This document shows, one piece after another, positions 1 to 64,000 of a stretch of 64,000 bases of DNA. The number at the start of each line of letters is the position of its first letter. Position 1 is the stretch's first letter. Origin of the DNA: Oscillospiraceae bacterium (GTDB lineage Bacteria > Bacillota > Clostridia > Oscillospirales > Oscillospiraceae); assembly GCA_017432615.1 (NCBI GenBank), contig JAFRIV010000029.1, positions 1-64,000 on the forward strand, in the 5' to 3' direction. A program made the translations under genes and the position numbers. The notes under the pieces are model-generated. The model was not told where the DNA came from. It ran no database searches and saw only the letters and a program-made list of their open reading frames with translations.

Positions 1-298
1 AAACCCTTGACGGGTTTCAAACAGTTCACACAGGCAACGGCTACTACTATTGTCCCATATCCGACAAAACTGTATTCATTTCTTCCTTACATAACTTTTT
101 CTTTTGAACTCGTGTCTCACATCATTGACAAACCTACATTTTTCAGGAGAGCAGAAAAAAACTGAAAATGGCTCTGCTGTTTTACGGATTGCTGCTATTC
201 CCTATTGCTTTTTCTATCGGAATCCTATAAAATAAAATAGAAGATTTGTAAGCTGAAGAGAGGCGCTTTTTGACCGGGTAACACAGAAGGGGACGTTT
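1..298. other. Left-edge region, no confident gene
   Basis: Positions 1-17 form a small AAACCC/GGGTTT inverted repeat. On the plus strand one frame is open from position 3 to a TGA at 105-107 and would encode a protein-like tail (DGFQTVHTGNGYYYCPISDK is part of it), so the end of a gene lying to the left is possible but unproven. From about 110 to 204 I see nothing coding. A promoter for the next gene lies at 205-233. Confidence 0.3.
205..233 (+). promoter_or_regulatory. Sigma-A promoter of the HD-GYP gene
   Basis: TTGCTT (205-210), 17-base spacer, TAAAAT (228-233). It would start transcription near 240 and leave a leader of about 60 bases before the ATG at 299. Confidence 0.5.
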
Positions 299-2746
299 AT
301 GGAAAACACATCATATGTGATGACCTATACCGTGCTGGCCGTTGTGCTGTCCGGTGTGGATCTGTTTTTCGCGCAGAGAGGGTTCCGGAAGAATGAAAAA
401 ATCGGCCGGACGCTGGGTCTCTCTGCGCTTTTTGCCGCACTGATTACGCTGAGCTATCTCGTGAGCATTCATGTGCGCTCCTATCGCGCGTTTTCCGTTA
501 CTTCCAGCATCTATTTCAGCTGCGTGACGCTGATGCTGCTTTCCTTCGTCCGGTTTGTCCTTCACCTTACCGAGCAGCAGGATCTGCCGCTTGCCGCCGG
601 GTGGACAAAGATCATCTCCTATTATGCGGCATTTGACACGCTGGTGCTGATGATCAACATTTTTTGGGAAATTGCGGTTTCCTATGTTGACAGCGGAGGA
701 ACGGCCCCCAATTATTCCTATCAGATGAAGCCTCTGTATGAGATGCACCTGATATTTACCTACAGCCTCATTCTGTTTATCGGCTATCTGCTGATCAGAA
801 AGGCTCGGACGGTACCTCGGCAGTATCACAGACAGTATATCCTGATCATCATGACGATCGCTGCGATCGTGCTGGTCAATGCGATCTTCCTGTATCTGGA
901 TGAGAGCGATCCCCTTTCCCAGCTGGACTATTCTGTTTTCGGCTACAGTGTTGGATTGCTGATGCTGTACTGGTCCGCTTACGGATATCGCCTCATCAGC
1001 CTGCCGCGGTCGCTTTCCCTGGCAACGCTGCAGAATGTGAATCAGGGGATCGTTCTGTTTGATTATGCGGGGCGTCTTGTGCTGAAAAATCCGAAAGCCG
1101 AACAGTTTTTCCCCATGGCGGATTTTTCTCCCCGGATGACGGTGAAGGACATGATCTCCTGCTGCGGCCTTCCGGAAGACCCCCCCGTTGATGATGAATA
1201 TGATATTCCCTGCGAACGGGCGGACGGCTCTGACCTGCAGCTGCTGTGCGATTATAACCGCCTGTTCAACCGGAAAGGACAGCTCATCGGGCATATGTTC
1301 ACCTTTACGATAGCGGATCTGATAAAGGATTTTCTGACGGGATTTGAACGCTGGGAGCATTTTCACCGCGCCATCGAGGAAGGAGAAATGCTCCTTCCCC
1401 ATCCCACGTCTGTGGCGGTGATCGATATCACAGGTCTTGGAGAGGTCAACCGTACCCTGGGCAGGGAAGAGGGAGACAGACGCATCCGGAATCTCTCCAT
1501 CCACCTGCGCAGGATCATGCCTGACGATACCCGCCTGCTCCGCGGGTTTGAGGCGCATCTGGTAGCAGTCTGCCCGGCGTGCACGGAGGAAGAACTTTCC
1601 CGCCTGGTCGGGAAGCTTCAGGAGGAAACGGAAGATTCCCTGATTTACGGTTTGAGCCAGACCAGTGAGGGAGAAATGCTGCACGGAGAGGCGAGTGAAG
1701 AAAGAGGTCTCCAGCAGACCATTGATACCGCATCCCGGACGCTCCATGCCAAAAAGCTTCTCAGCAGCAAATCCGCTCGCTCCCAGACCCTTTCCAGCCT
1801 TGTCAAGGCGCTGGAAGAGACGGATTCCGACACGGAGGCCCACGTACAGCGCACCAGGAGGATGGGAACGGTCCTCGGCGAGAGGATCGGCTTGAATGAT
1901 GCGGAACAGGCAAACCTGAGTCTCCTTTGTCTCCTGCATGATATCGGAAAGATCGGCGTACCGTTGGAGATCCTCAACAAGCCGGGAAAGCTGACGGATC
2001 AGGAATGGACTGTGCTGCGGGCCCATGCGGAAAAGGGATACCAGATCGCCATGAGCACCGACGAGCTCAAACCTATTGCTGAGATGATCCGCTACCACCA
2101 TGAAAGGTGGGACGGCAAAGGCTATCCGGACGGAATATCCGGCAGCGCGATCCCGCTTCTCAGCCGCATCATTTCCATTGTGGACACCTATGACGCCATG
2201 GTCAATGACCGGAGCTACCGAAAAGGCAGAACACCGGAGCAGGCGCAGGAGGAGATCCGCCGGTGTGCAGGTACACAGTTTGATCCTTCTCTCGCGCAGG
2301 AGTTTCTGGCGATGCTGGCAGAAAACCCGGATATCGCCAATGGGGAGAGAACCGGAATGGACGAGCAGGTATTTTTTTCCGTTCCGGATCAGATCCTGTC
2401 CACAAGCGACGTCTTCTCCGTGCCTTACAGCCGGTATCTCCTGAACGAGCGGGAAATCATTATCGAAGCGGACGAGCAGTTTCAGGAGGTCACGGGCTAC
2501 GCGCCGGAAGAAGTGGTCGGAACAATGTCCCAATTTGAGCTGATCCCGCCGGAAGACCGCGCTTTCTATATCACGCAGGTTGACAATGCGCTTGCAAAGG
2601 GCAGTATCGTCTATCTCAAGCATAAAATTGTCCGAAAAGGCGGAGATACCTGCTGGGTAGTCTGCTACGGTGAGCGGTATTTTGATTCGGCAGCGAAGGA
2701 AGTCCGCAATCAGATCCTGATCTTCCGTTCTTCAGGCGGACTGTAA
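299..2746 (+). CDS. Membrane HD-GYP phosphodiesterase with PAS and degenerate GGDEF domains
   Basis: Probable membrane-bound cyclic-di-GMP phosphodiesterase, 815 residues. Residues 1 to about 235 form roughly seven hydrophobic segments of the sensor type. Residues about 245-345 look like a PAS domain (QGIVLFDYAGRLVLKNP). About 345-460 is a GGDEF-like fold in which the signature is replaced by RGFEAH, so cyclase activity is unlikely. About 515-680 is an HD-GYP domain, with His-Asp at 547-548 and HHERWDGKGYP ending near 610. A second PAS-like domain (about 700-810) closes the protein. HD-GYP proteins hydrolyse c-di-GMP; a dead GGDEF domain often binds GTP as an input, which is inference here. 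The ATG has AAGGGG eight bases upstream. The gene is monocistronic. Confidence 0.88.
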   Translation: MENTSYVMTYTVLAVVLSGVDLFFAQRGFRKNEKIGRTLGLSALFAALITLSYLVSIHVRSYRAFSVTSSIYFSCVTLMLLSFVRFVLHLTEQQDLPLAAGWTKIISYYAAFDTLVLMINIFWEIAVSYVDSGGTAPNYSYQMKPLYEMHLIFTYSLILFIGYLLIRKARTVPRQYHRQYILIIMTIAAIVLVNAIFLYLDESDPLSQLDYSVFGYSVGLLMLYWSAYGYRLISLPRSLSLATLQNVNQGIVLFDYAGRLVLKNPKAEQFFPMADFSPRMTVKDMISCCGLPEDPPVDDEYDIPCERADGSDLQLLCDYNRLFNRKGQLIGHMFTFTIADLIKDFLTGFERWEHFHRAIEEGEMLLPHPTSVAVIDITGLGEVNRTLGREEGDRRIRNLSIHLRRIMPDDTRLLRGFEAHLVAVCPACTEEELSRLVGKLQEETEDSLIYGLSQTSEGEMLHGEASEERGLQQTIDTASRTLHAKKLLSSKSARSQTLSSLVKALEETDSDTEAHVQRTRRMGTVLGERIGLNDAEQANLSLLCLLHDIGKIGVPLEILNKPGKLTDQEWTVLRAHAEKGYQIAMSTDELKPIAEMIRYHHERWDGKGYPDGISGSAIPLLSRIISIVDTYDAMVNDRSYRKGRTPEQAQEEIRRCAGTQFDPSLAQEFLAMLAENPDIANGERTGMDEQVFFSVPDQILSTSDVFSVPYSRYLLNEREIIIEADEQFQEVTGYAPEEVVGTMSQFELIPPEDRAFYITQVDNALAKGSIVYLKHKIVRKGGDTCWVVCYGERYFDSAAKEVRNQILIFRSSGGL

Positions 2747-2765
2747 AGTGTATAAAGAATGACGG

Positions 2766-2794
2766 TTGAAAAAATTCTTCCGCTAGTGTAGAAT
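2766..2794 (+). promoter_or_regulatory. Sigma-A promoter of nagB
   Basis: TTGAAA (2766-2771), 17-base spacer, TAGAAT (2789-2794), followed by a leader of about 60 bases to the nagB ATG. Confidence 0.65.
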
Positions 2795-2863
2795 ACCCTC
2801 CGGCGGGAAACACTGACCGGATTGTAAGTGCAACTGCTGAAGTAAAAAAAGGAGAATGCCTGA

Positions 2864-3652
2864 ATGAAAGTTATTATCCAGAAAGACTATGACAGAATGT
2901 GCCAATGGGCGGCAGACCATATCATCGAGGCTATCAACAGCCACAAAGAGGAAAGGCCTTTTGTTCTCGGCCTGCCGACAGGTTCTTCGCCTATCGGAGT
3001 ATATCGCAAACTGGTGGAAGCAAACAAAGCCGGCAAAGTGACCTTTAAAAATGTGGTGACCTTCAATATGGATGAATACCTCGGTCTGCCGCATGAGCAC
3101 GATCAGAGCTACTGGTATTTCATGCATGACAATCTGTTCAATCATATTGATATTCCTGCGGAAAATATCAACATCCTCAACGGCATGACGGACGACCCGG
3201 AAGGGGAGTGCGCCCGCTACGAAGAGAAGATAGCCTCTTACGGCGGCATAGACCTGTTTATGGGCGGCTCCGGTGTTGACGGGCACATTGCTTTTAACGA
3301 GCCGTATACCTCGCTCAATTCCAGGACCGGCATCAGAGACCTCACGGAGGATACCCGCATCGTCAACTCCCGCTTTTTCGGCAATGATCCGGAAAAGGTA
3401 CCGGCGCAGGCCCTTTCCGTCGGCGTCGGCACGGTCTGCGATTCCAGAGAGGTCCTGATCCTGATCAACGGTCACAACAAGGCACGCGCCCTTGCTCACT
3501 GTGTGGAAGGCGGCGTGAGCTCCAAGTGGACGATTTCCGCCCTTCAGTTGCACAACAATGCGGTGATTGCCTGCGATGAGGCTGCCTGCGGGGAACTCAA
3601 GGTCGACACCTACCGTTATTTCAAGGACGTGTATTCCCGTGAGATCCTCTGA
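2864..3652 (+). CDS. nagB: Glucosamine-6-phosphate deaminase
   Basis: Cytoplasmic enzyme that turns glucosamine-6-phosphate into fructose-6-phosphate and ammonia, in amino-sugar catabolism. At 262 residues it has normal NagB length. Family motifs are present in order: LPTGSSPIGVYRKL near residue 40, FNMDEYLGL (catalytic Asp) near 70, HDQSYWYFMH, and GGSGVDGHIAFNEP near 137 with the catalytic His and Glu. The usual motif reads GGIGxDGHIAFNEP, so the Ser is a mild variation. AAAGGAG precedes the ATG by about ten bases. The esterase gene overlaps its 3' end, so the two are probably co-transcribed from the promoter at 2766-2794. No nagA or PTS gene is adjacent. Confidence 0.95.
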   Translation: MKVIIQKDYDRMCQWAADHIIEAINSHKEERPFVLGLPTGSSPIGVYRKLVEANKAGKVTFKNVVTFNMDEYLGLPHEHDQSYWYFMHDNLFNHIDIPAENINILNGMTDDPEGECARYEEKIASYGGIDLFMGGSGVDGHIAFNEPYTSLNSRTGIRDLTEDTRIVNSRFFGNDPEKVPAQALSVGVGTVCDSREVLILINGHNKARALAHCVEGGVSSKWTISALQLHNNAVIACDEAACGELKVDTYRYFKDVYSREIL

Positions 3653-4337
3653 GAAACCCATTGTGGTGATCTGCCCCGGCGGGGCTTATTGCCACCTCTC
3701 TCCCCGAGAAAGCGAGCCTGTTGCCCGTGCCTTTGAGAAGATGGGCGCTTTGGCGGATATCCTTTTTTACAGCGTTCGCACGGAAGACGCGCAGCCGCCC
3801 CTGGGGCTTACCCCTGTAAAGGAACTCTCGGCCCGCGTGCAGGCTCTGCGGGAAAAAAATCCCGGTTCGCCGATCCTGGTGTGCGGCTTTTCGGCAGGCG
3901 CCCATCTGGCGGCAACACTGGGTGTCCACTGGAAGACCCTCGGCCTGGAGAAACCGGACGCGCTGATCCTCTCCTATCCGGTGATCACGGAGGAAACGGT
4001 CTACATCAATGAAGAAAGCTTTCTGAATCTGACCGGAACGGAAAACCGCGCCTTCTTCTCGCTGGAAAAGCATGTGCATGCCGAAATGCCGCCGGTATTC
4101 CTCTGGCATACGGCATCGGACGGAGACGTCCCCGTTGAAAATTCCCTCCTGTTCGCCTCGCAGCTGAGCCGGTATCACATCCCGTTCGAACTGCACATCT
4201 ATCCCTTCGGAGCACACGGGCTTTCCCTCGCCACCGAAGAAGTGGATCAGCCGGAGAAGGAACGCCGGGCAGATCCGCATATCGCCGGCTGGATCGACGA
4301 GTGCGAAGCCTGGATGCATACCATGCACTTTCTGTAA
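3639..4337 (+). CDS. Alpha/beta hydrolase, acetyl-esterase (BD-FAE-like) family
   Basis: Predicted cytoplasmic carbohydrate or xylan-type acetyl esterase, about 232 residues. The oxyanion-hole region reads VICPGGAYCHLSPRES near the N-terminus. The nucleophile elbow is GFSAGAH. The acid (HTASDGDVPVENS) and the His (FGAHGLSLA) follow at the expected spacing, so the triad looks complete. I place the start at GTG 3639, inside the last codons of nagB, because the conserved fold begins right after it and AAGGA lies 11 bases upstream; the longer open frame reading back to 3567 only antisenses nothing conserved and overlaps nagB. Pairing with nagB suggests de-acetylation of imported sugars, which is inference. 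Confidence 0.8.
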   Translation: MRSSEKPIVVICPGGAYCHLSPRESEPVARAFEKMGALADILFYSVRTEDAQPPLGLTPVKELSARVQALREKNPGSPILVCGFSAGAHLAATLGVHWKTLGLEKPDALILSYPVITEETVYINEESFLNLTGTENRAFFSLEKHVHAEMPPVFLWHTASDGDVPVENSLLFASQLSRYHIPFELHIYPFGAHGLSLATEEVDQPEKERRADPHIAGWIDECEAWMHTMHFL

Positions 4338-4362
4338 AAAACGATATTATTTACCAATTATC

Positions 4363-4399
4363 AAAAAGAAGGCAGGCCGCCCGGCCTGCCTTCTTTTTT
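4363..4399. terminator. Bidirectional intrinsic terminator
   Basis: AAGAAGGCAGGCC pairs with GGCCTGCCTTCTT around a four-base loop. A-runs and T-runs flank both sides, so it can end both the rightward nagB-esterase transcript and the leftward symporter transcript. Confidence 0.92.
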
Positions 4400-4433
4400 A
4401 CAGTCCTTTTTTAAAGCGGGAAGAGAGAGAAGA

Positions 4434-5918
4434 TCAGGCGTGCTCCTTCCGCTTTTCCAGTTCCCCGCAGATGCGTTTATATTCTTTTTCGTCCAGTTTG
4501 TAATGCTTCACATACAGCAGGTATGTCACAAGCATGCATAAAAAGGGCAGCACTGTCAGCATCAGAAGAAGACCCGTCTTCTGCCCGGAACCGACATTCC
4601 GGATCACGGAATCGATATTTGCCAGTTTTTCCGTCTCAGTGATCAGCCCGAGAGAGGTCTGCTGCTCGTATTCCGAGATCTGCTGGGTATAGCCCGTAAC
4701 GCCGCAGATGAGATAGGTGATGTAGTTGATTGCGATCACAACAGCACTGCCCAGCTTTGTAACGAAGGGGCGAACGGACGCGATCAGCGCTTCCTCACGC
4801 TCTTCGTGGAGATATTCGTTATACTCCACCGTATTGATGATGGAGATCATCAGGATGAGATAGAAAGCGTAGTTGCCGAAGTTGGCGGCCATATAGCAGA
4901 AGGTCAGAAGCCAGCATTTGAGCGTCGCGTCTGCAGAGGGTACCAGCAGCCCCACCAGCAGCATCGCAAGATAACCGCAGCCGGACACCAGCAGCATCTT
5001 TTTCATAAAGGCTTTGCGGGTCGTTTTGCTGGCGAGCATCGGATAGATGATCATCAGAACGGCTGTCGCTGCCAGTCCGAAGGTGGAGAAGTTGGAATAA
5101 AACCCGCCTTCATATCCGAGATCAAAATAAATGAAGGTGGAAGCCATCCCGCCGATAGCAATATCATTCCCAATCTGCTGGAACAGGAAGATCACCACGA
5201 CCCACAGGAGCTGGTCGTTGCCTTTGAACACATTGATGATCTTGCGGAAGCTGAAGGGTTCCGGTTTTACATTCCTTTCTTCCCGGTGCTCCCGAACGCC
5301 GAAGATCGTAAAACACAGAAACAGCGGCGCCAGAATACAGATCACCAGCGCCACGCGCCCGTAGGCGTACGAAGTGTTTCCGCCCAGTGTGGAGCTGCCG
5401 GTGGTCAGCATCGGGATAAAGAAGCCCGCAAGCGTCCCGCCGATGCCTGCAAACAGGTTGGTGCGGGATGTGAGCTGATCACGTACATGGGCATCGGTGC
5501 CCAGCGCAGGGATCATTCCCCAGTAGGAGATATCGTGCATGGTGTAGGTGATGCTGTACAGAAAGTAGATCACCGCAAAAAAACCTACGAAAAGCCATCC
5601 GGTCAGGCGGGTGTTAAAAACGGCGTACACAACCACAGAGGTGGAGAGTATGCCCACTACAAGCCAGGGCTTGTATTTACCCCAACGGGTGCGCGTCATC
5701 TCGATGATATTGCCCATGATGGGATCGTTGATCCCGTCAAAAACGCGCGCACCGATCATGATGGCGGAGATCGCCCCCAGCTGCGCGGCGTTGAGCCCTC
5801 GGGTAAAGAGAATAAACGTAAAGATAAAGTTGGTGAACAGGTTGTAGATCATGTCCCGCCCGACGGTTCCCAGCGGGAAGAGGATCAGATTGCGTTTCAT
5901 CTGTTTGCTGTCGTCCAT
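4434..5918 (-). CDS. GPH-family sugar:cation symporter (MFS)
   Basis: Inner-membrane transporter of the glycoside-pentoside-hexuronide:cation symporter family, 494 residues and about 12 hydrophobic segments. The family signature is clear near residues 60-95 (ARVFDGINDPIMGNIIE, then RTRWGKYKPW). There is no C-terminal IIA-like domain. I choose the ATG at 5918: it has AAAGGAAA about eight bases upstream and the protein then begins MDDSKQMKRN like its relatives, whereas the open frame 26 codons upstream has no ribosome site. The substrate cannot be told from sequence; no glycosidase or regulator is adjacent. It has its own promoter at 5987-6015. Confidence 0.9.
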   Translation of the reverse strand: MDDSKQMKRNLILFPLGTVGRDMIYNLFTNFIFTFILFTRGLNAAQLGAISAIMIGARVFDGINDPIMGNIIEMTRTRWGKYKPWLVVGILSTSVVVYAVFNTRLTGWLFVGFFAVIYFLYSITYTMHDISYWGMIPALGTDAHVRDQLTSRTNLFAGIGGTLAGFFIPMLTTGSSTLGGNTSYAYGRVALVICILAPLFLCFTIFGVREHREERNVKPEPFSFRKIINVFKGNDQLLWVVVIFLFQQIGNDIAIGGMASTFIYFDLGYEGGFYSNFSTFGLAATAVLMIIYPMLASKTTRKAFMKKMLLVSGCGYLAMLLVGLLVPSADATLKCWLLTFCYMAANFGNYAFYLILMISIINTVEYNEYLHEEREEALIASVRPFVTKLGSAVVIAINYITYLICGVTGYTQQISEYEQQTSLGLITETEKLANIDSVIRNVGSGQKTGLLLMLTVLPFLCMLVTYLLYVKHYKLDEKEYKRICGELEKRKEHA

Positions 5919-5986
5919 TACGAAAGTTTCCTTTCTCTCATTGCTGTCGTTTTTTGAAGATCCGATAACGAACCTGCTTAAACAGA

Positions 5987-6015
5987 ATTGTATCACACTT
6001 TTTGCACAGCAACAA
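5987..6015 (-). promoter_or_regulatory. Promoter of the GPH symporter gene
   Basis: On the minus strand: TTGTTG (6015-6010), 17-base spacer, TACAAT (5992-5987). The leader to the ATG is about 60 bases. Confidence 0.55.
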
Positions 6016-6077
6016 GAGGCAGATATCTAAGCAGCCTGCCATGCCTGTTTTTTGCCTATCGGAACATCTTTGATTTC

Positions 6078-6106
6078 TTTACAAAAACGGATAATTGTGC
6101 TATATT
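6078..6106 (+). promoter_or_regulatory. Promoter upstream of the radical-SAM relic
   Basis: TTTACA (6078-6083), 17-base spacer, TATATT (6101-6106). It faces the decayed radical-SAM gene and may be the surviving promoter of a lost cassette. Confidence 0.55.
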
Positions 6107-6164
6107 ATTTCAAAAAAATCAGCAGAGTTAGCCCCATCTGGAGAAGAAAGCGAGGCCACGGAGA

Positions 6165-6610
6165 ATGATGGAAGGGAACATGCAGCAGGCAGTGCGGCAG
6201 CCGGAAGTCGTCTTTCTGGCCGCACCTTATGTTTTTCCTCCGCGCCCCTCCCTTGCCCTGTCCATTTTCAAAGCTGCACTGACAACGGAGGGCATGTCTT
6301 CGGTGGTTTTGTATCCCATGTTCCGCATGATCCGTCTTATGGGTGCGGAGCTCTGCCGGGCTCTGTTCGACATAAAGAGCATGACCATGTACGAGGAGTT
6401 CATTTTTGCCTATCTGACCGGGGTCGGGCGGCTTCGCAGCGTGGAGGAATATGTCGCTGCCGCCTCTGAGAGAGACCGTTCTCTGGATCCGGCGGCGTCA
6501 ATCCTCTGGCCGGCACGTCCTATGACTACAGCATCGGTTTTTCTGATCCCGCTTCGTCTTCCGATCCTGCCCCCTCAGACGGCGGTAACGCTACCGGCTT
6601 CGGAGAATAA
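6165..6610 (+). pseudogene. Truncated RiPP-maturation radical-SAM gene joined to a foreign tail
   Basis: The first about 100 codons resemble the N-terminal (B12-binding-like) part of the ribosomal-peptide maturation radical SAM protein 1 family: VVFLAAPYVFPPRPSLALS, then FKAALTTEGM and YEEFIFAYLTG. The CxxxCxxC radical-SAM core never appears. Between about 6470 and 6494 the coding sense switches to another frame, which reads GGVNPLAGTSYDYSIGF and then a Ser/Asp/Pro/Gly-rich tail to a TAA at 6608-6610. The simplest reading is a deletion that removed most of the radical-SAM gene and fused it out of frame to the end of another gene, perhaps a precursor peptide or secreted protein. The start codon (ATG 6165, 6168 or 6180) is unclear. 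Confidence 0.5.
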
Positions 6611-6640
6611 AAACATATTATTATCTGACATCATGCAAAA

Positions 6641-6673
6641 GAGACGGCCTCATTTTCCGGATGAGGCCGTCTC
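6641..6673 (-). terminator. Intrinsic terminator after the NlpC/P60 gene
   Basis: A perfect 13-base stem, GAGACGGCCTCAT/ATGAGGCCGTCTC, with a seven-base loop. On the minus strand TTTT follows directly, so it terminates the leftward NlpC/P60 gene. It may also serve the relic from the other side, where the T-run is displaced. Confidence 0.85.
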
Positions 6674-6693
6674 TATGTCATAAATACTGTTTT

Positions 6694-7722
6694 TTACGCA
6701 TCCTGCACGAGCATGTCTTCCTCCGTCTCCGGGATGCCCTCCGGCTCGGCAGCGGGTTCCGAAGGCTCTTCTTCTGCAGGCGAGGGTTCCTGCCCGGCGG
6801 CGGGAGCATCCTGCCCCTCCTGGGCCTCTTCCTGCCCGGGATCGAGGATCTCTTCCCAGGCTTTTTCAATTTCTTCTTTCCGCAGCCGTTCTTCCTCCTC
6901 ACGCTTTGCCTGCTGTTCAAGCACGTCCGCTGCGGGGATCACCGGGGGAGGGGGCGTTTCCGCCGCGGCCTGCTTTTCTGCCTCCAGCTTTTCCGCCTGC
7001 CGTTTTGCCTCCTCCTGCTGCAGCCAGACGAGGTATTCCTCCTGCCGTTCTATGGCGGCAAGTTCTTCGGGGGTAAATTTCTGCATGCAGCCGACGATGC
7101 GCCGGGCTTTCCAGTCGTGTGTTTGCAGATACTCCTCTACAGAGGTGATCAGCACCCCGTGAGCGCTGTCCATCGCATGGATGAAATCTCCCTCGCCGAT
7201 ATAGATGCCCGCATGATTGATGTAGCTGCTGCCGTGCCACGAAAAGCATAGAATATCACCGGGCAGCAGTTCTTCCAGCTTTTCGACGGCGATTCCGTTG
7301 GTCGCCTGGTCGGCGGCCACGCGATTCAGACGATAGCCGAACTGCCGGTACACATAGTATACCAGTCCGGAACAGTCAAACCCGGTGGCAGGATCCTTCC
7401 CGGCATAGCGGTAGGTTCCCCCGTCAAACTGCCTGGCGTATTGCGCGATCTCCTCTCCTTCGTAGGGCACCGGGGTCGGCGCCGGCGTTTCTGTCGCCGC
7501 GGGGGACAGAGAGGGCGAAGGGGAAGCTGTGACGGCAGGAGACGGCTCCGCCTCCGGAGAGGGGCTTAAAATCGGAGACGGCACAGGCGAGACCTCAGCC
7601 GCGGGCAAAACCGCCTGCGACTGAGGACCTGCCCCTCTCAGCGTGCACGAAGAAGTCAGAAACGGTATCGCCAGCAGGAGCGGGATTAGTATCAAGATGG
7701 GAGGGAGTGATCGTCTTCTCAT
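6694..7722 (-). CDS. NlpC/P60 peptidoglycan endopeptidase lipoprotein
   Basis: Predicted cell-surface cysteine peptidase cutting peptide stems of peptidoglycan, 342 residues. A lipoprotein signal begins MRRRSLPP and ends at lipobox LTSSC. A Pro/Ser/Thr/Glu-rich linker leads to an NlpC/P60 domain at about 90-210, with catalytic Cys117 (FDCSGLVYYVY) and His170 (NHAGIYIG). The last about 120 residues are a Glu/Gln/Lys coiled coil (RQEEYLVWLQQEEAKRQAEK) followed by an acidic Pro/Glu tail, an unusual C-terminal extension for this family. I place the start at ATG 7722 because the signal peptide begins there; the TTG reading further upstream has no ribosome site. The promoter at 7732-7761 puts the transcript start almost on this ATG, so the message may be leaderless. 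Confidence 0.85.
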   Translation of the reverse strand: MRRRSLPPILILIPLLLAIPFLTSSCTLRGAGPQSQAVLPAAEVSPVPSPILSPSPEAEPSPAVTASPSPSLSPAATETPAPTPVPYEGEEIAQYARQFDGGTYRYAGKDPATGFDCSGLVYYVYRQFGYRLNRVAADQATNGIAVEKLEELLPGDILCFSWHGSSYINHAGIYIGEGDFIHAMDSAHGVLITSVEEYLQTHDWKARRIVGCMQKFTPEELAAIERQEEYLVWLQQEEAKRQAEKLEAEKQAAAETPPPPVIPAADVLEQQAKREEEERLRKEEIEKAWEEILDPGQEEAQEGQDAPAAGQEPSPAEEEPSEPAAEPEGIPETEEDMLVQDA

Positions 7723-7731
7723 AACACAGCC

Positions 7732-7761
7732 ATTATACAGGAAATGATGCCTGTACGGCAA
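7732..7761 (-). promoter_or_regulatory. Promoter of the NlpC/P60 gene, leaderless arrangement
   Basis: On the minus strand: TTGCCG (7761-7756), 18-base spacer, perfect TATAAT (7737-7732). The expected start site is about 7725, three bases before the ATG, and no Shine-Dalgarno sequence is present. Confidence 0.55.
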
Positions 7762-7810
7762 GATAATTCTGTGCCTGAGGGGAGAAATCAAAAAACCATA
7801 ATTGTTTTCG

Positions 7811-7839
7811 TTGACATAATTTTTTTCGTGTGATAGGAT
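7811..7839 (+). promoter_or_regulatory. Promoter of the lectin-domain gene
   Basis: Perfect TTGACA (7811-7816), 17-base spacer, TAGGAT (7834-7839). It is divergent from the NlpC/P60 promoter and about 30 bases before the GTG start. Confidence 0.65.
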
Positions 7840-7873
7840 ATACTCAACTTATTCTGCAAAGGGGGTCCGCCTT

Positions 7874-8959
7874 GTGGCACAGAACGATTCAGGCGCAGAA
7901 AAGATCTTTCGCAAAAGCGAAGAAGAGATGAGTGAAATAGAAAAAATGATGGCGGATATCCTGGAGGAATACGGCGATCACGGGGATACGGCAGAAAACA
8001 AACCCACACGTCAGCCGGCCCGGAAAACCGGTCAGGAGGAACGCCGCTCTGCATATGCCTCTCCGGAACCCCCCGTCAGAAAACCGCGTCCCCGCAGCGA
8101 GGCACGCACCTCCTCCGCACCGCGCGGCAGCGCAGCGGAACGCAGGGAAGCCCCTTCCGCCGTTCAGGCGCATAAGCAGAATGTGGAAAGAGAAAAAAAT
8201 ATCACCAAAGAGGCGAAAAAACGCAGTGCCGCTCCTGTGATCCTGCTCCTGGTGCTGATCGTACTGCTGGTGCTGGGGACGATCGTCTACACAAAAGTTT
8301 TTGAAGATATCCGTCTCAACGGGATCCTTCCTTCCCGCCAGACGCAGCAGGAAGAAGAACTGACGCCTGCCGAACTGGAGGCGATGGCCATTGCCGCGGT
8401 GACTTTCCCGCCGGATATGGTCTTCCCCACACCGGAAAATGAGGAGGCTGTCAATGCCGGGACAATCATACCCCAGCCGCCGGCCGGTTCCATTGTGATC
8501 ATTTCCGATACGCCGGTTACACCCGATCCTGCGCAAGCGCAGACGGAGGAGACGCCTGTGGAACATTCCTACCAGTTCTTTACGGAAGACCTCAGCTGGA
8601 CGCAGGCACAGCAGAAGTGCCTTTCTCTCGGCGGACATCTGGCTGTAGTCAGCAGCCTGGAGGAACTGAACGAGATCACAGCGCTGGCCTCTTCAAACGG
8701 CATTCAGAAGGTCTGGCTCGGCTGCCATCGCGAAAACGGGGAGCTCGTGTGGGAGAATAACGAAACGGTCGACTTTTACGCCTGGGGTCGCGGAGAGCCG
8801 TCTCTTTACGACAGCGGAGACAACGTTGCGGAGGATTATCTGCTCCTCTGGTATTTCAACGGCGCATGGGTCTATAATGACAGCCGGGATGATCCCGTGC
8901 ACGATTATCCCCAGATGTACAGCGGGCAGATCGGTTATGTCTGTGAGTTCGGCAAGTAA
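7874..8959 (+). CDS. Membrane-anchored C-type-lectin-domain protein
   Basis: 361-residue type II membrane protein. Residues 1-119 are a charged, Pro/Arg/Glu-rich cytoplasmic region. Residues 120-141 are one membrane helix (PVILLLVLIVLLVLGTIVY). About 142-230 is a low-complexity extracytoplasmic stalk. About 231-361 is a C-type lectin-like domain, recognised by YQFFTEDLSWTQAQQKCLSL, LGGHLAVVSS, VWLGCHRENG and the closing GYVCEF. The calcium-site positions read EPS and YND where sugar-binding lectins have EPN and WND, so the ligand is unknown. GTG is the start, with AAAGGGGG eight bases upstream. It lies between wall-active genes, suggesting an envelope role (inference). Confidence 0.82.
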   Translation: MAQNDSGAEKIFRKSEEEMSEIEKMMADILEEYGDHGDTAENKPTRQPARKTGQEERRSAYASPEPPVRKPRPRSEARTSSAPRGSAAERREAPSAVQAHKQNVEREKNITKEAKKRSAAPVILLLVLIVLLVLGTIVYTKVFEDIRLNGILPSRQTQQEEELTPAELEAMAIAAVTFPPDMVFPTPENEEAVNAGTIIPQPPAGSIVIISDTPVTPDPAQAQTEETPVEHSYQFFTEDLSWTQAQQKCLSLGGHLAVVSSLEELNEITALASSNGIQKVWLGCHRENGELVWENNETVDFYAWGRGEPSLYDSGDNVAEDYLLLWYFNGAWVYNDSRDDPVHDYPQMYSGQIGYVCEFGK

Positions 8960-9018
8960 GCATTGCCTTGATCCATAGAATCTGAATATTTTTTATAACG
9001 GAAAGCGGGGAACAAATC

Positions 9019-10800
9019 ATGAAAATCTTTACAAAATCCGTCGCACTCTTGCTGAGTGTTCTGATGGTGCTCACTTTGAGTGCCGCAGCCTTCGCAACGA
9101 ATGATGCACCGGCTGACACGGAAGCAGCTTCTGCCACCGGTATTATTGATGCTTCGGAAATGCAGAAAATGCTGGACGACTATGTAGCCCAGTACAGCCT
9201 TGATTCCCGGGCAAGATCTCTCTGTGTCGGCTTCTGCTATCTGAAAACCGGCGATATGTGGTTTTATAATGAAGACAAATGGTGCTACAGCGCAAGCCTC
9301 TACAAAGTGCCTGTCTCGATGCTCTGCGCGCAGAAGGAAATGGCAGGGGAGATCACGGCGGATACCCGCTATGAAAACCAGTACAACACCGGCACGCTGG
9401 ATCAGCTGGAGATGAAAGCCCTTGTCAATTCCGACAACGATGCAGGCCATGCCCTGGTGCAGTGGATGGGCGGCACGTATGCGGGCAAGTGCGCCGACCA
9501 GATCATTCAGTTCACCGATCTTCCGGAGAGCTACTTCAACCAGGACTTTTTCAGCGTCAGCTACTATAACGTCAACTTCTTCACACAGGTGCTGCGTACC
9601 CTTTACAACAACCAGCAGGACTATCCGCGTATCCTCAATTATATGAAGCAGATGAAAGTGGACGGCACGACGCCGGACCTCTCCAGGAATCTCGGCGGCG
9701 CCTACGAAGTAGCCCAGAAGTACGGCTCCTTTGAGGAGACCAAGACCAACCCCACCAAGAACAACAAGCATGTGGGAGGCATCATCTATACGCCGAATCC
9801 CATCGCCGTCACGATTCTGACGGTCAATGTGGACAACTATCCCGAACGCATCGCGGAAGTGGCCAAAATGCTCACGGACTATGCGCTGACGCTTGACAGC
9901 CGCTATGCCTCCTATCAGGCGGAGCAGGCTCGTCTCGCCCAGGAAGAAGCTGCACGGGCTGCCCAGGCTGAGCAGGAGCGCCTCGCAGCGGAAGCTGCCG
10001 CACGTCAGGCACAGCAGGCGGCTCTCAATCCGGTTACCCCCGACCCCAATGTTTCCATCTTCGTCAACAATCCGTCCACGGACAACGGTTCTGCCTCTTC
10101 CGGCGGCATCGGTTCTTCCTCAGGGTCCTCCGGCTCTTCCGGCTTCTCCATCGGCGGATTGAAAGCGCTGTTTGACGGTATGGAATCCACACAGAAGATC
10201 ATTATCATCGCGGGGGTTGCCGTCTTCGTCGTTGGAATACTGCTGCTGATCATTGCGCTGATCGTTCGTTTGAAGCGTGGCAGAGATGACGATTATGATG
10301 ACTATGATGATTATGATTCCCGTTATGACGACGATTACGACGACCGCCCGTCCCGAAAGGCAAAATCCGCCAAAGCAAAGAAAACACCCAAAGCACCCGT
10401 CGCACCGACAGCCGAAAAACGCAAAAGCTCCGGCCGGAAAATGTCAAAGCGGGAAGAAGAATACTATGATGACCTCCCGGCAGAGAATGTTTCCGATGAC
10501 GAATTCTATTACGATCCGAAGGATTACGAACAGGCAGAGGGAGACTATTATGAAGACGAAACTTCCTATGATGACGGATCGTATGATGACGGAGCCTACT
10601 ACGAGGATGAGGGGCAGGCATACGATGACGGCGGCTATGACGAAGCAGACTATGCGGACGCAGCCTACGGAGATCAGGATTTTGCGGAGGAGTTCACGGA
10701 CGACCAGTTTGACGACCAGAACTATCTTGACGGCGATTTTTTAGATGACAGCGATTTTGAGGATTTTAAAGACTACGACTCCTCCCGTTATGACACTTAA
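9019..10800 (+). CDS. Beta-lactamase-fold serine hydrolase with membrane helix and Asp/Tyr-rich tail
   Basis: 593-residue exported protein. A signal peptide ends near AFA-TND. Residues about 45-300 resemble a class A beta-lactamase/transpeptidase-like domain, with Ser93-x-x-Lys96 (SASLYKVP) and an SDN motif near 138-140 (NSDNDAGH). A Lys-Thr-Gly equivalent is not obvious; HVGGIIYT may occupy that strand. An Ala/Glu/Gln helix and a Ser/Gly linker follow, then one membrane helix at about 393-417. The last about 175 residues are cytoplasmic and extremely rich in Asp and Tyr (DDDYDDYDDYDSRYDDDYDD) with one Lys/Ala/Pro-rich insert. A peptidoglycan or penicillin-recognising role is likely; the tail has no function I can name. 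GGAAAGCGGGG precedes the ATG. Confidence 0.8.
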   Translation: MKIFTKSVALLLSVLMVLTLSAAAFATNDAPADTEAASATGIIDASEMQKMLDDYVAQYSLDSRARSLCVGFCYLKTGDMWFYNEDKWCYSASLYKVPVSMLCAQKEMAGEITADTRYENQYNTGTLDQLEMKALVNSDNDAGHALVQWMGGTYAGKCADQIIQFTDLPESYFNQDFFSVSYYNVNFFTQVLRTLYNNQQDYPRILNYMKQMKVDGTTPDLSRNLGGAYEVAQKYGSFEETKTNPTKNNKHVGGIIYTPNPIAVTILTVNVDNYPERIAEVAKMLTDYALTLDSRYASYQAEQARLAQEEAARAAQAEQERLAAEAAARQAQQAALNPVTPDPNVSIFVNNPSTDNGSASSGGIGSSSGSSGSSGFSIGGLKALFDGMESTQKIIIIAGVAVFVVGILLLIIALIVRLKRGRDDDYDDYDDYDSRYDDDYDDRPSRKAKSAKAKKTPKAPVAPTAEKRKSSGRKMSKREEEYYDDLPAENVSDDEFYYDPKDYEQAEGDYYEDETSYDDGSYDDGAYYEDEGQAYDDGGYDEADYADAAYGDQDFAEEFTDDQFDDQNYLDGDFLDDSDFEDFKDYDSSRYDT

Positions 10801-11593
10801 TGCACGCTCCGTTCTGTCGGCCTTTCTCATCTTCTGCCTCTGCTTTTCCCTTGCCGCCTGCGGCGGCAGCGGATACGGCGTCAAGGCAATCCAGACCCTG
10901 GTAGAGCAGGACTATTATCTCGCCTTCCGGAATAATGACCCGATCATCTACTATGTTGTAGCCGCCATTCAGGTGCTTGCCGCACAGGGAAAGGTGGATG
11001 AACTTTCAACCAAGTGGTTCGGCAGCCGCGTGATCAATTTTGAGAAGAACCTGAACGCGCTGGACAACCTTGCCGTGCCGAAGGACAAGACGTTTATCAT
11101 CGGGGTCGACGTCAATTCCTTCCCGTTTGTCTATCAGTCCAACGGAACGCTGTGGGGGTTCGATATAGAACTGGCGATCGCAACGGCGGAACTGCTCGGG
11201 TGGACGCTCAAGGAGCAGAGCATCGAGAAAGAAAAGGTTTACGATGAGCTGGCCTCGGGGAATATCGATTGCGCATGGGGCGGGATTGCCCTGTCGGACG
11301 AGTTGGTAAGAGATACACGCCTTGCCATATACGGGCCTTATATCAGCAACCAGATCGTCATTGCAGCAAGGGACAGTTCCATGACGGTCAGCATGAAAGG
11401 AAAGACCCTTGCCATGCCCTCCACCACGGAAGCGCTGGCAGCTTTGAACAGCAACCAGCGTCTGGCAGGGCGCCTTGGCAATGTGATCCGCCTTGTCGGG
11501 GGCACGACGGAATGTTTTACCTATCTCTATGAGGGGCGGTGTGACGCCATTCTGACGGACAGCACGGCGATCCTCTATTATAATTCCCATTAA
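10790..11593 (+). CDS. Amino-acid-binding-type lipoprotein with permuted domain order
   Basis: 267-residue lipoprotein; the signal peptide ends at LAACGG. It belongs to the family 3 solute-binding fold, but the order is rotated. The segment that normally ends the domain (YYLAFRNNDP, AAIQVLAAQGKVDELSTKWF) comes first, at about 25-70. The normal N-terminal part (FIIGVDVNSFPFVYQSNGT, GFDIELAIATAELLGW) follows, and the protein stops where the second lobe would still need its last helices (CDAILTDSTAILYYNSH). The ATG at 10790 overlaps the previous gene by 11 bases and begins the signal peptide; the frame 15 codons upstream is overlap only. No permease is adjacent, so it may act as a receptor rather than in import (inference). 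Confidence 0.78.
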   Translation: MTLNARSVLSAFLIFCLCFSLAACGGSGYGVKAIQTLVEQDYYLAFRNNDPIIYYVVAAIQVLAAQGKVDELSTKWFGSRVINFEKNLNALDNLAVPKDKTFIIGVDVNSFPFVYQSNGTLWGFDIELAIATAELLGWTLKEQSIEKEKVYDELASGNIDCAWGGIALSDELVRDTRLAIYGPYISNQIVIAARDSSMTVSMKGKTLAMPSTTEALAALNSNQRLAGRLGNVIRLVGGTTECFTYLYEGRCDAILTDSTAILYYNSH

Positions 11594-11602
11594 AAAGACA
11601 GG

Positions 11603-11631
11603 TGCGGGAGGGCAGGCTCTGCCCTCCCGCA
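11603..11631 (+). terminator. Strong hairpin after the binding-protein gene
   Basis: A perfect 13-base stem, TGCGGGAGGGCAG/CTGCCCTCCCGCA, with a three-base loop. No T-run follows, so it may be a pause or processing hairpin rather than a full terminator. Confidence 0.45.
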
Positions 11632-11648
11632 GCCTTTGGAGGCTGATA

Positions 11649-12191
11649 ATGGCTAAAAAATATATTGCGGATTATACCCTGCAGGAAGTTACGGATCCCG
11701 CCGGCGGAAAGAGCAGGCAGGTCCCGGTCTACAGCGGGCCACTCTTTCGCTTCCTTCTCGCCGGGAAAGCGCTGACAGTGGCAAAGAGAGTTTTTTCCCT
11801 CCTGACGATCCTCGGCGCGGCGGGAGTGGCTGCGTCGTTGATGACCAATGCCCCCTGTGCGAGAAAATGGTATGTGATGTTCCCCCTGGCGCTCTCCCTG
11901 CTGCCCCTCTTCCTGCAGGGAGAGAGCTGTTTTCTCTTCTGGAGGGCAAAAGAGCCGCTGAAGCGGGAACAGCGGGACAAAATAGAAAAGCGGACGGTCG
12001 TCACGGCTGCCTTTTCTGCCTTCCTCTCGGCTTTTTCTCTTGCAGGACATATAGTTTTTATGCTATACTATCAAGAGTCCATGTCCGACGCAGTCTATCT
12101 TCTGGGGGCGGCGGACCTTCTGATCTGTTCTCTCCTGCTCATCAGGCAGCGGGAAAAGCTGAAAACTGAAGAGGTCCCGTATCCGCGATAA
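11649..12191 (+). CDS. Four-helix membrane protein of unknown function
   Basis: 180 residues, not recognised. A hydrophilic N-terminus of about 45 residues (MAKKYIADYTLQEVTDPAGG) precedes four predicted membrane helices at about 45-65, 75-95, 115-140 and 145-165, with a charged loop (KREQRDKIEKR) in the middle and a basic/acidic tail. GGAGG lies nine bases before the ATG, so translation is well supported. It sits between the permuted binding lipoprotein and the oligopeptide transporter; whether it belongs to either is not shown by the sequence. No conserved catalytic residues are evident. Confidence 0.65.
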   Translation: MAKKYIADYTLQEVTDPAGGKSRQVPVYSGPLFRFLLAGKALTVAKRVFSLLTILGAAGVAASLMTNAPCARKWYVMFPLALSLLPLFLQGESCFLFWRAKEPLKREQRDKIEKRTVVTAAFSAFLSAFSLAGHIVFMLYYQESMSDAVYLLGAADLLICSLLLIRQREKLKTEEVPYPR

Positions 12192-12242
12192 ATGTATATT
12201 CCAGCTTATGCTGCAATATAAAATAATCTTTTGGAGGAAAAC

Positions 12243-14483
12243 ATGAAAACATCCAGAATCCTGGCAATGTTCCTGGCACTGGCTATGGTGTTCACTCTGG
12301 GAGGGGTTTCTTTTGCCGAGAATACGGCAGAAGAAGCGCCGTCTACCCTGGTGTATGCCACTTCTACCTTCGGGCAGAAGTTCAGCCCCTTCTTCGCTAC
12401 CACGGCTTACGATATGGAAGTCGTCGATCTGACGCAGGGCGCCCTTTTCGGCTATGACCGCGGCGGCGCGATGATCGAACACGGCATTGAGGGCGAAACG
12501 CGCACCTACAACGGCACGGACTATACCTATTATACCATGGGTAATGTCGATGTGATCCAGAATGAAGACGGCACGGTGGATTACAATCTTACCATGCGCG
12601 ATGATATCGTCTTCTCCGACGGCGTCCCGGCCGATATCGATGACGTGATCTTCGGGATCTATGTCCTTTCCGATCCGACCTATGACGGTTCTTCCACCAT
12701 CTATGCCCTTCCCATTGAAGGCATGGAAGAGTACCGCTCCGGCATGGAATCCCTCTTCGGCCTGCTTGCTGCAGCCGGTCGTGACAACGAGGATTTCACC
12801 TACTGGACGGCGGAGACCCAGCAGGCTTTCTGGGCAGATGTGGATCAGGCCGGTGCGGCCTTCGCACAGGAAATTGCGGATTACTGCATTGCAAACGGCT
12901 ACAATGAGACCACGGATAGCGTGGCTGCCTGCGCGGCCAACTGGGGTTTCGAACTGGCAGAGGATGCCACGGCGGCAGACTTCTTTGCCACCATGTACGA
13001 TGCCTATGAAGGTGACCTTGCAAACCTCTCCGATACCGAGTCTGCAGGCTCCAGCCTCTACGACCTGATGGACAACTACGATGCCTACGCTGTCGGCGTT
13101 TCCACCGGAAACGGTGCCCCCAACATTTCCGGCATCGTCCGCACGGGCGATTATTCCATGACGGTCCATATGACGGAGTTTGATGCAACCGCCATTTACA
13201 ATATGGGCTTCACTATTGCTCCGCTGCACTATTACGGAGATGAATCCCTTTATGACTATGACAACAACAGCTTCGGCTTCCCGAAGGGCGATCTGAGCCT
13301 CGTGAAGGACAAGACCACACAGCCTGTCGGCTGCGGTGCTTATGTGCTGGACAGCTATGCAAACGGCGTTGCTACCCTCAAAGCCAATCCGAATTACTTT
13401 GAAGGCGAGCCGGTCACCAAAGTGATCCTGATGCAGGAAGCTGTGGAAAGCGACTATGTGCCCGGTACGGTCACCGGCACCTTTGATATCTCCACCCCGT
13501 CCATCAATGACGATACGGTTGCTGCCATCAAAGACGCCAACTCCAACAAGGAGCTCGTCGGGGATACGCTGACCACTTACCTCATTGACTACCGCGGATA
13601 CGGCTATCTCGGCATCAATGCCGACCTCGTCAACATCAACGGCGAGCCGGGCTCTGAGGCTTCCAGAGCACTGCGCAAAGGCTTTATGACGCTCTTCTCT
13701 GTCTATCGTGACACGGTCATCAACTCCTACTACGGAGACAGGGCAGCCGTCATCCAGTACCCCATTTCCAACACTTCCTGGGCCGCTCCCAAGCCGGCGG
13801 ATGAAGGCTATCAGGCGGCTTACTCTGTCGATGTGGATGGAAATGCGATCTACACCTCTGCCATGAGTGATGAAGAGAAGTATGCTGCCGCAAAGGATGC
13901 CGCCGTCGGCTTCTTTAAGGCGGCAGGCTTCACCTGGGATGAAGCAGAAGGCAAATTCACCGATGCGACGGAGACCTATGAAGTTATGATCCCCGGCCAG
14001 GGCTTGCAGGATCACCCGGCTTACGGCGTGGCTGTGGCGGCTTCCGAAGTGCTTGCCGACCTCGGCATTACCCTCCAGGTCAACGACGTCGGAACTTCCG
14101 TCTGGAACAATTCTCTGGAGAGCAACACCGCTATGATGTGGGCAGCCGCATGGCAGGCTACGCCCGATCCGGATATGACACAGGTCTACCACAGCACCAA
14201 CGCTCACGGCAACGGCACAAATTCCAACCACTACTCTGTGGATGATGCAGCACTGGACGAACTGATCGAAGCCGGCAAAATGAGTGCTGACATCGAATAC
14301 CGCAAATCCGTATACAAAGAAGCCATGGAGATCATTATGGACTGGGGCTGCGAACTTCCGCTCTACCAGCGCAAAAACTGCTATGTGTCTTCGACTGTCC
14401 GCGTAGATAACGACACCATGCCGAAGGATATGACGCCTTACTGGGGATGGTATGCCGAGATCAGCACTCTGGCAGTAAAGTAA
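12243..14483 (+). CDS. Oligopeptide ABC transporter, family 5 substrate-binding protein
   Basis: 746-residue extracytoplasmic binding protein of the OppA/DppA class. The signal peptide (MKTSRILAMFLALAMVFTLG) ends at an AxA-type site (SFA-EN) with no lipobox Cys, so it is not an ordinary Gram-positive lipoprotein. Family features include LTMRDDIVFSDGVPADIDDV near residue 120, GCGAYVLDSYANGVATLKAN near 365 and a C-terminal block with HSTNAHGNGTNSNHYS. The protein is about 200 residues longer than typical, mainly through an extra region at about 165-280. The ATG at 12243 has GGAGG seven bases upstream. It heads the opp-like operon; a hairpin after it probably favours excess binding protein over permeases. 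Confidence 0.9.
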   Translation: MKTSRILAMFLALAMVFTLGGVSFAENTAEEAPSTLVYATSTFGQKFSPFFATTAYDMEVVDLTQGALFGYDRGGAMIEHGIEGETRTYNGTDYTYYTMGNVDVIQNEDGTVDYNLTMRDDIVFSDGVPADIDDVIFGIYVLSDPTYDGSSTIYALPIEGMEEYRSGMESLFGLLAAAGRDNEDFTYWTAETQQAFWADVDQAGAAFAQEIADYCIANGYNETTDSVAACAANWGFELAEDATAADFFATMYDAYEGDLANLSDTESAGSSLYDLMDNYDAYAVGVSTGNGAPNISGIVRTGDYSMTVHMTEFDATAIYNMGFTIAPLHYYGDESLYDYDNNSFGFPKGDLSLVKDKTTQPVGCGAYVLDSYANGVATLKANPNYFEGEPVTKVILMQEAVESDYVPGTVTGTFDISTPSINDDTVAAIKDANSNKELVGDTLTTYLIDYRGYGYLGINADLVNINGEPGSEASRALRKGFMTLFSVYRDTVINSYYGDRAAVIQYPISNTSWAAPKPADEGYQAAYSVDVDGNAIYTSAMSDEEKYAAAKDAAVGFFKAAGFTWDEAEGKFTDATETYEVMIPGQGLQDHPAYGVAVAASEVLADLGITLQVNDVGTSVWNNSLESNTAMMWAAAWQATPDPDMTQVYHSTNAHGNGTNSNHYSVDDAALDELIEAGKMSADIEYRKSVYKEAMEIIMDWGCELPLYQRKNCYVSSTVRVDNDTMPKDMTPYWGWYAEISTLAVK

Positions 14484-14504
14484 TCTCTAAAAAGCTTTCT
14501 TTCT

Positions 14505-14535
14505 GCACGGAAGGGGCTATCAGCCCCTCCCGTGC
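14505..14535 (+). terminator. Intercistronic attenuating hairpin
   Basis: GCACGGAAGGGGCT and AGCCCCTCCCGTGC form a 14-base stem with one mismatch and a three-base loop. Looser T-runs follow (TGTTTTATAG, then a run of seven T at about 14553). It sits between the binding-protein gene and the permeases, where partial termination is common. Confidence 0.6.
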
Positions 14536-14572
14536 CCTGCTGTTTTATAGTATTTTTTTCAGGTGATCGAAA

Positions 14573-15562
14573 ATGTTCAAGTATACTGTAAAAAGGCTGC
14601 TTTACAGCGCCATCATACTTTTTTTTGTGATGTTTATCATCTATGCGCTCATGTACAATATGCCCATGAGCTTCGTGGAGACCAAGGCGAGGGAACTCGC
14701 CTCGCGGCCAGGCGCCACCAAAAGCTATGCGGAATGGCTGGCGGATCTGAATGCCCAGTACGGCATGGACAGAGGCGTCGTAGGCGGTTATTTTATCTGG
14801 ATCGGGAATGCGGTGCGCGGGAACTGGGGCGACAGCTGGGCATGGACGATCCCTGTGACCCAGGTGTTCAAAAACACCGTATGGTACAGCTTCGCGCTCA
14901 GTATGGTTTCCTATGTTTTTGAGATCCTGATTGCCATCCCTCTCGGGATCACAGCGGCGAAGAAGCAGTACAGCTTTGCGGATTATTTTACAACGGTTTT
15001 TTCCATGATCTGCATTTCCATGCCGACGTTTTTCCTGGCAACCCTGCTCAAATACGTCTTCTCTGTGAAACTCGGCTGGTTTGATCTGTCCGGTATGCAG
15101 GGAAGGAATTATATGAATCTCTCTGATTTCGGAAAATTCCTGGATGTGGCGAAGCATTTTGTCCTGCCGTCGATCACGCTGATCATTATCAACATCGGCG
15201 GACTGATGCGCTACACCCGTACAAATATGCTGGAAGTGCTCAATGCCGACTATATCCGCACAGCGCGTGCCAAAGGCGTGCCGGAAAAGAAGGTCATCAA
15301 TGTGCATGCTTTCCGCAATACGCTGATCCCCCTCATCACGACCCTTGGCGGAATGCTGCCGGGGCTCTTCTCCGGTGCACTGATCACAGAATCCCTCTTT
15401 GCCATCCGCGGGATAGGATATGCGTCCTATACATCCATGACGCAGGCGGATATTCCCTTTATCATGTTCTATCTGTCGTTTATCTCGATCCTGACGCTGC
15501 TGGGAAATCTGATATCCGACCTGCTGTACGGCGCGGTAGACCCGCGGGTCCGTCTGAGCTGA
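14573..15562 (+). CDS. Oligopeptide ABC transporter permease, OppB/DppB type
   Basis: 329-residue inner-membrane permease with about six helices. The N-terminal helix (LLYSAIILFFVMFIIYALM) is typical of this class. The EAA loop that contacts the ATPase is present near 225-250 (NADYIRTARAKGVPEKKVIN, then HAFRNTLIPLIT). The C-terminus reads LLYGAVDPRVRLS, close to the family consensus YAxxDPRxR. AGGTGA lies upstream of the ATG. Twelve bases separate it from the next permease gene. Length and domain order are ordinary, unlike its partner permease. Confidence 0.93.
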   Translation: MFKYTVKRLLYSAIILFFVMFIIYALMYNMPMSFVETKARELASRPGATKSYAEWLADLNAQYGMDRGVVGGYFIWIGNAVRGNWGDSWAWTIPVTQVFKNTVWYSFALSMVSYVFEILIAIPLGITAAKKQYSFADYFTTVFSMICISMPTFFLATLLKYVFSVKLGWFDLSGMQGRNYMNLSDFGKFLDVAKHFVLPSITLIIINIGGLMRYTRTNMLEVLNADYIRTARAKGVPEKKVINVHAFRNTLIPLITTLGGMLPGLFSGALITESLFAIRGIGYASYTSMTQADIPFIMFYLSFISILTLLGNLISDLLYGAVDPRVRLS

Positions 15563-15574
15563 GGAGGTGCGGAT

Positions 15575-17617
15575 ATGACGAATACGCTCAATGAAGCGCT
15601 GAAAGCAAAAGAAAGAGAGCGGGTACAGTCTGCGGATGAGACGATCCATCTCGATGACGTTTCCCGTGTAAAAGTCCTTTCTCCCGGACAGCAGGTCTTC
15701 AAACGCTTTGTGCGCAACAGGCTTGCGGTCTTCGGAACCGGCCTGCTGATCCTGATGTTTGTCTTCTCCTTTATCGGCCCGCTGTTTTATGCCTATGGGC
15801 AAAAACAGATTTTTTACAAGTACAGCACGCAGAATGTCAATTACGCATTGGCCAAAACCAATACGGCATATAACGGGTATGTCGTAAACAGTGAGGTGGA
15901 GCTTTCCCGCAAGGTTGTCAATGCGATGAACAGCAACATCAAGAGCATGATCGCTTCTGAGGAGGAACTCCGCTGTGTATTCGACGGCGAAGAGGCCTAT
16001 CTGATCCGAAAACTCGGCCATGAGGTCTATACCCTCAGCAGGGCGGAGCTTACACCGATCTGCACAACGGGAAAGGCCGTTGTGCGCATCGGCACGTACA
16101 GCATGCTCTCCAAGTCCGTCGCCTATGCGGAAGCGGATGCGGAGGAGATCCCCGGCCTGGATGCCGCCGCTGCAAAAAACTGCAAGGGAAAGAACGGCTC
16201 TTTTGAACTGGACGGGATATCCTACACCTTTGAAATGGGCAAAGCGAAATCCTTTGATCTCTATACCGAGAGAGAGGGCTTTGTCTATACCGCATCTTCC
16301 CCGGGAGAAGGATTTGAAGAAGCGGTGGAAAGAGCGGTCGGGACCTCCGGGTTTTCTTATAACGGAAAGCAGTATTTTCTCTCCGAAAACGGCAAGACAG
16401 CCGCCGTCTATGAATTCCTGGGAGAAGAAGTGGGAAGAGTGTATTCTCTCCTTACGCTGGATACCTATACCACGGGGGAGACAATTTCCGATGATTTTCG
16501 TCCGGCTGCCCTGATGGCTGCCTACGGAAGCGGCAGTTTTACAGCCAACGGTGCGGCTTATACGGTTTTGCCGGAGGAGAACGGCGCCCTTGCGGTCTTT
16601 GACGCCGACGGGAAGGAATTTGCCGAATTTACCGACTTTACCGTCCGCCGTTATACAGGGGAAGACACCATGGACTATGATCTGAAGAATGCGATCATGG
16701 ATGAGATCCTCTCCATGCTTTCCGAGGGAAAGCGAACAGGGAAGCTGACCTATCCTCTCCCGATGCAGAATGAGACGGGATCCTACGTCTATGACGATTC
16801 CGGCGCTCTGCAGTACAATGATGCCGAGCTTACGATTACCCAGCGGGATACCGGAGAGTTTGTGATCAACTGTGAACAGATCATCTATGTGATCAATATG
16901 TATGAAGCCCCCAGTTCCAGGCATATCCTCGGTACCGACGGCGACGGATTTGACGTACTTGCCCGCATTATGTACGGCGGCAGGATTTCCCTGATGGTCG
17001 GGTTTGTGGTCGTCTTTCTGGAGATCCTGCTCGGGATCATCATGGGCGGCCTTGCGGGTTATTACGGCAAATGGGTGGATAATCTGATCATGCGTCTGGT
17101 GGATATTTTCTACTGCCTGCCGTCCATGCCGATCATGATCATCCTCGGCGCCATGATGGATGCCCTGCGCATGAACACGTATATCCGGCTGATCATCATG
17201 ATGGCGGCGCTTGGCCTGATGGGCTGGGCCGGTGTTGCAAGGCTTGTCCGCGGCCAGATCCTTTCTCTGAGGGAACAGGAGTTCATGGTCGCCACGGAGG
17301 CAACCGGCATCAAGGTCAGGTCCCGGATCTTCCGTCATCTGGTCCCCAATGTCATGCCGCAGCTGATCGTTACGGCAACTATGGGCATGGGCTCCGTAAT
17401 CATCATGGAGTCGACCCTCTCCTTCCTTGGCCTGGGGGTAAAGCATCCGCTGGCGACCTGGGGTACGATCATCAATTCCGTGTCCTCCGCCTCGGCTATG
17501 GCACACTATGCCTTTATCTGGATCCCGGTCGGGCTGCTGATCTGCCTGACGGTCATTGCCTTTAACTTTGTGGGCGACGGCCTCCGGGATGCTTATGATC
17601 CGAAATCAAAACGCTGA
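15575..17617 (+). CDS. Oligopeptide ABC transporter permease, OppC/DppC type, with a large extracytoplasmic insert
   Basis: 680 residues where the family is usually about 300. Helix 1 is at about 51-72. The conserved region that normally follows within some 50 residues, HILGTDGDGFDVLARIMYGG, starts only at 450. The intervening about 375 residues are hydrophilic, with repeating short strands (YTLSRAELTPICTTGKAVVR, FSYNGKQYFLSENGKTAAVY), and must lie outside the membrane. After 450 the permease is normal, with an EAA loop (EFMVATEATGIKVRSRIFRH) and terminal GDGLRDAYDPK. GAGGAGGTGCGG precedes the ATG. The insert could dock the non-lipidated binding protein, which is inference. Confidence 0.9.
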   Translation: MTNTLNEALKAKERERVQSADETIHLDDVSRVKVLSPGQQVFKRFVRNRLAVFGTGLLILMFVFSFIGPLFYAYGQKQIFYKYSTQNVNYALAKTNTAYNGYVVNSEVELSRKVVNAMNSNIKSMIASEEELRCVFDGEEAYLIRKLGHEVYTLSRAELTPICTTGKAVVRIGTYSMLSKSVAYAEADAEEIPGLDAAAAKNCKGKNGSFELDGISYTFEMGKAKSFDLYTEREGFVYTASSPGEGFEEAVERAVGTSGFSYNGKQYFLSENGKTAAVYEFLGEEVGRVYSLLTLDTYTTGETISDDFRPAALMAAYGSGSFTANGAAYTVLPEENGALAVFDADGKEFAEFTDFTVRRYTGEDTMDYDLKNAIMDEILSMLSEGKRTGKLTYPLPMQNETGSYVYDDSGALQYNDAELTITQRDTGEFVINCEQIIYVINMYEAPSSRHILGTDGDGFDVLARIMYGGRISLMVGFVVVFLEILLGIIMGGLAGYYGKWVDNLIMRLVDIFYCLPSMPIMIILGAMMDALRMNTYIRLIIMMAALGLMGWAGVARLVRGQILSLREQEFMVATEATGIKVRSRIFRHLVPNVMPQLIVTATMGMGSVIIMESTLSFLGLGVKHPLATWGTIINSVSSASAMAHYAFIWIPVGLLICLTVIAFNFVGDGLRDAYDPKSKR

Positions 17618-17634
17618 GAAGGGAGAAAGGAAAC

Positions 17635-18822
17635 ATGTCTGATCAGAAAAAAGGCTCCGCCTATATCTCGGCGTCCGAATCCCGACGGATCACCAGATTC
17701 AACCGCCGTGTCACGCGGAAGCTGGAAGAAAAACGGGCGGATGCTGGAAAAGACCCTTCTCTCTACACCACGAGGATGAAGGATGAAAACAACGTGGTGG
17801 AATTCGACAATGTCTGCACCTACTTTTTCTCGGATGTGGGAACGGTAAAAGCGGTGGACGGCGTGAACTTTTCCGTTCCGAAGCATTCCACAGTAGGCGT
17901 CGTCGGGGAATCAGGATGCGGGAAATCCGTAACCTCTCTCTCACTCATGCAGCTTCTGCAGCGGCCGAGCGGACAGATCGTCGGCGGGGAGATCCGCTTC
18001 AACAAAGGAGACGGCACGGCATATAATATTGCCAATACGCCGAATTCGGTAATGGAGCATATTCGCGGCAACAAGATCTCCATGATCTTTCAGGAGCCGA
18101 TGACAAGCCTGAACCCGGTCTTTAAGATCGGGGCTCAGGTGGATGAGGTGACGAAACTGCATCATCCTGAGATGAGTGAGGAGGCAATCAAAGCGCGTAC
18201 GCTGGAAATGCTGGATCTGGTGGGTATTGCCAACAAAGAAGGCGTGTATGATATGTATCCCCATGAACTCTCCGGCGGGATGCGCCAGAGGATCTGCATT
18301 GCCATTGCACTTGCCTGTTCTCCCACCCTGATCATCGCAGATGAACCGACGACAGCGCTGGATGTGACGATCCAGGCGCAGATCCTTGACCTGCTGCAGA
18401 ATCTGAAGGATAAGCTCAACTCCTCCATCATGCTGATCACTCATGATCTGGGGGTGGTTGCAGGGATGGCGGATTATGTCGTGGTCATGTATGCCGGCCG
18501 CGTTGTGGAAAAGGGCACGGCGGATGATATTTTCCATCACCCGGCGCATCCCTATACTATCGGGCTGATGGCTTCCAAACCGGTCGTCGGAAGAAAAGTG
18601 GACAAGCTCTACAACATTCCCGGCAATGTGCCGAATCCGGTGGATATGCCGAATTACTGTTACTTCCGCGACCGGTGCGAGATGAAGTGTGACCGCTGCA
18701 GCGGGCTCTATCCTCCGGAGATCAAAATCAGTGATACACACTATGTATCATGCTACCGGTTTTACGAAACGGGAGAGATCGGCGGGTATCCGAAGTCAGT
18801 GAATGTGGAGGAACTGGTATGA
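17635..18822 (+). CDS. Oligopeptide ABC transporter ATPase, OppD/DppD type
   Basis: 395-residue cytoplasmic ATPase. A basic extension of about 55 residues (RRITRFNRRVTRKLEEKRAD) precedes the ABC domain, which is uncommon. Walker A is GESGCGKS, the Q-loop is MIFQEPMTSLNP, the signature is LSGGMRQR, Walker B is LIIADEPTTALD and the switch His is in LITHDLG. The C-terminal oligopeptide-transporter domain carries the Cys-rich segment CYFRDRCEMKCDRC. AAAGGAAAC precedes the ATG. Its last codons overlap the start of the second ATPase by four bases, indicating translational coupling. Confidence 0.95.
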   Translation: MSDQKKGSAYISASESRRITRFNRRVTRKLEEKRADAGKDPSLYTTRMKDENNVVEFDNVCTYFFSDVGTVKAVDGVNFSVPKHSTVGVVGESGCGKSVTSLSLMQLLQRPSGQIVGGEIRFNKGDGTAYNIANTPNSVMEHIRGNKISMIFQEPMTSLNPVFKIGAQVDEVTKLHHPEMSEEAIKARTLEMLDLVGIANKEGVYDMYPHELSGGMRQRICIAIALACSPTLIIADEPTTALDVTIQAQILDLLQNLKDKLNSSIMLITHDLGVVAGMADYVVVMYAGRVVEKGTADDIFHHPAHPYTIGLMASKPVVGRKVDKLYNIPGNVPNPVDMPNYCYFRDRCEMKCDRCSGLYPPEIKISDTHYVSCYRFYETGEIGGYPKSVNVEELV

Positions 18823-19796
18823 CACAGAAAGATTATTTGCTGGAAGTTGACGATCTGGTCAAATATTTTCCGATCAAGACCGGTTTCTTTAAGCGTACGA
18901 CGGGATATGTGAAAGCAGTTGACGGAATCAGCTTTAAAATTGAGCGCGGTAAGACGATGGGACTCGTGGGGGAATCGGGCTGCGGGAAAAGCACCTGCGG
19001 CCGCACCATCCTCCGTCTGCTGGAAAAGACCTCCGGAAATGTGAGGATCGATGGGAAGGATATTTTTGCCATGAACCGGGAGGAACTGCGCACATTCCGT
19101 CCTCAGGCGCAGATCGTTTTTCAGGATCCCTATTCCAGCCTTTCCCCGCGGCTTCCGGTGGGAGAGATCATCGGGGAGGCGGTGCGGGAGCACGGAATCA
19201 TCGACGCTTCCGAGTTTGACAGCTACGTCACCCGCGTGATGAATGCCTGCGGGCTTCCGGAATACTATAAAGGCCGGTATCCGCATGAGTTTTCCGGCGG
19301 GCAGCGCCAGAGGATCTGCATTGCCAGAGCCTTGGCTTTGAACCCCCAGTTTATCGTCTGTGATGAACCGGTTTCCGCACTGGATGTTTCCATCCAGGCC
19401 CAGGTCATCAACCTGCTGAAAGATCTGCAGAAGGAATTCGGCCTGACCTATCTCTTTATCTCCCATGATCTTTCTGTGGTGGAGCATATCTCTGACACGG
19501 TGGGAGTCATGTATTTGGGGAACATGGTGGAGTTTTCCGAAACGGAAAAAATCTTTTCCAAACCGCTTCATCCCTACACACAGGCACTGTTTTCCGCTAT
19601 TCCGATCCCGGACCCGGATGTAAAGATCAACCGTATCGTTCTGGAAGGATCGATCCCCTCGCCGGCAGATCCTCCGCAGGGATGCAAATTCCATACGCGC
19701 TGCGCCGGATGCATGGAAAAATGCAAACAGATCGCTCCGGAATACCGCGAGGTGGAACCCGGTCATTTCTGCGCCTGCCACCTCTATGATGCGTAA
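18819..19796 (+). CDS. Oligopeptide ABC transporter ATPase, OppF/DppF type
   Basis: 325-residue second ATPase of the transporter. Walker A is GESGCGKST, the Q-loop is IVFQDPYSSLSPR, the signature is FSGGQRQR, Walker B is FIVCDEPVSALD and the switch is FISHDLSVVEHISD. The C-terminal domain has FHTRCAGCMEKC. I set the start at the ATG overlapping the oppD stop (ATGA), with GGAGG eight bases upstream; the 23 codons further upstream lie inside oppD and match nothing. Together with the preceding four genes it forms a complete peptide importer. Confidence 0.95.
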   Translation: MTQKDYLLEVDDLVKYFPIKTGFFKRTTGYVKAVDGISFKIERGKTMGLVGESGCGKSTCGRTILRLLEKTSGNVRIDGKDIFAMNREELRTFRPQAQIVFQDPYSSLSPRLPVGEIIGEAVREHGIIDASEFDSYVTRVMNACGLPEYYKGRYPHEFSGGQRQRICIARALALNPQFIVCDEPVSALDVSIQAQVINLLKDLQKEFGLTYLFISHDLSVVEHISDTVGVMYLGNMVEFSETEKIFSKPLHPYTQALFSAIPIPDPDVKINRIVLEGSIPSPADPPQGCKFHTRCAGCMEKCKQIAPEYREVEPGHFCACHLYDA

Positions 19797-19801
19797 AGAC
19801 C

Positions 19802-20041
19802 ATGCGAAACCGTAAAGAGGATTTTGAAGACGACGGCCGCACCATAGCGGACATGAATGTGGACGGTATGCCCTGGTATGAACCGAAGCGGCAGGATAAT
19901 GCGGAAAAGATCGAACTGACGTCTTCCGAGCAGCGTGCGCTCATCGGGAGTGCGTTAAAGGCGGCTTTGCTGGTCGCGGCGATCTTCGGGCTCGTATATT
20001 TCCTCTTTATCCTGTTCTGTACCCATGTATGGTTTGCATAA
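19802..20041 (+). CDS. Small single-helix membrane protein at the end of the opp operon
   Basis: 79 residues: a charged N-terminal half (MRNRKEDFEDDGRTIADMNV, then DGMPWYEPKR) and one membrane helix at about 48-75 ending in Trp-Phe-Ala. I do not recognise a named family, but the acidic-aromatic N-terminal motif looks conserved-hypothetical rather than random. It starts five bases after oppF, so it should be co-transcribed; the ribosome site (TAAAGAC) is weak and coupling is likely. The promoter and palindrome of the MATE gene follow. Confidence 0.65.
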   Translation: MRNRKEDFEDDGRTIADMNVDGMPWYEPKRQDNAEKIELTSSEQRALIGSALKAALLVAAIFGLVYFLFILFCTHVWFA

Positions 20042-20073
20042 ATCAGGTAACATAATTTATCGCCATTATCCGG

Positions 20074-20102
20074 TTGCAAATTGGGGAAAATAAAGCTATA
20101 AT
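20074..20102 (+). promoter_or_regulatory. Promoter of the MATE exporter gene
   Basis: TTGCAA (20074-20079), 17-base spacer, perfect TATAAT (20097-20102). The expected start site lies inside the palindrome that follows. Confidence 0.65.
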
Positions 20103-20133
20103 ACTGCGGCACGCTTTTGAGCGTGCCGCAGTA
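20102..20133. promoter_or_regulatory. Perfect 13-base palindrome overlapping the MATE transcription start
   Basis: TACTGCGGCACGC and GCGTGCCGCAGTA are exact inverted repeats around TTTTGA. The left arm begins at the last base of the -10 box. This is the position of a repressor operator. No T-run follows, so an intrinsic terminator for the opp operon is less likely, though a hairpin in RNA is possible. Confidence 0.5.
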
Positions 20134-20191
20134 CGCAGGAAGGGGGGCGAACGGAACGATCAGCAGAGAGAGAACACCGTCTGCCGTGCGC

Positions 20192-21529
20192 ATGTCGGAA
20201 GGCGCCATCGGCAGCCAGATCATCCGTTTTGCGATCCCACTCTTCATAGGGAATCTTTTCCAGCAGCTCTACAGTACGGTGGATGCACTGATCGTGGGCA
20301 ATCTGCTTGGGAATCATGCGCTGGCTGCTGTCACTTCGGTCGGATCACTGGTCTTTATGCTGATCGGCTTTGTAGAGGGTGTGTTCATCGGAGCGTCCGT
20401 CACGGTATCCCGCTATTTCGGCGCCAGAGACGCTGCGGATCTTTCCCTTGCCGTTCATACGGATCTTGCTTTCTGCCTTTTGGCAGGAACCGTTCTCACG
20501 ATCATCGGGACGGTCTTTTCTGACGATATCCTGCGCCTGATGGGGACACCGGAGGAGATCCTGCCGGAAGCAGCGCTTTATCTGCGGATCTATTTTTCAG
20601 GTGCACTGGCCACAACGCTGTATAACTGCTGCCGCGGGATTATGCAGGCAGTGGGAGACAGCCTGCATCCGCTCTATTATCTGATCGGCTCTTCGGTGAT
20701 CAACACGGTGCTGGATGTCGTGTTTATAGCGGGTTTTCACGGCGGGGTAGGGAGTGCGGCTCTGGCAACCGTCATTTCTCAGTCTGTAAGCGCGGTATTG
20801 TGTCTGATACGGCTCTGCCGTACGAAAGAAGAGCATCGGGTCCGTTTGAGGAAGATTGCTTTTAACGGACTGATTTTTCGGCAGATCATCCGGTACGGAC
20901 TGCCGTCCGGTTTTCAGAATTCCGCTATTGCGTTTGCAAATGTTCTTGTACAGTCCAATATCAACGCTTTCGGCACGATGGCGGTTGCGGGCTGCGGAGC
21001 ATATACCAAGATAGAAGGTTTTGTTTTTCTGCCGATCACCAGCTTTGTCATGGCGCTGACCACGTTTATCGGGCAGAATCTCGGAGCCGGGCAGTACGGG
21101 CGGGCAAAAAAGGGCGCCCGATTCGGCCTCCTCTGCGTCGTATGTACTGCAGAGGCGATCGGTTTGGCCGTGTTTTTTGCCATGCCGGTTCTCATCAGGG
21201 CATTCACGGCCGAGCCGGAGGCCATTGCATACGGTGTTTTGAAAGCAAGGCAGTGTTCGCTCTTTTTCTGTTTTCTTGCCGCAACACACGGCATCGCCGG
21301 GGTCCTTCGCGGGGCGGGAAAATCGCTTTTCCCAATGGCCTGCTATCTCTCCGTCTGGGGGGTCGGGCGCGTTATCTATCTTGCACTGCTGGTTCCCGTA
21401 TTTCATTCGATCACGACTGTCAATCTGGTATATCCGCTCACCTGGTTTCTCACCACGGGAATGCTGTATCTCTATTATCGCCGCGCTGACTGGACACACG
21501 GGTTTGAGACGGAAAAACAGAAAGCATAA
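20192..21529 (+). CDS. MATE-family multidrug/Na+ exporter
   Basis: 445-residue inner-membrane protein with 12 hydrophobic segments and the usual two-fold repeat. The N-terminal block IIRFAIPLFIGNLFQQLYST, then VDALIVGNLLG, is the family signature; TFIGQNLGAGQYGRAKKGAR marks the second half. I start at ATG 20192, just before the conserved block. A stronger ribosome site (AGGAAGGGGGG, about 20137-20147) lies further upstream but has no ATG, GTG or TTG at useful distance in frame; GTG 20186 or a rare ATC at 20159 remain possible. The preceding promoter and palindrome suggest repressor control. Substrate unknown. Confidence 0.88.
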   Translation: MSEGAIGSQIIRFAIPLFIGNLFQQLYSTVDALIVGNLLGNHALAAVTSVGSLVFMLIGFVEGVFIGASVTVSRYFGARDAADLSLAVHTDLAFCLLAGTVLTIIGTVFSDDILRLMGTPEEILPEAALYLRIYFSGALATTLYNCCRGIMQAVGDSLHPLYYLIGSSVINTVLDVVFIAGFHGGVGSAALATVISQSVSAVLCLIRLCRTKEEHRVRLRKIAFNGLIFRQIIRYGLPSGFQNSAIAFANVLVQSNINAFGTMAVAGCGAYTKIEGFVFLPITSFVMALTTFIGQNLGAGQYGRAKKGARFGLLCVVCTAEAIGLAVFFAMPVLIRAFTAEPEAIAYGVLKARQCSLFFCFLAATHGIAGVLRGAGKSLFPMACYLSVWGVGRVIYLALLVPVFHSITTVNLVYPLTWFLTTGMLYLYYRRADWTHGFETEKQKA

Positions 21530-21547
21530 AAGGAAGGGGCGGCAAGT

Positions 21548-22063
21548 ATGGTTGATATTGTCCTCGTTGAGCCGGAAATTCCACACAATACAGGCGCCAT
21601 TGCCCGCACCTGTGCTGCTACCGGTGCCCGGCTGCATCTGATCAAACCCCTTGGGTTTGATATTTCCGACAAAATGGTAAAGCGCTGCGGGCTGGATTAC
21701 TGGTACCTGGTGGAGATCCGCGTCTATGAAGATCTGGAAGAGTATTTCACCGTAAACGGAGATGCCGATATTTATCTGGCTACCACCAAGGCTCCGCATA
21801 TTTATACGGAAGCGGATTTTTCCGGGAATGTATCGCTTTTTTTCGGAAAGGAGACAGCCGGGCTGCCGGAGTGGCTGAGAGAGAAATACCGTGATCGGTG
21901 TATACGGATCCCAATGATCTCGGAAGCACGCAGTCTCAATCTGTCCAATTCCGTTGCTATCCTGGCTTATGAAGCGCTGCGGCAGCAGGGATTTCCGAAA
22001 CTGAAGGCACTCGGCTCTATGGCAGAAAAGGAAAAAGGAGAAGGATCATGCATAATGAACTGA
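21548..22063 (+). CDS. trmL: tRNA (cytidine/uridine(34)-2'-O)-methyltransferase
   Basis: 171-residue SPOUT methyltransferase that methylates the ribose of the wobble base in leucine tRNAs. Motifs: LVEPEIPHNTGAIARTCAAT at the N-terminus, LFFGKETAGLP near 100 and the knot segment RIPMISEARSLNLSNSVAIL near 125-145. Length is typical. AAAGGAAGGGG precedes the ATG. The 3' end overlaps greA by 16 bases, so the genes are co-transcribed. Confidence 0.93.
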   Translation: MVDIVLVEPEIPHNTGAIARTCAATGARLHLIKPLGFDISDKMVKRCGLDYWYLVEIRVYEDLEEYFTVNGDADIYLATTKAPHIYTEADFSGNVSLFFGKETAGLPEWLREKYRDRCIRIPMISEARSLNLSNSVAILAYEALRQQGFPKLKALGSMAEKEKGEGSCIMN

Positions 22064-22551
22064 CAAAAAATGATATTAAGATCATGCAGGAGGAACTGGA
22101 TCACATCCGTGTGGATGTGATGCCCGGCGTGATCGAAGAGGTCAAGCGTACCCGTGCATTCGGGGACCTGAGTGAAAATGACGAATACAAGACCGCAAAG
22201 CGTGAGCAGAATCATTACCGCAGTCGTATGCGGTACCTGGAGGGAATGATCAAAACGGCGAAAGTCATTGATGACCGTTCCGGTGAAAACGAAGTCGGGC
22301 TGTTTGACAAAGTGGAGATCTATATCCCCGAAGATGACGAGACGGAGACGGTCTCCGTCGTTACCACCGTGCGCTGTGATCCGCGCAGGGGGCTGATCAG
22401 TATGGAATCTCCCGCCGGAAAGACGCTTCTCGGCAAAAAATGCGGAGACACCGTAGAGATCCGGGTCAACGATTCCTACAGTTATACTGCGGAGATCCGA
22501 AACATTACCAAAGGAGAAGACGACGGCTCCGCCGCTTTGATGGCATTTTGA
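22048..22551 (+). CDS. greA: Transcription elongation factor GreA
   Basis: 167 residues. The N-terminal coiled coil carries the tip acidic motif (GDLSENDEYKTAKREQ, residues about 40-55) that enters the RNA polymerase secondary channel and promotes cleavage of backtracked RNA. The C-terminal FKBP-like domain follows, with SPAGKTLLGKKCGDTVEI. AAAAGGAGAAGGATC precedes the ATG, which lies inside the end of trmL. Length and domain order are normal. Confidence 0.93.
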   Translation: MHNELTKNDIKIMQEELDHIRVDVMPGVIEEVKRTRAFGDLSENDEYKTAKREQNHYRSRMRYLEGMIKTAKVIDDRSGENEVGLFDKVEIYIPEDDETETVSVVTTVRCDPRRGLISMESPAGKTLLGKKCGDTVEIRVNDSYSYTAEIRNITKGEDDGSAALMAF

Positions 22552-22602
22552 TGCTGCGCGGAGAGAAACAGCGGAGCAGAGGGAAAGACAGCAAAAAATC
22601 TG

Positions 22603-22631
22603 TTGCCTTACCGGGGCAAATACGGTATAAT
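22603..22631 (+). promoter_or_regulatory. Promoter of murI, leaderless arrangement
   Basis: TTGCCT (22603-22608), 17-base spacer, perfect TATAAT (22626-22631). The start site is expected at about 22638, two or three bases before the ATG, and there is no Shine-Dalgarno sequence. Confidence 0.6.
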
Positions 22632-22640
22632 CAATCTATT

Positions 22641-23435
22641 ATGGATAACAGACCTGTTGGATTTTTTGATTCCGGTCTTGGCGGGCTGACGGCGGTTTCG
22701 GCTTTTCGTGCCCGGTTGCCGGAGGAAAACATTATTTATTTTGGGGATACGGCCCGAAACCCGTACGGGACGCGTTCCGTTGCCGAACTTCGGATCATGG
22801 CGGAGGAAAATCTGCGTTTCCTCCGGCGCTTTTCTGTGAAGGCGGTCATAGTAGCCTGCGGGACGATGTCTGCCAACGTTCCGGAGGTTTTTTCCGCATG
22901 GGAGGTGCCGGTTTTCGACGTGCTGCGTCCTTCTGTTCGGGCAATGGCAGCGGTCCCCGGAAAGGCACCTCTCGCAGTGATTGCCACAGAGGCGAGCATC
23001 CGAAGCGGTGCGTTTGCTTCCGCCCTGCAGCATGCCTGCCCGGGGAGGGAGGTTCTCTCGGTTGCCTGTCAGGAATTCGTCTCTCTATGTGAAACAGGGC
23101 ACACCGCGCCGGAGGATCCCGCACTGCGGTCTTCGGTGGAAAAACTGCTTTCTCCCCTGAAAGAAGCCGGACCCGATGCGCTGCTGCTGGGGTGTACACA
23201 CTTCGGGCTGATCGCGCCTGCCATTCAGGCTTTTCTCGGACCGGGCACGGCGCTGGTGTCTGCTTCCGCTTTTGCTGCGGATGCCATGCAGGAATATCTG
23301 ATCCGGCATGAGATGACGGGAGGCAGCGGCTGTGAGTCGTACTACACCAGCGGTGACCTGGCTGAATTTGAGAAGCTGGCAGGCCGATTTCTCGGCAGGC
23401 CGATTACGGCATTAAAAGGAATGGCAGGAGAATAA
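22641..23435 (+). CDS. murI: Glutamate racemase
   Basis: 264-residue cytoplasmic enzyme making D-glutamate for peptidoglycan. Motifs: GFFDSGLGGLTAV at the N-terminus, YFGDTARNPYGTRS near 35, first catalytic Cys in VACGTMSANVPE near 73, second in LLGCTHFGL near 180. The usual first motif is ACNTASA; the Asn that contacts the substrate is Gly here, so activity or specificity may differ, and another Asp/Glu racemase-type activity is possible. The ATG at 22641 is set by the promoter, whose start site lies two or three bases upstream; open frame further upstream overlaps greA and would not be in this transcript. Confidence 0.85.
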   Translation: MDNRPVGFFDSGLGGLTAVSAFRARLPEENIIYFGDTARNPYGTRSVAELRIMAEENLRFLRRFSVKAVIVACGTMSANVPEVFSAWEVPVFDVLRPSVRAMAAVPGKAPLAVIATEASIRSGAFASALQHACPGREVLSVACQEFVSLCETGHTAPEDPALRSSVEKLLSPLKEAGPDALLLGCTHFGLIAPAIQAFLGPGTALVSASAFAADAMQEYLIRHEMTGGSGCESYYTSGDLAEFEKLAGRFLGRPITALKGMAGE

Positions 23436-23439
23436 ACGG

Positions 23440-23892
23440 ATGAAGAAAAAAGATGTGATTATTTCCATGCAGACCGTCCAGAATGTTGACGGTGCGGAAA
23501 AGCCTGATACCATCAGTTTCATGACGGACGGATCCTATATGTTTGATGGAGACGAATGGTCGGTTTCCTACGATGAAAGTGAGATCACCGGCCTGCCGGG
23601 CACCAGGACGACGGTCAGGATCCATCCCAGAGAGATCGTGGTGGACCGTGCCGGCAGCCTGACGAGCCGTATGGTCTTCCGCGAGGGAGAGAAGACCTCT
23701 TTCCTTTATGAAATGCCTTACGGCAGTACAACGCTTGGCCTGGATACAAGAAAGATTGTTCAGAATTTCAATGACGGGGGAGGAACGGCAGAAGTGGAGT
23801 ATGTGATTGATTTTGCCCGTTCTCCGGTATCCAGAAACCGCCTTACCATTGACGTCCGACAGACAGGAGGCTTAAACCAGTGCGTAATTTGA
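23440..23892 (+). CDS. DUF1934 (YwiB-like) beta-barrel protein
   Basis: 150 residues of the DUF1934 family, a small lipocalin-like barrel of unknown function. Recognisable features: KDVIISMQTVQNVDGAE at the N-terminus, MTDGSYMFDGDEWSVSYDES, FEYEMPYG-type core reading FLYEMPYGSTTLGLDTR and a final strand VEYVIDFAR. GGAGAATAAACGG precedes the ATG. It overlaps argS by 13 bases, the arrangement seen in many Bacillota, implying translational coupling and perhaps a shared role in arginine or translation metabolism (inference). Confidence 0.88.
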   Translation: MKKKDVIISMQTVQNVDGAEKPDTISFMTDGSYMFDGDEWSVSYDESEITGLPGTRTTVRIHPREIVVDRAGSLTSRMVFREGEKTSFLYEMPYGSTTLGLDTRKIVQNFNDGGGTAEVEYVIDFARSPVSRNRLTIDVRQTGGLNQCVI

Positions 23893-25625
23893 TTCAGGAA
23901 GCAAAGCAGCAGATCCACGACCTTTTAACAAAATCCTATGAAGCGTGCGCAGAAGCCGGAGAACTGCCGGCCGGTGCACTTCTCAACGGCTCGGTGGAAA
24001 TTCCGCGGGAAGCCGCCAACGGGGACTTTGCCGCAAACCATGCCATGGTGGGGGCCCGTGCCCTTCACATGCCGCCAAAGCTGATTGCCGGGAAGCTGGC
24101 TTCTCATGTCGTTTTGGAAGGTTCCTGGTTTGAGAGCGTAGAGACGGCCGGCCCGGGATTTCTGAATTTCCGCCTTGGTCAGGGCTGGTTTTCCGATGTG
24201 CTGAAGACGATTGCTGCGGAAGGGGCGGACTACGGCCGGGGAACATACGGTGCAGGGAAAAAGTTGATGGTTGAATTTGTCTCGGCCAATCCCACCGGAC
24301 CTATGCACATGGGTAATGCCCGGGGAGGTGTGCTGGGGGATGCTCTTGCCTCCGTGCTTGACCGCGCCGGATATGCCGTTACGCGGGAATTCTATGTCAA
24401 CGATACCGGCAACCAGATCGATAAATTTGCCAGATCCATCGATGCGCGTTACCGGCAGCTGATCCTTGGCGAACAGGCGGTTCCTTTCCCGGAGGACGGT
24501 TATCACGGGGATGACATCCGGGTGCTGGCGGAGGAATACCGCGCCCGGTACGGGGATGAGCCGCTGCAGCAGGAAGAAGCTCTGCGTCTTGCTTCTATGG
24601 CAAAATTCGGGCTGGAACACAACATCCCGAAGATGAAAGCCGATCTGGAGCGTTACGGCATCCGCTATGACAGCTGGTTTTTCGAGTCTTCCCTGCATGA
24701 AAGCGGATTTGTAAAGGATACCATGCAGCGTCTGACGGATCTCGGCTATACTTATGAAAAGGACGGCGCGCTGTGGCTGAAAACCGCAGAGATCCTGACA
24801 GAAAACCTGCGCCGTGCCGGGAAGAGCGAGAAGGAGATCGAAAAACTGGAGCTGAAAGATGATGTGCTCTGCCGTGCAAACGGCTTCTATACCTATTTTG
24901 CAGCCGATATTGCCTATCACCGCAACAAATTTGAGGTGCGCGGCTTTGACAAGGTCATCAATATCTGGGGAGCGGATCATCACGGCCATGTGGCAAGGCT
25001 GAAAGGGGCGATGGATGCCCTCGGCCTTGACGGGGAGCATCGGCTGGATATCGTACTGATGCAGCTTGTAAAACTCCTGGAAAACGGGGAAGAAGTGCGC
25101 ATGTCCAAACGCACAGGGAAAATGATCTCTCTCAGCAATCTTCTGGAAGAGATCCCGGTGGATGCGGCACGCTACTTTTTCAACTCCCGGCCGGAATCCG
25201 CTGTGGAGTTCGATCTGGAGCTTGCCAAACGGCAGGACAGCGAAAACCCGGTCTACTATGTGCAGTATGCCCATGCGCGGATCTGCACGCTGCTGAAAAA
25301 TCTTGCATCTGAAGGGCATCCGGTGCCCGGCGCAGAAGAGGCGGACCTTTCCTGCCTGACAGAGGATGCGGAAAAAGATCTGATCCGTCAGCTTGCCGCT
25401 CTCCCGGAGGAAATTCACCAGTCCGCGCTGAATTACGATCCGAGCCGCATAAACAAGTATGCTACGGAACTGGCATCCCGATTCCATAAGTTCTATACCG
25501 TCTGCCGCATCAAAGGAGCAGAACCGGGGGTCCTGGAGGCAAGGCTGTTCCTGGCGGATGCCGTCAGAAGTGTGCTGGAGAATGCTTTGAGCATCATCGG
25601 TGTTACCGCACCGGAAAAAATGTGA
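23880..25625 (+). CDS. argS: Arginyl-tRNA synthetase
   Basis: 581-residue class I aminoacyl-tRNA synthetase charging tRNA-Arg. The HIGH-type motif is in SANPTGPMHMGNARGGVLGD near residue 135, the KMSKS equivalent is VRMSKRTGKMISL near 410, and the C-terminal DALR anticodon-binding helices begin near VYYVQYAHARICTLLKNL. Start is GTG 23880 with AGGAGG eight bases upstream. Length is normal. The following HTH gene begins at or just beyond the stop codon. Confidence 0.96.
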   Translation: MRNLIQEAKQQIHDLLTKSYEACAEAGELPAGALLNGSVEIPREAANGDFAANHAMVGARALHMPPKLIAGKLASHVVLEGSWFESVETAGPGFLNFRLGQGWFSDVLKTIAAEGADYGRGTYGAGKKLMVEFVSANPTGPMHMGNARGGVLGDALASVLDRAGYAVTREFYVNDTGNQIDKFARSIDARYRQLILGEQAVPFPEDGYHGDDIRVLAEEYRARYGDEPLQQEEALRLASMAKFGLEHNIPKMKADLERYGIRYDSWFFESSLHESGFVKDTMQRLTDLGYTYEKDGALWLKTAEILTENLRRAGKSEKEIEKLELKDDVLCRANGFYTYFAADIAYHRNKFEVRGFDKVINIWGADHHGHVARLKGAMDALGLDGEHRLDIVLMQLVKLLENGEEVRMSKRTGKMISLSNLLEEIPVDAARYFFNSRPESAVEFDLELAKRQDSENPVYYVQYAHARICTLLKNLASEGHPVPGAEEADLSCLTEDAEKDLIRQLAALPEEIHQSALNYDPSRINKYATELASRFHKFYTVCRIKGAEPGVLEARLFLADAVRSVLENALSIIGVTAPEKM

Positions 25626-25627
25626 GC

Positions 25628-26236
25628 ATGGATATCGGAGAACTGAAACTGATCTCCGCCAGCAACCTCATCAATTTACGCTCCGCCGCAGGGTATACCC
25701 AGGCGGAGCTGGGTGCAATGATCAATTATTCCGATAAAACCATTTCCAAGTGGGAGCGCGGCGAAGCCATTCCGGATGCGTACGTCCTTACACAGCTGGC
25801 AGAGATCTTTCATGTTTCGGTAGATTATCTGCTGACTTCCCATGATAAATGGCGCAGCCCGGAAGAAATTGAAAAGGCCGATGAGCCGACCTACAGTGCG
25901 GACCTGATCATTATCATCGCGCTTCTCGGGATCATGACGGCCGCTCTCACTGCTTTTGTGATCGGCTGGATCTTCGGTCAGGTCGAGTGGCGTATTTTCC
26001 TGATCGGAATCACGCTGTGTGCCGTAACCTTTCTGGTGCTGGACTGTGTTTTTAAAAAAGCAAAGCATCTGAAGATCGCCCTGACGGGGCTGATCATTTC
26101 GCTCTTTGTACTGGTCTATTTTGTGTTCTGGGATAAAAAGCCGTGGCAGGTTTTCCTGGTCATGCTTCCCGCAATTGCCATTGCTCTGCTCAGCACCTAT
26201 GTGTATAAACGCCCGAAAAAGGATGAAAAGCCGTAA
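25628..26236 (+). CDS. XRE-type HTH protein with membrane domain
   Basis: About 202 residues. Residues 10-70 form an XRE/Cro helix-turn-helix (NLINLRSAAGYTQAELGAMI, then NYSDKTISKWERGEAIPDAY). Residues 95-195 form about four membrane helices ending in a basic tail. Such membrane-tethered repressors are common in Clostridia, but their signals are mostly unknown. The start is ATG 25628 or GTG 25622 overlapping the argS stop; neither has a strong ribosome site, so coupling to argS is likely. A terminator follows directly. Confidence 0.8.
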   Translation: MDIGELKLISASNLINLRSAAGYTQAELGAMINYSDKTISKWERGEAIPDAYVLTQLAEIFHVSVDYLLTSHDKWRSPEEIEKADEPTYSADLIIIIALLGIMTAALTAFVIGWIFGQVEWRIFLIGITLCAVTFLVLDCVFKKAKHLKIALTGLIISLFVLVYFVFWDKKPWQVFLVMLPAIAIALLSTYVYKRPKKDEKP

Positions 26237-26263
26237 TTCACTTCTTTTTTTGCCTGTTATTGA

Positions 26264-26292
26264 CCTCTCTACGATTCGTAGAGAGGTTTTTT
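26264..26292 (+). terminator. Intrinsic terminator of the argS operon
   Basis: CCTCTCTACG and CGTAGAGAGG pair around ATT, followed by six T. Confidence 0.93.
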
Positions 26293-26324
26293 CAAATCGT
26301 AGAATGGCAGAAATCCATGGTAGG

Positions 26325-26354
26325 TTGAAAAAACGGCGATAAAAACGGTAAAAT
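26325..26354 (+). promoter_or_regulatory. Promoter of the DegV gene
   Basis: TTGAAA (26325-26330), 18-base spacer, TAAAAT (26349-26354), about 45 bases before the ATG. Confidence 0.45.
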
Positions 26355-26401
26355 AAAAAACGAAAAACAAGACATACCGGAATAATAAGGGAGGAAACAA
26401 T

Positions 26402-27289
26402 ATGAATCCTTATATACTGAGTTGTGAAATGCCTGCCGATCTTTCAAAGGAACATTTTGAAAAACGGGACATTCTGTATATTCCTTTTCACTTTTTCCTG
26501 GACGAAAAAGAGTACCTGGAAGATTTCGGGAAGACTGTGCCTTTCCCCGATTTTTATAAGAAAATTGCAGCCGGGGCGATGACGCGTACTTCCCAGCCGA
26601 ATATTTCGGAATATGTTGCGGCCTTCACCCCTTATCTGGAAAAGGGACAGGACGTTGTGCATCTGTGTCTGTCTTCCGGCATTTCCGGTGCCTACAACAG
26701 CTGTAAAAACGCAGCTGAGATTCTTGCAGAGCGGTTCCCCGGCCAAAAAGTGTATGTAATCGACTCCCTGGCGGCGTCTTCCGGTATGGGGCTGCTGGCA
26801 GATATGGCGGCAGACAGGCGCGATGAAGGCATGACGGCGGCAGAGCTTGCCGATTGGCTCAAAAAAAACAGGCTCCGTGTACACCACTGGTTTTTCACAA
26901 CGGATCTCTCCACTTTCGTTCGCGGCGGACGGGTTTCCAAGGCGGCGGGAGTCTTCGGCGGGCTGCTGGATATCTGTCCGCTTCTGAATGTCGATCCTGC
27001 CGGAAAACTCACAGCCCGTGAAAAGATCCGCACGAAAAAACGCGTGATCCGGGAAACCGTGAAAAAGATGGAACAGTTTGCCGAAAACGGCCGTGCTTAT
27101 GACGGCAAATGTTACATTTCCCAGTCTGCCTGTTATGAAGATGCCCGTGCTGTGGCTGACCTGATCGAAGAACGCTTTCCCAATTTGAAAGGAAAGGTCG
27201 AGATCAACTGGGTCGGGAACCTGATCGGTTCCCATACCGGCCCCGGAACGGTGGCGCTCTTCTTCTGCAGCAAAGGGAACAGAGAATAG
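26402..27289 (+). CDS. DegV-family fatty-acid-binding protein
   Basis: 295 residues of the DegV/FakB family, cytoplasmic proteins that bind a fatty acid and present it to the FakA kinase or related partners. Features: early strand-loop YILSCEMPADL, MTRTSQPNISEYVAAFTPYL near 65, LSSGISGAYNSCKNAAEI near 95, VIDSLAASSGMGLLADMA near 120 and FVRGGRVSKAAGVFGGLLDI near 180. GGGAGGAAACA precedes the ATG. It is monocistronic; no FakA-like kinase lies nearby, so its partner must be elsewhere. Confidence 0.9.
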   Translation: MNPYILSCEMPADLSKEHFEKRDILYIPFHFFLDEKEYLEDFGKTVPFPDFYKKIAAGAMTRTSQPNISEYVAAFTPYLEKGQDVVHLCLSSGISGAYNSCKNAAEILAERFPGQKVYVIDSLAASSGMGLLADMAADRRDEGMTAAELADWLKKNRLRVHHWFFTTDLSTFVRGGRVSKAAGVFGGLLDICPLLNVDPAGKLTAREKIRTKKRVIRETVKKMEQFAENGRAYDGKCYISQSACYEDARAVADLIEERFPNLKGKVEINWVGNLIGSHTGPGTVALFFCSKGNRE

Positions 27290-27746
27290 ACTTCGACAGC
27301 CCGGGTAACTGCAAGATTATAAAAAGCGTGGAAAGCCATGTACCCTAAAGAGGCAGCATAGCTCTCTGCGTTTTTTTCATTTGTTGTCAAGGGGACAGTC
27401 ACCTGACGACTTTTATGCTTTTAGAAGTACCCCCCCGTTTGATTCCTGTAAGCCTTTCAATTTTAAGGAATTTGAAGCAGAATACTATTCGGAAAATGGC
27501 CTGATCTTCCAGAAACCAATATTTTCCGGAAGTGGACAGACAAAGGGAGTATTCCCTATGTCCTGCTGTCCAGGGACAAAGGGGAAAAACACCTATGTCT
27601 CTGGACGAACAAAGGCTTTATATAAGGCTGGCGCTGTCCGCGGGGGAGTCCGCACGGGGAAAAAGGCTCAAAGAGCCGCCTTTTTCCCGCGCGCGTCCTC
27701 CAGACTCGTTGGGGCTGGAGAGGAAAAATAAAATAAGGAGAATAAA

Positions 27747-27848
27747 ATGGAAGATAAATATTTCACAAACTGCTGCGCTCTGAGAGGTCGGGTCGTGAAA
27801 AAACTTTTCAACATGATTGAGGAAGGAAATAACAATGGGCAGGTATGA
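27747..27848 (+). CDS. 33-residue microORF
   Basis: Encodes a basic 33-residue peptide beginning MEDKYFTNCCALRGRVVKKL and ending in NNNGQV. ATAAGGAGAATAAA gives a strong ribosome site seven bases before the ATG. It overlaps the next microORF by 14 bases, suggesting coupling. The paired Cys and basic helix could be a peptide toxin, a leader peptide or a remnant of a larger gene. I do not recognise it. Confidence 0.4.
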   Translation: MEDKYFTNCCALRGRVVKKLFNMIEEGNNNGQV

Positions 27849-27924
27849 ATGCTGCATATTTATGAGTTCCACAGAGAAGCCCTGGAGGAATTTGAATTTT
27901 TTTCAAAAACATAGTAAAACATAG
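27835..27924 (+). CDS. 29-residue microORF
   Basis: Encodes 29 residues beginning MGRYECCIFMSSTEKPWRNL and ending in QKHSKT. GAGGAAGG lies about six bases before the ATG. Like its upstream neighbour it carries a Cys-Cys pair near residue 6. Its end overlaps the first copies of the 10-base direct repeat. Function unknown. Confidence 0.35.
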   Translation: MGRYECCIFMSSTEKPWRNLNFFQKHSKT

Positions 27925-27949
27925 CATAACGTAGTAAAAAATAGCCGCA
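27910..27949. repeat. Four phased 10-base direct repeats
   Basis: CATAGTAAAA, CATAGCATAA, CGTAGTAAAA and AATAGCCGCA stand head to tail with an exact 10-base period, one helical turn each. They end 29 bases before the -10 box TACAAT (27979-27984), whose -35 (TCTGAC) is weak. This is the layout of a multi-site activator-binding array. Confidence 0.5.
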
Positions 27950-27978
27950 GCATACTCTGACCATACTGAAAAATATGG

Positions 27979-27984
27979 TACAAT
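27979..27984 (+). promoter_or_regulatory. -10 box downstream of the phased repeats
   Basis: TACAAT preceded by TATGG, with a poor -35 match (TCTGAC, 27956-27961, 17-base spacer). It probably depends on an activator bound at the repeats. Transcription would start at about 27991 and cover the candidate RNA. Confidence 0.4.
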
Positions 27985-27989
27985 GTATC

Positions 27990-28102
27990 CTGTCAGAAAA
28001 TAAAAACACGCGGCAGCCTGCAACGGCTTTTGTGGTGTTCATAAAGTATGTGCAGGCAAGTACATGACCTGCGGCGGGTATCACTGTGGCGATATCTGAC
28101 AG
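27990..28102 (+). ncRNA. Candidate structured RNA
   Basis: The ends CTGTCAGA (27990-27997) and TCTGACAG (28095-28102) are exact 8-base complements and would close a domain of about 113 bases. Inside, GCCTGC pairs with GCAGGC and an alternative GCAGG/CCTGC helix is available. It starts close to the predicted transcript start and no open frame of note crosses it. It does not match a riboswitch or housekeeping RNA that I recognise. Confidence 0.3.
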
Positions 28103-28182
28103 AAGAGGAGAAAGAACGCTATTTTGGCTGAATCCGGGGGATCTCCGGCAGATTAAAATCCAACTTCCATGAAATCCGCCTA

Positions 28183-28211
28183 TTGAGAAAACAGAGCCTT
28201 TGTGATATACT
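28183..28211 (+). promoter_or_regulatory. Promoter of ychF
   Basis: TTGAGA (28183-28188), 17-base spacer, TATACT (28206-28211), about 80 bases before the ychF ATG. Confidence 0.6.
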
Positions 28212-28298
28212 GTCATCTATTGCAAAAGCTCTGTCCGTTTTATTCAGCCGGGGAGAGCGGTTTGCTGAAACAGCAGACCAAAGGAGAACACAGAAAAA

Positions 28299-29390
28299 AT
28301 GAAGCTTGGAATCATTGGTCTTCCGAATGTCGGAAAATCAACACTTTTTAATGCCATTACCAACGCAGGCGCGCAGTCGGCAAATTTTCCCTTCTGTACC
28401 ATTGAACCGAATGTCGGTATGGTTACCGTTCCGGATGAACGCGTTGATTATCTGGCAGAGTTATATCACCCGAAAAAGGTGACAAATGCCGTCATTGAAT
28501 TTGTGGATATTGCCGGCCTTGTAAAAGGTGCCAGCAAAGGGGAGGGCCTTGGCAACAAGTTCCTTGGAGATATCCGCACGACGGATGCCATCGTGCATGT
28601 GGTGCGGTGCTTTGACGACGAAAATATCATCCATGTAGAGGGCGGTGCAGACCCGCGCCGGGATATCGACATTATTGACATGGAGCTTATCCTGGCTGAT
28701 CTGGAAATGATAGAGCGCCGGATCGACAAGGCAATGAAGGCGGCCAAAGGCGATAAAAAGTATCTGCATGAGGCAGAGGTGTTCAAAGCACTGGAGGCAC
28801 ACATGAATGACGGCAAAAGTGCCAGAAGTTTTGAATGCGACAAAGAGGATGCCGAACTGATCGCAACCTCTGACCTTCTCACGATCAAGCCGATCATCTA
28901 TGCCGCCAACATGGATGAAGACGGTGTTGCCGACTTTCAGAATCACCCCTATTACCGTGCCGTGGCGGAAGTTGCCGAGGCTGAGAACGCCAGAGTGCTG
29001 CCGATCTGTGCCAAGATGGAGGAGGAAATGGCAGAGCTGGAAGCCGATGATCGCCTGATGTTCCTGGAAGAGATGGGGCTGCAGGAATCCGGTCTGGACA
29101 GAATGATCAAGTGTTCCTATGACCTGCTCGGACTGATCTCTTTCCTGACATGCGGCGCGGACGAGTGCCGTGCATGGACGATCCGAAAAGGAACAAAGGC
29201 CCCTCAGGCTGCCGGCAAGATTCACAGTGATTTTGAGCGCGGATTTATCCGTGCGGAGATCGTGGCATTTGAAGATCTGAAAGCCTGCGGAAGCATGGCA
29301 AGCGCAAAGGAAAAAGGTCTTGTACGGTCGGAAGGAAAAGAATATGTGATGGCGGACGGAGACGTTACGCTGTTTCGCTTTAATGTTTAA
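28299..29390 (+). CDS. ychF: Redox-regulated ribosome-associated ATPase YchF
   Basis: 363 residues, normal length. G1 is GLPNVGKST; the G2/G3 region reads FVDIAGLVKGASKGEGLGNK; the G4 box is NMDE instead of NKxD, the change that gives this Obg-type protein ATP preference. The coiled-coil insertion (about 125-200) and the C-terminal TGS-like domain (FLTCGADECRAWTIRKGTKA) are both present. It binds ribosomes and is linked to stress responses in other bacteria. AAAGGAGAAC precedes the ATG. rpiB follows 13 bases downstream. Confidence 0.96.
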   Translation: MKLGIIGLPNVGKSTLFNAITNAGAQSANFPFCTIEPNVGMVTVPDERVDYLAELYHPKKVTNAVIEFVDIAGLVKGASKGEGLGNKFLGDIRTTDAIVHVVRCFDDENIIHVEGGADPRRDIDIIDMELILADLEMIERRIDKAMKAAKGDKKYLHEAEVFKALEAHMNDGKSARSFECDKEDAELIATSDLLTIKPIIYAANMDEDGVADFQNHPYYRAVAEVAEAENARVLPICAKMEEEMAELEADDRLMFLEEMGLQESGLDRMIKCSYDLLGLISFLTCGADECRAWTIRKGTKAPQAAGKIHSDFERGFIRAEIVAFEDLKACGSMASAKEKGLVRSEGKEYVMADGDVTLFRFNV

Positions 29391-29403
29391 GGAGGAAAGA
29401 AAC

Positions 29404-29829
29404 ATGATAGCAATAGGCTGTGATCACGGCGGTTACGCGTACAAGCAGATGCTGATGCAACATCTGGAAGATCGCGGGATCAGATACCAGGATTTCGGCT
29501 GCTTCTCGCCGGATTCCTGTGATTACCCGGACTATGCGATCCCGGTCGCGAAGGCGGTCGCCTCGGGGGAATTTGAGAAAGGCATCCTGATATGCGGCAC
29601 GGGGATCGGAATGTCCATTGCTGCAAACAAGGTGCATGGGATCCGTGCAGCTGTTTGCGGGGATTCATTCTCTGCCACGGCAACGCGGGAGCATAACGAT
29701 GCCAACATTCTCTGTATGGGGGCGCGCGTGATCAGCGAAGCCAAGGCGCTGGAGATTACCGATATCTTTCTGGATACACCTTTCTCGGAAGAGGAGCGTC
29801 ATAAGAGAAGAATCTCCAAGATCGAGTGA
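29404..29829 (+). CDS. rpiB: Ribose-5-phosphate isomerase B
   Basis: 141-residue RpiB/LacAB-family isomerase interconverting ribulose-5-phosphate and ribose-5-phosphate. N-terminal MIAIGCDHGGYAYK, catalytic Cys64 in ICGTGIGMSIAANK and the phosphate/ring-opening segment REHNDANILCMGARV are all present. The ATG at 29404 has AAGGAGGAAAGAAAC upstream; the open frame seven codons earlier lies in the ychF end. Its stop overlaps a possible GTG of the next gene. LacAB or allose isomerase activity cannot be excluded. Confidence 0.92.
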   Translation: MIAIGCDHGGYAYKQMLMQHLEDRGIRYQDFGCFSPDSCDYPDYAIPVAKAVASGEFEKGILICGTGIGMSIAANKVHGIRAAVCGDSFSATATREHNDANILCMGARVISEAKALEITDIFLDTPFSEEERHKRRISKIE

Positions 29830-29840
29830 TCGGGGTCCCC

Positions 29841-30992
29841 ATGGCACGTCGATCAGAATTTTATAAGGGCCGCCGGAAACGCAGGAATTACGCGCTGATC
29901 CCCGGCATCATCCTGATGCTGCTTTTCGGTGCGGGGGTCGTGTTGTTTTACAGCACGCAGAAATATGCCATTATTGCGGATGACGGCGTTTCCATTGAGC
30001 TGCCGCTGCTCACCGGCAAAACGACGGCAAACAGTGAGACGGGCCGGGAAGCTGCGGAATTTGAGCAGGTCAATGTGGAGATCCGGTTTGAAGAAGCGGA
30101 TTATTCCGGCGTACCGGCTACAGCCGGGCGGCGTGTGCAGCCGGTGCGTGCCATCTTTGTCCCGTATGACGATGTAAATCCGGAACGTGTTCATGAGTAT
30201 GCAAACCGTCTGTCCAGCGGCAATGCGCTGATGCTGGAAGTCAAACGGGAGGACGGCTATCTCGCCTGGTATTCCTCTGCGCCTCTTGCTTTCAGTTACG
30301 GGCTGAATATGAACACGGTGGAATCAACAGACACCCTGGTGTCTATTCTCTCCGAACTGAAAGCCGACAATATTTATACCGTGGCAAAAATCAGCTGCTG
30401 CATCGATACCCTTCTGGGTTCCCGCAGCCCGGACTGCTGCCTGCACAATGCAGCCGGTTCCGATTACTTTGACGGAACGTACTTCTGGCTGGATCCGTAC
30501 AACAACACGGTGCGGAATTATACGGCACAACTGGTGCGTGAGCTGTGGGAGCTGGGTTTTGACGAGGTCGTTCTGGATAATGTGATGCATCCGGTGATCG
30601 AGCCCCTTGAAGGCCCGGACGGAACTGTGGTGGAACAGCTTTTCTACACGAGAGAAATGTCCACCACGCCATCCCCTCTCGGCGCGGTGAGCGGTTTTGC
30701 TGTCAATGTGGCGGAGCAGCTGGCGGATCGCGAACAGGGAAAATTTCTTTCCGTCTATATCAACAGCACAACGGCGCTCTCCAAGCCCGATGAAGCCAAC
30801 GGGCAGGATGCCGGCCTCTTCCTCCGGATCTATGACCGTGTTTATTACGATACGGATAAATACGCCTATACTTTCAATGTGGAGGATATTACTCCGCTGG
30901 TCACGGTGGGGAATGTAAAAAACCGGTTTGTTCCGGTGGTCATCAACTATCTGCCGGACAATACTTCGTGGATTCTGGTGGATCAGGAATGA
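29841..30992 (+). CDS. Membrane-anchored GHL-type putative glycoside hydrolase (DUF4015-like)
   Basis: About 383 residues. A basic N-terminus (RRSEFYKGRRKRRNY) and one membrane helix at about 22-40 place the rest outside the cell. The remainder resembles the TIM-barrel family of putative glycoside hydrolases (DUF4015): ALMLEVKREDGYLAWYSS, DGTYFWLDPYNNTVRNYTAQ, ELGFDEVVLDN. The conserved DNVMHP region carries a likely catalytic Asp. ATG 29841 is preferred over GTG 29826, which overlaps the rpiB stop; CGGGG lies upstream. Substrate is unknown; wall polysaccharide is plausible. Confidence 0.72.
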   Translation: MARRSEFYKGRRKRRNYALIPGIILMLLFGAGVVLFYSTQKYAIIADDGVSIELPLLTGKTTANSETGREAAEFEQVNVEIRFEEADYSGVPATAGRRVQPVRAIFVPYDDVNPERVHEYANRLSSGNALMLEVKREDGYLAWYSSAPLAFSYGLNMNTVESTDTLVSILSELKADNIYTVAKISCCIDTLLGSRSPDCCLHNAAGSDYFDGTYFWLDPYNNTVRNYTAQLVRELWELGFDEVVLDNVMHPVIEPLEGPDGTVVEQLFYTREMSTTPSPLGAVSGFAVNVAEQLADREQGKFLSVYINSTTALSKPDEANGQDAGLFLRIYDRVYYDTDKYAYTFNVEDITPLVTVGNVKNRFVPVVINYLPDNTSWILVDQE

Positions 30993-31468
30993 AAGCCTCT
31001 GATAAAAGGAACGGAAGATCCTGCCTTCCGGTGCTGATCGCATTGACGCTTGCGCTGATCTGGGGGCACTCTCTGCTGGGGCGGGAGTTATCTTCAAAAG
31101 AAAGCGGCTTTGTAACCCGGCTGCTCACGCCGGTGCTGGAGCTCGTTGTCGGCCGGGGAAATGTTACCAATCTTCTTGTCCGTAAACTGGCACATTTCAG
31201 CGAGTATACGCTTCTCGGTACGGAACTGTGTCTCTATTTCACGTTGAAGCGTCAAGACGGGAAAAGCGGGTTTTTGCTCAGTACAGCCCACGGTCTCTTT
31301 TCAGCCTTTCTGGATGAGACGATTCAGATCTTTTCCGGGCGCGGCCCGTCTGTCACAGACATCTGGATCGATTTTTCCGGCGTCATTACCGGCTCGCTGA
31401 TCCTGCTGCTGATCCTGCTTTCGCGAAAGAGACGGAATAAAAAGGGAACCTTTCCCCCGCATCATTAA
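30989..31468 (+). CDS. VanZ-family membrane protein
   Basis: 159 residues with about four membrane helices. The family signature is clear: RKLAHFSEYTLLGTELCLY near 65-85, then SAFLDETIQIFSGRGPSVTD, IWIDFSGVITG near 110-140. VanZ homologues are linked to teicoplanin tolerance in enterococci, but most family members have no assigned role. The ATG overlaps the stop of the preceding gene (ATGA), so it is translationally coupled to the putative glycoside hydrolase. Confidence 0.85.
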   Translation: MKASDKRNGRSCLPVLIALTLALIWGHSLLGRELSSKESGFVTRLLTPVLELVVGRGNVTNLLVRKLAHFSEYTLLGTELCLYFTLKRQDGKSGFLLSTAHGLFSAFLDETIQIFSGRGPSVTDIWIDFSGVITGSLILLLILLSRKRRNKKGTFPPHH

Positions 31469-31491
31469 AAGAAAAGGAGAAAAGGCAAGGT

Positions 31492-32358
31492 ATGCAACGC
31501 TTTGACATTGCCGTCATCGGCACGGGACCTGCCGGCTTGTCGGCAGCAATCACGGCAACGATCCGCAACAAAACAGTGATGCTGTTGGGCAGCAAAGATC
31601 TGAGCGAAAAATTGAGCAAAGCACACGAGATACAGAATTATCTTGGTTTCCCTGCGATTCCGGGAGAGAAACTGGCAGAGGCTTTTCAGAAGCATCTTGA
31701 TCAGATGGGGATCGAGATCACGGAAAAGCGCATCAATGCCGTATACGCCATGGGGGAGTATTTTGCTCTGCAGGCAGGGGAAGAGATGCTGGAAGCCTCC
31801 TCTGTTATTCTGGCAACCGGCGTAGTGCAGGGCAAGCCTCTGCCCGGAGAGGAAGAACTCCTGGGGCGCGGTGTAAGTTACTGTGCAACGTGTGATGCAC
31901 CCCTTTATCGCGGAAAAAGCACTGCCGTGATCGGTTATTCTCCGCGGGAAGAGTCGGAGGCGGCCTTCCTGTCGGAAGTATGCAGCGAGGTATTGTATTT
32001 CCCAGTATACAAAGAAGAAACCGATCTTCCGGCATGTGTGCGCGTAATCCGGGAGAAGGTGACGGGGATCGAAAATGCCGACGGCAGGAGACTGGTCAGA
32101 ACGGAAGCGAATGCCTATCCGACGGACGGCGTTTTTGTCCTGCGGGAAGCGGTGGCTCCCGGCCAGCTGGTGCCCGGGCTGGAGACGGAAGGCAGCCACG
32201 TCTCGGTCAATCGCAGGATGGAAGCCAGTATTCCCGGCGTATTTGCCTGCGGGGATATAGCAGGCACCCCTTATCAGTATATCAAATCGGCAGGAGAGGG
32301 CAATGTGGCGGCACTGAGTGCCGTTGCATGGCTCGATCAGAAAAAGCGTTCCAAATAA
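31492..32358 (+). CDS. Thioredoxin-reductase-like flavoprotein lacking the NADPH motif
   Basis: 288 residues. The FAD-binding motif is IGTGPAGLSAA at the N-terminus, the redox-active pair is Cys131-x-x-Cys134 (SYCATCDAPLY) and the second FAD motif is GVFACGDIAGTPYQYIKSAG. In ordinary TrxB the second nucleotide-binding domain has GxGxxA and HRRxxxR; here the corresponding segment reads AVIGYSPREESEAAFL and no HRR motif follows. This matches what is known of clostridial ferredoxin-dependent flavin thioredoxin reductases, so electrons may come from ferredoxin (inference). AAAGGAGAAAAGGC precedes the ATG. trxA is 28 bases downstream. Confidence 0.82.
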   Translation: MQRFDIAVIGTGPAGLSAAITATIRNKTVMLLGSKDLSEKLSKAHEIQNYLGFPAIPGEKLAEAFQKHLDQMGIEITEKRINAVYAMGEYFALQAGEEMLEASSVILATGVVQGKPLPGEEELLGRGVSYCATCDAPLYRGKSTAVIGYSPREESEAAFLSEVCSEVLYFPVYKEETDLPACVRVIREKVTGIENADGRRLVRTEANAYPTDGVFVLREAVAPGQLVPGLETEGSHVSVNRRMEASIPGVFACGDIAGTPYQYIKSAGEGNVAALSAVAWLDQKKRSK

Positions 32359-32386
32359 AAAAGCTATTTGAAAAGGAGAAAAAATA

Positions 32387-32701
32387 ATGGTTAAAAAGAT
32401 CAATGCAGATCAGTTTGAATCCGAAGCTGTCAAGGCTCCGGTTGCCGTGGTGGACTTTTCCGCTACCTGGTGCGGCCCCTGCAAAATGCTGGCTCCCGTG
32501 CTGGAATCTGTCAGCGAGAAGCTGGGCGATAAGGTTGCATTTTACAACGTGGATGTTGACGATGCGCCGGAACTGGCAGGAGAATACAGAGTGAATTCTG
32601 TCCCATGCCTTGTTCTGATGAAAAACGGCGAATTTGTAGATCAGTCCATCGGCTTCAAGCCCGAAGCCGCCATTGCAGGCTGGATCCGGGGGAATCTCTG
32701 A
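32387..32701 (+). CDS. trxA: Thioredoxin
   Basis: 104 residues with the active site WCGPCKM at 28-34 (Cys29, Cys32), cis-Pro segment RVNSVPCLVLMKNG and the C-terminal GFKPEAAIAGWI. There is an extra Cys right after the cis-Pro loop. AAAAGGAGAAAA precedes the ATG. It forms an operon with the adjacent reductase-like gene and should be its substrate. Confidence 0.95.
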   Translation: MVKKINADQFESEAVKAPVAVVDFSATWCGPCKMLAPVLESVSEKLGDKVAFYNVDVDDAPELAGEYRVNSVPCLVLMKNGEFVDQSIGFKPEAAIAGWIRGNL

Positions 32702-32723
32702 TTCTGCCTGTAACGTAACGGAG

Positions 32724-32763
32724 AAAAACCGGACCGGGAACGATTACTCCCGATCCGGTTTTT
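32724..32763 (+). terminator. Intrinsic terminator of the trx operon
   Basis: AAAAACCGGACCGGGA pairs with TCCCGATCCGGTTTTT with one internal mismatch and an eight-base loop, ending in five T. Confidence 0.88.
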
Positions 32764-32811
32764 CATTCAGGAAGCAGCCGGCAATATCAACCGCTCAATC
32801 ATGCTTCATGC

Positions 32812-32840
32812 TTGAATTGTGACGGGCGATATGGTAGAAT
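32812..32840 (+). promoter_or_regulatory. Promoter abutting the X2-like ORF
   Basis: TTGAAT (32812-32817), 17-base spacer, TAGAAT (32835-32840). The ATG of the following open frame begins at the very next base, before the expected transcript start near 32847. Confidence 0.5.
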
Positions 32841-33116
32841 ATGCGCCGGCTCGAAAGCGGGAATCACCGCTTCGGGGACACAACGTTCCTCGTCTTCGTG
32901 CGCACGGATCCCACAATGCTCCTGAATATTTTTCTGGACGGCAGACTGCTCACAGCCTACCTGAAGAACTTTGAAGTGATCGATGAAAACACGGGCACAT
33001 TCCTTCTTGTCTTCAGTGAGGAAGTTATGCAGGGGCTGGACGCGGGCGAGCATACGCTTACGCTTGATCTCACCAGCATCGGCGAGGTCGTCAGAACCAT
33101 CCGCGTCGGGGAATAA
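32841..33116 (+). CDS. Orphan X2-like beta-sandwich protein or fragment
   Basis: Up to 91 residues. From about residue 20 the strand pattern (LNIFLDGRLLTAYLKNFEVI, then GLDAGEHTLTLDL) resembles the X2-like surface domain, in which a ligand-facing strand precedes a LxAGEHTLTV motif. There is no signal peptide, membrane helix or partner domain. The ATG at 32841 touches the -10 box and has no ribosome site, so translation, if any, may begin later, for example at the ATG of codon 26. It may be the last domain of a lost surface protein or a small cytoplasmic protein transcribed with DUF896. Confidence 0.45.
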   Translation: MRRLESGNHRFGDTTFLVFVRTDPTMLLNIFLDGRLLTAYLKNFEVIDENTGTFLLVFSEEVMQGLDAGEHTLTLDLTSIGEVVRTIRVGE

Positions 33117-33148
33117 AAGCCCTTGACAAAAGATGTACGGAGGAGAAA

Positions 33149-33355
33149 ATGGAACAGACAAAGCTGGACAGGATCAACGAGCTTGCCCGCCTGGCCAGAA
33201 CGCGTGAACTGACACAGGAAGAACTTGCCGAACGGGATGTGCTGCGCAGGGAATACCTTGCCGAATGGCGTCGCGGGGCCGAACAGGTGCTGGAAAATAC
33301 CTATCTTGTAACGCCCGACGGCCGGAAAAGAAAACTGGAGAAAAAACAGTCATGA
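33149..33355 (+). CDS. DUF896 (YnzC-like) small protein
   Basis: 68 residues. The DUF896 core is clear: LDRINELARLARTRELTQEE, then LRREYLAEWR, with a C-terminal dG-rK tail. Relatives are small helical-hairpin proteins found across Bacillota, one of them SOS-induced in Bacillus; the function is unknown. ACGGAGGAGAAA precedes the ATG. Its stop overlaps the start of the glycosyltransferase (ATGA). Confidence 0.88.
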   Translation: MEQTKLDRINELARLARTRELTQEELAERDVLRREYLAEWRRGAEQVLENTYLVTPDGRKRKLEKKQS

Positions 33356-34749
33356 ATATCTGCCTTTTGAATGATTCCTTCCCTCCTGTGATCGACGGTG
33401 TGGCAAATGTGGTGATAAACTACGCAAAGTATCTGCAGAGTGAGCACAGCTGCGGGGTGCTTGTTGGCACGCCGGATTATCCGGGAACAGACTATTCCGT
33501 CTATCCGTATAAGGTTATTCCGTACCAGAGTTTCAACACCACGGCGCTGGCCTCCGGATATCGGACGGGAAATCCGTTCGTAGGAAAAGCTATCTCGGAA
33601 ATGGCAGCATTCGCGCCGGACATCATCCACAGCCACTGCCCGGCTTCCGCCATGGTCATTGCCCGCATCCTGCGTGAGCAGACGGATGCTCCGGTGATCC
33701 TGACCTATCACACCAAATATGATATCGATATCCGCCGCAACGTGAAGCTGAAACCGGTGGCGGACGAGGGCATCCGTGCGATGGTCAGCAATATTGAGGC
33801 CTGTGATGAAGTCTGGGCTGTCAGCCGGGGCGCGGGAGAGAGCCTGAAGGCACTGGGCTTTCAGGGAGACTATCGCGTGATGAATAACGGCGTTGACTTT
33901 GCGAAAGGCAGAGTGGACGAGACGCAGGTAAAAGAAGTGACGGGAGAGTTTGACCTGCCCGCTGAAGTGCCGGTGTTTCTTTTCGTAGGGCGGCTGATGA
34001 CCTACAAGGGGCTTCCGCTGATCCTGGAGGCATTAAAGATGCTGGCAGAGCGCGGAAAGGATTTCCGTATGGTCTTTGTCGGGAAGGGCCCTGACAGAGC
34101 ACTGTTGGAGAAAAAGGCGGAAGAACTCGGCATTTCCGGAAAGTGTATTTTCGTCGGCCCTGTTTACGACAGGGAAAAACTCCGCGCCTGGAATACCCGT
34201 GCGGATCTTTTCCTCTTCCCGTCCACATTTGATACCAACGGCCTGGTAGTGCGGGAAGCGGCAGCCTGCGGCCTGGCAAGCGTCCTGATCCGTGGGTCCT
34301 GCGCCGCCGAAGGCATTACGGACGGGCGCAACGGTTTTCTGATCGACGAGACAGCGGAGGCAATGGCGGCGCTGCTGGAGAAGGTGGGCGATGACCTTCC
34401 GCTTCTGAGAGAAGTCGGGCAGCATGCCATGGATGAGATCTACTGTTCCTGGGAGGACTGCATTTCCGTCGCATATGACCGGTATGGAGCTGTCCTGGAG
34501 GAAAAACGCAGCGGGACGCTCCGCAAAGCAAAAAAACAGCCGACCGATCTGCTGGTTTCGATGACGGCTCACACGATGGAGGAGCAGGCCAGACTGCGCC
34601 GGATCGGCACGGAACTGTTCAACGATTTTAAAGAAACGGCCGTCGGAATGATGGAGAATATCCAGGAGGCAGAGGAAAGCGCCGAACATTTCTGGGATAC
34701 GCTGGCAGAGGATATCCAACGGGATCTGCAGGAATTTTACAGGAAGTGA
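33352..34749 (+). CDS. GT4-family glycosyltransferase
   Basis: 465-residue retaining glycosyltransferase with a GT-B fold. N-terminal NICLLNDSFPPVIDGVANVV, donor-domain start VFLFVGRLMTYKGLPLILEA near 215, and the E-x7-E region STFDTNGLVVREAAACGLAS near 305 are all present. About 65 C-terminal residues beyond the fold are helical and charged (TMEEQARLRRIGTELFNDF). The relatives it most resembles make glycolipids such as mono- or diglucosyl diacylglycerol, so a membrane-lipid role is likely but unproven. Start ATG overlaps the DUF896 stop. A terminator follows. Confidence 0.87.
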   Translation: MNICLLNDSFPPVIDGVANVVINYAKYLQSEHSCGVLVGTPDYPGTDYSVYPYKVIPYQSFNTTALASGYRTGNPFVGKAISEMAAFAPDIIHSHCPASAMVIARILREQTDAPVILTYHTKYDIDIRRNVKLKPVADEGIRAMVSNIEACDEVWAVSRGAGESLKALGFQGDYRVMNNGVDFAKGRVDETQVKEVTGEFDLPAEVPVFLFVGRLMTYKGLPLILEALKMLAERGKDFRMVFVGKGPDRALLEKKAEELGISGKCIFVGPVYDREKLRAWNTRADLFLFPSTFDTNGLVVREAAACGLASVLIRGSCAAEGITDGRNGFLIDETAEAMAALLEKVGDDLPLLREVGQHAMDEIYCSWEDCISVAYDRYGAVLEEKRSGTLRKAKKQPTDLLVSMTAHTMEEQARLRRIGTELFNDFKETAVGMMENIQEAEESAEHFWDTLAEDIQRDLQEFYRK

Positions 34750-34760
34750 ACAGCATATAA

Positions 34761-34790
34761 AAAGGGGGTGAGCGGGAAGCTCACCCCTTT
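34761..34790. terminator. Bidirectional terminator between GT4 and lysA
   Basis: GGGGTGAGC and GCTCACCCC pair around GGGAA, flanked by AAAG and CTTTG. On the minus strand the stem is followed by CTTTTTATA, ending the leftward lysA transcript. Confidence 0.85.
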
Positions 34791-34805
34791 GAAAATATAA
34801 AAGCC

Positions 34806-36104
34806 TCAGATATCCAGCGCGCAAAGGTCGTCCGGTGTTTCACGCCGCACGGCAAGCGCGCTTTTTCCTTCTCTCAACATGACCACCGGCGGGCGGCCGA
34901 GGCGGTTGTAGTTGGAGGCCATGGAATAATGATAGGCTCCCGTTGTGCACATGGCCACAAGGTCACCTCTCCTGAGCCCGGCAGGAAGCAAAACGGCTGG
35001 CTGGAGAATATCCCCGCTTTCACAGCAGCGGCCTGCCAGGTCAAAAACGGCGGTTGCCTCCTCATCGGAGGCGACGACAGGCAAAACGGTGTATTTCGCA
35101 CCGTATAGGCAATAGCGGGGGTTATCGGTCATGCCTCCGTCTGTGATGGCATAGCTTTTAAAGCCGGGGATATGTTTTACGGCACTCACAGTGTACACGG
35201 TCAGACCGGCATCTGCCACGATGCTTCTGCCCGGCTCCATCAGGATATAAGGCATCGGCACCTGAACGCATTCTGCTTTGCGGCGGATATGTTCTGACAG
35301 GGCCCGGATGCGCACGGCAATATCCATGGTCTTGTCGCTTTCCAGATAGCGCACGCCGTATCCGCCCCCGAGATCCAGAACCTGTGTAATAAACCCGAGT
35401 TCCTTCTGCAACAGGGCAATAAAATCCAGCATGACGTCGGAGGTGTCTTCAAAAACCATCTCATCAAACACCATCGAGCCCACATGGCAGTGCAGCCCCG
35501 CAACGTCCAGAGCGCTCTGCGCCAGCGCCAGCCTGACGAATTCAAAAGCCTGGCCGGTTTCAATCGGTACGCCGAATTTTACGTCCACCTTTCCGGTGCT
35601 GACGGCTTCGTACGTATGCGGATCGATCCCCGGAGTAATACGGAGCAGCACCTTCTGGTGTACCCCGAGTGCGTCCGCTTCTTTTTGCAGCGCAAGCAGT
35701 TCGTCAATGCCGTCCACAATAAAACAGCCTACGTGCTCCTGCAGCGCAGTGCGGATGTCTTCCGTCGTTTTTCCGTCTCCGTGGAAGCAGACGCGCTCCA
35801 TCGGAAACCCTGCGCGCTTTGCCGTACAGATCTCACCGCGGGATACCACGTCCAGCCCCATCCCTTCTTCCGCCATGATGCGCAGCATCTGCGTAAAGCA
35901 GGAAGCCTTGCTGGCGTAGAGCGGCAGCGCCTGCCCTTCAAAGCTCTCCCGGAGTGCCTTCCGATACATTCTGCAGTTTGACCGGATCCGATCTTCATCC
36001 ATCAGATACAGCGGAGTTCCGTACTGCGCGGCCAGGTCGTCTGTCCGTTGCCCGGCAAAACACAGCACGCCGGAAGCGTCTCTTGACAGGTTGGAAGAAA
36101 GCAT
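34806..36104 (-). CDS. lysA: Diaminopimelate decarboxylase
   Basis: 432-residue PLP enzyme of fold type III, last step of lysine synthesis. The PLP lysine is Lys66 in LYASKASC; HCHVGSMVFDE, LDLGGGYGVRY (phosphate loop) and EPGRSIVADAG follow; the partner-subunit motif CCESGDILQ is near 350. Start is ATG 36104 with GAGAGGAAC upstream; the ATG 18 bases before it has no ribosome site. Decarboxylases acting on other D/L substrates share this fold, but the motif set favours LysA. Confidence 0.92.
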   Translation of the reverse strand: MLSSNLSRDASGVLCFAGQRTDDLAAQYGTPLYLMDEDRIRSNCRMYRKALRESFEGQALPLYASKASCFTQMLRIMAEEGMGLDVVSRGEICTAKRAGFPMERVCFHGDGKTTEDIRTALQEHVGCFIVDGIDELLALQKEADALGVHQKVLLRITPGIDPHTYEAVSTGKVDVKFGVPIETGQAFEFVRLALAQSALDVAGLHCHVGSMVFDEMVFEDTSDVMLDFIALLQKELGFITQVLDLGGGYGVRYLESDKTMDIAVRIRALSEHIRRKAECVQVPMPYILMEPGRSIVADAGLTVYTVSAVKHIPGFKSYAITDGGMTDNPRYCLYGAKYTVLPVVASDEEATAVFDLAGRCCESGDILQPAVLLPAGLRRGDLVAMCTTGAYHYSMASNYNRLGRPPVVMLREGKSALAVRRETPDDLCALDI

Positions 36105-36135
36105 GATTCGTGTTCCTCTCATAAAAAACTGACGC

Positions 36136-36164
36136 ATTTTAACACGCCGGTTTCCTGAAGTCAA
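36136..36164 (-). promoter_or_regulatory. Promoter of lysA
   Basis: On the minus strand: TTGACT (36164-36159), 17-base spacer, TAAAAT (36141-36136), about 30 bases before the ATG. Confidence 0.65.
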
Positions 36165-36203
36165 GGCTTCTCAGCCGTAGAAGGGGCCTGCCGGCTCTCT
36201 GCC

Positions 36204-38345
36204 TCAGCCCTTCATGGTCAGGCTGATCCGCTTCTTCTTTTCATCCACCGAGAGGACTTTGACTTTGACCACATCCCCGACGCTCAACACATCGCCGGGA
36301 TGCTTGATATAGCGGTCACAGATCTGGGAAATGTGTACCAGCCCGTCCTGATGCACGCCGATATCCACAAACGCACCGAAGTCGATCACATTGCGCACCG
36401 TCCCGGTGAGCTCCATCCCTTCCTTCAGGTCAGAGATCTCCATAACATCCTGCCGAAGAAGCACAGGGGGCAGGTCCTCACGCACGTCGCGTCCGGGCTT
36501 CAGCAGCTCTCCGACGATATCCGTCAGGGTCGGGATCCCAACACCGCATTGTTCGGCAATGGTTTCCGCTCCGGCGGAGAAGCGGGAGCGAAGCTCTGCG
36601 AGGCGGCCCTGCCGCACATCGGACAGCGTATATCCGCACAGTTCCAGCAGCCTGGTTGCAGCCTTATAGCTCTCCGGATGGACGGCAGTATTGTCCAGGA
36701 TCTGTTCGGATTCCGGTACCCGCAGAAAACCTGCGCACTGCTCAAAGGCTTTGGGGCCGAGTTTGGGCACTTTTTTGATCTGGGAGCGGTCGGTAAAGAT
36801 GCCGTTTTCCTCCCGGTACTTCACCATGTTGCCGGCTGTGGTCTTGTTCAAACCGGCAACACGCTGCAGAAGACTGGCGGAGGCGGTATTTACATCGACG
36901 CCCACGGCATTCACACAGTCTTCCACCACACCGTCCAGTGTTTCGGCCAGCTGTTTTTCCGGCATGTCATGCTGATACTGGCCCACACCGATGGCCATCG
37001 GTTCAATCTTTACGAGTTCGGCCAGCGGATCCTGCAGACGCCGCGCAATCGACACGGCGGAGCGCAGATTGACATCATAGTCCGGGAATTCCGCAGCTCC
37101 GAGAGGGGAGGCGGAGTAGACGGAGGCTCCGGCTTCATTCACAATGGCATACGCCAGATTGCCGTGGATACGGTGCAGCATTTCTGCCGTCATCTGTTCC
37201 GTTTCCCGGGAGGCTGTGCCGTTCCCGATGGCAATATGCTCCACGTTGTGTTTGCGGATCAGCCCCGTCAGCTTCTCGATGGCTTCTTCTTTTTTCCGTT
37301 CATTGAAAGTGGGGTAGACTACAGCCGTGTCCAGCACCTTGCCAGTACCGTCTACAACGGCAACCTTGCAGCCGTTTTTGTAACCGGGATCCAGGCCCAT
37401 GGTCACCTTACCCTTCACAGGGGGCTGCATCAGCAGCGGACGCAGATTCTGGGCAAACATTTTGATGGCGCCTTCACAGGCCATGTCCGTCAGGCTGCTG
37501 CGGCACTCCCGTTCCAGAGAGGGAAAGATCAGGCGGTCATAGGCGTCATCGGCGGCTGTGCGTACAAACTGCATGGCACTGCTGCCCGGCCGGAGCACCT
37601 TCCTTCTCAGCCTCTGCAGAGCTCTTTCCCGGTCTGCTTCCACAGCCACTTTCAGGTAGCCCTCTTTCTCTCCGCGGTTGATGGCAAGGACGCGGTGCCC
37701 GGGGATCCTGCTGACCGGTTCGGAAAAATCATAATACTGGCTGTAAACGGAATCCTCTTCCGTTGCCTTCTCCGCGTGCAGCACAGCGTTGGCCGTTAGA
37801 AAGTCACGGAGGGAGGCGCGCACCTCCGCATCGTCAGAAATGTTTTCTGCGATGATATCCGAAGCCCCCTGCAGGGCTTCTTCTATGGTCGCAACGCCCT
37901 TTTCCTCGTCGAGATAGTCCTTCGCGGCATCCTCCGGGGCCGGGCAGTCAGGGCCCTGGGCGTACAGCAGGGCAGCCAGAGGCTCCAGCCCTTTTTCTTT
38001 TGCAGCAGTAGCTCTGGTGCGCCGCTTCTGCTTGTAGGGGCGGTAGAGGTCTTCCAGCGCGGCAAGGGTTTCGGCGCCGTCGATCGCTGCAGCGAGTTCC
38101 TCCGTCATCTTGCCCTGCTCAGTAATGGCATTCAGAATGGTTTCCCGGCGTTCATCCAGATTGCGCAGATATTCCAGGCGTTCATGCAGTTTGCGCAGGG
38201 TGGTATCGTCCATGGTACCGTGCATTTCTTTACGGTAACGCGCAATAAAGGGGATGGTATTGCCTTCGTCGAGAAGGGAAACCACATTGTTTACGTATTC
38301 TTCTTTGACGTTGAGCTCCTGAGCGAGCTGATGGTTGATGTTCAT
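36204..38345 (-). CDS. tex: Tex-family S1 RNA-binding protein
   Basis: 713 residues, typical for Tex. N-terminal helical domain (VVSLLDEGNTIPFIARYRKE), the YqgF/RNase H-like domain (MGLDPGYKNGCKVAVVDGTG near 320), helix-hairpin-helix segments (VNTASASLLQRVAGLNKTTA) and a C-terminal S1 domain (GTVRNVIDFGAFVDIGVHQD, GLVHIS) are in order. Tex binds nucleic acids and is needed for efficient expression of some virulence genes elsewhere. AAAAGGAAT precedes the ATG. It has its own promoter. Confidence 0.95.
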   Translation of the reverse strand: MNINHQLAQELNVKEEYVNNVVSLLDEGNTIPFIARYRKEMHGTMDDTTLRKLHERLEYLRNLDERRETILNAITEQGKMTEELAAAIDGAETLAALEDLYRPYKQKRRTRATAAKEKGLEPLAALLYAQGPDCPAPEDAAKDYLDEEKGVATIEEALQGASDIIAENISDDAEVRASLRDFLTANAVLHAEKATEEDSVYSQYYDFSEPVSRIPGHRVLAINRGEKEGYLKVAVEADRERALQRLRRKVLRPGSSAMQFVRTAADDAYDRLIFPSLERECRSSLTDMACEGAIKMFAQNLRPLLMQPPVKGKVTMGLDPGYKNGCKVAVVDGTGKVLDTAVVYPTFNERKKEEAIEKLTGLIRKHNVEHIAIGNGTASRETEQMTAEMLHRIHGNLAYAIVNEAGASVYSASPLGAAEFPDYDVNLRSAVSIARRLQDPLAELVKIEPMAIGVGQYQHDMPEKQLAETLDGVVEDCVNAVGVDVNTASASLLQRVAGLNKTTAGNMVKYREENGIFTDRSQIKKVPKLGPKAFEQCAGFLRVPESEQILDNTAVHPESYKAATRLLELCGYTLSDVRQGRLAELRSRFSAGAETIAEQCGVGIPTLTDIVGELLKPGRDVREDLPPVLLRQDVMEISDLKEGMELTGTVRNVIDFGAFVDIGVHQDGLVHISQICDRYIKHPGDVLSVGDVVKVKVLSVDEKKKRISLTMKG

Positions 38346-38381
38346 ACGGGTAATTCCTTTTCTTGTTGGAGTATGTGTACC

Positions 38382-38410
38382 AGTATAACGCAGAGGACGG
38401 AAAAAATCAA
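38382..38410 (-). promoter_or_regulatory. Promoter of tex
   Basis: On the minus strand: TTGATT (38410-38405), 17-base spacer, TATACT (38387-38382), about 35 bases before the ATG. Confidence 0.6.
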
Positions 38411-38483
38411 ATCTTCTGTCGAAGTTTCCCCGGTCTTACGGGTTTCCCGGTCTTCTTTTTCTGCCAAATATACGGGTGATGTC

Positions 38484-38512
38484 TTGATTTTATCCGTTAA
38501 AACAGGTATAGT
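38484..38512 (+). promoter_or_regulatory. Promoter of the leucine-rich-repeat gene
   Basis: TTGATT (38484-38489), 17-base spacer, TATAGT (38507-38512), about 45 bases before the ATG. Confidence 0.6.
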
Positions 38513-38563
38513 ATTAATGGGGTTTTAGACGCAGATGGAATGTCGGAAATGGGGGTTCATGTG

Positions 38564-41500
38564 ATGAAGAAAAAGCTGTTGGGTTCACTCCTGTGCGCGG
38601 CGCTGTGCCTGCTGCTGTGCGGCTTGGCCGCGGCGGACACTATGGTTTCCGATGACGGCTGCTGGCGCTTTTCTGTTGATGGCAATATCACCAAGGTGAC
38701 GGCGTTTTATCCGACAGCCGCGGCGGCCGGCCAGTACTACCGGAATGCCGAGCTGACCGTTCCCGCCACACTGAAAAGCGGCGGGGACAGCTACAGCGTT
38801 CATGCGATAGATCCGGATTTTTCCGGCGCTGAAAACGCCAGAAAAATCACTCTTTCGGCTGGCGTTGCTGTGGTCGGGTCTGAAGCTTTCCGAGGCCTGA
38901 ACAAGCTGGCCGAGATCACCCTTCCTTCCTCCCTGACCGATATCGGCAGCTGTGCATTCGAGGGCTGCACATCGCTGAAAGCCGTCACGATCCCTGCAGA
39001 TAACCTGATTGGAATAGGTTCTCAGGCATTCAAAGGTACCGACGGCCTGACCGTAACGTTTGAGGGAAGCCTGCAGCAGTGGATCGACTGCACCGGCAGC
39101 ATAATTTACCCGCTGGAGTATGCGACGGGGTCAAAGACAATCACATCGGACGGGGCCTCCTTCGGCTGGTGCGGCGGGGATGCAGCATCTGCCAATGACT
39201 TATACTGGACCATGTCGGACTCGCATCTGACGATCGACGGACCCGGGTACATCTACAGCGCGGGCTGGAACCCGGCGGAGGTGGAAACGCTTACGATCGG
39301 CGAATTCTATATTGTCGGAGTAAATCGGGAACAGGACGATTTCCCCTGGCTGGACCAGATGGGCCAGTTGAAATCCATCGAGGTGCATCCCAACAACTCC
39401 AAGTTATCCAGCCTCGCCGCAGGCGAGGGCCTGGGCGGGGTGCTGTTCTCCAACGATTTGACCACTTTGCATTACTGCCCCCGGGCCTACGCCGGTCCTG
39501 TGAGGATCCCGGATGGCATCCAAGTAATCAGCCCCTTCGCGTTTACCGGCTGCCGCGGAGTGACCGGGTTGGTTCCGCAGCAGGGCAGCACGGACTTTCA
39601 TGAAGCGGATGGCTGCCTTTTGACTTCAGGCAATTGTTTAAGACTGTGCCCGCCGTACAGAGACCCGGTGGTAATTCCCACAGAGGCGGAATCTGTGATC
39701 CCGGAAGCTTTCCAGCTGGTCTACGACACCGTCGGTGCGCTGCATGTCTTGCTTCCTGATAATAAAAATCACCAGATAGCAACCTCGTTCAATGGTTTTA
39801 AAGGGTCCTTCTCGGTGACGATCCAGGAGAACGTGATGGGGATTCCGGAGAATACTTTTTTGGACTGCTCCGGGCTTACGTCCGTGGCTCTGCCGGGCAC
39901 GCTGGAATGGATCGACCCTGGCGCCTTTCAGGGGTGTACCGGTCTGACTTCTCTGACGCTGCCGGATGAACTGGCTTCCATCGAAGAAAGAGCGTTTCAG
40001 GGGTGTACCGGTCTGACTTCCCTGACGCTGCCGGATGAAATGAATTGGATCGGCGAAAGAGCGTTTCAGGGCTGCACGGGTCTGCGGACCCTCGATATTC
40101 CGAAGATCGTGAGCTTTATCAGGGAGAATGCTTTTGAGGGTTGTACCGGTCTGACAGCCGTCTATTACCCGGGCACGGACGCACAGTGGGCCCTGGTGAC
40201 GGACGGTAGATCCGTTCTTCCGTCCACCGCCTTCCTCTATACCCTGGATAACCAGACTGACTATGTTTCAATCAACATGACAGGGCTGGACACGGCGGCG
40301 GGCGACCGCGTGACGCTGACGGACGAGAAAGGCACGGTCAGGGATGTGACCGCCTCAGGCAACTGGACCTTCTGGAATTTCGGGGCAAAGCTGACCATCA
40401 CCCCCGGCACGGGGCGGAGGATCACCTATGCCGCCGGGGTGGAAGGCGAAGCCTCCGTTACACACACCTGGTCGGCGCCGGTCACCCTGCCGTTGGACAC
40501 GTCGGGGGGCGTCCCGTCGGTCCATGTGACCTTTGATGTGCAGGACGGGCAGGAAGTGTATCACCTGTTCGTCAGCGAAAAAAAGCTGGATGATATGGCG
40601 GGTCAGGATGATCCGCGCTGGTCGCTCACGTATAACGGAAACAGCTACAGAAACGGCGATATCCTGCTGGTCGTCACCAATGGCGTCTCCGAAATGCGGG
40701 AATTCACGCTCACCGTTTATCCCAATATGTTTGGATGCGCAGGCGCCATCTACAAGGCAGACGGATCGCTGATCAAGGCAGTGTCGGAGGCGGGGACGGT
40801 TACCTTTACGGTGGACTCGGATATCACCCTGTCGCTGACCTGGTATGACAGGAACACACGGGCAACGCTGACCTATGACGGCAACGGAAGCGCGGGCAGC
40901 ATGGCCGCGCAGCCTGCGCAGGACGCAAAGGCTGTGCTTGCGAAGAACGGTTTTGACGGGCTGATCAAAGAAGGAGAGCACCAAGAGTACCAGCGCTTTG
41001 ACGGCTGGATGGTAAATGGAGTGACGCTGGCCCCCGGGGATACGCTGAACTATCTCAATGCCGACATGACCGCCTACGCCCAATGGACGCCCGCTTACCG
41101 GGTGTGGCTCAGGCCCAACGGCGGCGAGGGCAGCAACATCGATCTGAGGATCCCAAAGGGGAGCACCTGCGTGCTGCCCGTTGACGCCTTCACGCGCGCG
41201 GGCTATGCCATCGCCGGCTGGAACACGAAAGCCCGCGGCACCGGCGATGCGTACGACGCGGGTACGGCCATGGAACCGGCGAAGGACCTGACCCTTTACG
41301 CCCAGTGGGCACAGGCGTGGAACGTAACCTTTGATCCGAACGGCGGCACCGGCAGCATGGTTGAACTCCCCATAGCCAGAGGGCAGAGCGCCGGACTGCC
41401 GGCGTGTGCCTTCAGCAGGGCAAACCATGTCTTTACGGGCTGGAACACCGAGGCGGACGGGTCAGGCACGGCGCTCGCCGCGGGCGACTCCTTCATGCCG

Positions 41501-42091
41501 GCCGGGGACTGCACCCTGTATGCCCGGTGGCAGCAGAAAGTTTTTGACATCCATTCCGACGGCAGCGCCGTAGCCCGGGTCGGCACGGACAAGGTCAACC
41601 GCGCAGAGGAAGGCACCGTAATCAGCCTGCAGCTCAGCGACACCGCCGAACCGGCGGAGGGATATTCCTTTTCGGGTGATTTTGCGGTGAACGTGGGGGA
41701 CAGCCTGGTTGCCTATGGCGTGGAGGAATTCACCATGCCCGGAGCAGCGGTCATGATCCGCGCCCTGGTTGTTCCCACTGTTTCACAGGCTGTGTTTACG
41801 CTGCCTGCCGTGACCGCCATTGAGGCTAATGCCTTCGAGGGCGACGCTTCCGTCACCGCAGTAGATGCAAGCAGCTGCACGTCTATCGGCGAGAAGGCTT
41901 TCATGGGTTGCACAGGGCTGACGCAGATCCGCCTGCCGAGGGACTGCACGATCGACGCCACGGCCTTCGCCGGCTGCGGCACGGTGACCGTCTTCGCCCC
42001 GGCGGGCGGCGATACGGAAGACTCCTGCAAAAACATCACAAACTGCGTGTTTGTGGGGAGTTATTGGGGCGAAGAAGACCCTATCGAATGA
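38564..42091 (+). CDS. Secreted BspA-type leucine-rich-repeat protein with Listeria-Bacteroides repeats
   Basis: 1175 residues. Signal peptide (MKKKLLGSLLCAALCLLLCG). LRR_5/BspA repeats occupy about 65-165 and 330-560 (AFQGCTGLTSLTLPDELASI type). A beta-rich middle follows (about 560-760). Three Listeria-Bacteroides (InlB B-type) repeats lie at about 765-985, each with a GWNT or GWM core and ending in LYAQW-like strands. A final LRR block closes the protein. No LPxTG, membrane anchor or S-layer domain is visible, so it is secreted or held non-covalently. Start ATG 38564 has GGGGG ten bases upstream. Such proteins usually mediate adhesion. Confidence 0.9.
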   Translation: MKKKLLGSLLCAALCLLLCGLAAADTMVSDDGCWRFSVDGNITKVTAFYPTAAAAGQYYRNAELTVPATLKSGGDSYSVHAIDPDFSGAENARKITLSAGVAVVGSEAFRGLNKLAEITLPSSLTDIGSCAFEGCTSLKAVTIPADNLIGIGSQAFKGTDGLTVTFEGSLQQWIDCTGSIIYPLEYATGSKTITSDGASFGWCGGDAASANDLYWTMSDSHLTIDGPGYIYSAGWNPAEVETLTIGEFYIVGVNREQDDFPWLDQMGQLKSIEVHPNNSKLSSLAAGEGLGGVLFSNDLTTLHYCPRAYAGPVRIPDGIQVISPFAFTGCRGVTGLVPQQGSTDFHEADGCLLTSGNCLRLCPPYRDPVVIPTEAESVIPEAFQLVYDTVGALHVLLPDNKNHQIATSFNGFKGSFSVTIQENVMGIPENTFLDCSGLTSVALPGTLEWIDPGAFQGCTGLTSLTLPDELASIEERAFQGCTGLTSLTLPDEMNWIGERAFQGCTGLRTLDIPKIVSFIRENAFEGCTGLTAVYYPGTDAQWALVTDGRSVLPSTAFLYTLDNQTDYVSINMTGLDTAAGDRVTLTDEKGTVRDVTASGNWTFWNFGAKLTITPGTGRRITYAAGVEGEASVTHTWSAPVTLPLDTSGGVPSVHVTFDVQDGQEVYHLFVSEKKLDDMAGQDDPRWSLTYNGNSYRNGDILLVVTNGVSEMREFTLTVYPNMFGCAGAIYKADGSLIKAVSEAGTVTFTVDSDITLSLTWYDRNTRATLTYDGNGSAGSMAAQPAQDAKAVLAKNGFDGLIKEGEHQEYQRFDGWMVNGVTLAPGDTLNYLNADMTAYAQWTPAYRVWLRPNGGEGSNIDLRIPKGSTCVLPVDAFTRAGYAIAGWNTKARGTGDAYDAGTAMEPAKDLTLYAQWAQAWNVTFDPNGGTGSMVELPIARGQSAGLPACAFSRANHVFTGWNTEADGSGTALAAGDSFMPAGDCTLYARWQQKVFDIHSDGSAVARVGTDKVNRAEEGTVISLQLSDTAEPAEGYSFSGDFAVNVGDSLVAYGVEEFTMPGAAVMIRALVVPTVSQAVFTLPAVTAIEANAFEGDASVTAVDASSCTSIGEKAFMGCTGLTQIRLPRDCTIDATAFAGCGTVTVFAPAGGDTEDSCKNITNCVFVGSYWGEEDPIE
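39926..40132 (+). repeat. Tandem 69-base repeats within the LRR gene
   Basis: Three consecutive 23-codon units begin TTTCAGGG at 39926, 39995 and 40064. The first two share about 45 nearly identical bases, showing recent duplication. Confidence 0.85.
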
Positions 42092-42128
42092 ATTTACAGT
42101 AAGATAGGGGACTGGTAATATTATGGAA

Positions 42129-42204
42129 TCAGGGACGGTTTACTGAAACCGTAACCGTACCTGATAGTCCGGGGGCTGTTCTCATAAGAATGAGAACAGC
42201 CCCC
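42129..42204. terminator. Two hairpins between convergent genes
   Basis: 42135-42152 is ACGGTTT/AAACCGT with loop ACTG, enclosed by TCAGG/CCTGA. 42171-42204 is a perfect 15-base stem GGGGGCTGTTCTCAT/ATGAGAACAGCCCCC with loop AAGA. Neither is followed by a T-run, but the position between the convergent LRR and permease-family genes fits a terminator. Confidence 0.55.
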
Positions 42205-42240
42205 GGTGCAGGTACAGAGTATCGCTCGGGCATCCGGCGC

Positions 42241-43281
42241 TCAGAACCGGCCTTCCAGGATCCGGTCCGTGATGATCCGCCCGACATCAAAATTGTTCTT
42301 CATGGCTGTGAAGAAGATATCTGCCGATTCCACGTTGTCATCGCCGCGCAGGGTGTGCGGTTCGTCGCCGCTCCAGAAGCTTTCCGGCGTGACGCCCGGC
42401 ATATAAACATCCATGTTCACGCTGTCCCGGATGATGATCAGTCGGTCCAGCAGGCCCATCTGCCGGACCGCCCGCGCCACCGCCACATCTTCCATTTCCG
42501 TCGCCGTGTAAGGATCCGTGCACTGATAGGTTTCGGCCATGAGTAGCGCGTTTTCGTGGCCGTAAATGCCTTTCCAGTAGTTATCGGCGGTAACCGAGGT
42601 CCCCCGCAGCACCTGCGGGTCGCGTCCGGCCCAGTCCTCGCCGTTGAAAACAGCCAGCATATAGGCGCGGGTGACCTCCGTTGTATGGAGGGGAGTCTCT
42701 TTTACAAGGGCGTATACCCGGTCCGTCAGCTCCGGATCCAAACGCACTACGGCATAGCTGTCATAATTGACGTCGTGGAACCAGGTCGTTCCGTCCGGAT
42801 CCTCAATCTCCCGGGCATCCATGTGGTGCCCCAGGTCATAGTCCACGACCGTGGATATGATGAACACATCTCCCATGACCGTGCTTCCGTAAGCGGACCC
42901 GCAGCAGCCGGTTGAAATGATATAGGCCTGCGAAAAATCAAAACGGCTGTCAGACAGCACAGCCGCGGTGTTCAGTGCGGCACTGACTTTTCCCATGCCC
43001 AACAGGCACAGCGCGACGCCGTCTTTGTAATACAGCGCGCAGGAGCTGTTCGGAACGTCATACGCCTCGCCCCCGGCCAGGTAATGCTCAAAATAGTATT
43101 GTGCCTCGCCCGGATCGTCACCACAGAGTTCGCCCACTTCAAACTTGGGAAGCAGCAGCACTTTAACCGGGAGGGGGGAAGACGGTTCCTCCGGCTGTTC
43201 CGCTGCAGAGCAGGGGCAGGAGACAAAAAACGCAAGGACCGCAAGGATCACCAGGGACGCCCGGTTTTTTTTCATTTTCAT
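42241..43281 (-). CDS. Secreted purine nucleoside permease (NUP) family protein
   Basis: 346 residues. A signal peptide (ASLVILAVLAFFVSCPCSA) precedes the NUP fold: KVLLLPKFEVGELCGDDPGE at about 39-58, GMGKVSAALNTAAVL near 95, YIISTGCCGSAYGSTVMGDV near 120 and the C-terminal LIIIRDSVNMDVYMPGVTP. The family is related to nucleoside phosphorylases and was named from a fungal permease; in bacteria the role is uncertain. Secretion suggests extracellular nucleoside scavenging (inference). GGAAAGGAAAA precedes the first ATG (43281); the ATG two codons later is equally possible. No clear promoter is visible. Confidence 0.8.
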   Translation of the reverse strand: MKMKKNRASLVILAVLAFFVSCPCSAAEQPEEPSSPLPVKVLLLPKFEVGELCGDDPGEAQYYFEHYLAGGEAYDVPNSSCALYYKDGVALCLLGMGKVSAALNTAAVLSDSRFDFSQAYIISTGCCGSAYGSTVMGDVFIISTVVDYDLGHHMDAREIEDPDGTTWFHDVNYDSYAVVRLDPELTDRVYALVKETPLHTTEVTRAYMLAVFNGEDWAGRDPQVLRGTSVTADNYWKGIYGHENALLMAETYQCTDPYTATEMEDVAVARAVRQMGLLDRLIIIRDSVNMDVYMPGVTPESFWSGDEPHTLRGDDNVESADIFFTAMKNNFDVGRIITDRILEGRF

Positions 43282-43634
43282 TTTTCCTTTCCGATTAAGA
43301 CATAAAAGATCTGCTGTCTGTTGACGCCGCGCAGGATGACGTGATCAGTATCCGTACGTCCGGGTTGCCTTGCCGTTCCGGACAGCACAGTCACCCCAAT
43401 GGCATGATATCATAAAGCTCGAAAAGCTTCAAGACAGAGAACCGTTTCCTGTCTTGCTCAATCACCCTGAGCTGAGTTACACCGGAGACGGTTTTAACTG
43501 TCTCCGGTGTATATTTGGCTGTTGGCTTGTACCTCCGCAGCTGCGGCATTTGCAGGCAGGCCGACGGCCTTAACGGTTCATTTTTTGCTTTTTGGCAGAT
43601 TTAATCCGTAAGCAGATGTCTCACCGGGCAGGTT
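43282..43634. other. 353-base gap, one hairpin
   Basis: No convincing gene. At 43481-43508 ACCGGAGACGGTT and AACTGTCTCCGGT form a long stem (one G-U pair, two-base loop), possibly a terminator or insertion footprint. A 67-codon open frame from TTG at 43370 has no ribosome site and no protein-like features. Confidence 0.4.
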
Positions 43635-44733
43635 TCAGCGGATCGGCACCAGTTTTTTGAAGAGCAGGGACAGTACCACTGCAGGGCTGATCTCAATGAC
43701 CTCAGCTTTCTCTTGGGCCTTGAGAAATCCTTCCTCCCGCAGCCAGTTCACCGTGTCCCGGATCGATTCTGAATACGGTCTGCTGTGGAAGCCAAGTTCC
43801 CTTTCCGCCTTTGAACTGTCATATTCATTGTTGCGGCTCAGCATGTAGATGTTGAATTCCGAGAGAAGCGGATCCTTTCCCGTGACCCTGCTGGCGGCTG
43901 CAAGCCCCTTCACCGCTACTTTGGCGAGTTCTTTGGACAGAACATATGATTTTACAGAGAGTCCGGCTGCCTTGGCGATCTCACGGAACATATCCTGCAT
44001 GGTGACAGTTTCACCGGTCAGGATATAGCTCTCGCCTCTGCGCCCTTTGCTGCAGGCGGCGATCACCCCGTCGGCCAGATCCCGGACATCGGCAATGCTG
44101 AAGATGCCTTCGAGCCCCATTCTCAATTTGCCCTGCACAAACTGCTGCACCATGCTGGTGACCGAGTTGAAGGCATAATCCTTCGGCCCGCAGATTCCCG
44201 AAGGCAGGACGATCGTGGCGTCCAGTTCCGGGTGGGACTGCACCGCGTCCAGAACCAGCTGTGCAGCCTCCGCCTTGGTCACGGAATAGCAGCCGACCAG
44301 CCCTTCTGTCGGCAGGAAGTGATCCACTTCCCTGATTTTTTGCCCGGCGGGAAGCTCCGGGATGGCCCCGGTTGAACCAACATAAACCAGCTTCCTGACA
44401 CGGTGCTTCAGGCATTGGTCAATGATGTTGGCGGTGCCGCCTACATTGACGGCGCGTACCTTCGGGTTCATCTCCATTTTTTCCCACACGATGGCTGCGC
44501 AGTGGATGACATAGACCTCATCCTCTTCCGCAGTCCGGAAGAATTCCTCGAGAGACGGCACATCCAGAAGATCACCGTAAACGACCTCGACCTCCTTCGG
44601 CAGATACTTTCCGGTCGGGTCGTTCGGTAAAACGAGCCCCCGCACGCGCTCTCCCTTCTCCAACAGCTGTCGGCAGATGTTGCCGCCCAGATTCCCCGCT
44701 GCTCCGGTAACAAGATAGATTTTATATTTTCAT
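43635..44733 (-). CDS. NAD-dependent epimerase/dehydratase with frameshifted 5' end
   Basis: Extended short-chain dehydrogenase. The Rossmann start reads KIYLVTGAAGNLGGNICRQL, followed by YGDLLDVPSL, IHCAAIVWE, the catalytic YSVTKAE (Tyr-x3-Lys) and PSGICGPKDY. The proper ATG (44733) has AAAGGAG ten bases upstream, but it reads Met-Lys-Ile-stop. The Rossmann frame is one base out of step and opens right after a TGA with no start codon. Removing one A from the AAAA run at 44727-44730 restores Met-Lys-Tyr-Lys-Ile-Tyr. The gene is therefore frameshifted, slips, or carries a sequence error; a TTG at 44663 would yield a protein without the NAD-binding motif. Confidence 0.75.
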
Positions 44734-44770
44734 GATGATATGCTCCTTTCTTTTCTCTTGTTCTGGAGCA

Positions 44771-44799
44771 ATCGTAACACCGTAGAATTATTTTGTCAA
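44771..44799 (-). promoter_or_regulatory. Promoter of the epimerase gene with overlapping dyad
   Basis: On the minus strand: perfect TTGACA (44799-44794), 17-base spacer, TACGAT (44776-44771). The -35 lies inside TTGTTGACAA, within an AT-rich near-palindrome, a likely repressor site. Confidence 0.6.
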
Positions 44800-44873
44800 C
44801 AATAAAATGTTGAATAAACTGTAAACTGACGGAAGGCAATGGATGAGCCACAATGCCTCCGTGCAGCAGAAAG

Positions 44874-44905
44874 GGAGCCCGCTTTTGATCGGGAAAGCAG
44901 GCTCC
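44874..44905 (-). terminator. Hairpin after the HTH gene
   Basis: GGAGCC-GCTTT pairs with AAAGC-GGCTCC with one mismatch and an eight-base loop. On the minus strand CTTTCTG follows, a weak T-tract. Confidence 0.5.
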
Positions 44906-44918
44906 GGGTAAAATTGTT

Positions 44919-45794
44919 TCAGATCAGATGAATTTCGCTGACCGGGATTTCGGCTCTGTAATGGGAGAGATATTCTTCTTTCAGAAGCGTTGCTCTCTCA
45001 AGGTCGAACAGGAGGACAGAGAGCTCACCGTGAAAGGATAAGCGGTCTTTGCAGGCACAGAGATCCTCATACGCGCCGGGATGATTCGTCACAACCGATA
45101 CGATGCGATCTCTGCGCGGCTTCAGAAAAACCAGTTCCTCGACCATGCTCCGCAAGGTGTTTCTTGCCAGAGCGGGAGAAGGATATTCTTCTTCTGAAAG
45201 GAACGCATACCGAATCAGATATTCTGAAACTTCGTGGTTCATCAGTTTCAGACAGGTATCAAAACGAATCCCGTCGATTTCTGCACCGCCCATATGAACA
45301 AGCTGGAATGCCAGACCTTTTCCCCCAAGCCTTCCTAAGATGATGCCGTTCGCAGTGGCTGTAAACCGCTGTGTTTCACTCTGGAGACGCTGTATTCTTT
45401 TCAATTCTTCCGGCTTCATGGCGGCAACGGACACTTCTGTTCTGCCACCGTCAGAGTAGATCCCCCTGGCCTGTAATACTTTGATCATGACAGAGGAGGG
45501 AATGTCAGCCAATGCTGTACGGATCCCCACGGACATGCCGGCAGACATGCCGCTCTGATAATCCTCAGACGTACCCGCGGCTGCGATCAGCTGCTGAGCG
45601 GTCACTCTGCCTCTCGGGGCTGCCTGCAGGCTGGTTAAAGCTTCATAGATCCCCGGCTTTTTGGGGATATAAGTCCCGTTTATGATTTTGGAGAGGATCG
45701 CCGCATCCACCCCGGAATCCCGTGCATATTCTCTTAAGGAGCGGTCCTGCCCTTTCGCCTGTTTTACCAATTCTCCAACGCTGATCTGCTTCAT
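44919..45794 (-). CDS. HTH regulator with large uncharacterised C-terminal domain
   Basis: 291 residues. Residues about 5-50 form an XRE-like helix-turn-helix (LREYARDSGVDAAILSKIIN, then GTYIPKKPGIYEAL). Residues 75-120 are low in charge with repeated Gly-Met-Ser. From about 130 a mixed alpha/beta domain with no motif I recognise continues to the end (VTNHPGAYEDLCACKDRLSF). GGAGG lies seven bases before the ATG. It has a strong promoter and lies upstream of the epimerase gene on the same strand, divergent from the EamA gene, either of which it might control. Confidence 0.7.
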   Translation of the reverse strand: MKQISVGELVKQAKGQDRSLREYARDSGVDAAILSKIINGTYIPKKPGIYEALTSLQAAPRGRVTAQQLIAAAGTSEDYQSGMSAGMSVGIRTALADIPSSVMIKVLQARGIYSDGGRTEVSVAAMKPEELKRIQRLQSETQRFTATANGIILGRLGGKGLAFQLVHMGGAEIDGIRFDTCLKLMNHEVSEYLIRYAFLSEEEYPSPALARNTLRSMVEELVFLKPRRDRIVSVVTNHPGAYEDLCACKDRLSFHGELSVLLFDLERATLLKEEYLSHYRAEIPVSEIHLI

Positions 45795-45824
45795 CTCAAA
45801 CCTCCATGCCGGGCTCTTTGAATG

Positions 45825-45853
45825 ATTATATCATAGTTGAAAAAGATTAACAA
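45825..45853 (-). promoter_or_regulatory. Promoter of the HTH regulator gene
   Basis: On the minus strand: TTGTTA (45853-45848), 17-base spacer, perfect TATAAT (45830-45825). Confidence 0.65.
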
Positions 45854-45942
45854 CATGCACTTTCCCAGACTGCCCTCTTGCTGGTTCTTTTTCGTTTCCT
45901 CCTCTATTTATAAATAAAAATTGTTTTGAGCGGATTTTCCAG

Positions 45943-45971
45943 TAGATTATTTAAGGCAGATACGGTATAAT
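45943..45971 (+). promoter_or_regulatory. Promoter of the EamA-helicase pair
   Basis: Perfect TATAAT (45966-45971) with a weak -35 TAGATT (45943-45948) at 17 bases, about 30 bases before the ATG. Confidence 0.45.
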
Positions 45972-46003
45972 ACCATGATATTTTTTGGAGAGGATCCTTA
46001 CAG

Positions 46004-46879
46004 ATGAAGGCTTTCATTCAGCATACGCTTTTCCCGATCCTTGCCGCAATGATCTGGGGCACTGCTTTTTCAGCACAGACGGTAGCCAGCACCTATATAC
46101 AGCCCTTTGCCGTCAATGCTTTTCGGGGGCTTGTTGCCTCCGCAGTGCTGATTCTGGTGTGCGTGATCTTTCATATCCGTCCCGGTGAGAAGAAAAAGGT
46201 GATCATCGGTTCCCTGGTCTGCGGCACGGCTCTGTTTATTGCCAGCAATTTTCAGCAGTACGGGATCGGAGAAGAGGGAGCGGGAAAATCCGGCTTTATC
46301 ACGGCGCTTTATATCGTGCTGGTGCCGGTTTTCGGGGTTTTCCTGCACAAGCGGACAACGCCGAAGGTGTGGCTGGCCGTACTGATTGCTGTGACGGGCA
46401 TGTATTTTCTCTGTATAAAACCCGGTGTGACGTTCGGCACAGGGGATCTGGCTCTGCTGGTTTGCGCCGTCATGTTTACCCTGCAGATCCTTGCCATCGA
46501 TTTTTATTCCGGGATCGTGGATCCTGTTGCCCTTTCTGCGGGGCAGCTGCTTGTCTGCGGGCTGTTTTCCCTCATCGTTTCCGTTTTTGCGGAGACGACG
46601 ACCCTGTCTGATTTTGCACCCTGCCTGTGGCAGATGCTTTATGTGGCAATCTTCTCCAGCTGCGTTGCCTACACCCTGCAGATCTTTGCCCAGAAGGGCG
46701 GCAATCCTTCCGTCGTGTCGCTGCTGCTGAGCCTGGAATCTGTTTTTGCACTGCTGGGCGGCATGCTCCTGCTGGGGGAGAAAATGACCGGGCGGGAGTA
46801 TCTGGGCTGCGTACTGATGGCACTGGCCATTGTGATCTCCCAGCTGCCGGAGAACCGTTCGGAAAAGGAGACAGAGTAA
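46004..46879 (+). CDS. EamA/DMT-family transporter
   Basis: 291-residue inner-membrane protein of ten helices in two EamA repeats. The first repeat has LAAMIWGTAFSAQTVAS and FRGLVASAVLILVCV; the second ends with LESVFALLGGMLLLGEKMTG and a short hydrophilic tail. Members export amino acids, metabolites or drugs; the substrate is not deducible. GGAGAGG lies about ten bases before the ATG. The helicase gene starts one base after its stop, so the two are co-transcribed. Confidence 0.9.
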   Translation: MKAFIQHTLFPILAAMIWGTAFSAQTVASTYIQPFAVNAFRGLVASAVLILVCVIFHIRPGEKKKVIIGSLVCGTALFIASNFQQYGIGEEGAGKSGFITALYIVLVPVFGVFLHKRTTPKVWLAVLIAVTGMYFLCIKPGVTFGTGDLALLVCAVMFTLQILAIDFYSGIVDPVALSAGQLLVCGLFSLIVSVFAETTTLSDFAPCLWQMLYVAIFSSCVAYTLQIFAQKGGNPSVVSLLLSLESVFALLGGMLLLGEKMTGREYLGCVLMALAIVISQLPENRSEKETE

Positions 46880-46880
46880 A

Positions 46881-49800
46881 ATGATCCGATGGCAGCATCT
46901 GTTTTCGAAAATGATCTTGAGCCGCGGCAAGGAGTATTTCCATAACAACGCAGTAAAGGATCTGCGCCGCTGGGCGGGGACATATCGCGCTACCGTGGCC
47001 GGGAGAGAGAAATACGCAGTACAGATCGTCACGGCAGCCAATAAAGTGCTGAGCATGTCCTGTACCTGCCCTTACGCGGAGGACGGGAATAACTGCAAGC
47101 ACATGGCAGCGGTGCTTTTCGCCATTTCCATGGCGGAATTGAGCGGCGGCGTAAAAGTGGAAGAGGAAAAAGCCCTGACGGTTGATCGGCAGAAAAGAAA
47201 ACGCTGTTTTCCCTTTCAGCGCCCCGAAGGGGAGGAAAAGTATCGGTATTTCCGTATGGAGGAGATCACAAGTTCTCTTTCCTTTTATGAAGATACCCTG
47301 GAAGAGGCGAAAACACTGCTGAAAGAGGGCAGAACACACTCCTTCCAGGTAAGCACCGGCTATTCCGGCGTTTATGAAGACGATGCCCTGGCAGGACAGG
47401 CGTCGATGGCCTTTGAAAAGCAGGGGGTAGCTTTCTGCTTTTTCCGGGCGGAGGAGCTTCTGAAAATAGAGTGCAGAGTCAACGGATGCAGGGCGGCGGG
47501 ATATTTCGGCATATTTGATCCCAACGGAGAAAAGGAACCCTGTGCCCATCAGGTCGCTCTGCTGCTGCAGCTGGAAGAAGAACTGAACCGCTCCAACCTT
47601 GGGGATGCCACTGACCGTGCCGCACACTTCATGCTTGATCAATTTACCAGCAGGCTGATGCGGGAAGATACTCCGGGGGTGGAAAATACCGAAGGAAACC
47701 GGGAGACGGCAGGGCGCACGGTAACCCTGATCCCGCGCCTGAAAGAGGATTACCACATGCTCACTTCCGCTTTTCGGGCAGGAACCGGAGGAAAGTTTCT
47801 GCAGGTGAAGGATCTGACGGCTCTGGTGGATGCGGTGGAAGAACGCCGGGAACTGAAACTCGGCAAAACGCTCACCCTGGATTTCGCCACGGATACGCTG
47901 GATGAAACAGCCAAAGGCTGGTTTGATTATATCAACCGCTATGTGCAGGATGAACGCAGCCGCCAGTACGGATTTACTTCCCGCTACGGGGAGGGAAATC
48001 CGAAACAGCAGATCCCGCTGCGTGCATCCTATCTGGACGAGTTCTTTGATCTTGGCCTCGGCCGTGAAGTGACGATGGCAGAAGGATACGGATCCGGAAA
48101 TACGGAAGTGTCCCTGCGGGAAACGGAACCGAAGCTTTCCCTTCGTATTGAGGCAAAGAAGGATGACCGGGGAAATTTCGAGGGCATTACCCTCACCGGG
48201 AATCTGCCGGAGATTTTCAACGGGGCCAAATATCAGTATATCCTCCGTGACCGGGAGCTTTGCCGTATCAGCGGAAAGGGCTTTAAAGCGATCCGGCCGC
48301 TGTTTCATGCTTCCCGCGGAGAGGAACTGAACGTTACCATTGGACGCAGAAATCTTTCCGGATTTTATCACAATATCCTTCCCGTGCTGCAGGAGACCTG
48401 TACAATTATCCAGCCGGATGAAGACCTGATCCTGACCTATGTGGAACCGGAAGCGGAGATCGGTTTTTACCTGGATGCCGTTTCCGGGATGCCGATATGC
48501 ACAGCAAAGGCGGTTTACGGCGAGCGGGAAGAACATCTCAGCGACTGGCTCGCCGAGCATCCGCAGATTACAGGCTCCTATCGGGATATGATTCGGGAAC
48601 AGATGGCGCTTCATGCGGTGCAGAAGTATTTCCCGGAAGTGGTGGATCCCGTCGAGGGGATCCTCGGTTCGGACGGGGAGGAAGAGAGTATTTACCGAAT
48701 CCTGACGGAAGGCGTCGAGGAACTCTGGCGCTACGGGCAGGTCTTCAGTACGCCTGGTTTTGATGCCATCAAAGTCCGCCGCAAGGTCAGCGTGAAGCTG
48801 GGTGTCTCGATGGACAGTGATATTATGGATCTCACGGTGTCTACGGAGGATCTCTCTCTGGGCGAACTGTTGGAGATCCTGGAGAGCTACAAACTGAAAA
48901 AAAAGTATCATCGTCTGAAAAACGGGGAATTTGTCAATCTGGACGAAACTGTCGCAGAGCTTGCGGCCATGGTCAGCGCGCTGCACCTTTCTCCTAAGGA
49001 ATTCATCAGGGGCAGGATGCATCTGCCGGCTTACCGTGCCCTGTATCTCGACAGGATGCTGGAGCAGGTCAGCGATCTGAAAATGGCCCGCGATACGCAG
49101 TTTCGCAAACTGGTCAAAAGCTTTAAGACCGTGGAGGACTCTGACTTTGAAGTTCCGGAAACGCTGCAGGGCGTGCTGCGGCCCTATCAGGCCTATGGCT
49201 ATAAATGGCTGCGTACCCTTTCTGCCAGCGGTTTCGGGGGAATCCTTGCGGATGACATGGGCCTTGGAAAGACCCTCCAGATGATCTCCGTTTTGCTGGC
49301 AGAGCGGGATGAAGGCGCCATCGGCACTTCGCTGATCGTCTGCCCGGCCTCGCTGGTATTCAATTGGCTGGATGAGTTCGCCCGGTTTGCGCCGGATCTG
49401 AAAGTGTGTGCGGTGGTGGGGTCACAGGCGGAGCGATCTTCCATCCTGGAGCGATATGCCCGTTGGGATGTGCTCGTCACCTCTTATGACCTCTTAAAGC
49501 GCGACGCCCCCTGTTATGAAGACCTTACCTTCCTTTACGAGATCCTGGATGAGGCACAGTTTATCAAAAACCACTCCACCTCGGCGGCAAAGTCGGTCAA
49601 GATCCTCCGCGCAAGGCACCGTTTCGCCCTTACGGGTACGCCCATCGAAAACCGCCTCAGTGAGCTGTGGAGTATTTTTGATTTCCTGATGCCGGGCTTT
49701 TTATACGGTTATGACGTGTTCCGGAAAGAACTGGAAGCACCCATTGTGAAAAAGGGGGACGAAGAAGCGTCCCGGCGGCTGCGGCGGATGGTCTCGCCGT

Positions 49801-50561
49801 TTGTGCTGCGGCGCGTGAAAAACGACGTGCTGAAGGATCTGCCGGAAAAAGTGGAAGAAGTGCGTGTGATCCGCCTGGAAGAGGAGCAGCAGCGGCTTTA
49901 TGATGCGCAGGTCGTGCACATGAAGGAAATGATCGCCGCCACCGGGGAAGAGGAATTCGGACGGAGCAGGATCCGTATCCTTGCCGAGCTCACCCGCATC
50001 CGCCAGATCTGCTGTGACCCTTCCTTGCTGTTTGAGGGATATGAAGGCGGCTCAGCCAAACGGGAAGCCTGTCTGGATCTGATCCGTTCCGCAATGGAAG
50101 GAGAACACCGCATCCTTGTGTTTTCCCAGTTTACATCGATGCTGGCACTCCTGAGAGAAGACCTTGACCGGGAGGGAATCGCTTTCTATGAACTGACCGG
50201 GGCAACGCCTAAACAGGAAAGGGTTTCTCTGGTGAACGCTTTCAATACCGGAGATGTGCCGGTCTTCCTGATCTCTCTGAAAGCCGGCGGCACCGGGCTG
50301 AACCTCACAGGGGCGGATATCGTCATCCATTACGATCCGTGGTGGAATGCCGCCGCCCAGAACCAGGCAACTGACCGCACCCACCGCATCGGGCAGACCA
50401 GAGTGGTCACTGTGTTCAAACTCATAGCGAAGGATTCCATCGAAGAAAAGATCCGGATCATGCAGGAGAGAAAAAGCAGCCTCGCCGACGAGATCATTTC
50501 TTCCGATGCGGCCTCTCTCGGCACGCTTGACCGCGAGGAACTGCTGGCCCTGCTGACTTAG
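46881..50561 (+). CDS. SWIM-domain SNF2-family DNA helicase/translocase
   Basis: 1226 residues. A SWIM zinc finger lies at 61-74 (CTCPYAEDGNNCKH). About 80-740 is a long SNF2-associated region without clear motifs. The SNF2 ATPase follows, with Walker A DDMGLGKT near 790-797 and the DEAQ box (LDEAQFIKN) near 890, and then GTPIENRLSELWSIFDFL. The helicase C-terminal lobe has VFSQFTSMLALL and ATDRTHRIGQTR. Bacterial SWIM-SNF2 proteins of this layout are widespread in Bacillota; they are thought to act on RNA polymerase or chromatin-like complexes but remain poorly understood. AAAAGGAGACAGAG precedes the ATG. It is not flanked by restriction or defence genes. Confidence 0.92.
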   Translation: MIRWQHLFSKMILSRGKEYFHNNAVKDLRRWAGTYRATVAGREKYAVQIVTAANKVLSMSCTCPYAEDGNNCKHMAAVLFAISMAELSGGVKVEEEKALTVDRQKRKRCFPFQRPEGEEKYRYFRMEEITSSLSFYEDTLEEAKTLLKEGRTHSFQVSTGYSGVYEDDALAGQASMAFEKQGVAFCFFRAEELLKIECRVNGCRAAGYFGIFDPNGEKEPCAHQVALLLQLEEELNRSNLGDATDRAAHFMLDQFTSRLMREDTPGVENTEGNRETAGRTVTLIPRLKEDYHMLTSAFRAGTGGKFLQVKDLTALVDAVEERRELKLGKTLTLDFATDTLDETAKGWFDYINRYVQDERSRQYGFTSRYGEGNPKQQIPLRASYLDEFFDLGLGREVTMAEGYGSGNTEVSLRETEPKLSLRIEAKKDDRGNFEGITLTGNLPEIFNGAKYQYILRDRELCRISGKGFKAIRPLFHASRGEELNVTIGRRNLSGFYHNILPVLQETCTIIQPDEDLILTYVEPEAEIGFYLDAVSGMPICTAKAVYGEREEHLSDWLAEHPQITGSYRDMIREQMALHAVQKYFPEVVDPVEGILGSDGEEESIYRILTEGVEELWRYGQVFSTPGFDAIKVRRKVSVKLGVSMDSDIMDLTVSTEDLSLGELLEILESYKLKKKYHRLKNGEFVNLDETVAELAAMVSALHLSPKEFIRGRMHLPAYRALYLDRMLEQVSDLKMARDTQFRKLVKSFKTVEDSDFEVPETLQGVLRPYQAYGYKWLRTLSASGFGGILADDMGLGKTLQMISVLLAERDEGAIGTSLIVCPASLVFNWLDEFARFAPDLKVCAVVGSQAERSSILERYARWDVLVTSYDLLKRDAPCYEDLTFLYEILDEAQFIKNHSTSAAKSVKILRARHRFALTGTPIENRLSELWSIFDFLMPGFLYGYDVFRKELEAPIVKKGDEEASRRLRRMVSPFVLRRVKNDVLKDLPEKVEEVRVIRLEEEQQRLYDAQVVHMKEMIAATGEEEFGRSRIRILAELTRIRQICCDPSLLFEGYEGGSAKREACLDLIRSAMEGEHRILVFSQFTSMLALLREDLDREGIAFYELTGATPKQERVSLVNAFNTGDVPVFLISLKAGGTGLNLTGADIVIHYDPWWNAAAQNQATDRTHRIGQTRVVTVFKLIAKDSIEEKIRIMQERKSSLADEIISSDAASLGTLDREELLALLT

Positions 50562-50661
50562 GAAGTTTTTTGAAAATATTTTTCCTTTGTTCATTTTCTG
50601 TACATATTTTTTCTGTATAGTAAAAACTTGTCTGAAAAAAGTTTGAGGGGTCTACAGAAGC

Positions 50662-52080
50662 ATGCAGAACACAAACGAAACAGGGAATGGCATGACAAAG
50701 GGCCTGTTTGGGGAAACTGACCGGGAGAGCGGCGAATATCATTTTCGCAACGGCTATACCCAGCAGGTTTATTCCAACGCGCATTTTGTGCCGGTGGAAG
50801 AGAGTACCACCACGCCCAAATACTATCGCCCCTCGGAAAAATCACAGGATCGCACAGGCGGCAGGCAGGGTGGAAGCCGGCAGCAGAAAACAAAGAAAGG
50901 GTCTTCCTTTGCGGCGGTCCTGTTGCTGTGCCTGTTAAGCGGCATGATTGGCGGGGTGCTCGGCGCTTATCTGACGGCGCGTTTCTGGCAGACGGGTGAA
51001 GCTTCGCCGTCTGCTTCGGAAGAAGTCTATACGATGGCGGAGAAGGCCGCCTTTGAGGAGGAAGCCTTTGAAGATATGGCGCCTGCATCCGCTGCTGTCC
51101 CGGAAGAGATCTTTCCTACGCCTGGGGAGATCTATGAGCTGGCCTGCAGCCAGACGGTCAGTATCGCAGTGGAGGTCGTCAATTACGACTTTTACGGCAA
51201 CCAGATCCCGTCGGTGATCAGCGGCTCAGGATTCCTGATCTCGGAAGACGGTTATATCCTCACCAATTACCATGTTGTGGAAAAGGCGGTGGAAGGCGCG
51301 CTGAACGTAACCATCACCACTTATGATGGCTCCGTTTTCATCGGGCGGATCGTTGGCGCGGCACAGGAAGAAGATCTTGCTGTCATCAAAATCGACAGGA
51401 ACGGCTTTGCCCCGGCCGTCTTCGGCAGCAGCGATGATCTGCAGGTCGGAGACAGCGTCTATACGGTCGGGAATCCTTATGGCATGCTGGAATTCACAAT
51501 GACGATGGGCCACGTCAGCGCCCTCAACCGGACGATCGCGACGGAGGAATCCGAAACCGCCAGACCCATGTTCCAGATCGATGCTGCCGTTTATTCCGGC
51601 AATTCCGGCGGGCCGGTTTATAATAAATACGGTGAAGTGGTCGGAATCGTTACGGCAAAGTACAATTCCGCCGGCATGGAAGGGATCGGTTTTGCAATGC
51701 CCATCAGCCAGGTGCTGCCGGTCATCAACGAACTGATGGATAAAGGATATGTCAGCGGAAAAGCATCTCTTGGGGTGTCTTTTGACAGCCGCTACAATAC
51801 CATCTACAGCCGTTACTATCGGCTGCCTGCAGGGGCATTCGTCTCATCCGTCGCTTCCGGCAGCTGTGCAGACAAAGCCGGGATCCAGCCGGGAGATATC
51901 CTGATGCAGATCGGCGAATGGGCGATTTCCGACTATGAAGATGTTCCGACGGCGCTTCGCCGTTTTTCCGCCGGAGAGTCGGCACAGCTCCGGCTTTATC
52001 GCGACGGGCAGATCCTGACGGTTACGGTCACTTTTGATGAAGCGATCCCCAGCGTTGCCCAGAGTGCCGCTGCTCTTTAG
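50662..52080 (+). CDS. HtrA/DegP-like membrane serine protease
   Basis: 472 residues. A cytoplasmic N-terminal region of about 80 residues and one membrane helix (83-104) place the protease outside. The trypsin-like triad is His204 (TNYHVV), Asp238 (EEDLAVIKI) and Ser315 (YSGNSGGPV). A PDZ domain occupies about 370-460 (SCADKAGIQPGDILMQIGEW). Between helix and protease is an acidic Ala/Glu/Pro stretch. HtrA proteases degrade or refold damaged exported proteins. GAGGGG lies about 12 bases before the ATG. Confidence 0.93.
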   Translation: MQNTNETGNGMTKGLFGETDRESGEYHFRNGYTQQVYSNAHFVPVEESTTTPKYYRPSEKSQDRTGGRQGGSRQQKTKKGSSFAAVLLLCLLSGMIGGVLGAYLTARFWQTGEASPSASEEVYTMAEKAAFEEEAFEDMAPASAAVPEEIFPTPGEIYELACSQTVSIAVEVVNYDFYGNQIPSVISGSGFLISEDGYILTNYHVVEKAVEGALNVTITTYDGSVFIGRIVGAAQEEDLAVIKIDRNGFAPAVFGSSDDLQVGDSVYTVGNPYGMLEFTMTMGHVSALNRTIATEESETARPMFQIDAAVYSGNSGGPVYNKYGEVVGIVTAKYNSAGMEGIGFAMPISQVLPVINELMDKGYVSGKASLGVSFDSRYNTIYSRYYRLPAGAFVSSVASGSCADKAGIQPGDILMQIGEWAISDYEDVPTALRRFSAGESAQLRLYRDGQILTVTVTFDEAIPSVAQSAAAL

Positions 52081-52109
52081 TGAATTCATTTTTAAAAGGA
52101 GAGTTTCTC

Positions 52110-52658
52110 ATGACGTATGAAATCGATCTGGCCGGCCTTAAGCGCCAGCTCCCTATCTGCAAGGTGACGGATAACCTTTATATCGGCGCATTTGTCATGT
52201 TCGGCGATGTGGAATTGACAGAGCATTGCGCAAAGGAACTTCTTGCGCGTGCTCCGGAATTTGACTATATTATTGCCCCCGAAGCAAAGGCGATCCCTCT
52301 TGCCTATGAAATGTCGAGACAGAGCGGGAAAAAGTATTTTATCACCCGCAAGCATGCCAAAGCATATATGACTGACATTTTTAAGGTGGATGTGCGCTCC
52401 ATTACCACCGATGCCGAGCAGACGCTGATCATCGACTCGGTCGATGCCGAAGAAATGCACGGAAAGCGGATGCTGCTTGTTGACGATGTGATCTCTACCG
52501 GAGAATCGATCCATGCCGTGGAGAAGCTTGTGGAAGAAGCGGGCGGCATTGTTGCGGCAAAGGCGACACCGCTTGCAGAAGGTGATTCCTACTATCGCAA
52601 GGATATCATTGCCCTCGGCCAGCTGCCTCTGTTCAACGCCGACGGCTCTGTGAAGTGA
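52110..52658 (+). CDS. Phosphoribosyltransferase, adenine-PRT-like
   Basis: 182-residue type I phosphoribosyltransferase. The PRPP-binding motif is MLLVDDVISTGES near 128-140. The N-terminal segment TYEIDLAGLKRQLPICKVTD and the IIAPEAKAIPLAYEMSRQ flap correspond to the purine-salvage group often annotated as adenine phosphoribosyltransferase. The base specificity is not proven by sequence. ATG 52110 has AAAGGAGAG upstream; open frame ten codons earlier is unconserved. It overlaps tadA by four bases. Confidence 0.85.
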   Translation: MTYEIDLAGLKRQLPICKVTDNLYIGAFVMFGDVELTEHCAKELLARAPEFDYIIAPEAKAIPLAYEMSRQSGKKYFITRKHAKAYMTDIFKVDVRSITTDAEQTLIIDSVDAEEMHGKRMLLVDDVISTGESIHAVEKLVEEAGGIVAAKATPLAEGDSYYRKDIIALGQLPLFNADGSVK

Positions 52659-53125
52659 CGGCCGCCGAGCGCGAAAACGCTATGCGCCTGGCACTGTCCC
52701 TCGCTGCCGATGCCGCAGACTGCGGAGAAGTTCCCGTGGGCTGTGTGATCACCGACAAAAACGGCACGGTGATCGGTTGCGGCAGAAACCGGACCCGGGA
52801 GAGAGCGGATGCTACAGCTCATGCCGAAATCGAGGCGATCCGGGAAGCCTGCCGCGCCCTGGGCGACTGGCGACTGGAAGGGTGTACCCTGTCCGTTACG
52901 CTGGAACCCTGCCCCATGTGTGCCGGCGCCATCATGTCTGCTAGGATCCCCACCGTCGTTTACGGCGCGAAAGACAGTGTGAAAGGGGCATGCGGCAGCG
53001 TGATCGACCTGTTTTCGGAAAACTTTCCGGAAAAGTGTGCAGTTTTTGCAAATGTTTTTCCGGAGGAGAGCAGCGCATTGCTCTCAGGCTTTTTTAAAAC
53101 GGTAAGAGAGGGGGAAAGCGTTTGA
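52655..53125 (+). CDS. tadA: tRNA-specific adenosine deaminase
   Basis: 156 residues. Deaminates the wobble adenosine of tRNA-Arg(ACG) to inosine. Zinc ligands and the proton shuttle are visible: His56 and Glu58 (AHAEIEAI), Cys86 and Cys89 (LEPCPMCAGAI). The start is GTG overlapping the phosphoribosyltransferase stop (GTGA) without a strong ribosome site, so translation is coupled. Length is normal. Related cytidine or guanine deaminases share the fold, but the PCPMCAGAI context favours TadA. Confidence 0.93.
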   Translation: MTAAERENAMRLALSLAADAADCGEVPVGCVITDKNGTVIGCGRNRTRERADATAHAEIEAIREACRALGDWRLEGCTLSVTLEPCPMCAGAIMSARIPTVVYGAKDSVKGACGSVIDLFSENFPEKCAVFANVFPEESSALLSGFFKTVREGESV

Positions 53126-54000
53126 TCAAACGAATCATGTGGCTGGTCGCCATGGCGTGCCTGGGGCTTTCTCTGTATACCGTTGTGATGGCCCGCAGTG
53201 ACAGTATTGATGAGAAGGTGATCTTCGGCGGGTATGCGGATGTATATGCCGGAGTCGAGCGGATCTCCTATAAAGACCCGAATGAAGTGGTGGAAGTGGA
53301 AGATGACGGGCTGGACTGGCCGGATATCGACATTACCCTTACGCAGTATTCCATGGTGAATGCCGACAATCTCCTGGCTTCAGCCTACGAGCCGGACCTT
53401 GCTCTCGACGAGGACGGAAAAAACGCCCCGATCTACGGTACGCGATACCAGTATTTCGCGGCGATCGCAAAACCCTATCTGGACAAGATGCTGCAGGATA
53501 TGGAGGCGCTGGGCTTTACGCCGTATATTGCCAGTTCCTACCGCACGTATTCGTACCAGGCACAGCTGTTCAACACCAAAGCCTTCGGCATCTTCATGGA
53601 GATGGGGTATACCAATCGGGATTACGATGAATACGGCACCGAAGAAGGTACCGAAGTCTATAACGCCTATCAGCTGGCTGCGGAACGGGCAAAAAAGTAT
53701 ACTGCGGCGCCGGGAGCCAGTGAACACCAGCTTGCTTTGGCTGTCGACATCTGGGACAGGGAACGTCAGCGCATCGGGACCTACTCCAACATGGATGAGA
53801 ATTTTCGCAACTGGCTGGAAGAACATTCCTGCGAATACGGCTTCATCCAGCGGTATCCGTCCAAAAAGCTGCTGCGTACCGGCTGGGACGAGCCGTGGCA
53901 TTACCGCTATGTAGGCGTTGAGGTCGCGACGTTCATTAAAGAGCATGATATGTGCTATGAGGAATTCTACAAGCACTACGTTCCTGATTTTAAAGACTGA
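53122..54000 (+). CDS. VanY/M15-family D-Ala-D-Ala carboxypeptidase
   Basis: 292 residues. An N-terminal membrane or signal segment (IMWLVAMACLGLSLYTVVMA) exports the enzyme. Zinc ligands are His202 and Asp209 (GASEHQLALAVDIWD) and His260, with Glu257 as base (WDEPWHYRYVG); SSYRTYSYQ near 138 is the substrate loop. It trims terminal D-Ala from peptidoglycan stems; membership in a glycopeptide-resistance cluster is not supported because no vanHAX genes are near. Start is TTG overlapping the tadA stop, with AGGGGG upstream. A terminator follows. Confidence 0.9.
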   Translation: MIKRIMWLVAMACLGLSLYTVVMARSDSIDEKVIFGGYADVYAGVERISYKDPNEVVEVEDDGLDWPDIDITLTQYSMVNADNLLASAYEPDLALDEDGKNAPIYGTRYQYFAAIAKPYLDKMLQDMEALGFTPYIASSYRTYSYQAQLFNTKAFGIFMEMGYTNRDYDEYGTEEGTEVYNAYQLAAERAKKYTAAPGASEHQLALAVDIWDRERQRIGTYSNMDENFRNWLEEHSCEYGFIQRYPSKKLLRTGWDEPWHYRYVGVEVATFIKEHDMCYEEFYKHYVPDFKD

Positions 54001-54040
54001 GCGGATTCCTCCCTTTTCGCTGGATGCGGCCTGAACAAAG

Positions 54041-54080
54041 AAAAAATCTCCGGTCCGGGGTTTCCGGATCGGAGATTTTT
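54041..54080. terminator. Bidirectional terminator
   Basis: AAAAATCTCCG-TCCGG pairs with CCGGA-CGGAGATTTTT, with one internal mismatch, flanked by A- and T-runs. It ends the tadA-vanY transcript and the convergent flavin-reductase gene. Confidence 0.9.
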
Positions 54081-54098
54081 CATGCTGTACAACCGGTA

Positions 54099-54671
54099 TT
54101 ACTTTTTCAGAAGCGGAGCGCCGATGTTCCATGCCTGCCCGATCTTTTCGCCCAGGGCATAATAGCCGTTTCGCATCTGATCGAATGCAAAAGCATTCAG
54201 CTTTGCCGCGTCGACTTTGCCTTTTTCATCAAGGACGGTCTCTTCCGCCAGCACATTTACGATCTTGCCGAGCACTCGCAGGCCGTAAGGCTGCTCCTGC
54301 ATCTCAACGACCTCGCATTCCAGCGTCAGGGGATATTCCGTAATGACGGGGGCATCCACCCGGCTGCTTTTCTCGGCATGGAGGCCGGTAAGGTCAAACT
54401 TATCCGGGAACTTGTTGCCGCTCACAAGGCCGAGATAATCGGACTCTCTGATCGTATCCGTGCCCGGAACGGCAAGGGTGAAAGCCTTGCGTGCTTTGAG
54501 ATTGGCAACCGTCTTGTGATCTTCTTCCAGATTCAATGCGACCATATCTTCTGCGCAGATGCCGCCCCATGCCATCATCATAACATCAACGGAATCATCT
54601 TCATTGTAGGTGCCGATCATATAAGTCGGCATGGGATACAGATAAGGCTTGACGCCGAGTTCTTTCTTCAT
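54099..54671 (-). CDS. Flavin reductase family protein (flavoredoxin-like)
   Basis: 190 residues with the split-barrel FMN-binding fold: PMPTYMIGTYNEDDSVDVMM, MAWGGICAEDMVALNLEEDH and a core FTLAVPGTDTIRESDYLGLV. Relatives are flavoredoxins or flavin reductases that pass electrons in anaerobes; the exact partner is unknown. AAAGGAG precedes the ATG. It has its own promoter (54727-54755) and a shared terminator. Confidence 0.9.
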   Translation of the reverse strand: MKKELGVKPYLYPMPTYMIGTYNEDDSVDVMMMAWGGICAEDMVALNLEEDHKTVANLKARKAFTLAVPGTDTIRESDYLGLVSGNKFPDKFDLTGLHAEKSSRVDAPVITEYPLTLECEVVEMQEQPYGLRVLGKIVNVLAEETVLDEKGKVDAAKLNAFAFDQMRNGYYALGEKIGQAWNIGAPLLKK

Positions 54672-54726
54672 AGCAAATCTCCTTTATTCTGAGGCAATTG
54701 TTGACAGTTCTTTGCCTTCTTACTAT

Positions 54727-54755
54727 ATTATAAGCAGTGCAGGCATTGAAATCAA
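54727..54755 (-). promoter_or_regulatory. Promoter of the flavin reductase gene
   Basis: On the minus strand: TTGATT (54755-54750), 17-base spacer, perfect TATAAT (54732-54727). Confidence 0.65.
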
Positions 54756-54812
54756 GTACGCACATTCAGGAATTATATTATCTTGCAAAAAACACCGAAA
54801 ATGCTGTATTTC

Positions 54813-54841
54813 TTGACAAATCGACCACTATTGGGTATAGT
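54813..54841 (+). promoter_or_regulatory. Promoter of the zinc-ribbon gene
   Basis: Perfect TTGACA (54813-54818), 17-base spacer, TATAGT (54836-54841). It drives a leader of about 150 bases. Confidence 0.7.
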
Positions 54842-54847
54842 CTAAAC

Positions 54848-54998
54848 AAGACTGCAGGGATCGATACCCGGCTTTGCATACCCTGTGGCTTCCAATGTGA
54901 ATATGACAGGATCAGAAACAGGCGGACTGATAACTTATCCCACTCCCCGTATGGGGAGCGGGATACAGGTCGTTATCCTGTTTTTGAGGGGAAGGAGA
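54848..54998 (+). other. Structured 5' leader of the zinc-ribbon gene
   Basis: About 150 untranslated bases. GCAGGG (about 54856) can pair with CCCTGT (54881-54886). ATCCCACTCCCC and GGGGAGCGGGAT form an 11-base stem with one mismatch at about 54938-54965. A further CAGGAT/ATCCTG pair spans the centre. No T-run follows, so it would act on translation rather than termination. I do not recognise a known riboswitch class. Confidence 0.35.
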
Positions 54999-55433
54999 AT
55001 GCATTTGTTCAAGTGGCTGAAGAAACTGTTTTCGAAACCGGAGCCTGCAGCAGAGTCGCAGGCGGCTCAAAATGCAGACCGGAATGTCGGGAGGATAATG
55101 GAAAAGCCCTGCCTTTCCTGCGGAAAGCCGATCTCCTATGATCCGGCCTGGAAGCACATCCCCAACTACTGCGCCGCATGCAAGGCAAAGTACCGGGAGA
55201 AACGGGGGATGATCACAAGAACATGCAAAAGATGCGGAAAGACCTTCACACTTCCGGAGAATGTACAACACTGGCCCAATTACTGCCAGGAGTGCAGGGC
55301 AAGGTATCGCCCGGAAGAAAAAATCACGAGAAAGTGCCGCAGCTGCGGAAGAAAATTCATCTTCTCGTCTAAAATTCAGCACTGGCCCAATTATTGCCGG
55401 GAGTGTCAGGCAAAGCGCCGGGAGAAGCGGTAG
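54999..55433 (+). CDS. Triple zinc-ribbon protein
   Basis: 144 residues. A basic amphipathic N-terminus (MHLFKWLKKLFSKPEP) is followed by three tandem zinc ribbons of about 33 residues: CLSCGKPISYDPAWKHIPNY, CKRCGKTFTLPENVQHWPNY and CRSCGRKFIFSSKIQHWPNY, each closed by CxxC. The second and third share QHWPNYC, indicating internal duplication. The family is the small clostridial zinc-ribbon (zf-trcl-like) group with unknown function, probably nucleic-acid or protein binding. ATG 54999 is chosen because GGGGAAGGAG precedes it; open frame upstream lies in the structured leader. It converges on the next gene with no space between. Confidence 0.72.
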   Translation: MHLFKWLKKLFSKPEPAAESQAAQNADRNVGRIMEKPCLSCGKPISYDPAWKHIPNYCAACKAKYREKRGMITRTCKRCGKTFTLPENVQHWPNYCQECRARYRPEEKITRKCRSCGRKFIFSSKIQHWPNYCRECQAKRREKR

Positions 55434-56843
55434 TCAGTAGGTCGTCAGAACGAGATACCCGTAATAGGCGTCCGGAGCTTCCGTCAGGGTGATCCTCAGA
55501 GGGGTACCTGCTGCCTGATAACTCCAGTATTCGGCCTGCTCAAAAATATCCGAGGTGATCAGCACATCGTAAGTCCCGTCGCCGTTTTCATATGCCCCGT
55601 CCAGCACAATGTTGCTTACGGTCGTCTGCCAGGTGTTTACCCACATCCTGTCGAGCAGGGCGAGCTCCGCACGCCACTGCAGATCACTGCCGGGAGACGT
55701 ATGCCGGAGCAGATAAGGATAATAATAGTCGGCATACCGCGACCCGAAGTAGTTGTAATACGCCTCTGCAAACTTACAGGCATATTCAAAAAGACGAGAA
55801 GCGGTATCTTCATCGCATTCCGCCGAGTATTCCTTTTTTTCTCCAAGCGCATTGTCCGGCAGAAGGATCGAATCCGGTACGCCTTCCGGCTTCACATAAT
55901 TGTCCGGGAGCGGTTCCACAAGCCAGGCGTCCGGAAGATAGCGGGTGCCGCCCGCCTGATTGGCAGAGCGATTGACAGCTTCCCCGTCAAAGTACATGCA
56001 GGTGGAATTTCCGCCGTCCATGTTGGCAGCGTTGATGCAACGGAATTTGTACGCCATGATATCCGCAAGATCGTCAAAAGTGACGCCGATGCTGTAGCCC
56101 TGCCGGCCGTCGATTGCAACCAGGACAATGGCACCGTCTTCCCGCTGACCAATCGCCGTCCGTGCACCGATACCGCTTTCAAAAACACCCGAATCCGCTC
56201 TGATCCCGTCCTGAACCAGTGCCGGACCGAAGCAGACCGCGTCCCGGAACCCGAACCGGACGCACTCCTCGTAGTTATAATACCCTGCCCAGAGATGGTG
56301 TTCGCTGTCAAGAGCGGCTATTGCGTCATATGGAATTGTGCTGAAGGAGATACCGCGGCTGAAGGTGATGCCGCTGGGCGGCCAGCCGTTTCCGCCGCCG
56401 CCGTCGTCGAGGAAGCCTCCCGCATTGATCCCGGCAACTGCGCCGTACTGCTCGGCCATTGCATCGAGAGTCAACCCATAGCCGCCCCATTCAGTGGGTT
56501 CGGGCAGTGCTGTCCCAACGAATACCCGTGCCGGATCCAGGACGACAATGGCATAGACGGTAGCCCCTTTGTAATGAAACTGATAGCGGATGAGGCCGTC
56601 ACCGTCATCATCTGACAGCCTTTCTTCTCCCGGGATGCCCTGCGGTGCGTCGAGTGCGTAAACAGCCGTGCTCCCGTGCAGGAGAAACAGGCCGAACAGC
56701 AGCACGACAGAGAGCATCCATACCGAAACGTTGCAAAGGTGAGGAACACTCCTGGAATATAAAAGAGGTCTTTTCTGGGTTTTCTTCACGGCCGGATCTG
56801 TCCTTTCACGGATTTTTGAAAACCAGTTTAACATAGTTTTCAC
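55434..56843 (-). CDS. Exported phosphodiester glycosidase (NAGPA) family protein
   Basis: 469 residues. An N-terminal membrane segment at about 40-62 (VSVWMLSVVLLFGLFLLHGS) exports the rest. The phosphodiester glycosidase domain spans about 90-310, with AVAGINAGGFLDDG, ARTAIGQREDGAIVLVAIDG and INAANMDGGNSTCMYFDG, the last being the typical DGGxS active-site loop. About 150 C-terminal residues beyond it are rich in Tyr and form an extra domain. The family cleaves N-acetylglucosamine phosphodiesters in exopolysaccharide and wall polymers. The start is GTG 56843 or ATG 56834; neither has a good ribosome site. Confidence 0.83.
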   Translation of the reverse strand: MKTMLNWFSKIRERTDPAVKKTQKRPLLYSRSVPHLCNVSVWMLSVVLLFGLFLLHGSTAVYALDAPQGIPGEERLSDDDGDGLIRYQFHYKGATVYAIVVLDPARVFVGTALPEPTEWGGYGLTLDAMAEQYGAVAGINAGGFLDDGGGGNGWPPSGITFSRGISFSTIPYDAIAALDSEHHLWAGYYNYEECVRFGFRDAVCFGPALVQDGIRADSGVFESGIGARTAIGQREDGAIVLVAIDGRQGYSIGVTFDDLADIMAYKFRCINAANMDGGNSTCMYFDGEAVNRSANQAGGTRYLPDAWLVEPLPDNYVKPEGVPDSILLPDNALGEKKEYSAECDEDTASRLFEYACKFAEAYYNYFGSRYADYYYPYLLRHTSPGSDLQWRAELALLDRMWVNTWQTTVSNIVLDGAYENGDGTYDVLITSDIFEQAEYWSYQAAGTPLRITLTEAPDAYYGYLVLTTY

Positions 56844-56903
56844 GGTTTCACAACCGGAACTGCCATTTTCGGCCTTTTTTGGTCAGGATCTGCAAAAAAC
56901 TTC

Positions 56904-56932
56904 TTGCAAATCGCAATTTATAGTGCTATACT
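56904..56932 (+). promoter_or_regulatory. Promoter of the rimP-nusA-infB operon
   Basis: TTGCAA (56904-56909), 17-base spacer, TATACT (56927-56932). It lies just upstream of the leader terminator. Confidence 0.7.
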
Positions 56933-56956
56933 GCTCCAGTAAGATGAAGTTAGAGT

Positions 56957-56984
56957 AAGAGAGGGTTGTGGCCCTCTCTTTTTT
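56957..56984 (+). terminator. Attenuator-like terminator in the rimP leader
   Basis: AAGAGAGGG pairs with CCCTCTCTT around six bases, followed by T-run. It stands between the operon promoter and rimP, so most transcripts may stop here. NusA-dependent termination in its own leader is established for Bacillus subtilis; the same autoregulation is likely here. Confidence 0.85.
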
Positions 56985-57006
56985 AGGGTTTTTAGAAAGG
57001 GCGGTC

Positions 57007-57462
57007 ATGAGTAAAATTACGGACGCGGTAACGGCTCTTGCCAAAGATGCAGTGGAAGCACAGGGCTGTTCCCTCTGGGATGTGGAATATGTTAAGGAGG
57101 CCGGCACCTACTACCTCCGGGTGTTTATTGACAAGGAAGGCGGAGTTTCCATTGATGACTGTGAAGCCATCAGCCGCGTGCTGGATCCGATCCTTGATGA
57201 GGCAGATCCGATTCCTGACAGTTATGTGTTTGAAGTCGGTTCAGCCGGGGCGGAAAGGGAATTAAAACGGCCTTCCGATTTTGAACAGTTTATGGGCAGT
57301 GAGATTGAAGTGAAGACCTATCGTCCCATCAACGGCCGTAAGGCATTTGTGGGCAGACTCGCCTCTTATGATAACGGAACGGTAACCGTGACGGTCGGAA
57401 ATGAAAACATCAGCCTCTCCGCGCAGGATGTTGCCCGGGTGAAGCTCCATGTTTCCTTTTAA
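57007..57462 (+). CDS. rimP: Ribosome maturation factor RimP
   Basis: 151 residues acting in 30S subunit assembly. N-terminal alpha/beta domain (GCSLWDVEYVKEAGTYYLRV, FIDKEGGVSIDDCEAISRVL) with the family signature YVFEVGSAGAERELKRPSDF near 79-98, then an SH3-like C-terminal domain. The family usually reads SSPGxxRPL; here it is SAGAERELK. ATG 57007 has AAAGGG about eight bases upstream; open frame before it runs through the terminator. First gene of the operon. Confidence 0.95.
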   Translation: MSKITDAVTALAKDAVEAQGCSLWDVEYVKEAGTYYLRVFIDKEGGVSIDDCEAISRVLDPILDEADPIPDSYVFEVGSAGAERELKRPSDFEQFMGSEIEVKTYRPINGRKAFVGRLASYDNGTVTVTVGNENISLSAQDVARVKLHVSF

Positions 57463-57484
57463 ATAGAATGGAGAAGTCAACAAA

Positions 57485-58537
57485 ATGAACGCAGAGTTTT
57501 TTGAAGCGATCGAGGACATCGAAAAAGAAAAAGGTATTCCGAGAGAATACATGTATGAGAAGATCCGCCTGGCTATGCTGGCAGCGTTTCGCCGTGACAA
57601 TCCGGATTGTGAAGACAATGTGGAGATCATCATGGACGAGAACAAAAAGCAGGTCGGGATGCATGTCAATAAAACAGTGGTAGAAGAAGTGGAGGATCCG
57701 TCCCACGAGATCCAGCTGGAAGCGGCTAAGAAGATTTCCAAACGGGCTTCCGTCGGCAATGTGGTTGCTGTTCCGGTAGAGACAAAGAAGTTCGGCAGAA
57801 TCGCGGCACAGGCAGCAAAACAGGTGATCATCCAGGGAATCCGTGAAGCCGAACGCGGCCTGATCTATGAAGAATTCACTTCGAAAGAGCACGAGATCCT
57901 GACAGGGATCGTCACCAGGATCGAGCCGAAAACAGGGGCTGTTTCCATCCGCATCGCCTCCAACAGCGAGTTTACCGAAGCTATGCTGGCTGCCAATGAG
58001 CGCATCAAAACAGAAGTGCTCAAAGAAGGGGACAGGATCAAGGTCTATGTTGTGGAAGTGCGCAATTCTTCCCGCGGCCCGCAGGTATTGATCAGCAGAA
58101 CGCATCCGGGGCTCGTAAAGCGGCTGTTTGAACTGGAAGTTCCGGAAATTGCCGACGGCACGGTAGAGATCATGTCGGTTGCCCGTGAAGCGGGAAGCCG
58201 TACAAAAATGGCAGTGCGTTCCGAAAACCCGGACGTGGATCCCATCGGTTCCTGCGTCGGCCCGAAAGGCGGGCGTGTTGCTGCAATCGTCGAGGAACTC
58301 GGCGGTGAAAAGATCGATATCATCAAATACAGTGATGTTCCGGAGGATTATATTGCCGCGGCACTGGCCCCTTCAGAGGTCGTCAGTGTGACGATGGCAG
58401 AGGAAGGAAAGAGCTGCCGCGTGGTAGTTCCCGACGATCAGCTTTCTCTTGCAATCGGCAAAGAAGGGCAGAATGCCCGCCTCGCCGCAAAACTGACGGG
58501 TTATAAGATCGACATTAAACCTGTAAGCGAAGCATAA
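57485..58537 (+). CDS. nusA: Transcription termination/antitermination factor NusA
   Basis: 350 residues, the short NusA form usual in Bacillota without C-terminal acidic repeats. N-terminal RNA-polymerase-binding domain (NAEFFEAIEDIEKEKGIPRE), S1 domain (EILTGIVTRIEPKTGAVSIR), KH1 with GSCVGPKGGRVAAIVEELGG and KH2 with LSLAIGKEGQNARLAAKLTG are all present. It modulates pausing and termination and probably regulates its own operon through the leader hairpin. It follows rimP by 22 bases. Confidence 0.97.
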   Translation: MNAEFFEAIEDIEKEKGIPREYMYEKIRLAMLAAFRRDNPDCEDNVEIIMDENKKQVGMHVNKTVVEEVEDPSHEIQLEAAKKISKRASVGNVVAVPVETKKFGRIAAQAAKQVIIQGIREAERGLIYEEFTSKEHEILTGIVTRIEPKTGAVSIRIASNSEFTEAMLAANERIKTEVLKEGDRIKVYVVEVRNSSRGPQVLISRTHPGLVKRLFELEVPEIADGTVEIMSVAREAGSRTKMAVRSENPDVDPIGSCVGPKGGRVAAIVEELGGEKIDIIKYSDVPEDYIAAALAPSEVVSVTMAEEGKSCRVVVPDDQLSLAIGKEGQNARLAAKLTGYKIDIKPVSEA

Positions 58538-58569
58538 GCGGGGAATACCCGAAGAGAGGGGAGAGAAAG

Positions 58570-58842
58570 GTGGCACCTGAAAAAAAGATCCCGATGCGGC
58601 AGTGCCTTGGATGCCGTGAGATGAAGCCGAAGGCAGATCTGATCCGCATTGTGCGTTCTCCGGAGGGATCCGTTTCTATGGATCTGAAAGGGAGAGCGCC
58701 GGGCAGGGGCGCCTATTTATGCCGCAATGCTGACTGTCTCAAACGGGCGATTAAAGGGAGAGCGCTGGAACGTGTTTTCTCTGTAAAGATCGACAATGCG
58801 ATTGCAGAGGCTCTTCAGCAGGAAATGGAGGAACAGCCGTGA
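58570..58842 (+). CDS. rnpM: YlxR/RnpM RNA-binding protein
   Basis: 90 residues. The YlxR motif set is complete: PMRQCLGCREMKPKADLIRI, GRAPGRGAYLC and the basic C-terminal helix. In Bacillus subtilis the homologue (RnpM) modulates RNase P activity. Start is GTG with GAGAGGGGAGAGAAAG upstream. Stop overlaps ylxQ by four bases. Confidence 0.92.
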   Translation: MAPEKKIPMRQCLGCREMKPKADLIRIVRSPEGSVSMDLKGRAPGRGAYLCRNADCLKRAIKGRALERVFSVKIDNAIAEALQQEMEEQP

Positions 58843-59249
58843 CAGATCCCATTACCGGCTTTCTGGGGATCATGCGGAAAGCTTCTGCATTGGCTCCGGG
58901 AGAAGATCAGGCAACGGACGCAGTACTGCGCGGAAAAGCAAGGCTGCTGATCCTGGCATCCGACATTGGGGAGCGGCAGGAAGAGAGAGCGGAACGAATG
59001 CTTGAAGGGCACAGTGCACAGAAACTGAAACTCCCTCTCACAAAGGCAGAGCTGGGGAACGCAATCGGGCTTGGGCAATGCGCCATGCTCGCTGTGACGG
59101 ATCTTGGGTTTGCCAGAGCGCTGATGGAAAAGCTCAAAGAACGGTTTCCGAATCAGTATGATGCGGAGGCGGAAGAGTTGGAGAAGCGCTTTCAGAAGAT
59201 CGAACACAGAAAAACAGCCAAACCCGGCAGCAGATTCAAGAAAAGATAA
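58839..59249 (+). CDS. ylxQ: L7Ae/L30e-family ribosome-associated protein YlxQ
   Basis: 136 residues. The L7Ae-type core is FLGIMRKASALAPGEDQATD, LLILASDIGERQEERAERML, KAELGNAIGLGQCAMLAVTD; a basic tail of about 40 residues (AEAEELEKRFQKIEHRKTAK) extends it. Members bind kink-turn-type RNA. Start is GTG overlapping the rnpM stop. It is the usual neighbour between rnpM and infB. Confidence 0.9.
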   Translation: MTDPITGFLGIMRKASALAPGEDQATDAVLRGKARLLILASDIGERQEERAERMLEGHSAQKLKLPLTKAELGNAIGLGQCAMLAVTDLGFARALMEKLKERFPNQYDAEAEELEKRFQKIEHRKTAKPGSRFKKR

Positions 59250-59267
59250 GCAGGGGAGGAATATAGA

Positions 59268-61700
59268 ATGGCATTAGTGGTAAAATACAGGATCGGTGAC
59301 GTAGCGAAGGATTTTAACGTCGATAGGAAGGATATTTCCGCCATTATGACGGAATACTTCAAGGCGCCCAAATCCTATCAGCAGGTTCTTGCCGATGAGG
59401 AACTGGATGTTATTTTTGATTATATGACGCAACACCATCAGGTGGAAAGTCTGGAAGAGATATTTGCTGTTGCCCCCGCGGCAACGACACCCGCAGAGGC
59501 AAAAGCCGAGACGGAGAGCGTAAAAGAAGGAAATGCCCCAAAGGAGAAACCGCAGAACCAGCTTGCCCAGAAGAACGCTCCGGTAAACCAGAAGAAGCCG
59601 GAACCGACGAAAGCGGCTTCAGAAAACACGCAGAAGGCACCGAATGCTCAGCCGGGTCAGAATACGCAGAACCGAGCCAAGCAGAATAAGCCCTTTACGC
59701 CTCGCCAGGTGGCGGAGAAGCGTGTTGTGGATACCCGCGGCGGCTCCAATGTGAATATCGACAAGTACAACGAAAAGTATGAGACGCTGGGCGGAAACAA
59801 AGCGGATAACTCCAATTTGCGCCGCAGCAACAAGGAAAAGATCCAGAATAAAAACAAGCAGAAGCAGAACCCGCAGATAGCTTCCAGCAAGCGCCGTCAG
59901 GAAGAACGGGACAAGATGAACAAACTCCATCTGGAGATCGCCAAGAAGCAGCCGCTTAAGGTGGAGATCCCGGATGAGATCAGTGTCGGCGATCTGGCTT
60001 CCCGGATGAAAAAGACGGCGGCGGAAGTGATCAAGTCTCTGATGAAAATGGGTACTTTCGTCTCCATTTCCGACGTGATCGATTATGATACGGCTGCCCT
60101 TGTGGCCATGGAAATGGGCTGCAAAGTGGAAAAGGAAGTCGTTGTAACCGTGGAAGAGCGACTGATCGACGATCACGAGGATGCACCGGAAGATCTCGTC
60201 GCCCGTGCACCGGTTGTGGTGGTGATGGGCCACGTAGACCATGGTAAGACGTCTCTGCTGGACTATATCCGCAATTCCAATGTTGCCTCCGGGGAAGCCG
60301 GCGGCATTACGCAGGCCATCGGTGCCTATACAGTTGAAATCGGCGGAAAGCCCATCACCTTCCTGGATACGCCGGGTCATGAAGCCTTTACTTCCATGCG
60401 TGCCCGCGGCGCAATGGTCACGGATATCGCCATTCTTGTGGTGGCGGCAGACGACGGCATCATGCCGCAGACCATTGAAAGCATCAACCATGCCAAAGCG
60501 GCCAACATCCCCGTGGTGGTGGCTATCAATAAAATGGACGTGACGGGTGCCAATCCCGACCGGATCAAGCAACAGCTTACCGAGTACGATCTCGTTCCGG
60601 AGGAATGGGGCGGAGATACGATCGTCTGCCCGATTTCTGCAAAAACAGGTGCCGGGATCGACAACCTGCTGGAAAACCTCACGGTTCTGGCAGAAGTGCA
60701 GGAACTGAAAGCCAATCCGAACCGTGCCGCAAAGGGCGCCGTGATCGAAGCCCGCCTCGACAAAGGCCGCGGCCCGATCATGACGGTTCTTGTCCAGAAC
60801 GGGACATTGAAGCAGGGAGACATCATCATTGCCGGTACGGCTGTAGGGCGCGTCAGGACCATGATCGACGACAAGGGGCGCCATGTCACTTCAGCCGGGC
60901 CTTCTGATCCGGTTGAGATTTCCGGACTTTCCGAAGTGCCAAGCGCCGGAGACACCTTCAATGCAGTGGCAGACGAACGGATGGCGCGTCAGCTTGCCGA
61001 AGAGAGACGCGTTTCCAAGACGAGCAATACCCTCGGCGGCACCAAGAAGGTCAGTCTGGAAGATCTGTTCAGCCAGATCCAGGCCGGCGAGATGAAGACA
61101 CTCAACATTATCATCAAGGCAGATGTACAGGGCTCAGCAGAAGCAGTGAAGAGCTCTCTGGAGAAAATCTCCAATGATGAAGTGCGGGTAAAGGTAATTC
61201 ACAGTGCGGTAGGCGCTATCAATGAAAGTGACGTAATGCTGGCAGCCACATCCGGGGCGATCATTGTCGGGTTCAATGTGCGGCCAGATAATGCCGCCAA
61301 GGAGAGTGCCGCCAGAAGTGATGTAGATATCCGCCTCTACCGCGTCATCTATGACTGCATCAATGAGATAGAAGCTGCCATGAAGGGTATGCTTGCACCG
61401 AAGTATAAGGAAGTCCTGATCGGCCATGCGGAAGTACGTGAAACCTATAAGGTTTCAAAGGTCGGCACTGTCTGCGGCTGCTACTGCACCGATGGTAAGA
61501 TTCAGCGTGGCTGCCAGGTGCGTGTGCTGCGCGACAATATCGTGATCCACGAAGGAGACCTTGCTTCCCTGCGCCGCTTCAAAGACGATGTGAAGGAAGT
61601 TGCTGCCGGATATGAATGCGGTATGCAGGTGGAGAAGTTTAATGACATCAAAGCCGGCGATGTGATCGAATGCTTCGTGATGGAGCAGATCAACGCCTGA
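59268..61700 (+). CDS. infB: Translation initiation factor IF-2
   Basis: 810 residues. An N-terminal winged-helix segment and Gln/Asn/Lys/Pro-rich linker (to about 230) precede the IF2_N domain and the GTPase: G1 GHVDHGKTS near 321, G3 DTPGHEAF, G4 NKMD, G5 SAKTG. Domains II, III and IV follow ([40 protein letters not shown]). The protein positions initiator tRNA on the 30S subunit. GGGGAGGAATAT precedes the ATG. Confidence 0.97.
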
Positions 61701-61720
61701 TGTCTGAGGAGTAAGAAACC

Positions 61721-62104
61721 ATGGCATCCAACAGACTTGCAAGAACCAATGATGATATCCAGTTTGTGCTTTCACAGCTGCTGCGCAACATTAAAGATCC
61801 GCGTATTGCGGGTAAAATGATCAGTGTGACGCGGGTGGAGACGACGGGCGACCTTCATTACGCGAAAGTTTGGCTCTCCGTGCTTGACCTGGATGATGAG
61901 AAGGAATTCAAAAAAGGTCTGAAATCCGCTGCCGGATGGCTTCGCAAGGAACTCGGCAGTTCCATGAGCCTCCGATATACGCCTGAACTGGTTTTTGAGA
62001 TCGACCACAGCATTGAGTACGGCGCCCACATCAACCAGGTGCTGGAAAGTCTGCATATCAGCCAGACGACGGAGGAAGGATCTGATGCCGATGAACAGCA
62101 TTAG
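61721..62104 (+). CDS. rbfA: Ribosome-binding factor A
   Basis: 127 residues, KH-fold protein for late 30S maturation. Family segments: RLARTNDDIQFVLSQLLRNI, KDPRIAGKMISVTRVETTGD and SMSLRYTPELVFEIDHSIEY. GGAGTAAGAAACC precedes the ATG. It overlaps nrnA by 20 bases. Confidence 0.95.
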   Translation: MASNRLARTNDDIQFVLSQLLRNIKDPRIAGKMISVTRVETTGDLHYAKVWLSVLDLDDEKEFKKGLKSAAGWLRKELGSSMSLRYTPELVFEIDHSIEYGAHINQVLESLHISQTTEEGSDADEQH

Positions 62105-63038
62105 CCTGCAGGCAGCAGTTGAGTTGCTGCTTGCAGGGGATCGCTTTCTCCTTGTGACGCATCGCAACCCGGACGGAGATACGCTCTGTTCTGCCGCAGC
62201 ACTTTGTAGTGCTCTGAGAAGAGCGGGAAAAACAGCATTTCTTTATCCAAACCGGCAGATTACGGAGAAATATCTGCCGTATGTGAATGCTTATCTGCCG
62301 GGAGAAGATTCCTTCACGCCGGATATTACTGTTGCAGTGGATCTTGCAACCGAAAACATGTTTCCCGAGGGATTTCAGGCACCGGTAGAGCTTTGTATCG
62401 ACCATCATCCTACCAACTCTTTTTACGCCGTGGCTACCATTGTCTGGCCTGAAAAGGCAAGCTGCGGGGAAGTGATCCTGAAAATCATCGAAAAGATGCA
62501 TAAGAAGATTACTCGGGAAGAGGCCGATCTTCTTTACATCGCCCTTTCAACGGATTGCGGCTGCTTTCAGTATGCCAACACCAATGCCGATACATTTCTG
62601 GCGGCTGCGAAACTTATACAGTATGGGGCAGACAACGCCCATTTGAATCTTCCCTTTTTCCGGAAGGTAAGCAAAGCGCGTATCATACTGGAAGGCATGA
62701 TCTATGACGGTATGTGTTTTCACCGCGGCGGAAAAGTGGTGATTGCCACGGTGACCCGTGAGATGCTTGCCGCCTGTCAGGCAACTGAGGACGACTGCGA
62801 TGATCTCGCTGCTCTTCCCGGAAGGGTTCAGGGAGAAGTTGTTGGGATCACCATTCGGGAGATGGAGGACGGATTCTGCAAGATCTCCGTCCGTACAACG
62901 GAAGAGGTTTCCGCCATTGACATATGCAGAGCTTTCGGCGGAGGAGGGCATGAGATGGCGGCAGGCTGCCGGATTTCTGCCCCTGTGCAGCGTGCAAAAG
63001 AACTTCTCCTTGACGTAGTTGATGAGGTCTGGCCATGA
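62085..63038 (+). CDS. nrnA: DHH-family oligoribonuclease/pAp phosphatase NrnA
   Basis: 317 residues. DHH catalytic motifs are THRNPDGDTLCSAAAL (Asp30, Asp32), VAVDLA, CIDHHPTNS and a further Asp in ALSTDCGCFQ; the DHHA1 substrate-binding motif is FGGGGHEMAAG near 285. NrnA degrades short oligoribonucleotides and converts pAp to AMP. Start is ATG 62085 with GGAGGAAGG upstream, inside rbfA; ATG 62091 is a close alternative. Stop overlaps truB (ATGA). Confidence 0.92.
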   Translation: MPMNSISLQAAVELLLAGDRFLLVTHRNPDGDTLCSAAALCSALRRAGKTAFLYPNRQITEKYLPYVNAYLPGEDSFTPDITVAVDLATENMFPEGFQAPVELCIDHHPTNSFYAVATIVWPEKASCGEVILKIIEKMHKKITREEADLLYIALSTDCGCFQYANTNADTFLAAAKLIQYGADNAHLNLPFFRKVSKARIILEGMIYDGMCFHRGGKVVIATVTREMLAACQATEDDCDDLAALPGRVQGEVVGITIREMEDGFCKISVRTTEEVSAIDICRAFGGGGHEMAAGCRISAPVQRAKELLLDVVDEVWP

Positions 63039-63913
63039 CGGGGATCCTTCTGATCGACAAGGGGCCGGGATGGACCAGCAGTGATGTGGTGGCAAAGCTG
63101 CGCGGGGTCCTGAAGGAAAGAAAACTTGGCCACGCAGGCACGTTGGATCCTCTCGCTACCGGCCTGCTGGTGGTCATGGCAGGGCGCGCAGCCCGCGCAT
63201 CGGATTATCTGATGCATCACGAAAAACGCTATCTTGCGCATCTCCGCCTCGGACTGACCACCGATACCCAGGATATCACCGGGACTGTTCTCCGCAAAGT
63301 TCCCTGTAGAACGGGGGAGGAGGAACTGCTCGATGTCCTGGGACATTTTATGGGTAAACAGATGCAGATTCCTCCTATGTATTCCGCCATTAAGATTAAA
63401 GGCAAAAAGCTATACGAGATCGCCAGGCGCGGCGGTGAAGTCGAGCGTGCGCCACGTCCTGTTCAAATCTCCTCTCTTACGCTCTGCGGGCGGGAAGGGG
63501 ATGATTTTATTTTGGACGTCACCTGTTCTGCCGGGACGTATATCCGCACACTTTGCCACGATATCGGGCAGATGCTTGGGTGCGGGGGGTGCATGGCGCA
63601 GCTGAGAAGGCTTTCTTCCGGAGATTTCTCCGTAGAGCAGGCTTATACCGTCTCTGAGGTGGAGGCTGCTGCCTTGCGGGGAGAAGCACAGCAGCTGCTT
63701 CTCCCGGTGGATAAGGTCTTTGAAAACTATCCGGCACTGTCTGTTGATATGCTGCAGGAGAAAGCGCTGCGCTGCGGCAGTTCGGTCCCATACCCTGAAA
63801 AGAACGGGATCTTCCGTGTTTATGCCTCTTCCGGTGAATTCCTTTTACTGGGAAGTGCTGAAAACGGCAGATTAAAAACCGTCAAAAGCTACTTTGAGGT
63901 CGTTTCATCATGA
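63035..63913 (+). CDS. truB: tRNA pseudouridine(55) synthase
   Basis: 292 residues. N-terminal GILLIDKGPGWTSSDVVAKL, catalytic Asp38 in GHAGTLDPLATG, then YLAHLRLGLTTDTQDITG, IPPMYSAIKIKGKKLYEIAR and a PUA-like C-terminal region. It makes pseudouridine 55 in the T loop of tRNAs. Start ATG overlaps the nrnA stop; its own stop overlaps ribF by four bases. Confidence 0.95.
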   Translation: MTGILLIDKGPGWTSSDVVAKLRGVLKERKLGHAGTLDPLATGLLVVMAGRAARASDYLMHHEKRYLAHLRLGLTTDTQDITGTVLRKVPCRTGEEELLDVLGHFMGKQMQIPPMYSAIKIKGKKLYEIARRGGEVERAPRPVQISSLTLCGREGDDFILDVTCSAGTYIRTLCHDIGQMLGCGGCMAQLRRLSSGDFSVEQAYTVSEVEAAALRGEAQQLLLPVDKVFENYPALSVDMLQEKALRCGSSVPYPEKNGIFRVYASSGEFLLLGSAENGRLKTVKSYFEVVSS

Positions 63914-64000
63914 CACAGATCAAGCGTGTGATCGCCATGGGCTTTTTTGACGGCGTGCATCTTGGGCATGCCGCACTGCTCAATACAACCAAACAGCGTG
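63910..64000 (+). CDS. ribF: Riboflavin kinase/FAD synthetase, 5' part only
   Basis: The first 30 codons are present before the window ends. They carry the nucleotidyltransferase motif MGFFDGVHLGHAALL that opens bifunctional RibF. The ATG overlaps the truB stop, and this gene position after truB is usual. The remainder lies to the right of the window. Confidence 0.85.
   Translation, partial: MTQIKRVIAMGFFDGVHLGHAALLNTTKQR

Follow-up and report, generated by a model that had tools for sequence, protein, structure and literature searches.

Predicted circular permutation of a family 3 solute-binding lipoprotein in an Oscillospiraceae genome and repeated changes of module order among its relatives

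The gene at 10790..11593 of the window (the whole stretch of 64,000 nucleotides from contig JAFRIV010000029.1 that was analysed) very probably encodes a genuine and conserved family 3 (cluster F) solute-binding lipoprotein that is circularly permuted, with permutation of this kind recurring among its relatives; this assessment is drawn from sequence comparisons. Permuted family 3 proteins are a broader group than earlier noted, occurring in two rotations in Clostridia-type genomes.

Module order of the window protein

In the canonical layout of family 3 proteins (the GlnBP/LAO-BP fold), the N1 module is followed by hinge 1, the C-lobe, hinge 2, and finally the N2 module, which returns to the N-lobe. 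The features of the lipoprotein gene and its upstream partner are listed below; residue numbers of the window protein correspond to the ORF numbering minus 15.

9019..10800, plus strand: partner gene of the beta-lactamase family (PF13354), with the motifs SxxK, SDN, and KYG (Pfam E 2e-12)
10790..11593, plus strand: coding sequence (267 aa) of the predicted permuted family 3 lipoprotein, with its modules in the order N2-N1-C
10790..10861, plus strand: signal peptide and lipobox LAAC, first mature residue Cys24 (by eye)
10889..11026, plus strand: N2 module, residues 34-79, a strand-helix-helix block found at the end of canonical family 3 proteins and placed first here (i-Evalue 9.3e-17 with an N2 HMM whose training members include permuted proteins)
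11027..11086, plus strand: linker of 20 residues (80-99) between the old C-terminus and the old N-terminus (the gap between the N2 and N1 matches)
11087..11368, plus strand: N1 module, the N-lobe as far as hinge 1, residues 100-193 (N1 HMM i-Evalue 5.2e-29)
11390..11581, plus strand: C module, the C-lobe, residues 201-264, followed by N-S-H and the stop codon (C HMM i-Evalue 2.2e-20)

Our Pfam scan returned PF00497 (SBP_bac_3) as the sole family above its cut-off in the window protein (E 1e-17; 64.6 bits against a curated cut-off of 26.4). Instead of the canonical order N1-C-N2, the modules were arranged N2-N1-C and the chain stopped three residues past the C module. The original prediction had read the protein as C-terminal end, N-lobe, and most of the C-lobe, with the C-terminal block placed first behind the lipobox and gone from the protein's end, and the positions of the three modules and of Cys24 agree with this reading. 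The close relatives likewise carry a lipobox-like motif ahead of the domain (by pattern or by eye), and all 41 close-relative loci, 35 of which are distinct, end in N-x-H, where x is S, C, or A. The protein is a lipoprotein of a gut bacterium, built like a Venus flytrap nutrient catcher.

A phmmer search of PDB sequences paired residues 98-264 with residues 16-186 of 4ohn and the head (residues 45-83) with residues 211-250 of the same protein, the head match not being significant by itself (i-Evalue 21). The same swapped pattern was obtained with 3hv1, again with a head match short of significance (i-Evalue 470). None of the best 60 of the 115 PDB matches covers the permuted arrangement within a single domain, and 6h30 spans it only across a tandem.

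Profile-profile comparison (hhalign) was performed between 35 distinct close relatives and 61 canonical proteins. The relatives comprised the window protein, proteins of 29 same-genus genomes, and 5 proteins of similar identity from MAG records, and represented 41 loci before the removal of duplicates. The full profile gave two matches in swapped order, in which columns 83-252 aligned with canonical columns 2-169 (E 2.4e-33) and columns 20-78 with canonical columns 182-241 (E 1.3e-8). The head alone matched positions 182-235 of the 242 canonical columns (score 61.3, E 1.3e-10), whereas the column-shuffled control failed (score 13.2, E 0.17).

When positions 9000-14000 were scanned in six frames, an N2 model made from canonical proteins only also located the block in the window protein (E 1.4e-4). 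The scan contained no second N2 block, its other matches (E 1.2 and 1.5) lying within the upstream gene, which rules out a missed C-terminal block downstream of 11593. A hidden tandem was likewise rejected, the window protein having one N1, one C, and one N2 module, and the idea that its first 60 residues form an unrelated domain is contradicted by the sequence comparisons. That these residues are a helical spacer resembling the C-terminal block by chance is very improbable, given the hhalign result for the family against its shuffled control, the lack of the block in its expected place, and the N2 matches of permuted relatives such as L045, L100, and L051 at E 1e-18 to 1e-24 with canonical-only models.

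Spread and module orders among the relatives

Besides the window's own genome, 55 of 60 same-genus genomes encode the permuted protein, with identities of 52-78%; the five genomes that gave no match are 57-84% complete. One (G080) of the 38 other same-order genomes in the same search matched at E <= 1e-20. Further full-span matches in other families emerged when 295 genomes of the order were searched with a profile. The number of residues past the C-lobe was bimodal. In one set of loci, permuted proteins had 0-12 such residues and canonical single-domain proteins 63-82; among loci from the searches at class and phylum level, the figures were 1-8 against 57-66 (in this comparison L103 is truncated by the end of its contig). 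The phylum search covered 398 genomes. The two full-span loci inspected from it, L123 and L128, proved to be canonical proteins in tandem or split form (the match in G1043 was left aside), and a partial match from another class (L171) had the order C-N2-N1. The full-span match at L060 was rejected as a permutation since it corresponds to the inside of a tandem.

Module order was assigned for 151 distinct ORFs: 74 were N2-N1-C (including the 35 close relatives, with the window protein itself counted), 62 were N1-C-N2, 7 were C-N2-N1, 2 were tandem, and 6 were partial. With canonical-only models, 57 of the 81 permuted ORFs still showed all three modules in order at E < 0.01; the remaining 24, many of them from the window's genus, had one or two modules that missed this threshold and none that was misplaced. 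Pfam labels such permuted proteins as plain PF00497, so they are easily missed.

The second rotation, C-N2-N1, was represented by seven fetched loci (L159, L165, L166, L168, L169, L170, and L171). Six of them stop approximately 10 residues or less past the N-lobe, and L168, a single example, has its break within the C-lobe, with the initial portion of this lobe at the C-terminus. The arrangement of modules suggests that the cut in C-N2-N1 lies at or near the other hinge than in N2-N1-C. C-N2-N1 also occurs in the window's own genome, joined to an amino-acid permease in one protein of 542 aa (C46, L002/L177), with the C-lobe matched at 62-125 (E 1.3e-4) and N1 at 201-295. Two of the six PF00497 loci in this genome are therefore permuted, at different hinges, and the other four have matches in, or consistent with, the canonical order.

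Repeated change of module order

Trees were constructed from 79, 74, and 72 proteins with the rows brought into a common module order; 35 of the 114 collected rows, being near-duplicates or partial, had been left out before any tree was made. The 74-protein tree omits the long-branch rows L002, L168, L055, L064, and L057, and the 72-protein tree also omits L047 and L073. The distribution of N2-N1-C required seven or eight changes on these trees, at least four or five of which were forced by well-supported branches. A single clade of all N2-N1-C proteins was rejected (delta lnL 242.6 and p-AU 7.5e-77 for the one-clade constraint on the 74-protein set), and these proteins formed one group in none of 200 bootstrap trees, in a bootstrap that was not fully settled. 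The most clear-cut case was a pair of sisters (SH-aLRT 97 and 99), the N2-N1-C protein L051 and the N1-C-N2 protein L105, which share 69% identity in N2 and 65% in both N1 and C.

Similar permuted proteins exist in further families of the same order and class, and module order has been altered more than once. The original prediction had raised the question of whether the permuted form is conserved as a clade; this holds within the genus, as shown by the 55 of 60 genomes, but not for the N2-N1-C proteins overall. Our counts are counts of changes: several gains, or fewer gains together with reversals, both fit, and a single origin with several reversals to the canonical order is formally still allowed. 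The window clade joined L047, L064, and L073 (permuted, same family) when they were included, a placement that carries a warning of meeting long branches. Since the window's genus lies on a long branch, its own permutation event has no assignable place in the trees.

The same prediction had explained the order by tandem duplication and trimming of both ends. Tandem double binding proteins, the postulated intermediate, do exist (L060 and L123), but they are not the nearest relatives of the permuted proteins in the trees, so this origin is plausible rather than shown.

Importer operons of the permuted relatives

Flanking sequence was available for 33 N2-N1-C loci outside the genus, and 31 of these were testable (at least 1.1 kb downstream; L154 and L162 were too short). 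A permease gene lay immediately 3' in 25 of the 31, accompanied by an ATPase gene in 23. The six loci that had no permease were L153, L163, and four from the window's family (L076, L086, L089, and L090); L087, also permuted and from the window's family, had both genes, as did all seven C-N2-N1 loci. The permease model was built from eight of these same loci, the permeases of which all pass TIGR01726, and the ATPases were found by motifs. By operon context, most of the permuted relatives with known surroundings are subunits of an amino-acid ABC importer.

Gene neighborhood and binding residues in the window's genus

Reading of the window revealed no amino-acid permease or ATPase beside the lipoprotein gene, and the earlier remark that no permease is adjacent was correct with respect to amino-acid permeases. 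The next ORF (11649-12191) is membrane-protein-like and fell below every Pfam cut-off, and an oligopeptide-type ABC set begins at 12231 (by eye). Upstream, the end of the partner gene with its stop codon shares 11 bases with the beginning of the lipoprotein gene. The partner has a C-terminal transmembrane stretch after its domain and an acidic tail (by eye), and it scored 13.5 bits with a class A beta-lactamase model, far below the cut-off of 200. A PF13354 gene was located directly upstream on the same strand in 29 of the 34 testable genus loci (L026 was left out of 35) and was absent within approximately 1.5 kb at L007, L024, L027, L030, and L032. The gap between the two genes was at most 60 bases in 25 of 27 cases measured. 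Across the 29 partner rows, the Ser and the Lys of SxxK were each present in 24, with four rows differing (perhaps misaligned) and one gapped; S-x-N and K-Y-G were each kept in 28.

Key positions of the lipoprotein were mapped by alignment and are given in mature numbering (Cys24 = 1). The Arg of the T-x-E-R motif and the aromatic residue at the I-D-W position are those that usually hold the amino acid. The Arg is lost in the 35 close relatives, its column containing Glu in 27, Asp in 6, and Leu in 2, and the position of the usual Trp is occupied by Lys in all 35. Sixty-nine positions were invariant among these 35 distinct proteins, including D84, N86, F88, E123, K124, E125, W140, T189, E191, C219, C228, D234, and H244. 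A disulfide between C219 and C228 is a possibility.

This degree of conservation bears on whether the gene might be a functionless leftover of a tandem double binding protein, truncated or in decay. Tandems are on record among the relatives, and a trimmed one would leave the order seen here; even so, we consider a remnant highly unlikely for a protein that is present in most genomes of its genus with a constant C-terminal end, 69 invariant positions, and a retained operon.

In the window's genus, the protein would have left the importer setting, as suggested by the lack of a linked permease, the loss of the Arg and Trp, and the invariant residues of its own. It would most likely act as a surface ligand binder or sensor together with the membrane-anchored serine-hydrolase-like partner. 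A receptor-like role is plausible, with indirect support from the lack of a linked amino-acid permease, the lost binding residues, and the conserved operon partner, and we judge the chances that the protein is a sensor in this genus to be evenly balanced.

The main rival concerns the role only: the protein may be permuted yet still serve as a normal subunit of an amino-acid ABC importer, with the permease and ATPase genes at another place in the genome. Most permuted relatives with flanking sequence are found in such operons, and the window's own genome encodes three amino-acid-type permeases (C23, C14, and C46), all on other contigs. However, the C23 and C14 permeases adjoin binding proteins of their own on the same strand, the C46 permease is fused to one, and the substituted Arg and Trp positions also speak against transport of this kind. 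Because the genome is 87% complete, a permease may be missing from it, and overall we regard an importer in trans as unlikely, though to be taken seriously.

A further alternative is an enzyme on a binding-protein scaffold, like cyclohexadienyl dehydratase. The invariant charged residues E123, K124, E125, and D234 and the loss of the carboxylate-binding Arg would suit an enzyme, and there is precedent for solute-binding proteins turned enzymes (PMC7683729). No active-site motif was recognized and no small-molecule pathway was seen in the gene context upon inspection that was not systematic, which leaves this alternative improbable.

The ligand-binding role may be combined with the results on module order into one tentative proposal. 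Family 3 proteins of Clostridia would have been permuted several times at either hinge, giving natural single-hinge Venus flytraps, and the member in the window's genus would have moved out of transport to become the ligand-sensing subunit of the membrane-anchored serine-hydrolase-like partner, with its invariant Asn-x-His end at the cut hinge beside the cleft. As a whole, this is doubtful.

Predicted consequences for the fold

In the window protein, N2 would come first, right behind the lipid anchor; the N-lobe would be formed from one continuous piece, N2-N1, and followed by hinge 1 and the C-lobe, with the chain stopping where the path to hinge 2 starts. The protein should form a two-lobed cleft of the usual kind, in which the lobes are covalently linked once rather than twice. 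Its module order further suggests termini on the hinge side and an anchoring point near the hinge. Because N2 and N1 are parts of one lobe, both rotations would make that lobe continuous and leave one inter-lobe connection; N2-N1-C would break the path through hinge 2 and C-N2-N1 the path through hinge 1.

Movement in cluster F is thought to run through two hinge strands. The present natural families, each presumably with one of the two hinge strands broken, and one of which is 65-69% identical to an intact relative, make the need for both strands in closure, affinity, and docking directly testable. The repeated switches of order in related bacteria likewise provide a natural test of how the trap opens and closes, and they present circular permutation as a recurrent event within one protein family.

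Comparison with known systems

The window protein shares all three modules with family 3 (cluster F) proteins (PF00497; 3hv1, 4ohn, GlnBP, and LAO-BP), and its relatives share the cluster F operon with permease and ATPase genes. It differs from cluster F in its rotated order, in one lobe connection that is probably broken, and in termini that would lie near the hinge, and its genus lacks the usual Arg and Trp. The tandem SBD1-SBD2 of GlnPQ-like importers (6h30; L060 and L123) contains the permuted order as an internal stretch; however, it consists of two complete canonical domains and has no permuted termini, whereas the window protein is one unit only. Engineered cpLAO-BP modules for biosensors were reportedly described by Okada et al. 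in 2009.

The hinge is the basis on which cluster F binding proteins are classified (PMC6450668). Among the matches listed from open-license PMC literature, and within the accessible portions of those papers, we found no natural permutation in family 3, and Tp0684 (TpMglB-2) was the only natural permutation of any solute-binding protein. TpMglB-2 is reported to be a naturally permuted, lipid-tethered binding protein for which a 'Type Ic / Cluster Bc' class was proposed; it retains ligand binding and conformational change, and it has homologues in Gram-positive gut bacteria (PMC4990184). The window protein resembles TpMglB-2 in being a natural permutation of a lipid-tethered binding protein, but TpMglB-2 has a sugar-binding Type I fold in which permutation adds a fourth lobe crossover, whereas here one of two crossovers should be lost, and here permutation has affected two different hinges. 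The window protein falls outside Type Ic / Cluster Bc, as PF00497 was the only family above its cut-off in the Pfam scan.

The engineered permutations that appear in the accessible literature are biosensors. In cpLAO-BP, one inter-domain linker was deleted and the old termini were joined; fused with fluorescent proteins, it retained lysine binding, with an affinity about 36-fold below that of the single protein (PMC5087393). cpLAO-BP is man-made and placed inside FRET sensors, whereas its equivalents in these bacteria are natural and occur at either hinge.

Gene neighborhood of the pair

The genes around the pair formed by the beta-lactamase-family partner and the permuted lipoprotein were named by eye:

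6694-7791 (-), NlpC/P60-like lipoprotein
7874-8959 (+), C-type-lectin-like membrane protein
12231-17617 (+), oligopeptide-type ABC set
15575-17617 (+), second permease of this set, 680 aa

The two upstream genes also neighbor the pair in L033 and L034, two loci from relatives; no binding protein of the oligopeptide-type set was seen next to the pair at either of these two loci. The second permease carries a long insert after its first membrane helix. Several partners (in L012, L033-L038 and L043) share a Y-x-P-[KR]-H ending at the C-terminus, behind the membrane anchor; this ending is absent from the window's copy.

Other unusual binding-protein loci

Three further loci were distinguished:

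G000:C46, L002 700-2313 (-), permuted binding domain fused to an amino-acid permease
L168 4355-5209 (+), family 3 protein with a cut inside the C-lobe
L128 870-2490 (+), two canonical binding-protein ORFs in the same frame, genome G1094

The fusion is the second permuted case in the window's own genome. Its binding domain, cut at hinge 1 (the N1-to-C connection), runs in the order C-lobe, N2 (C-terminal block), N1 (first part of the N-lobe) and is joined directly to the permease. L168, a single example on a long branch, has the first part of the C-lobe placed at its C-terminus, and its gene is followed by a permease and an ATPase. The ORFs of L128 are separated by one stop codon (TAG); this locus may be a tandem that has been split, or one in which the stop is read through.
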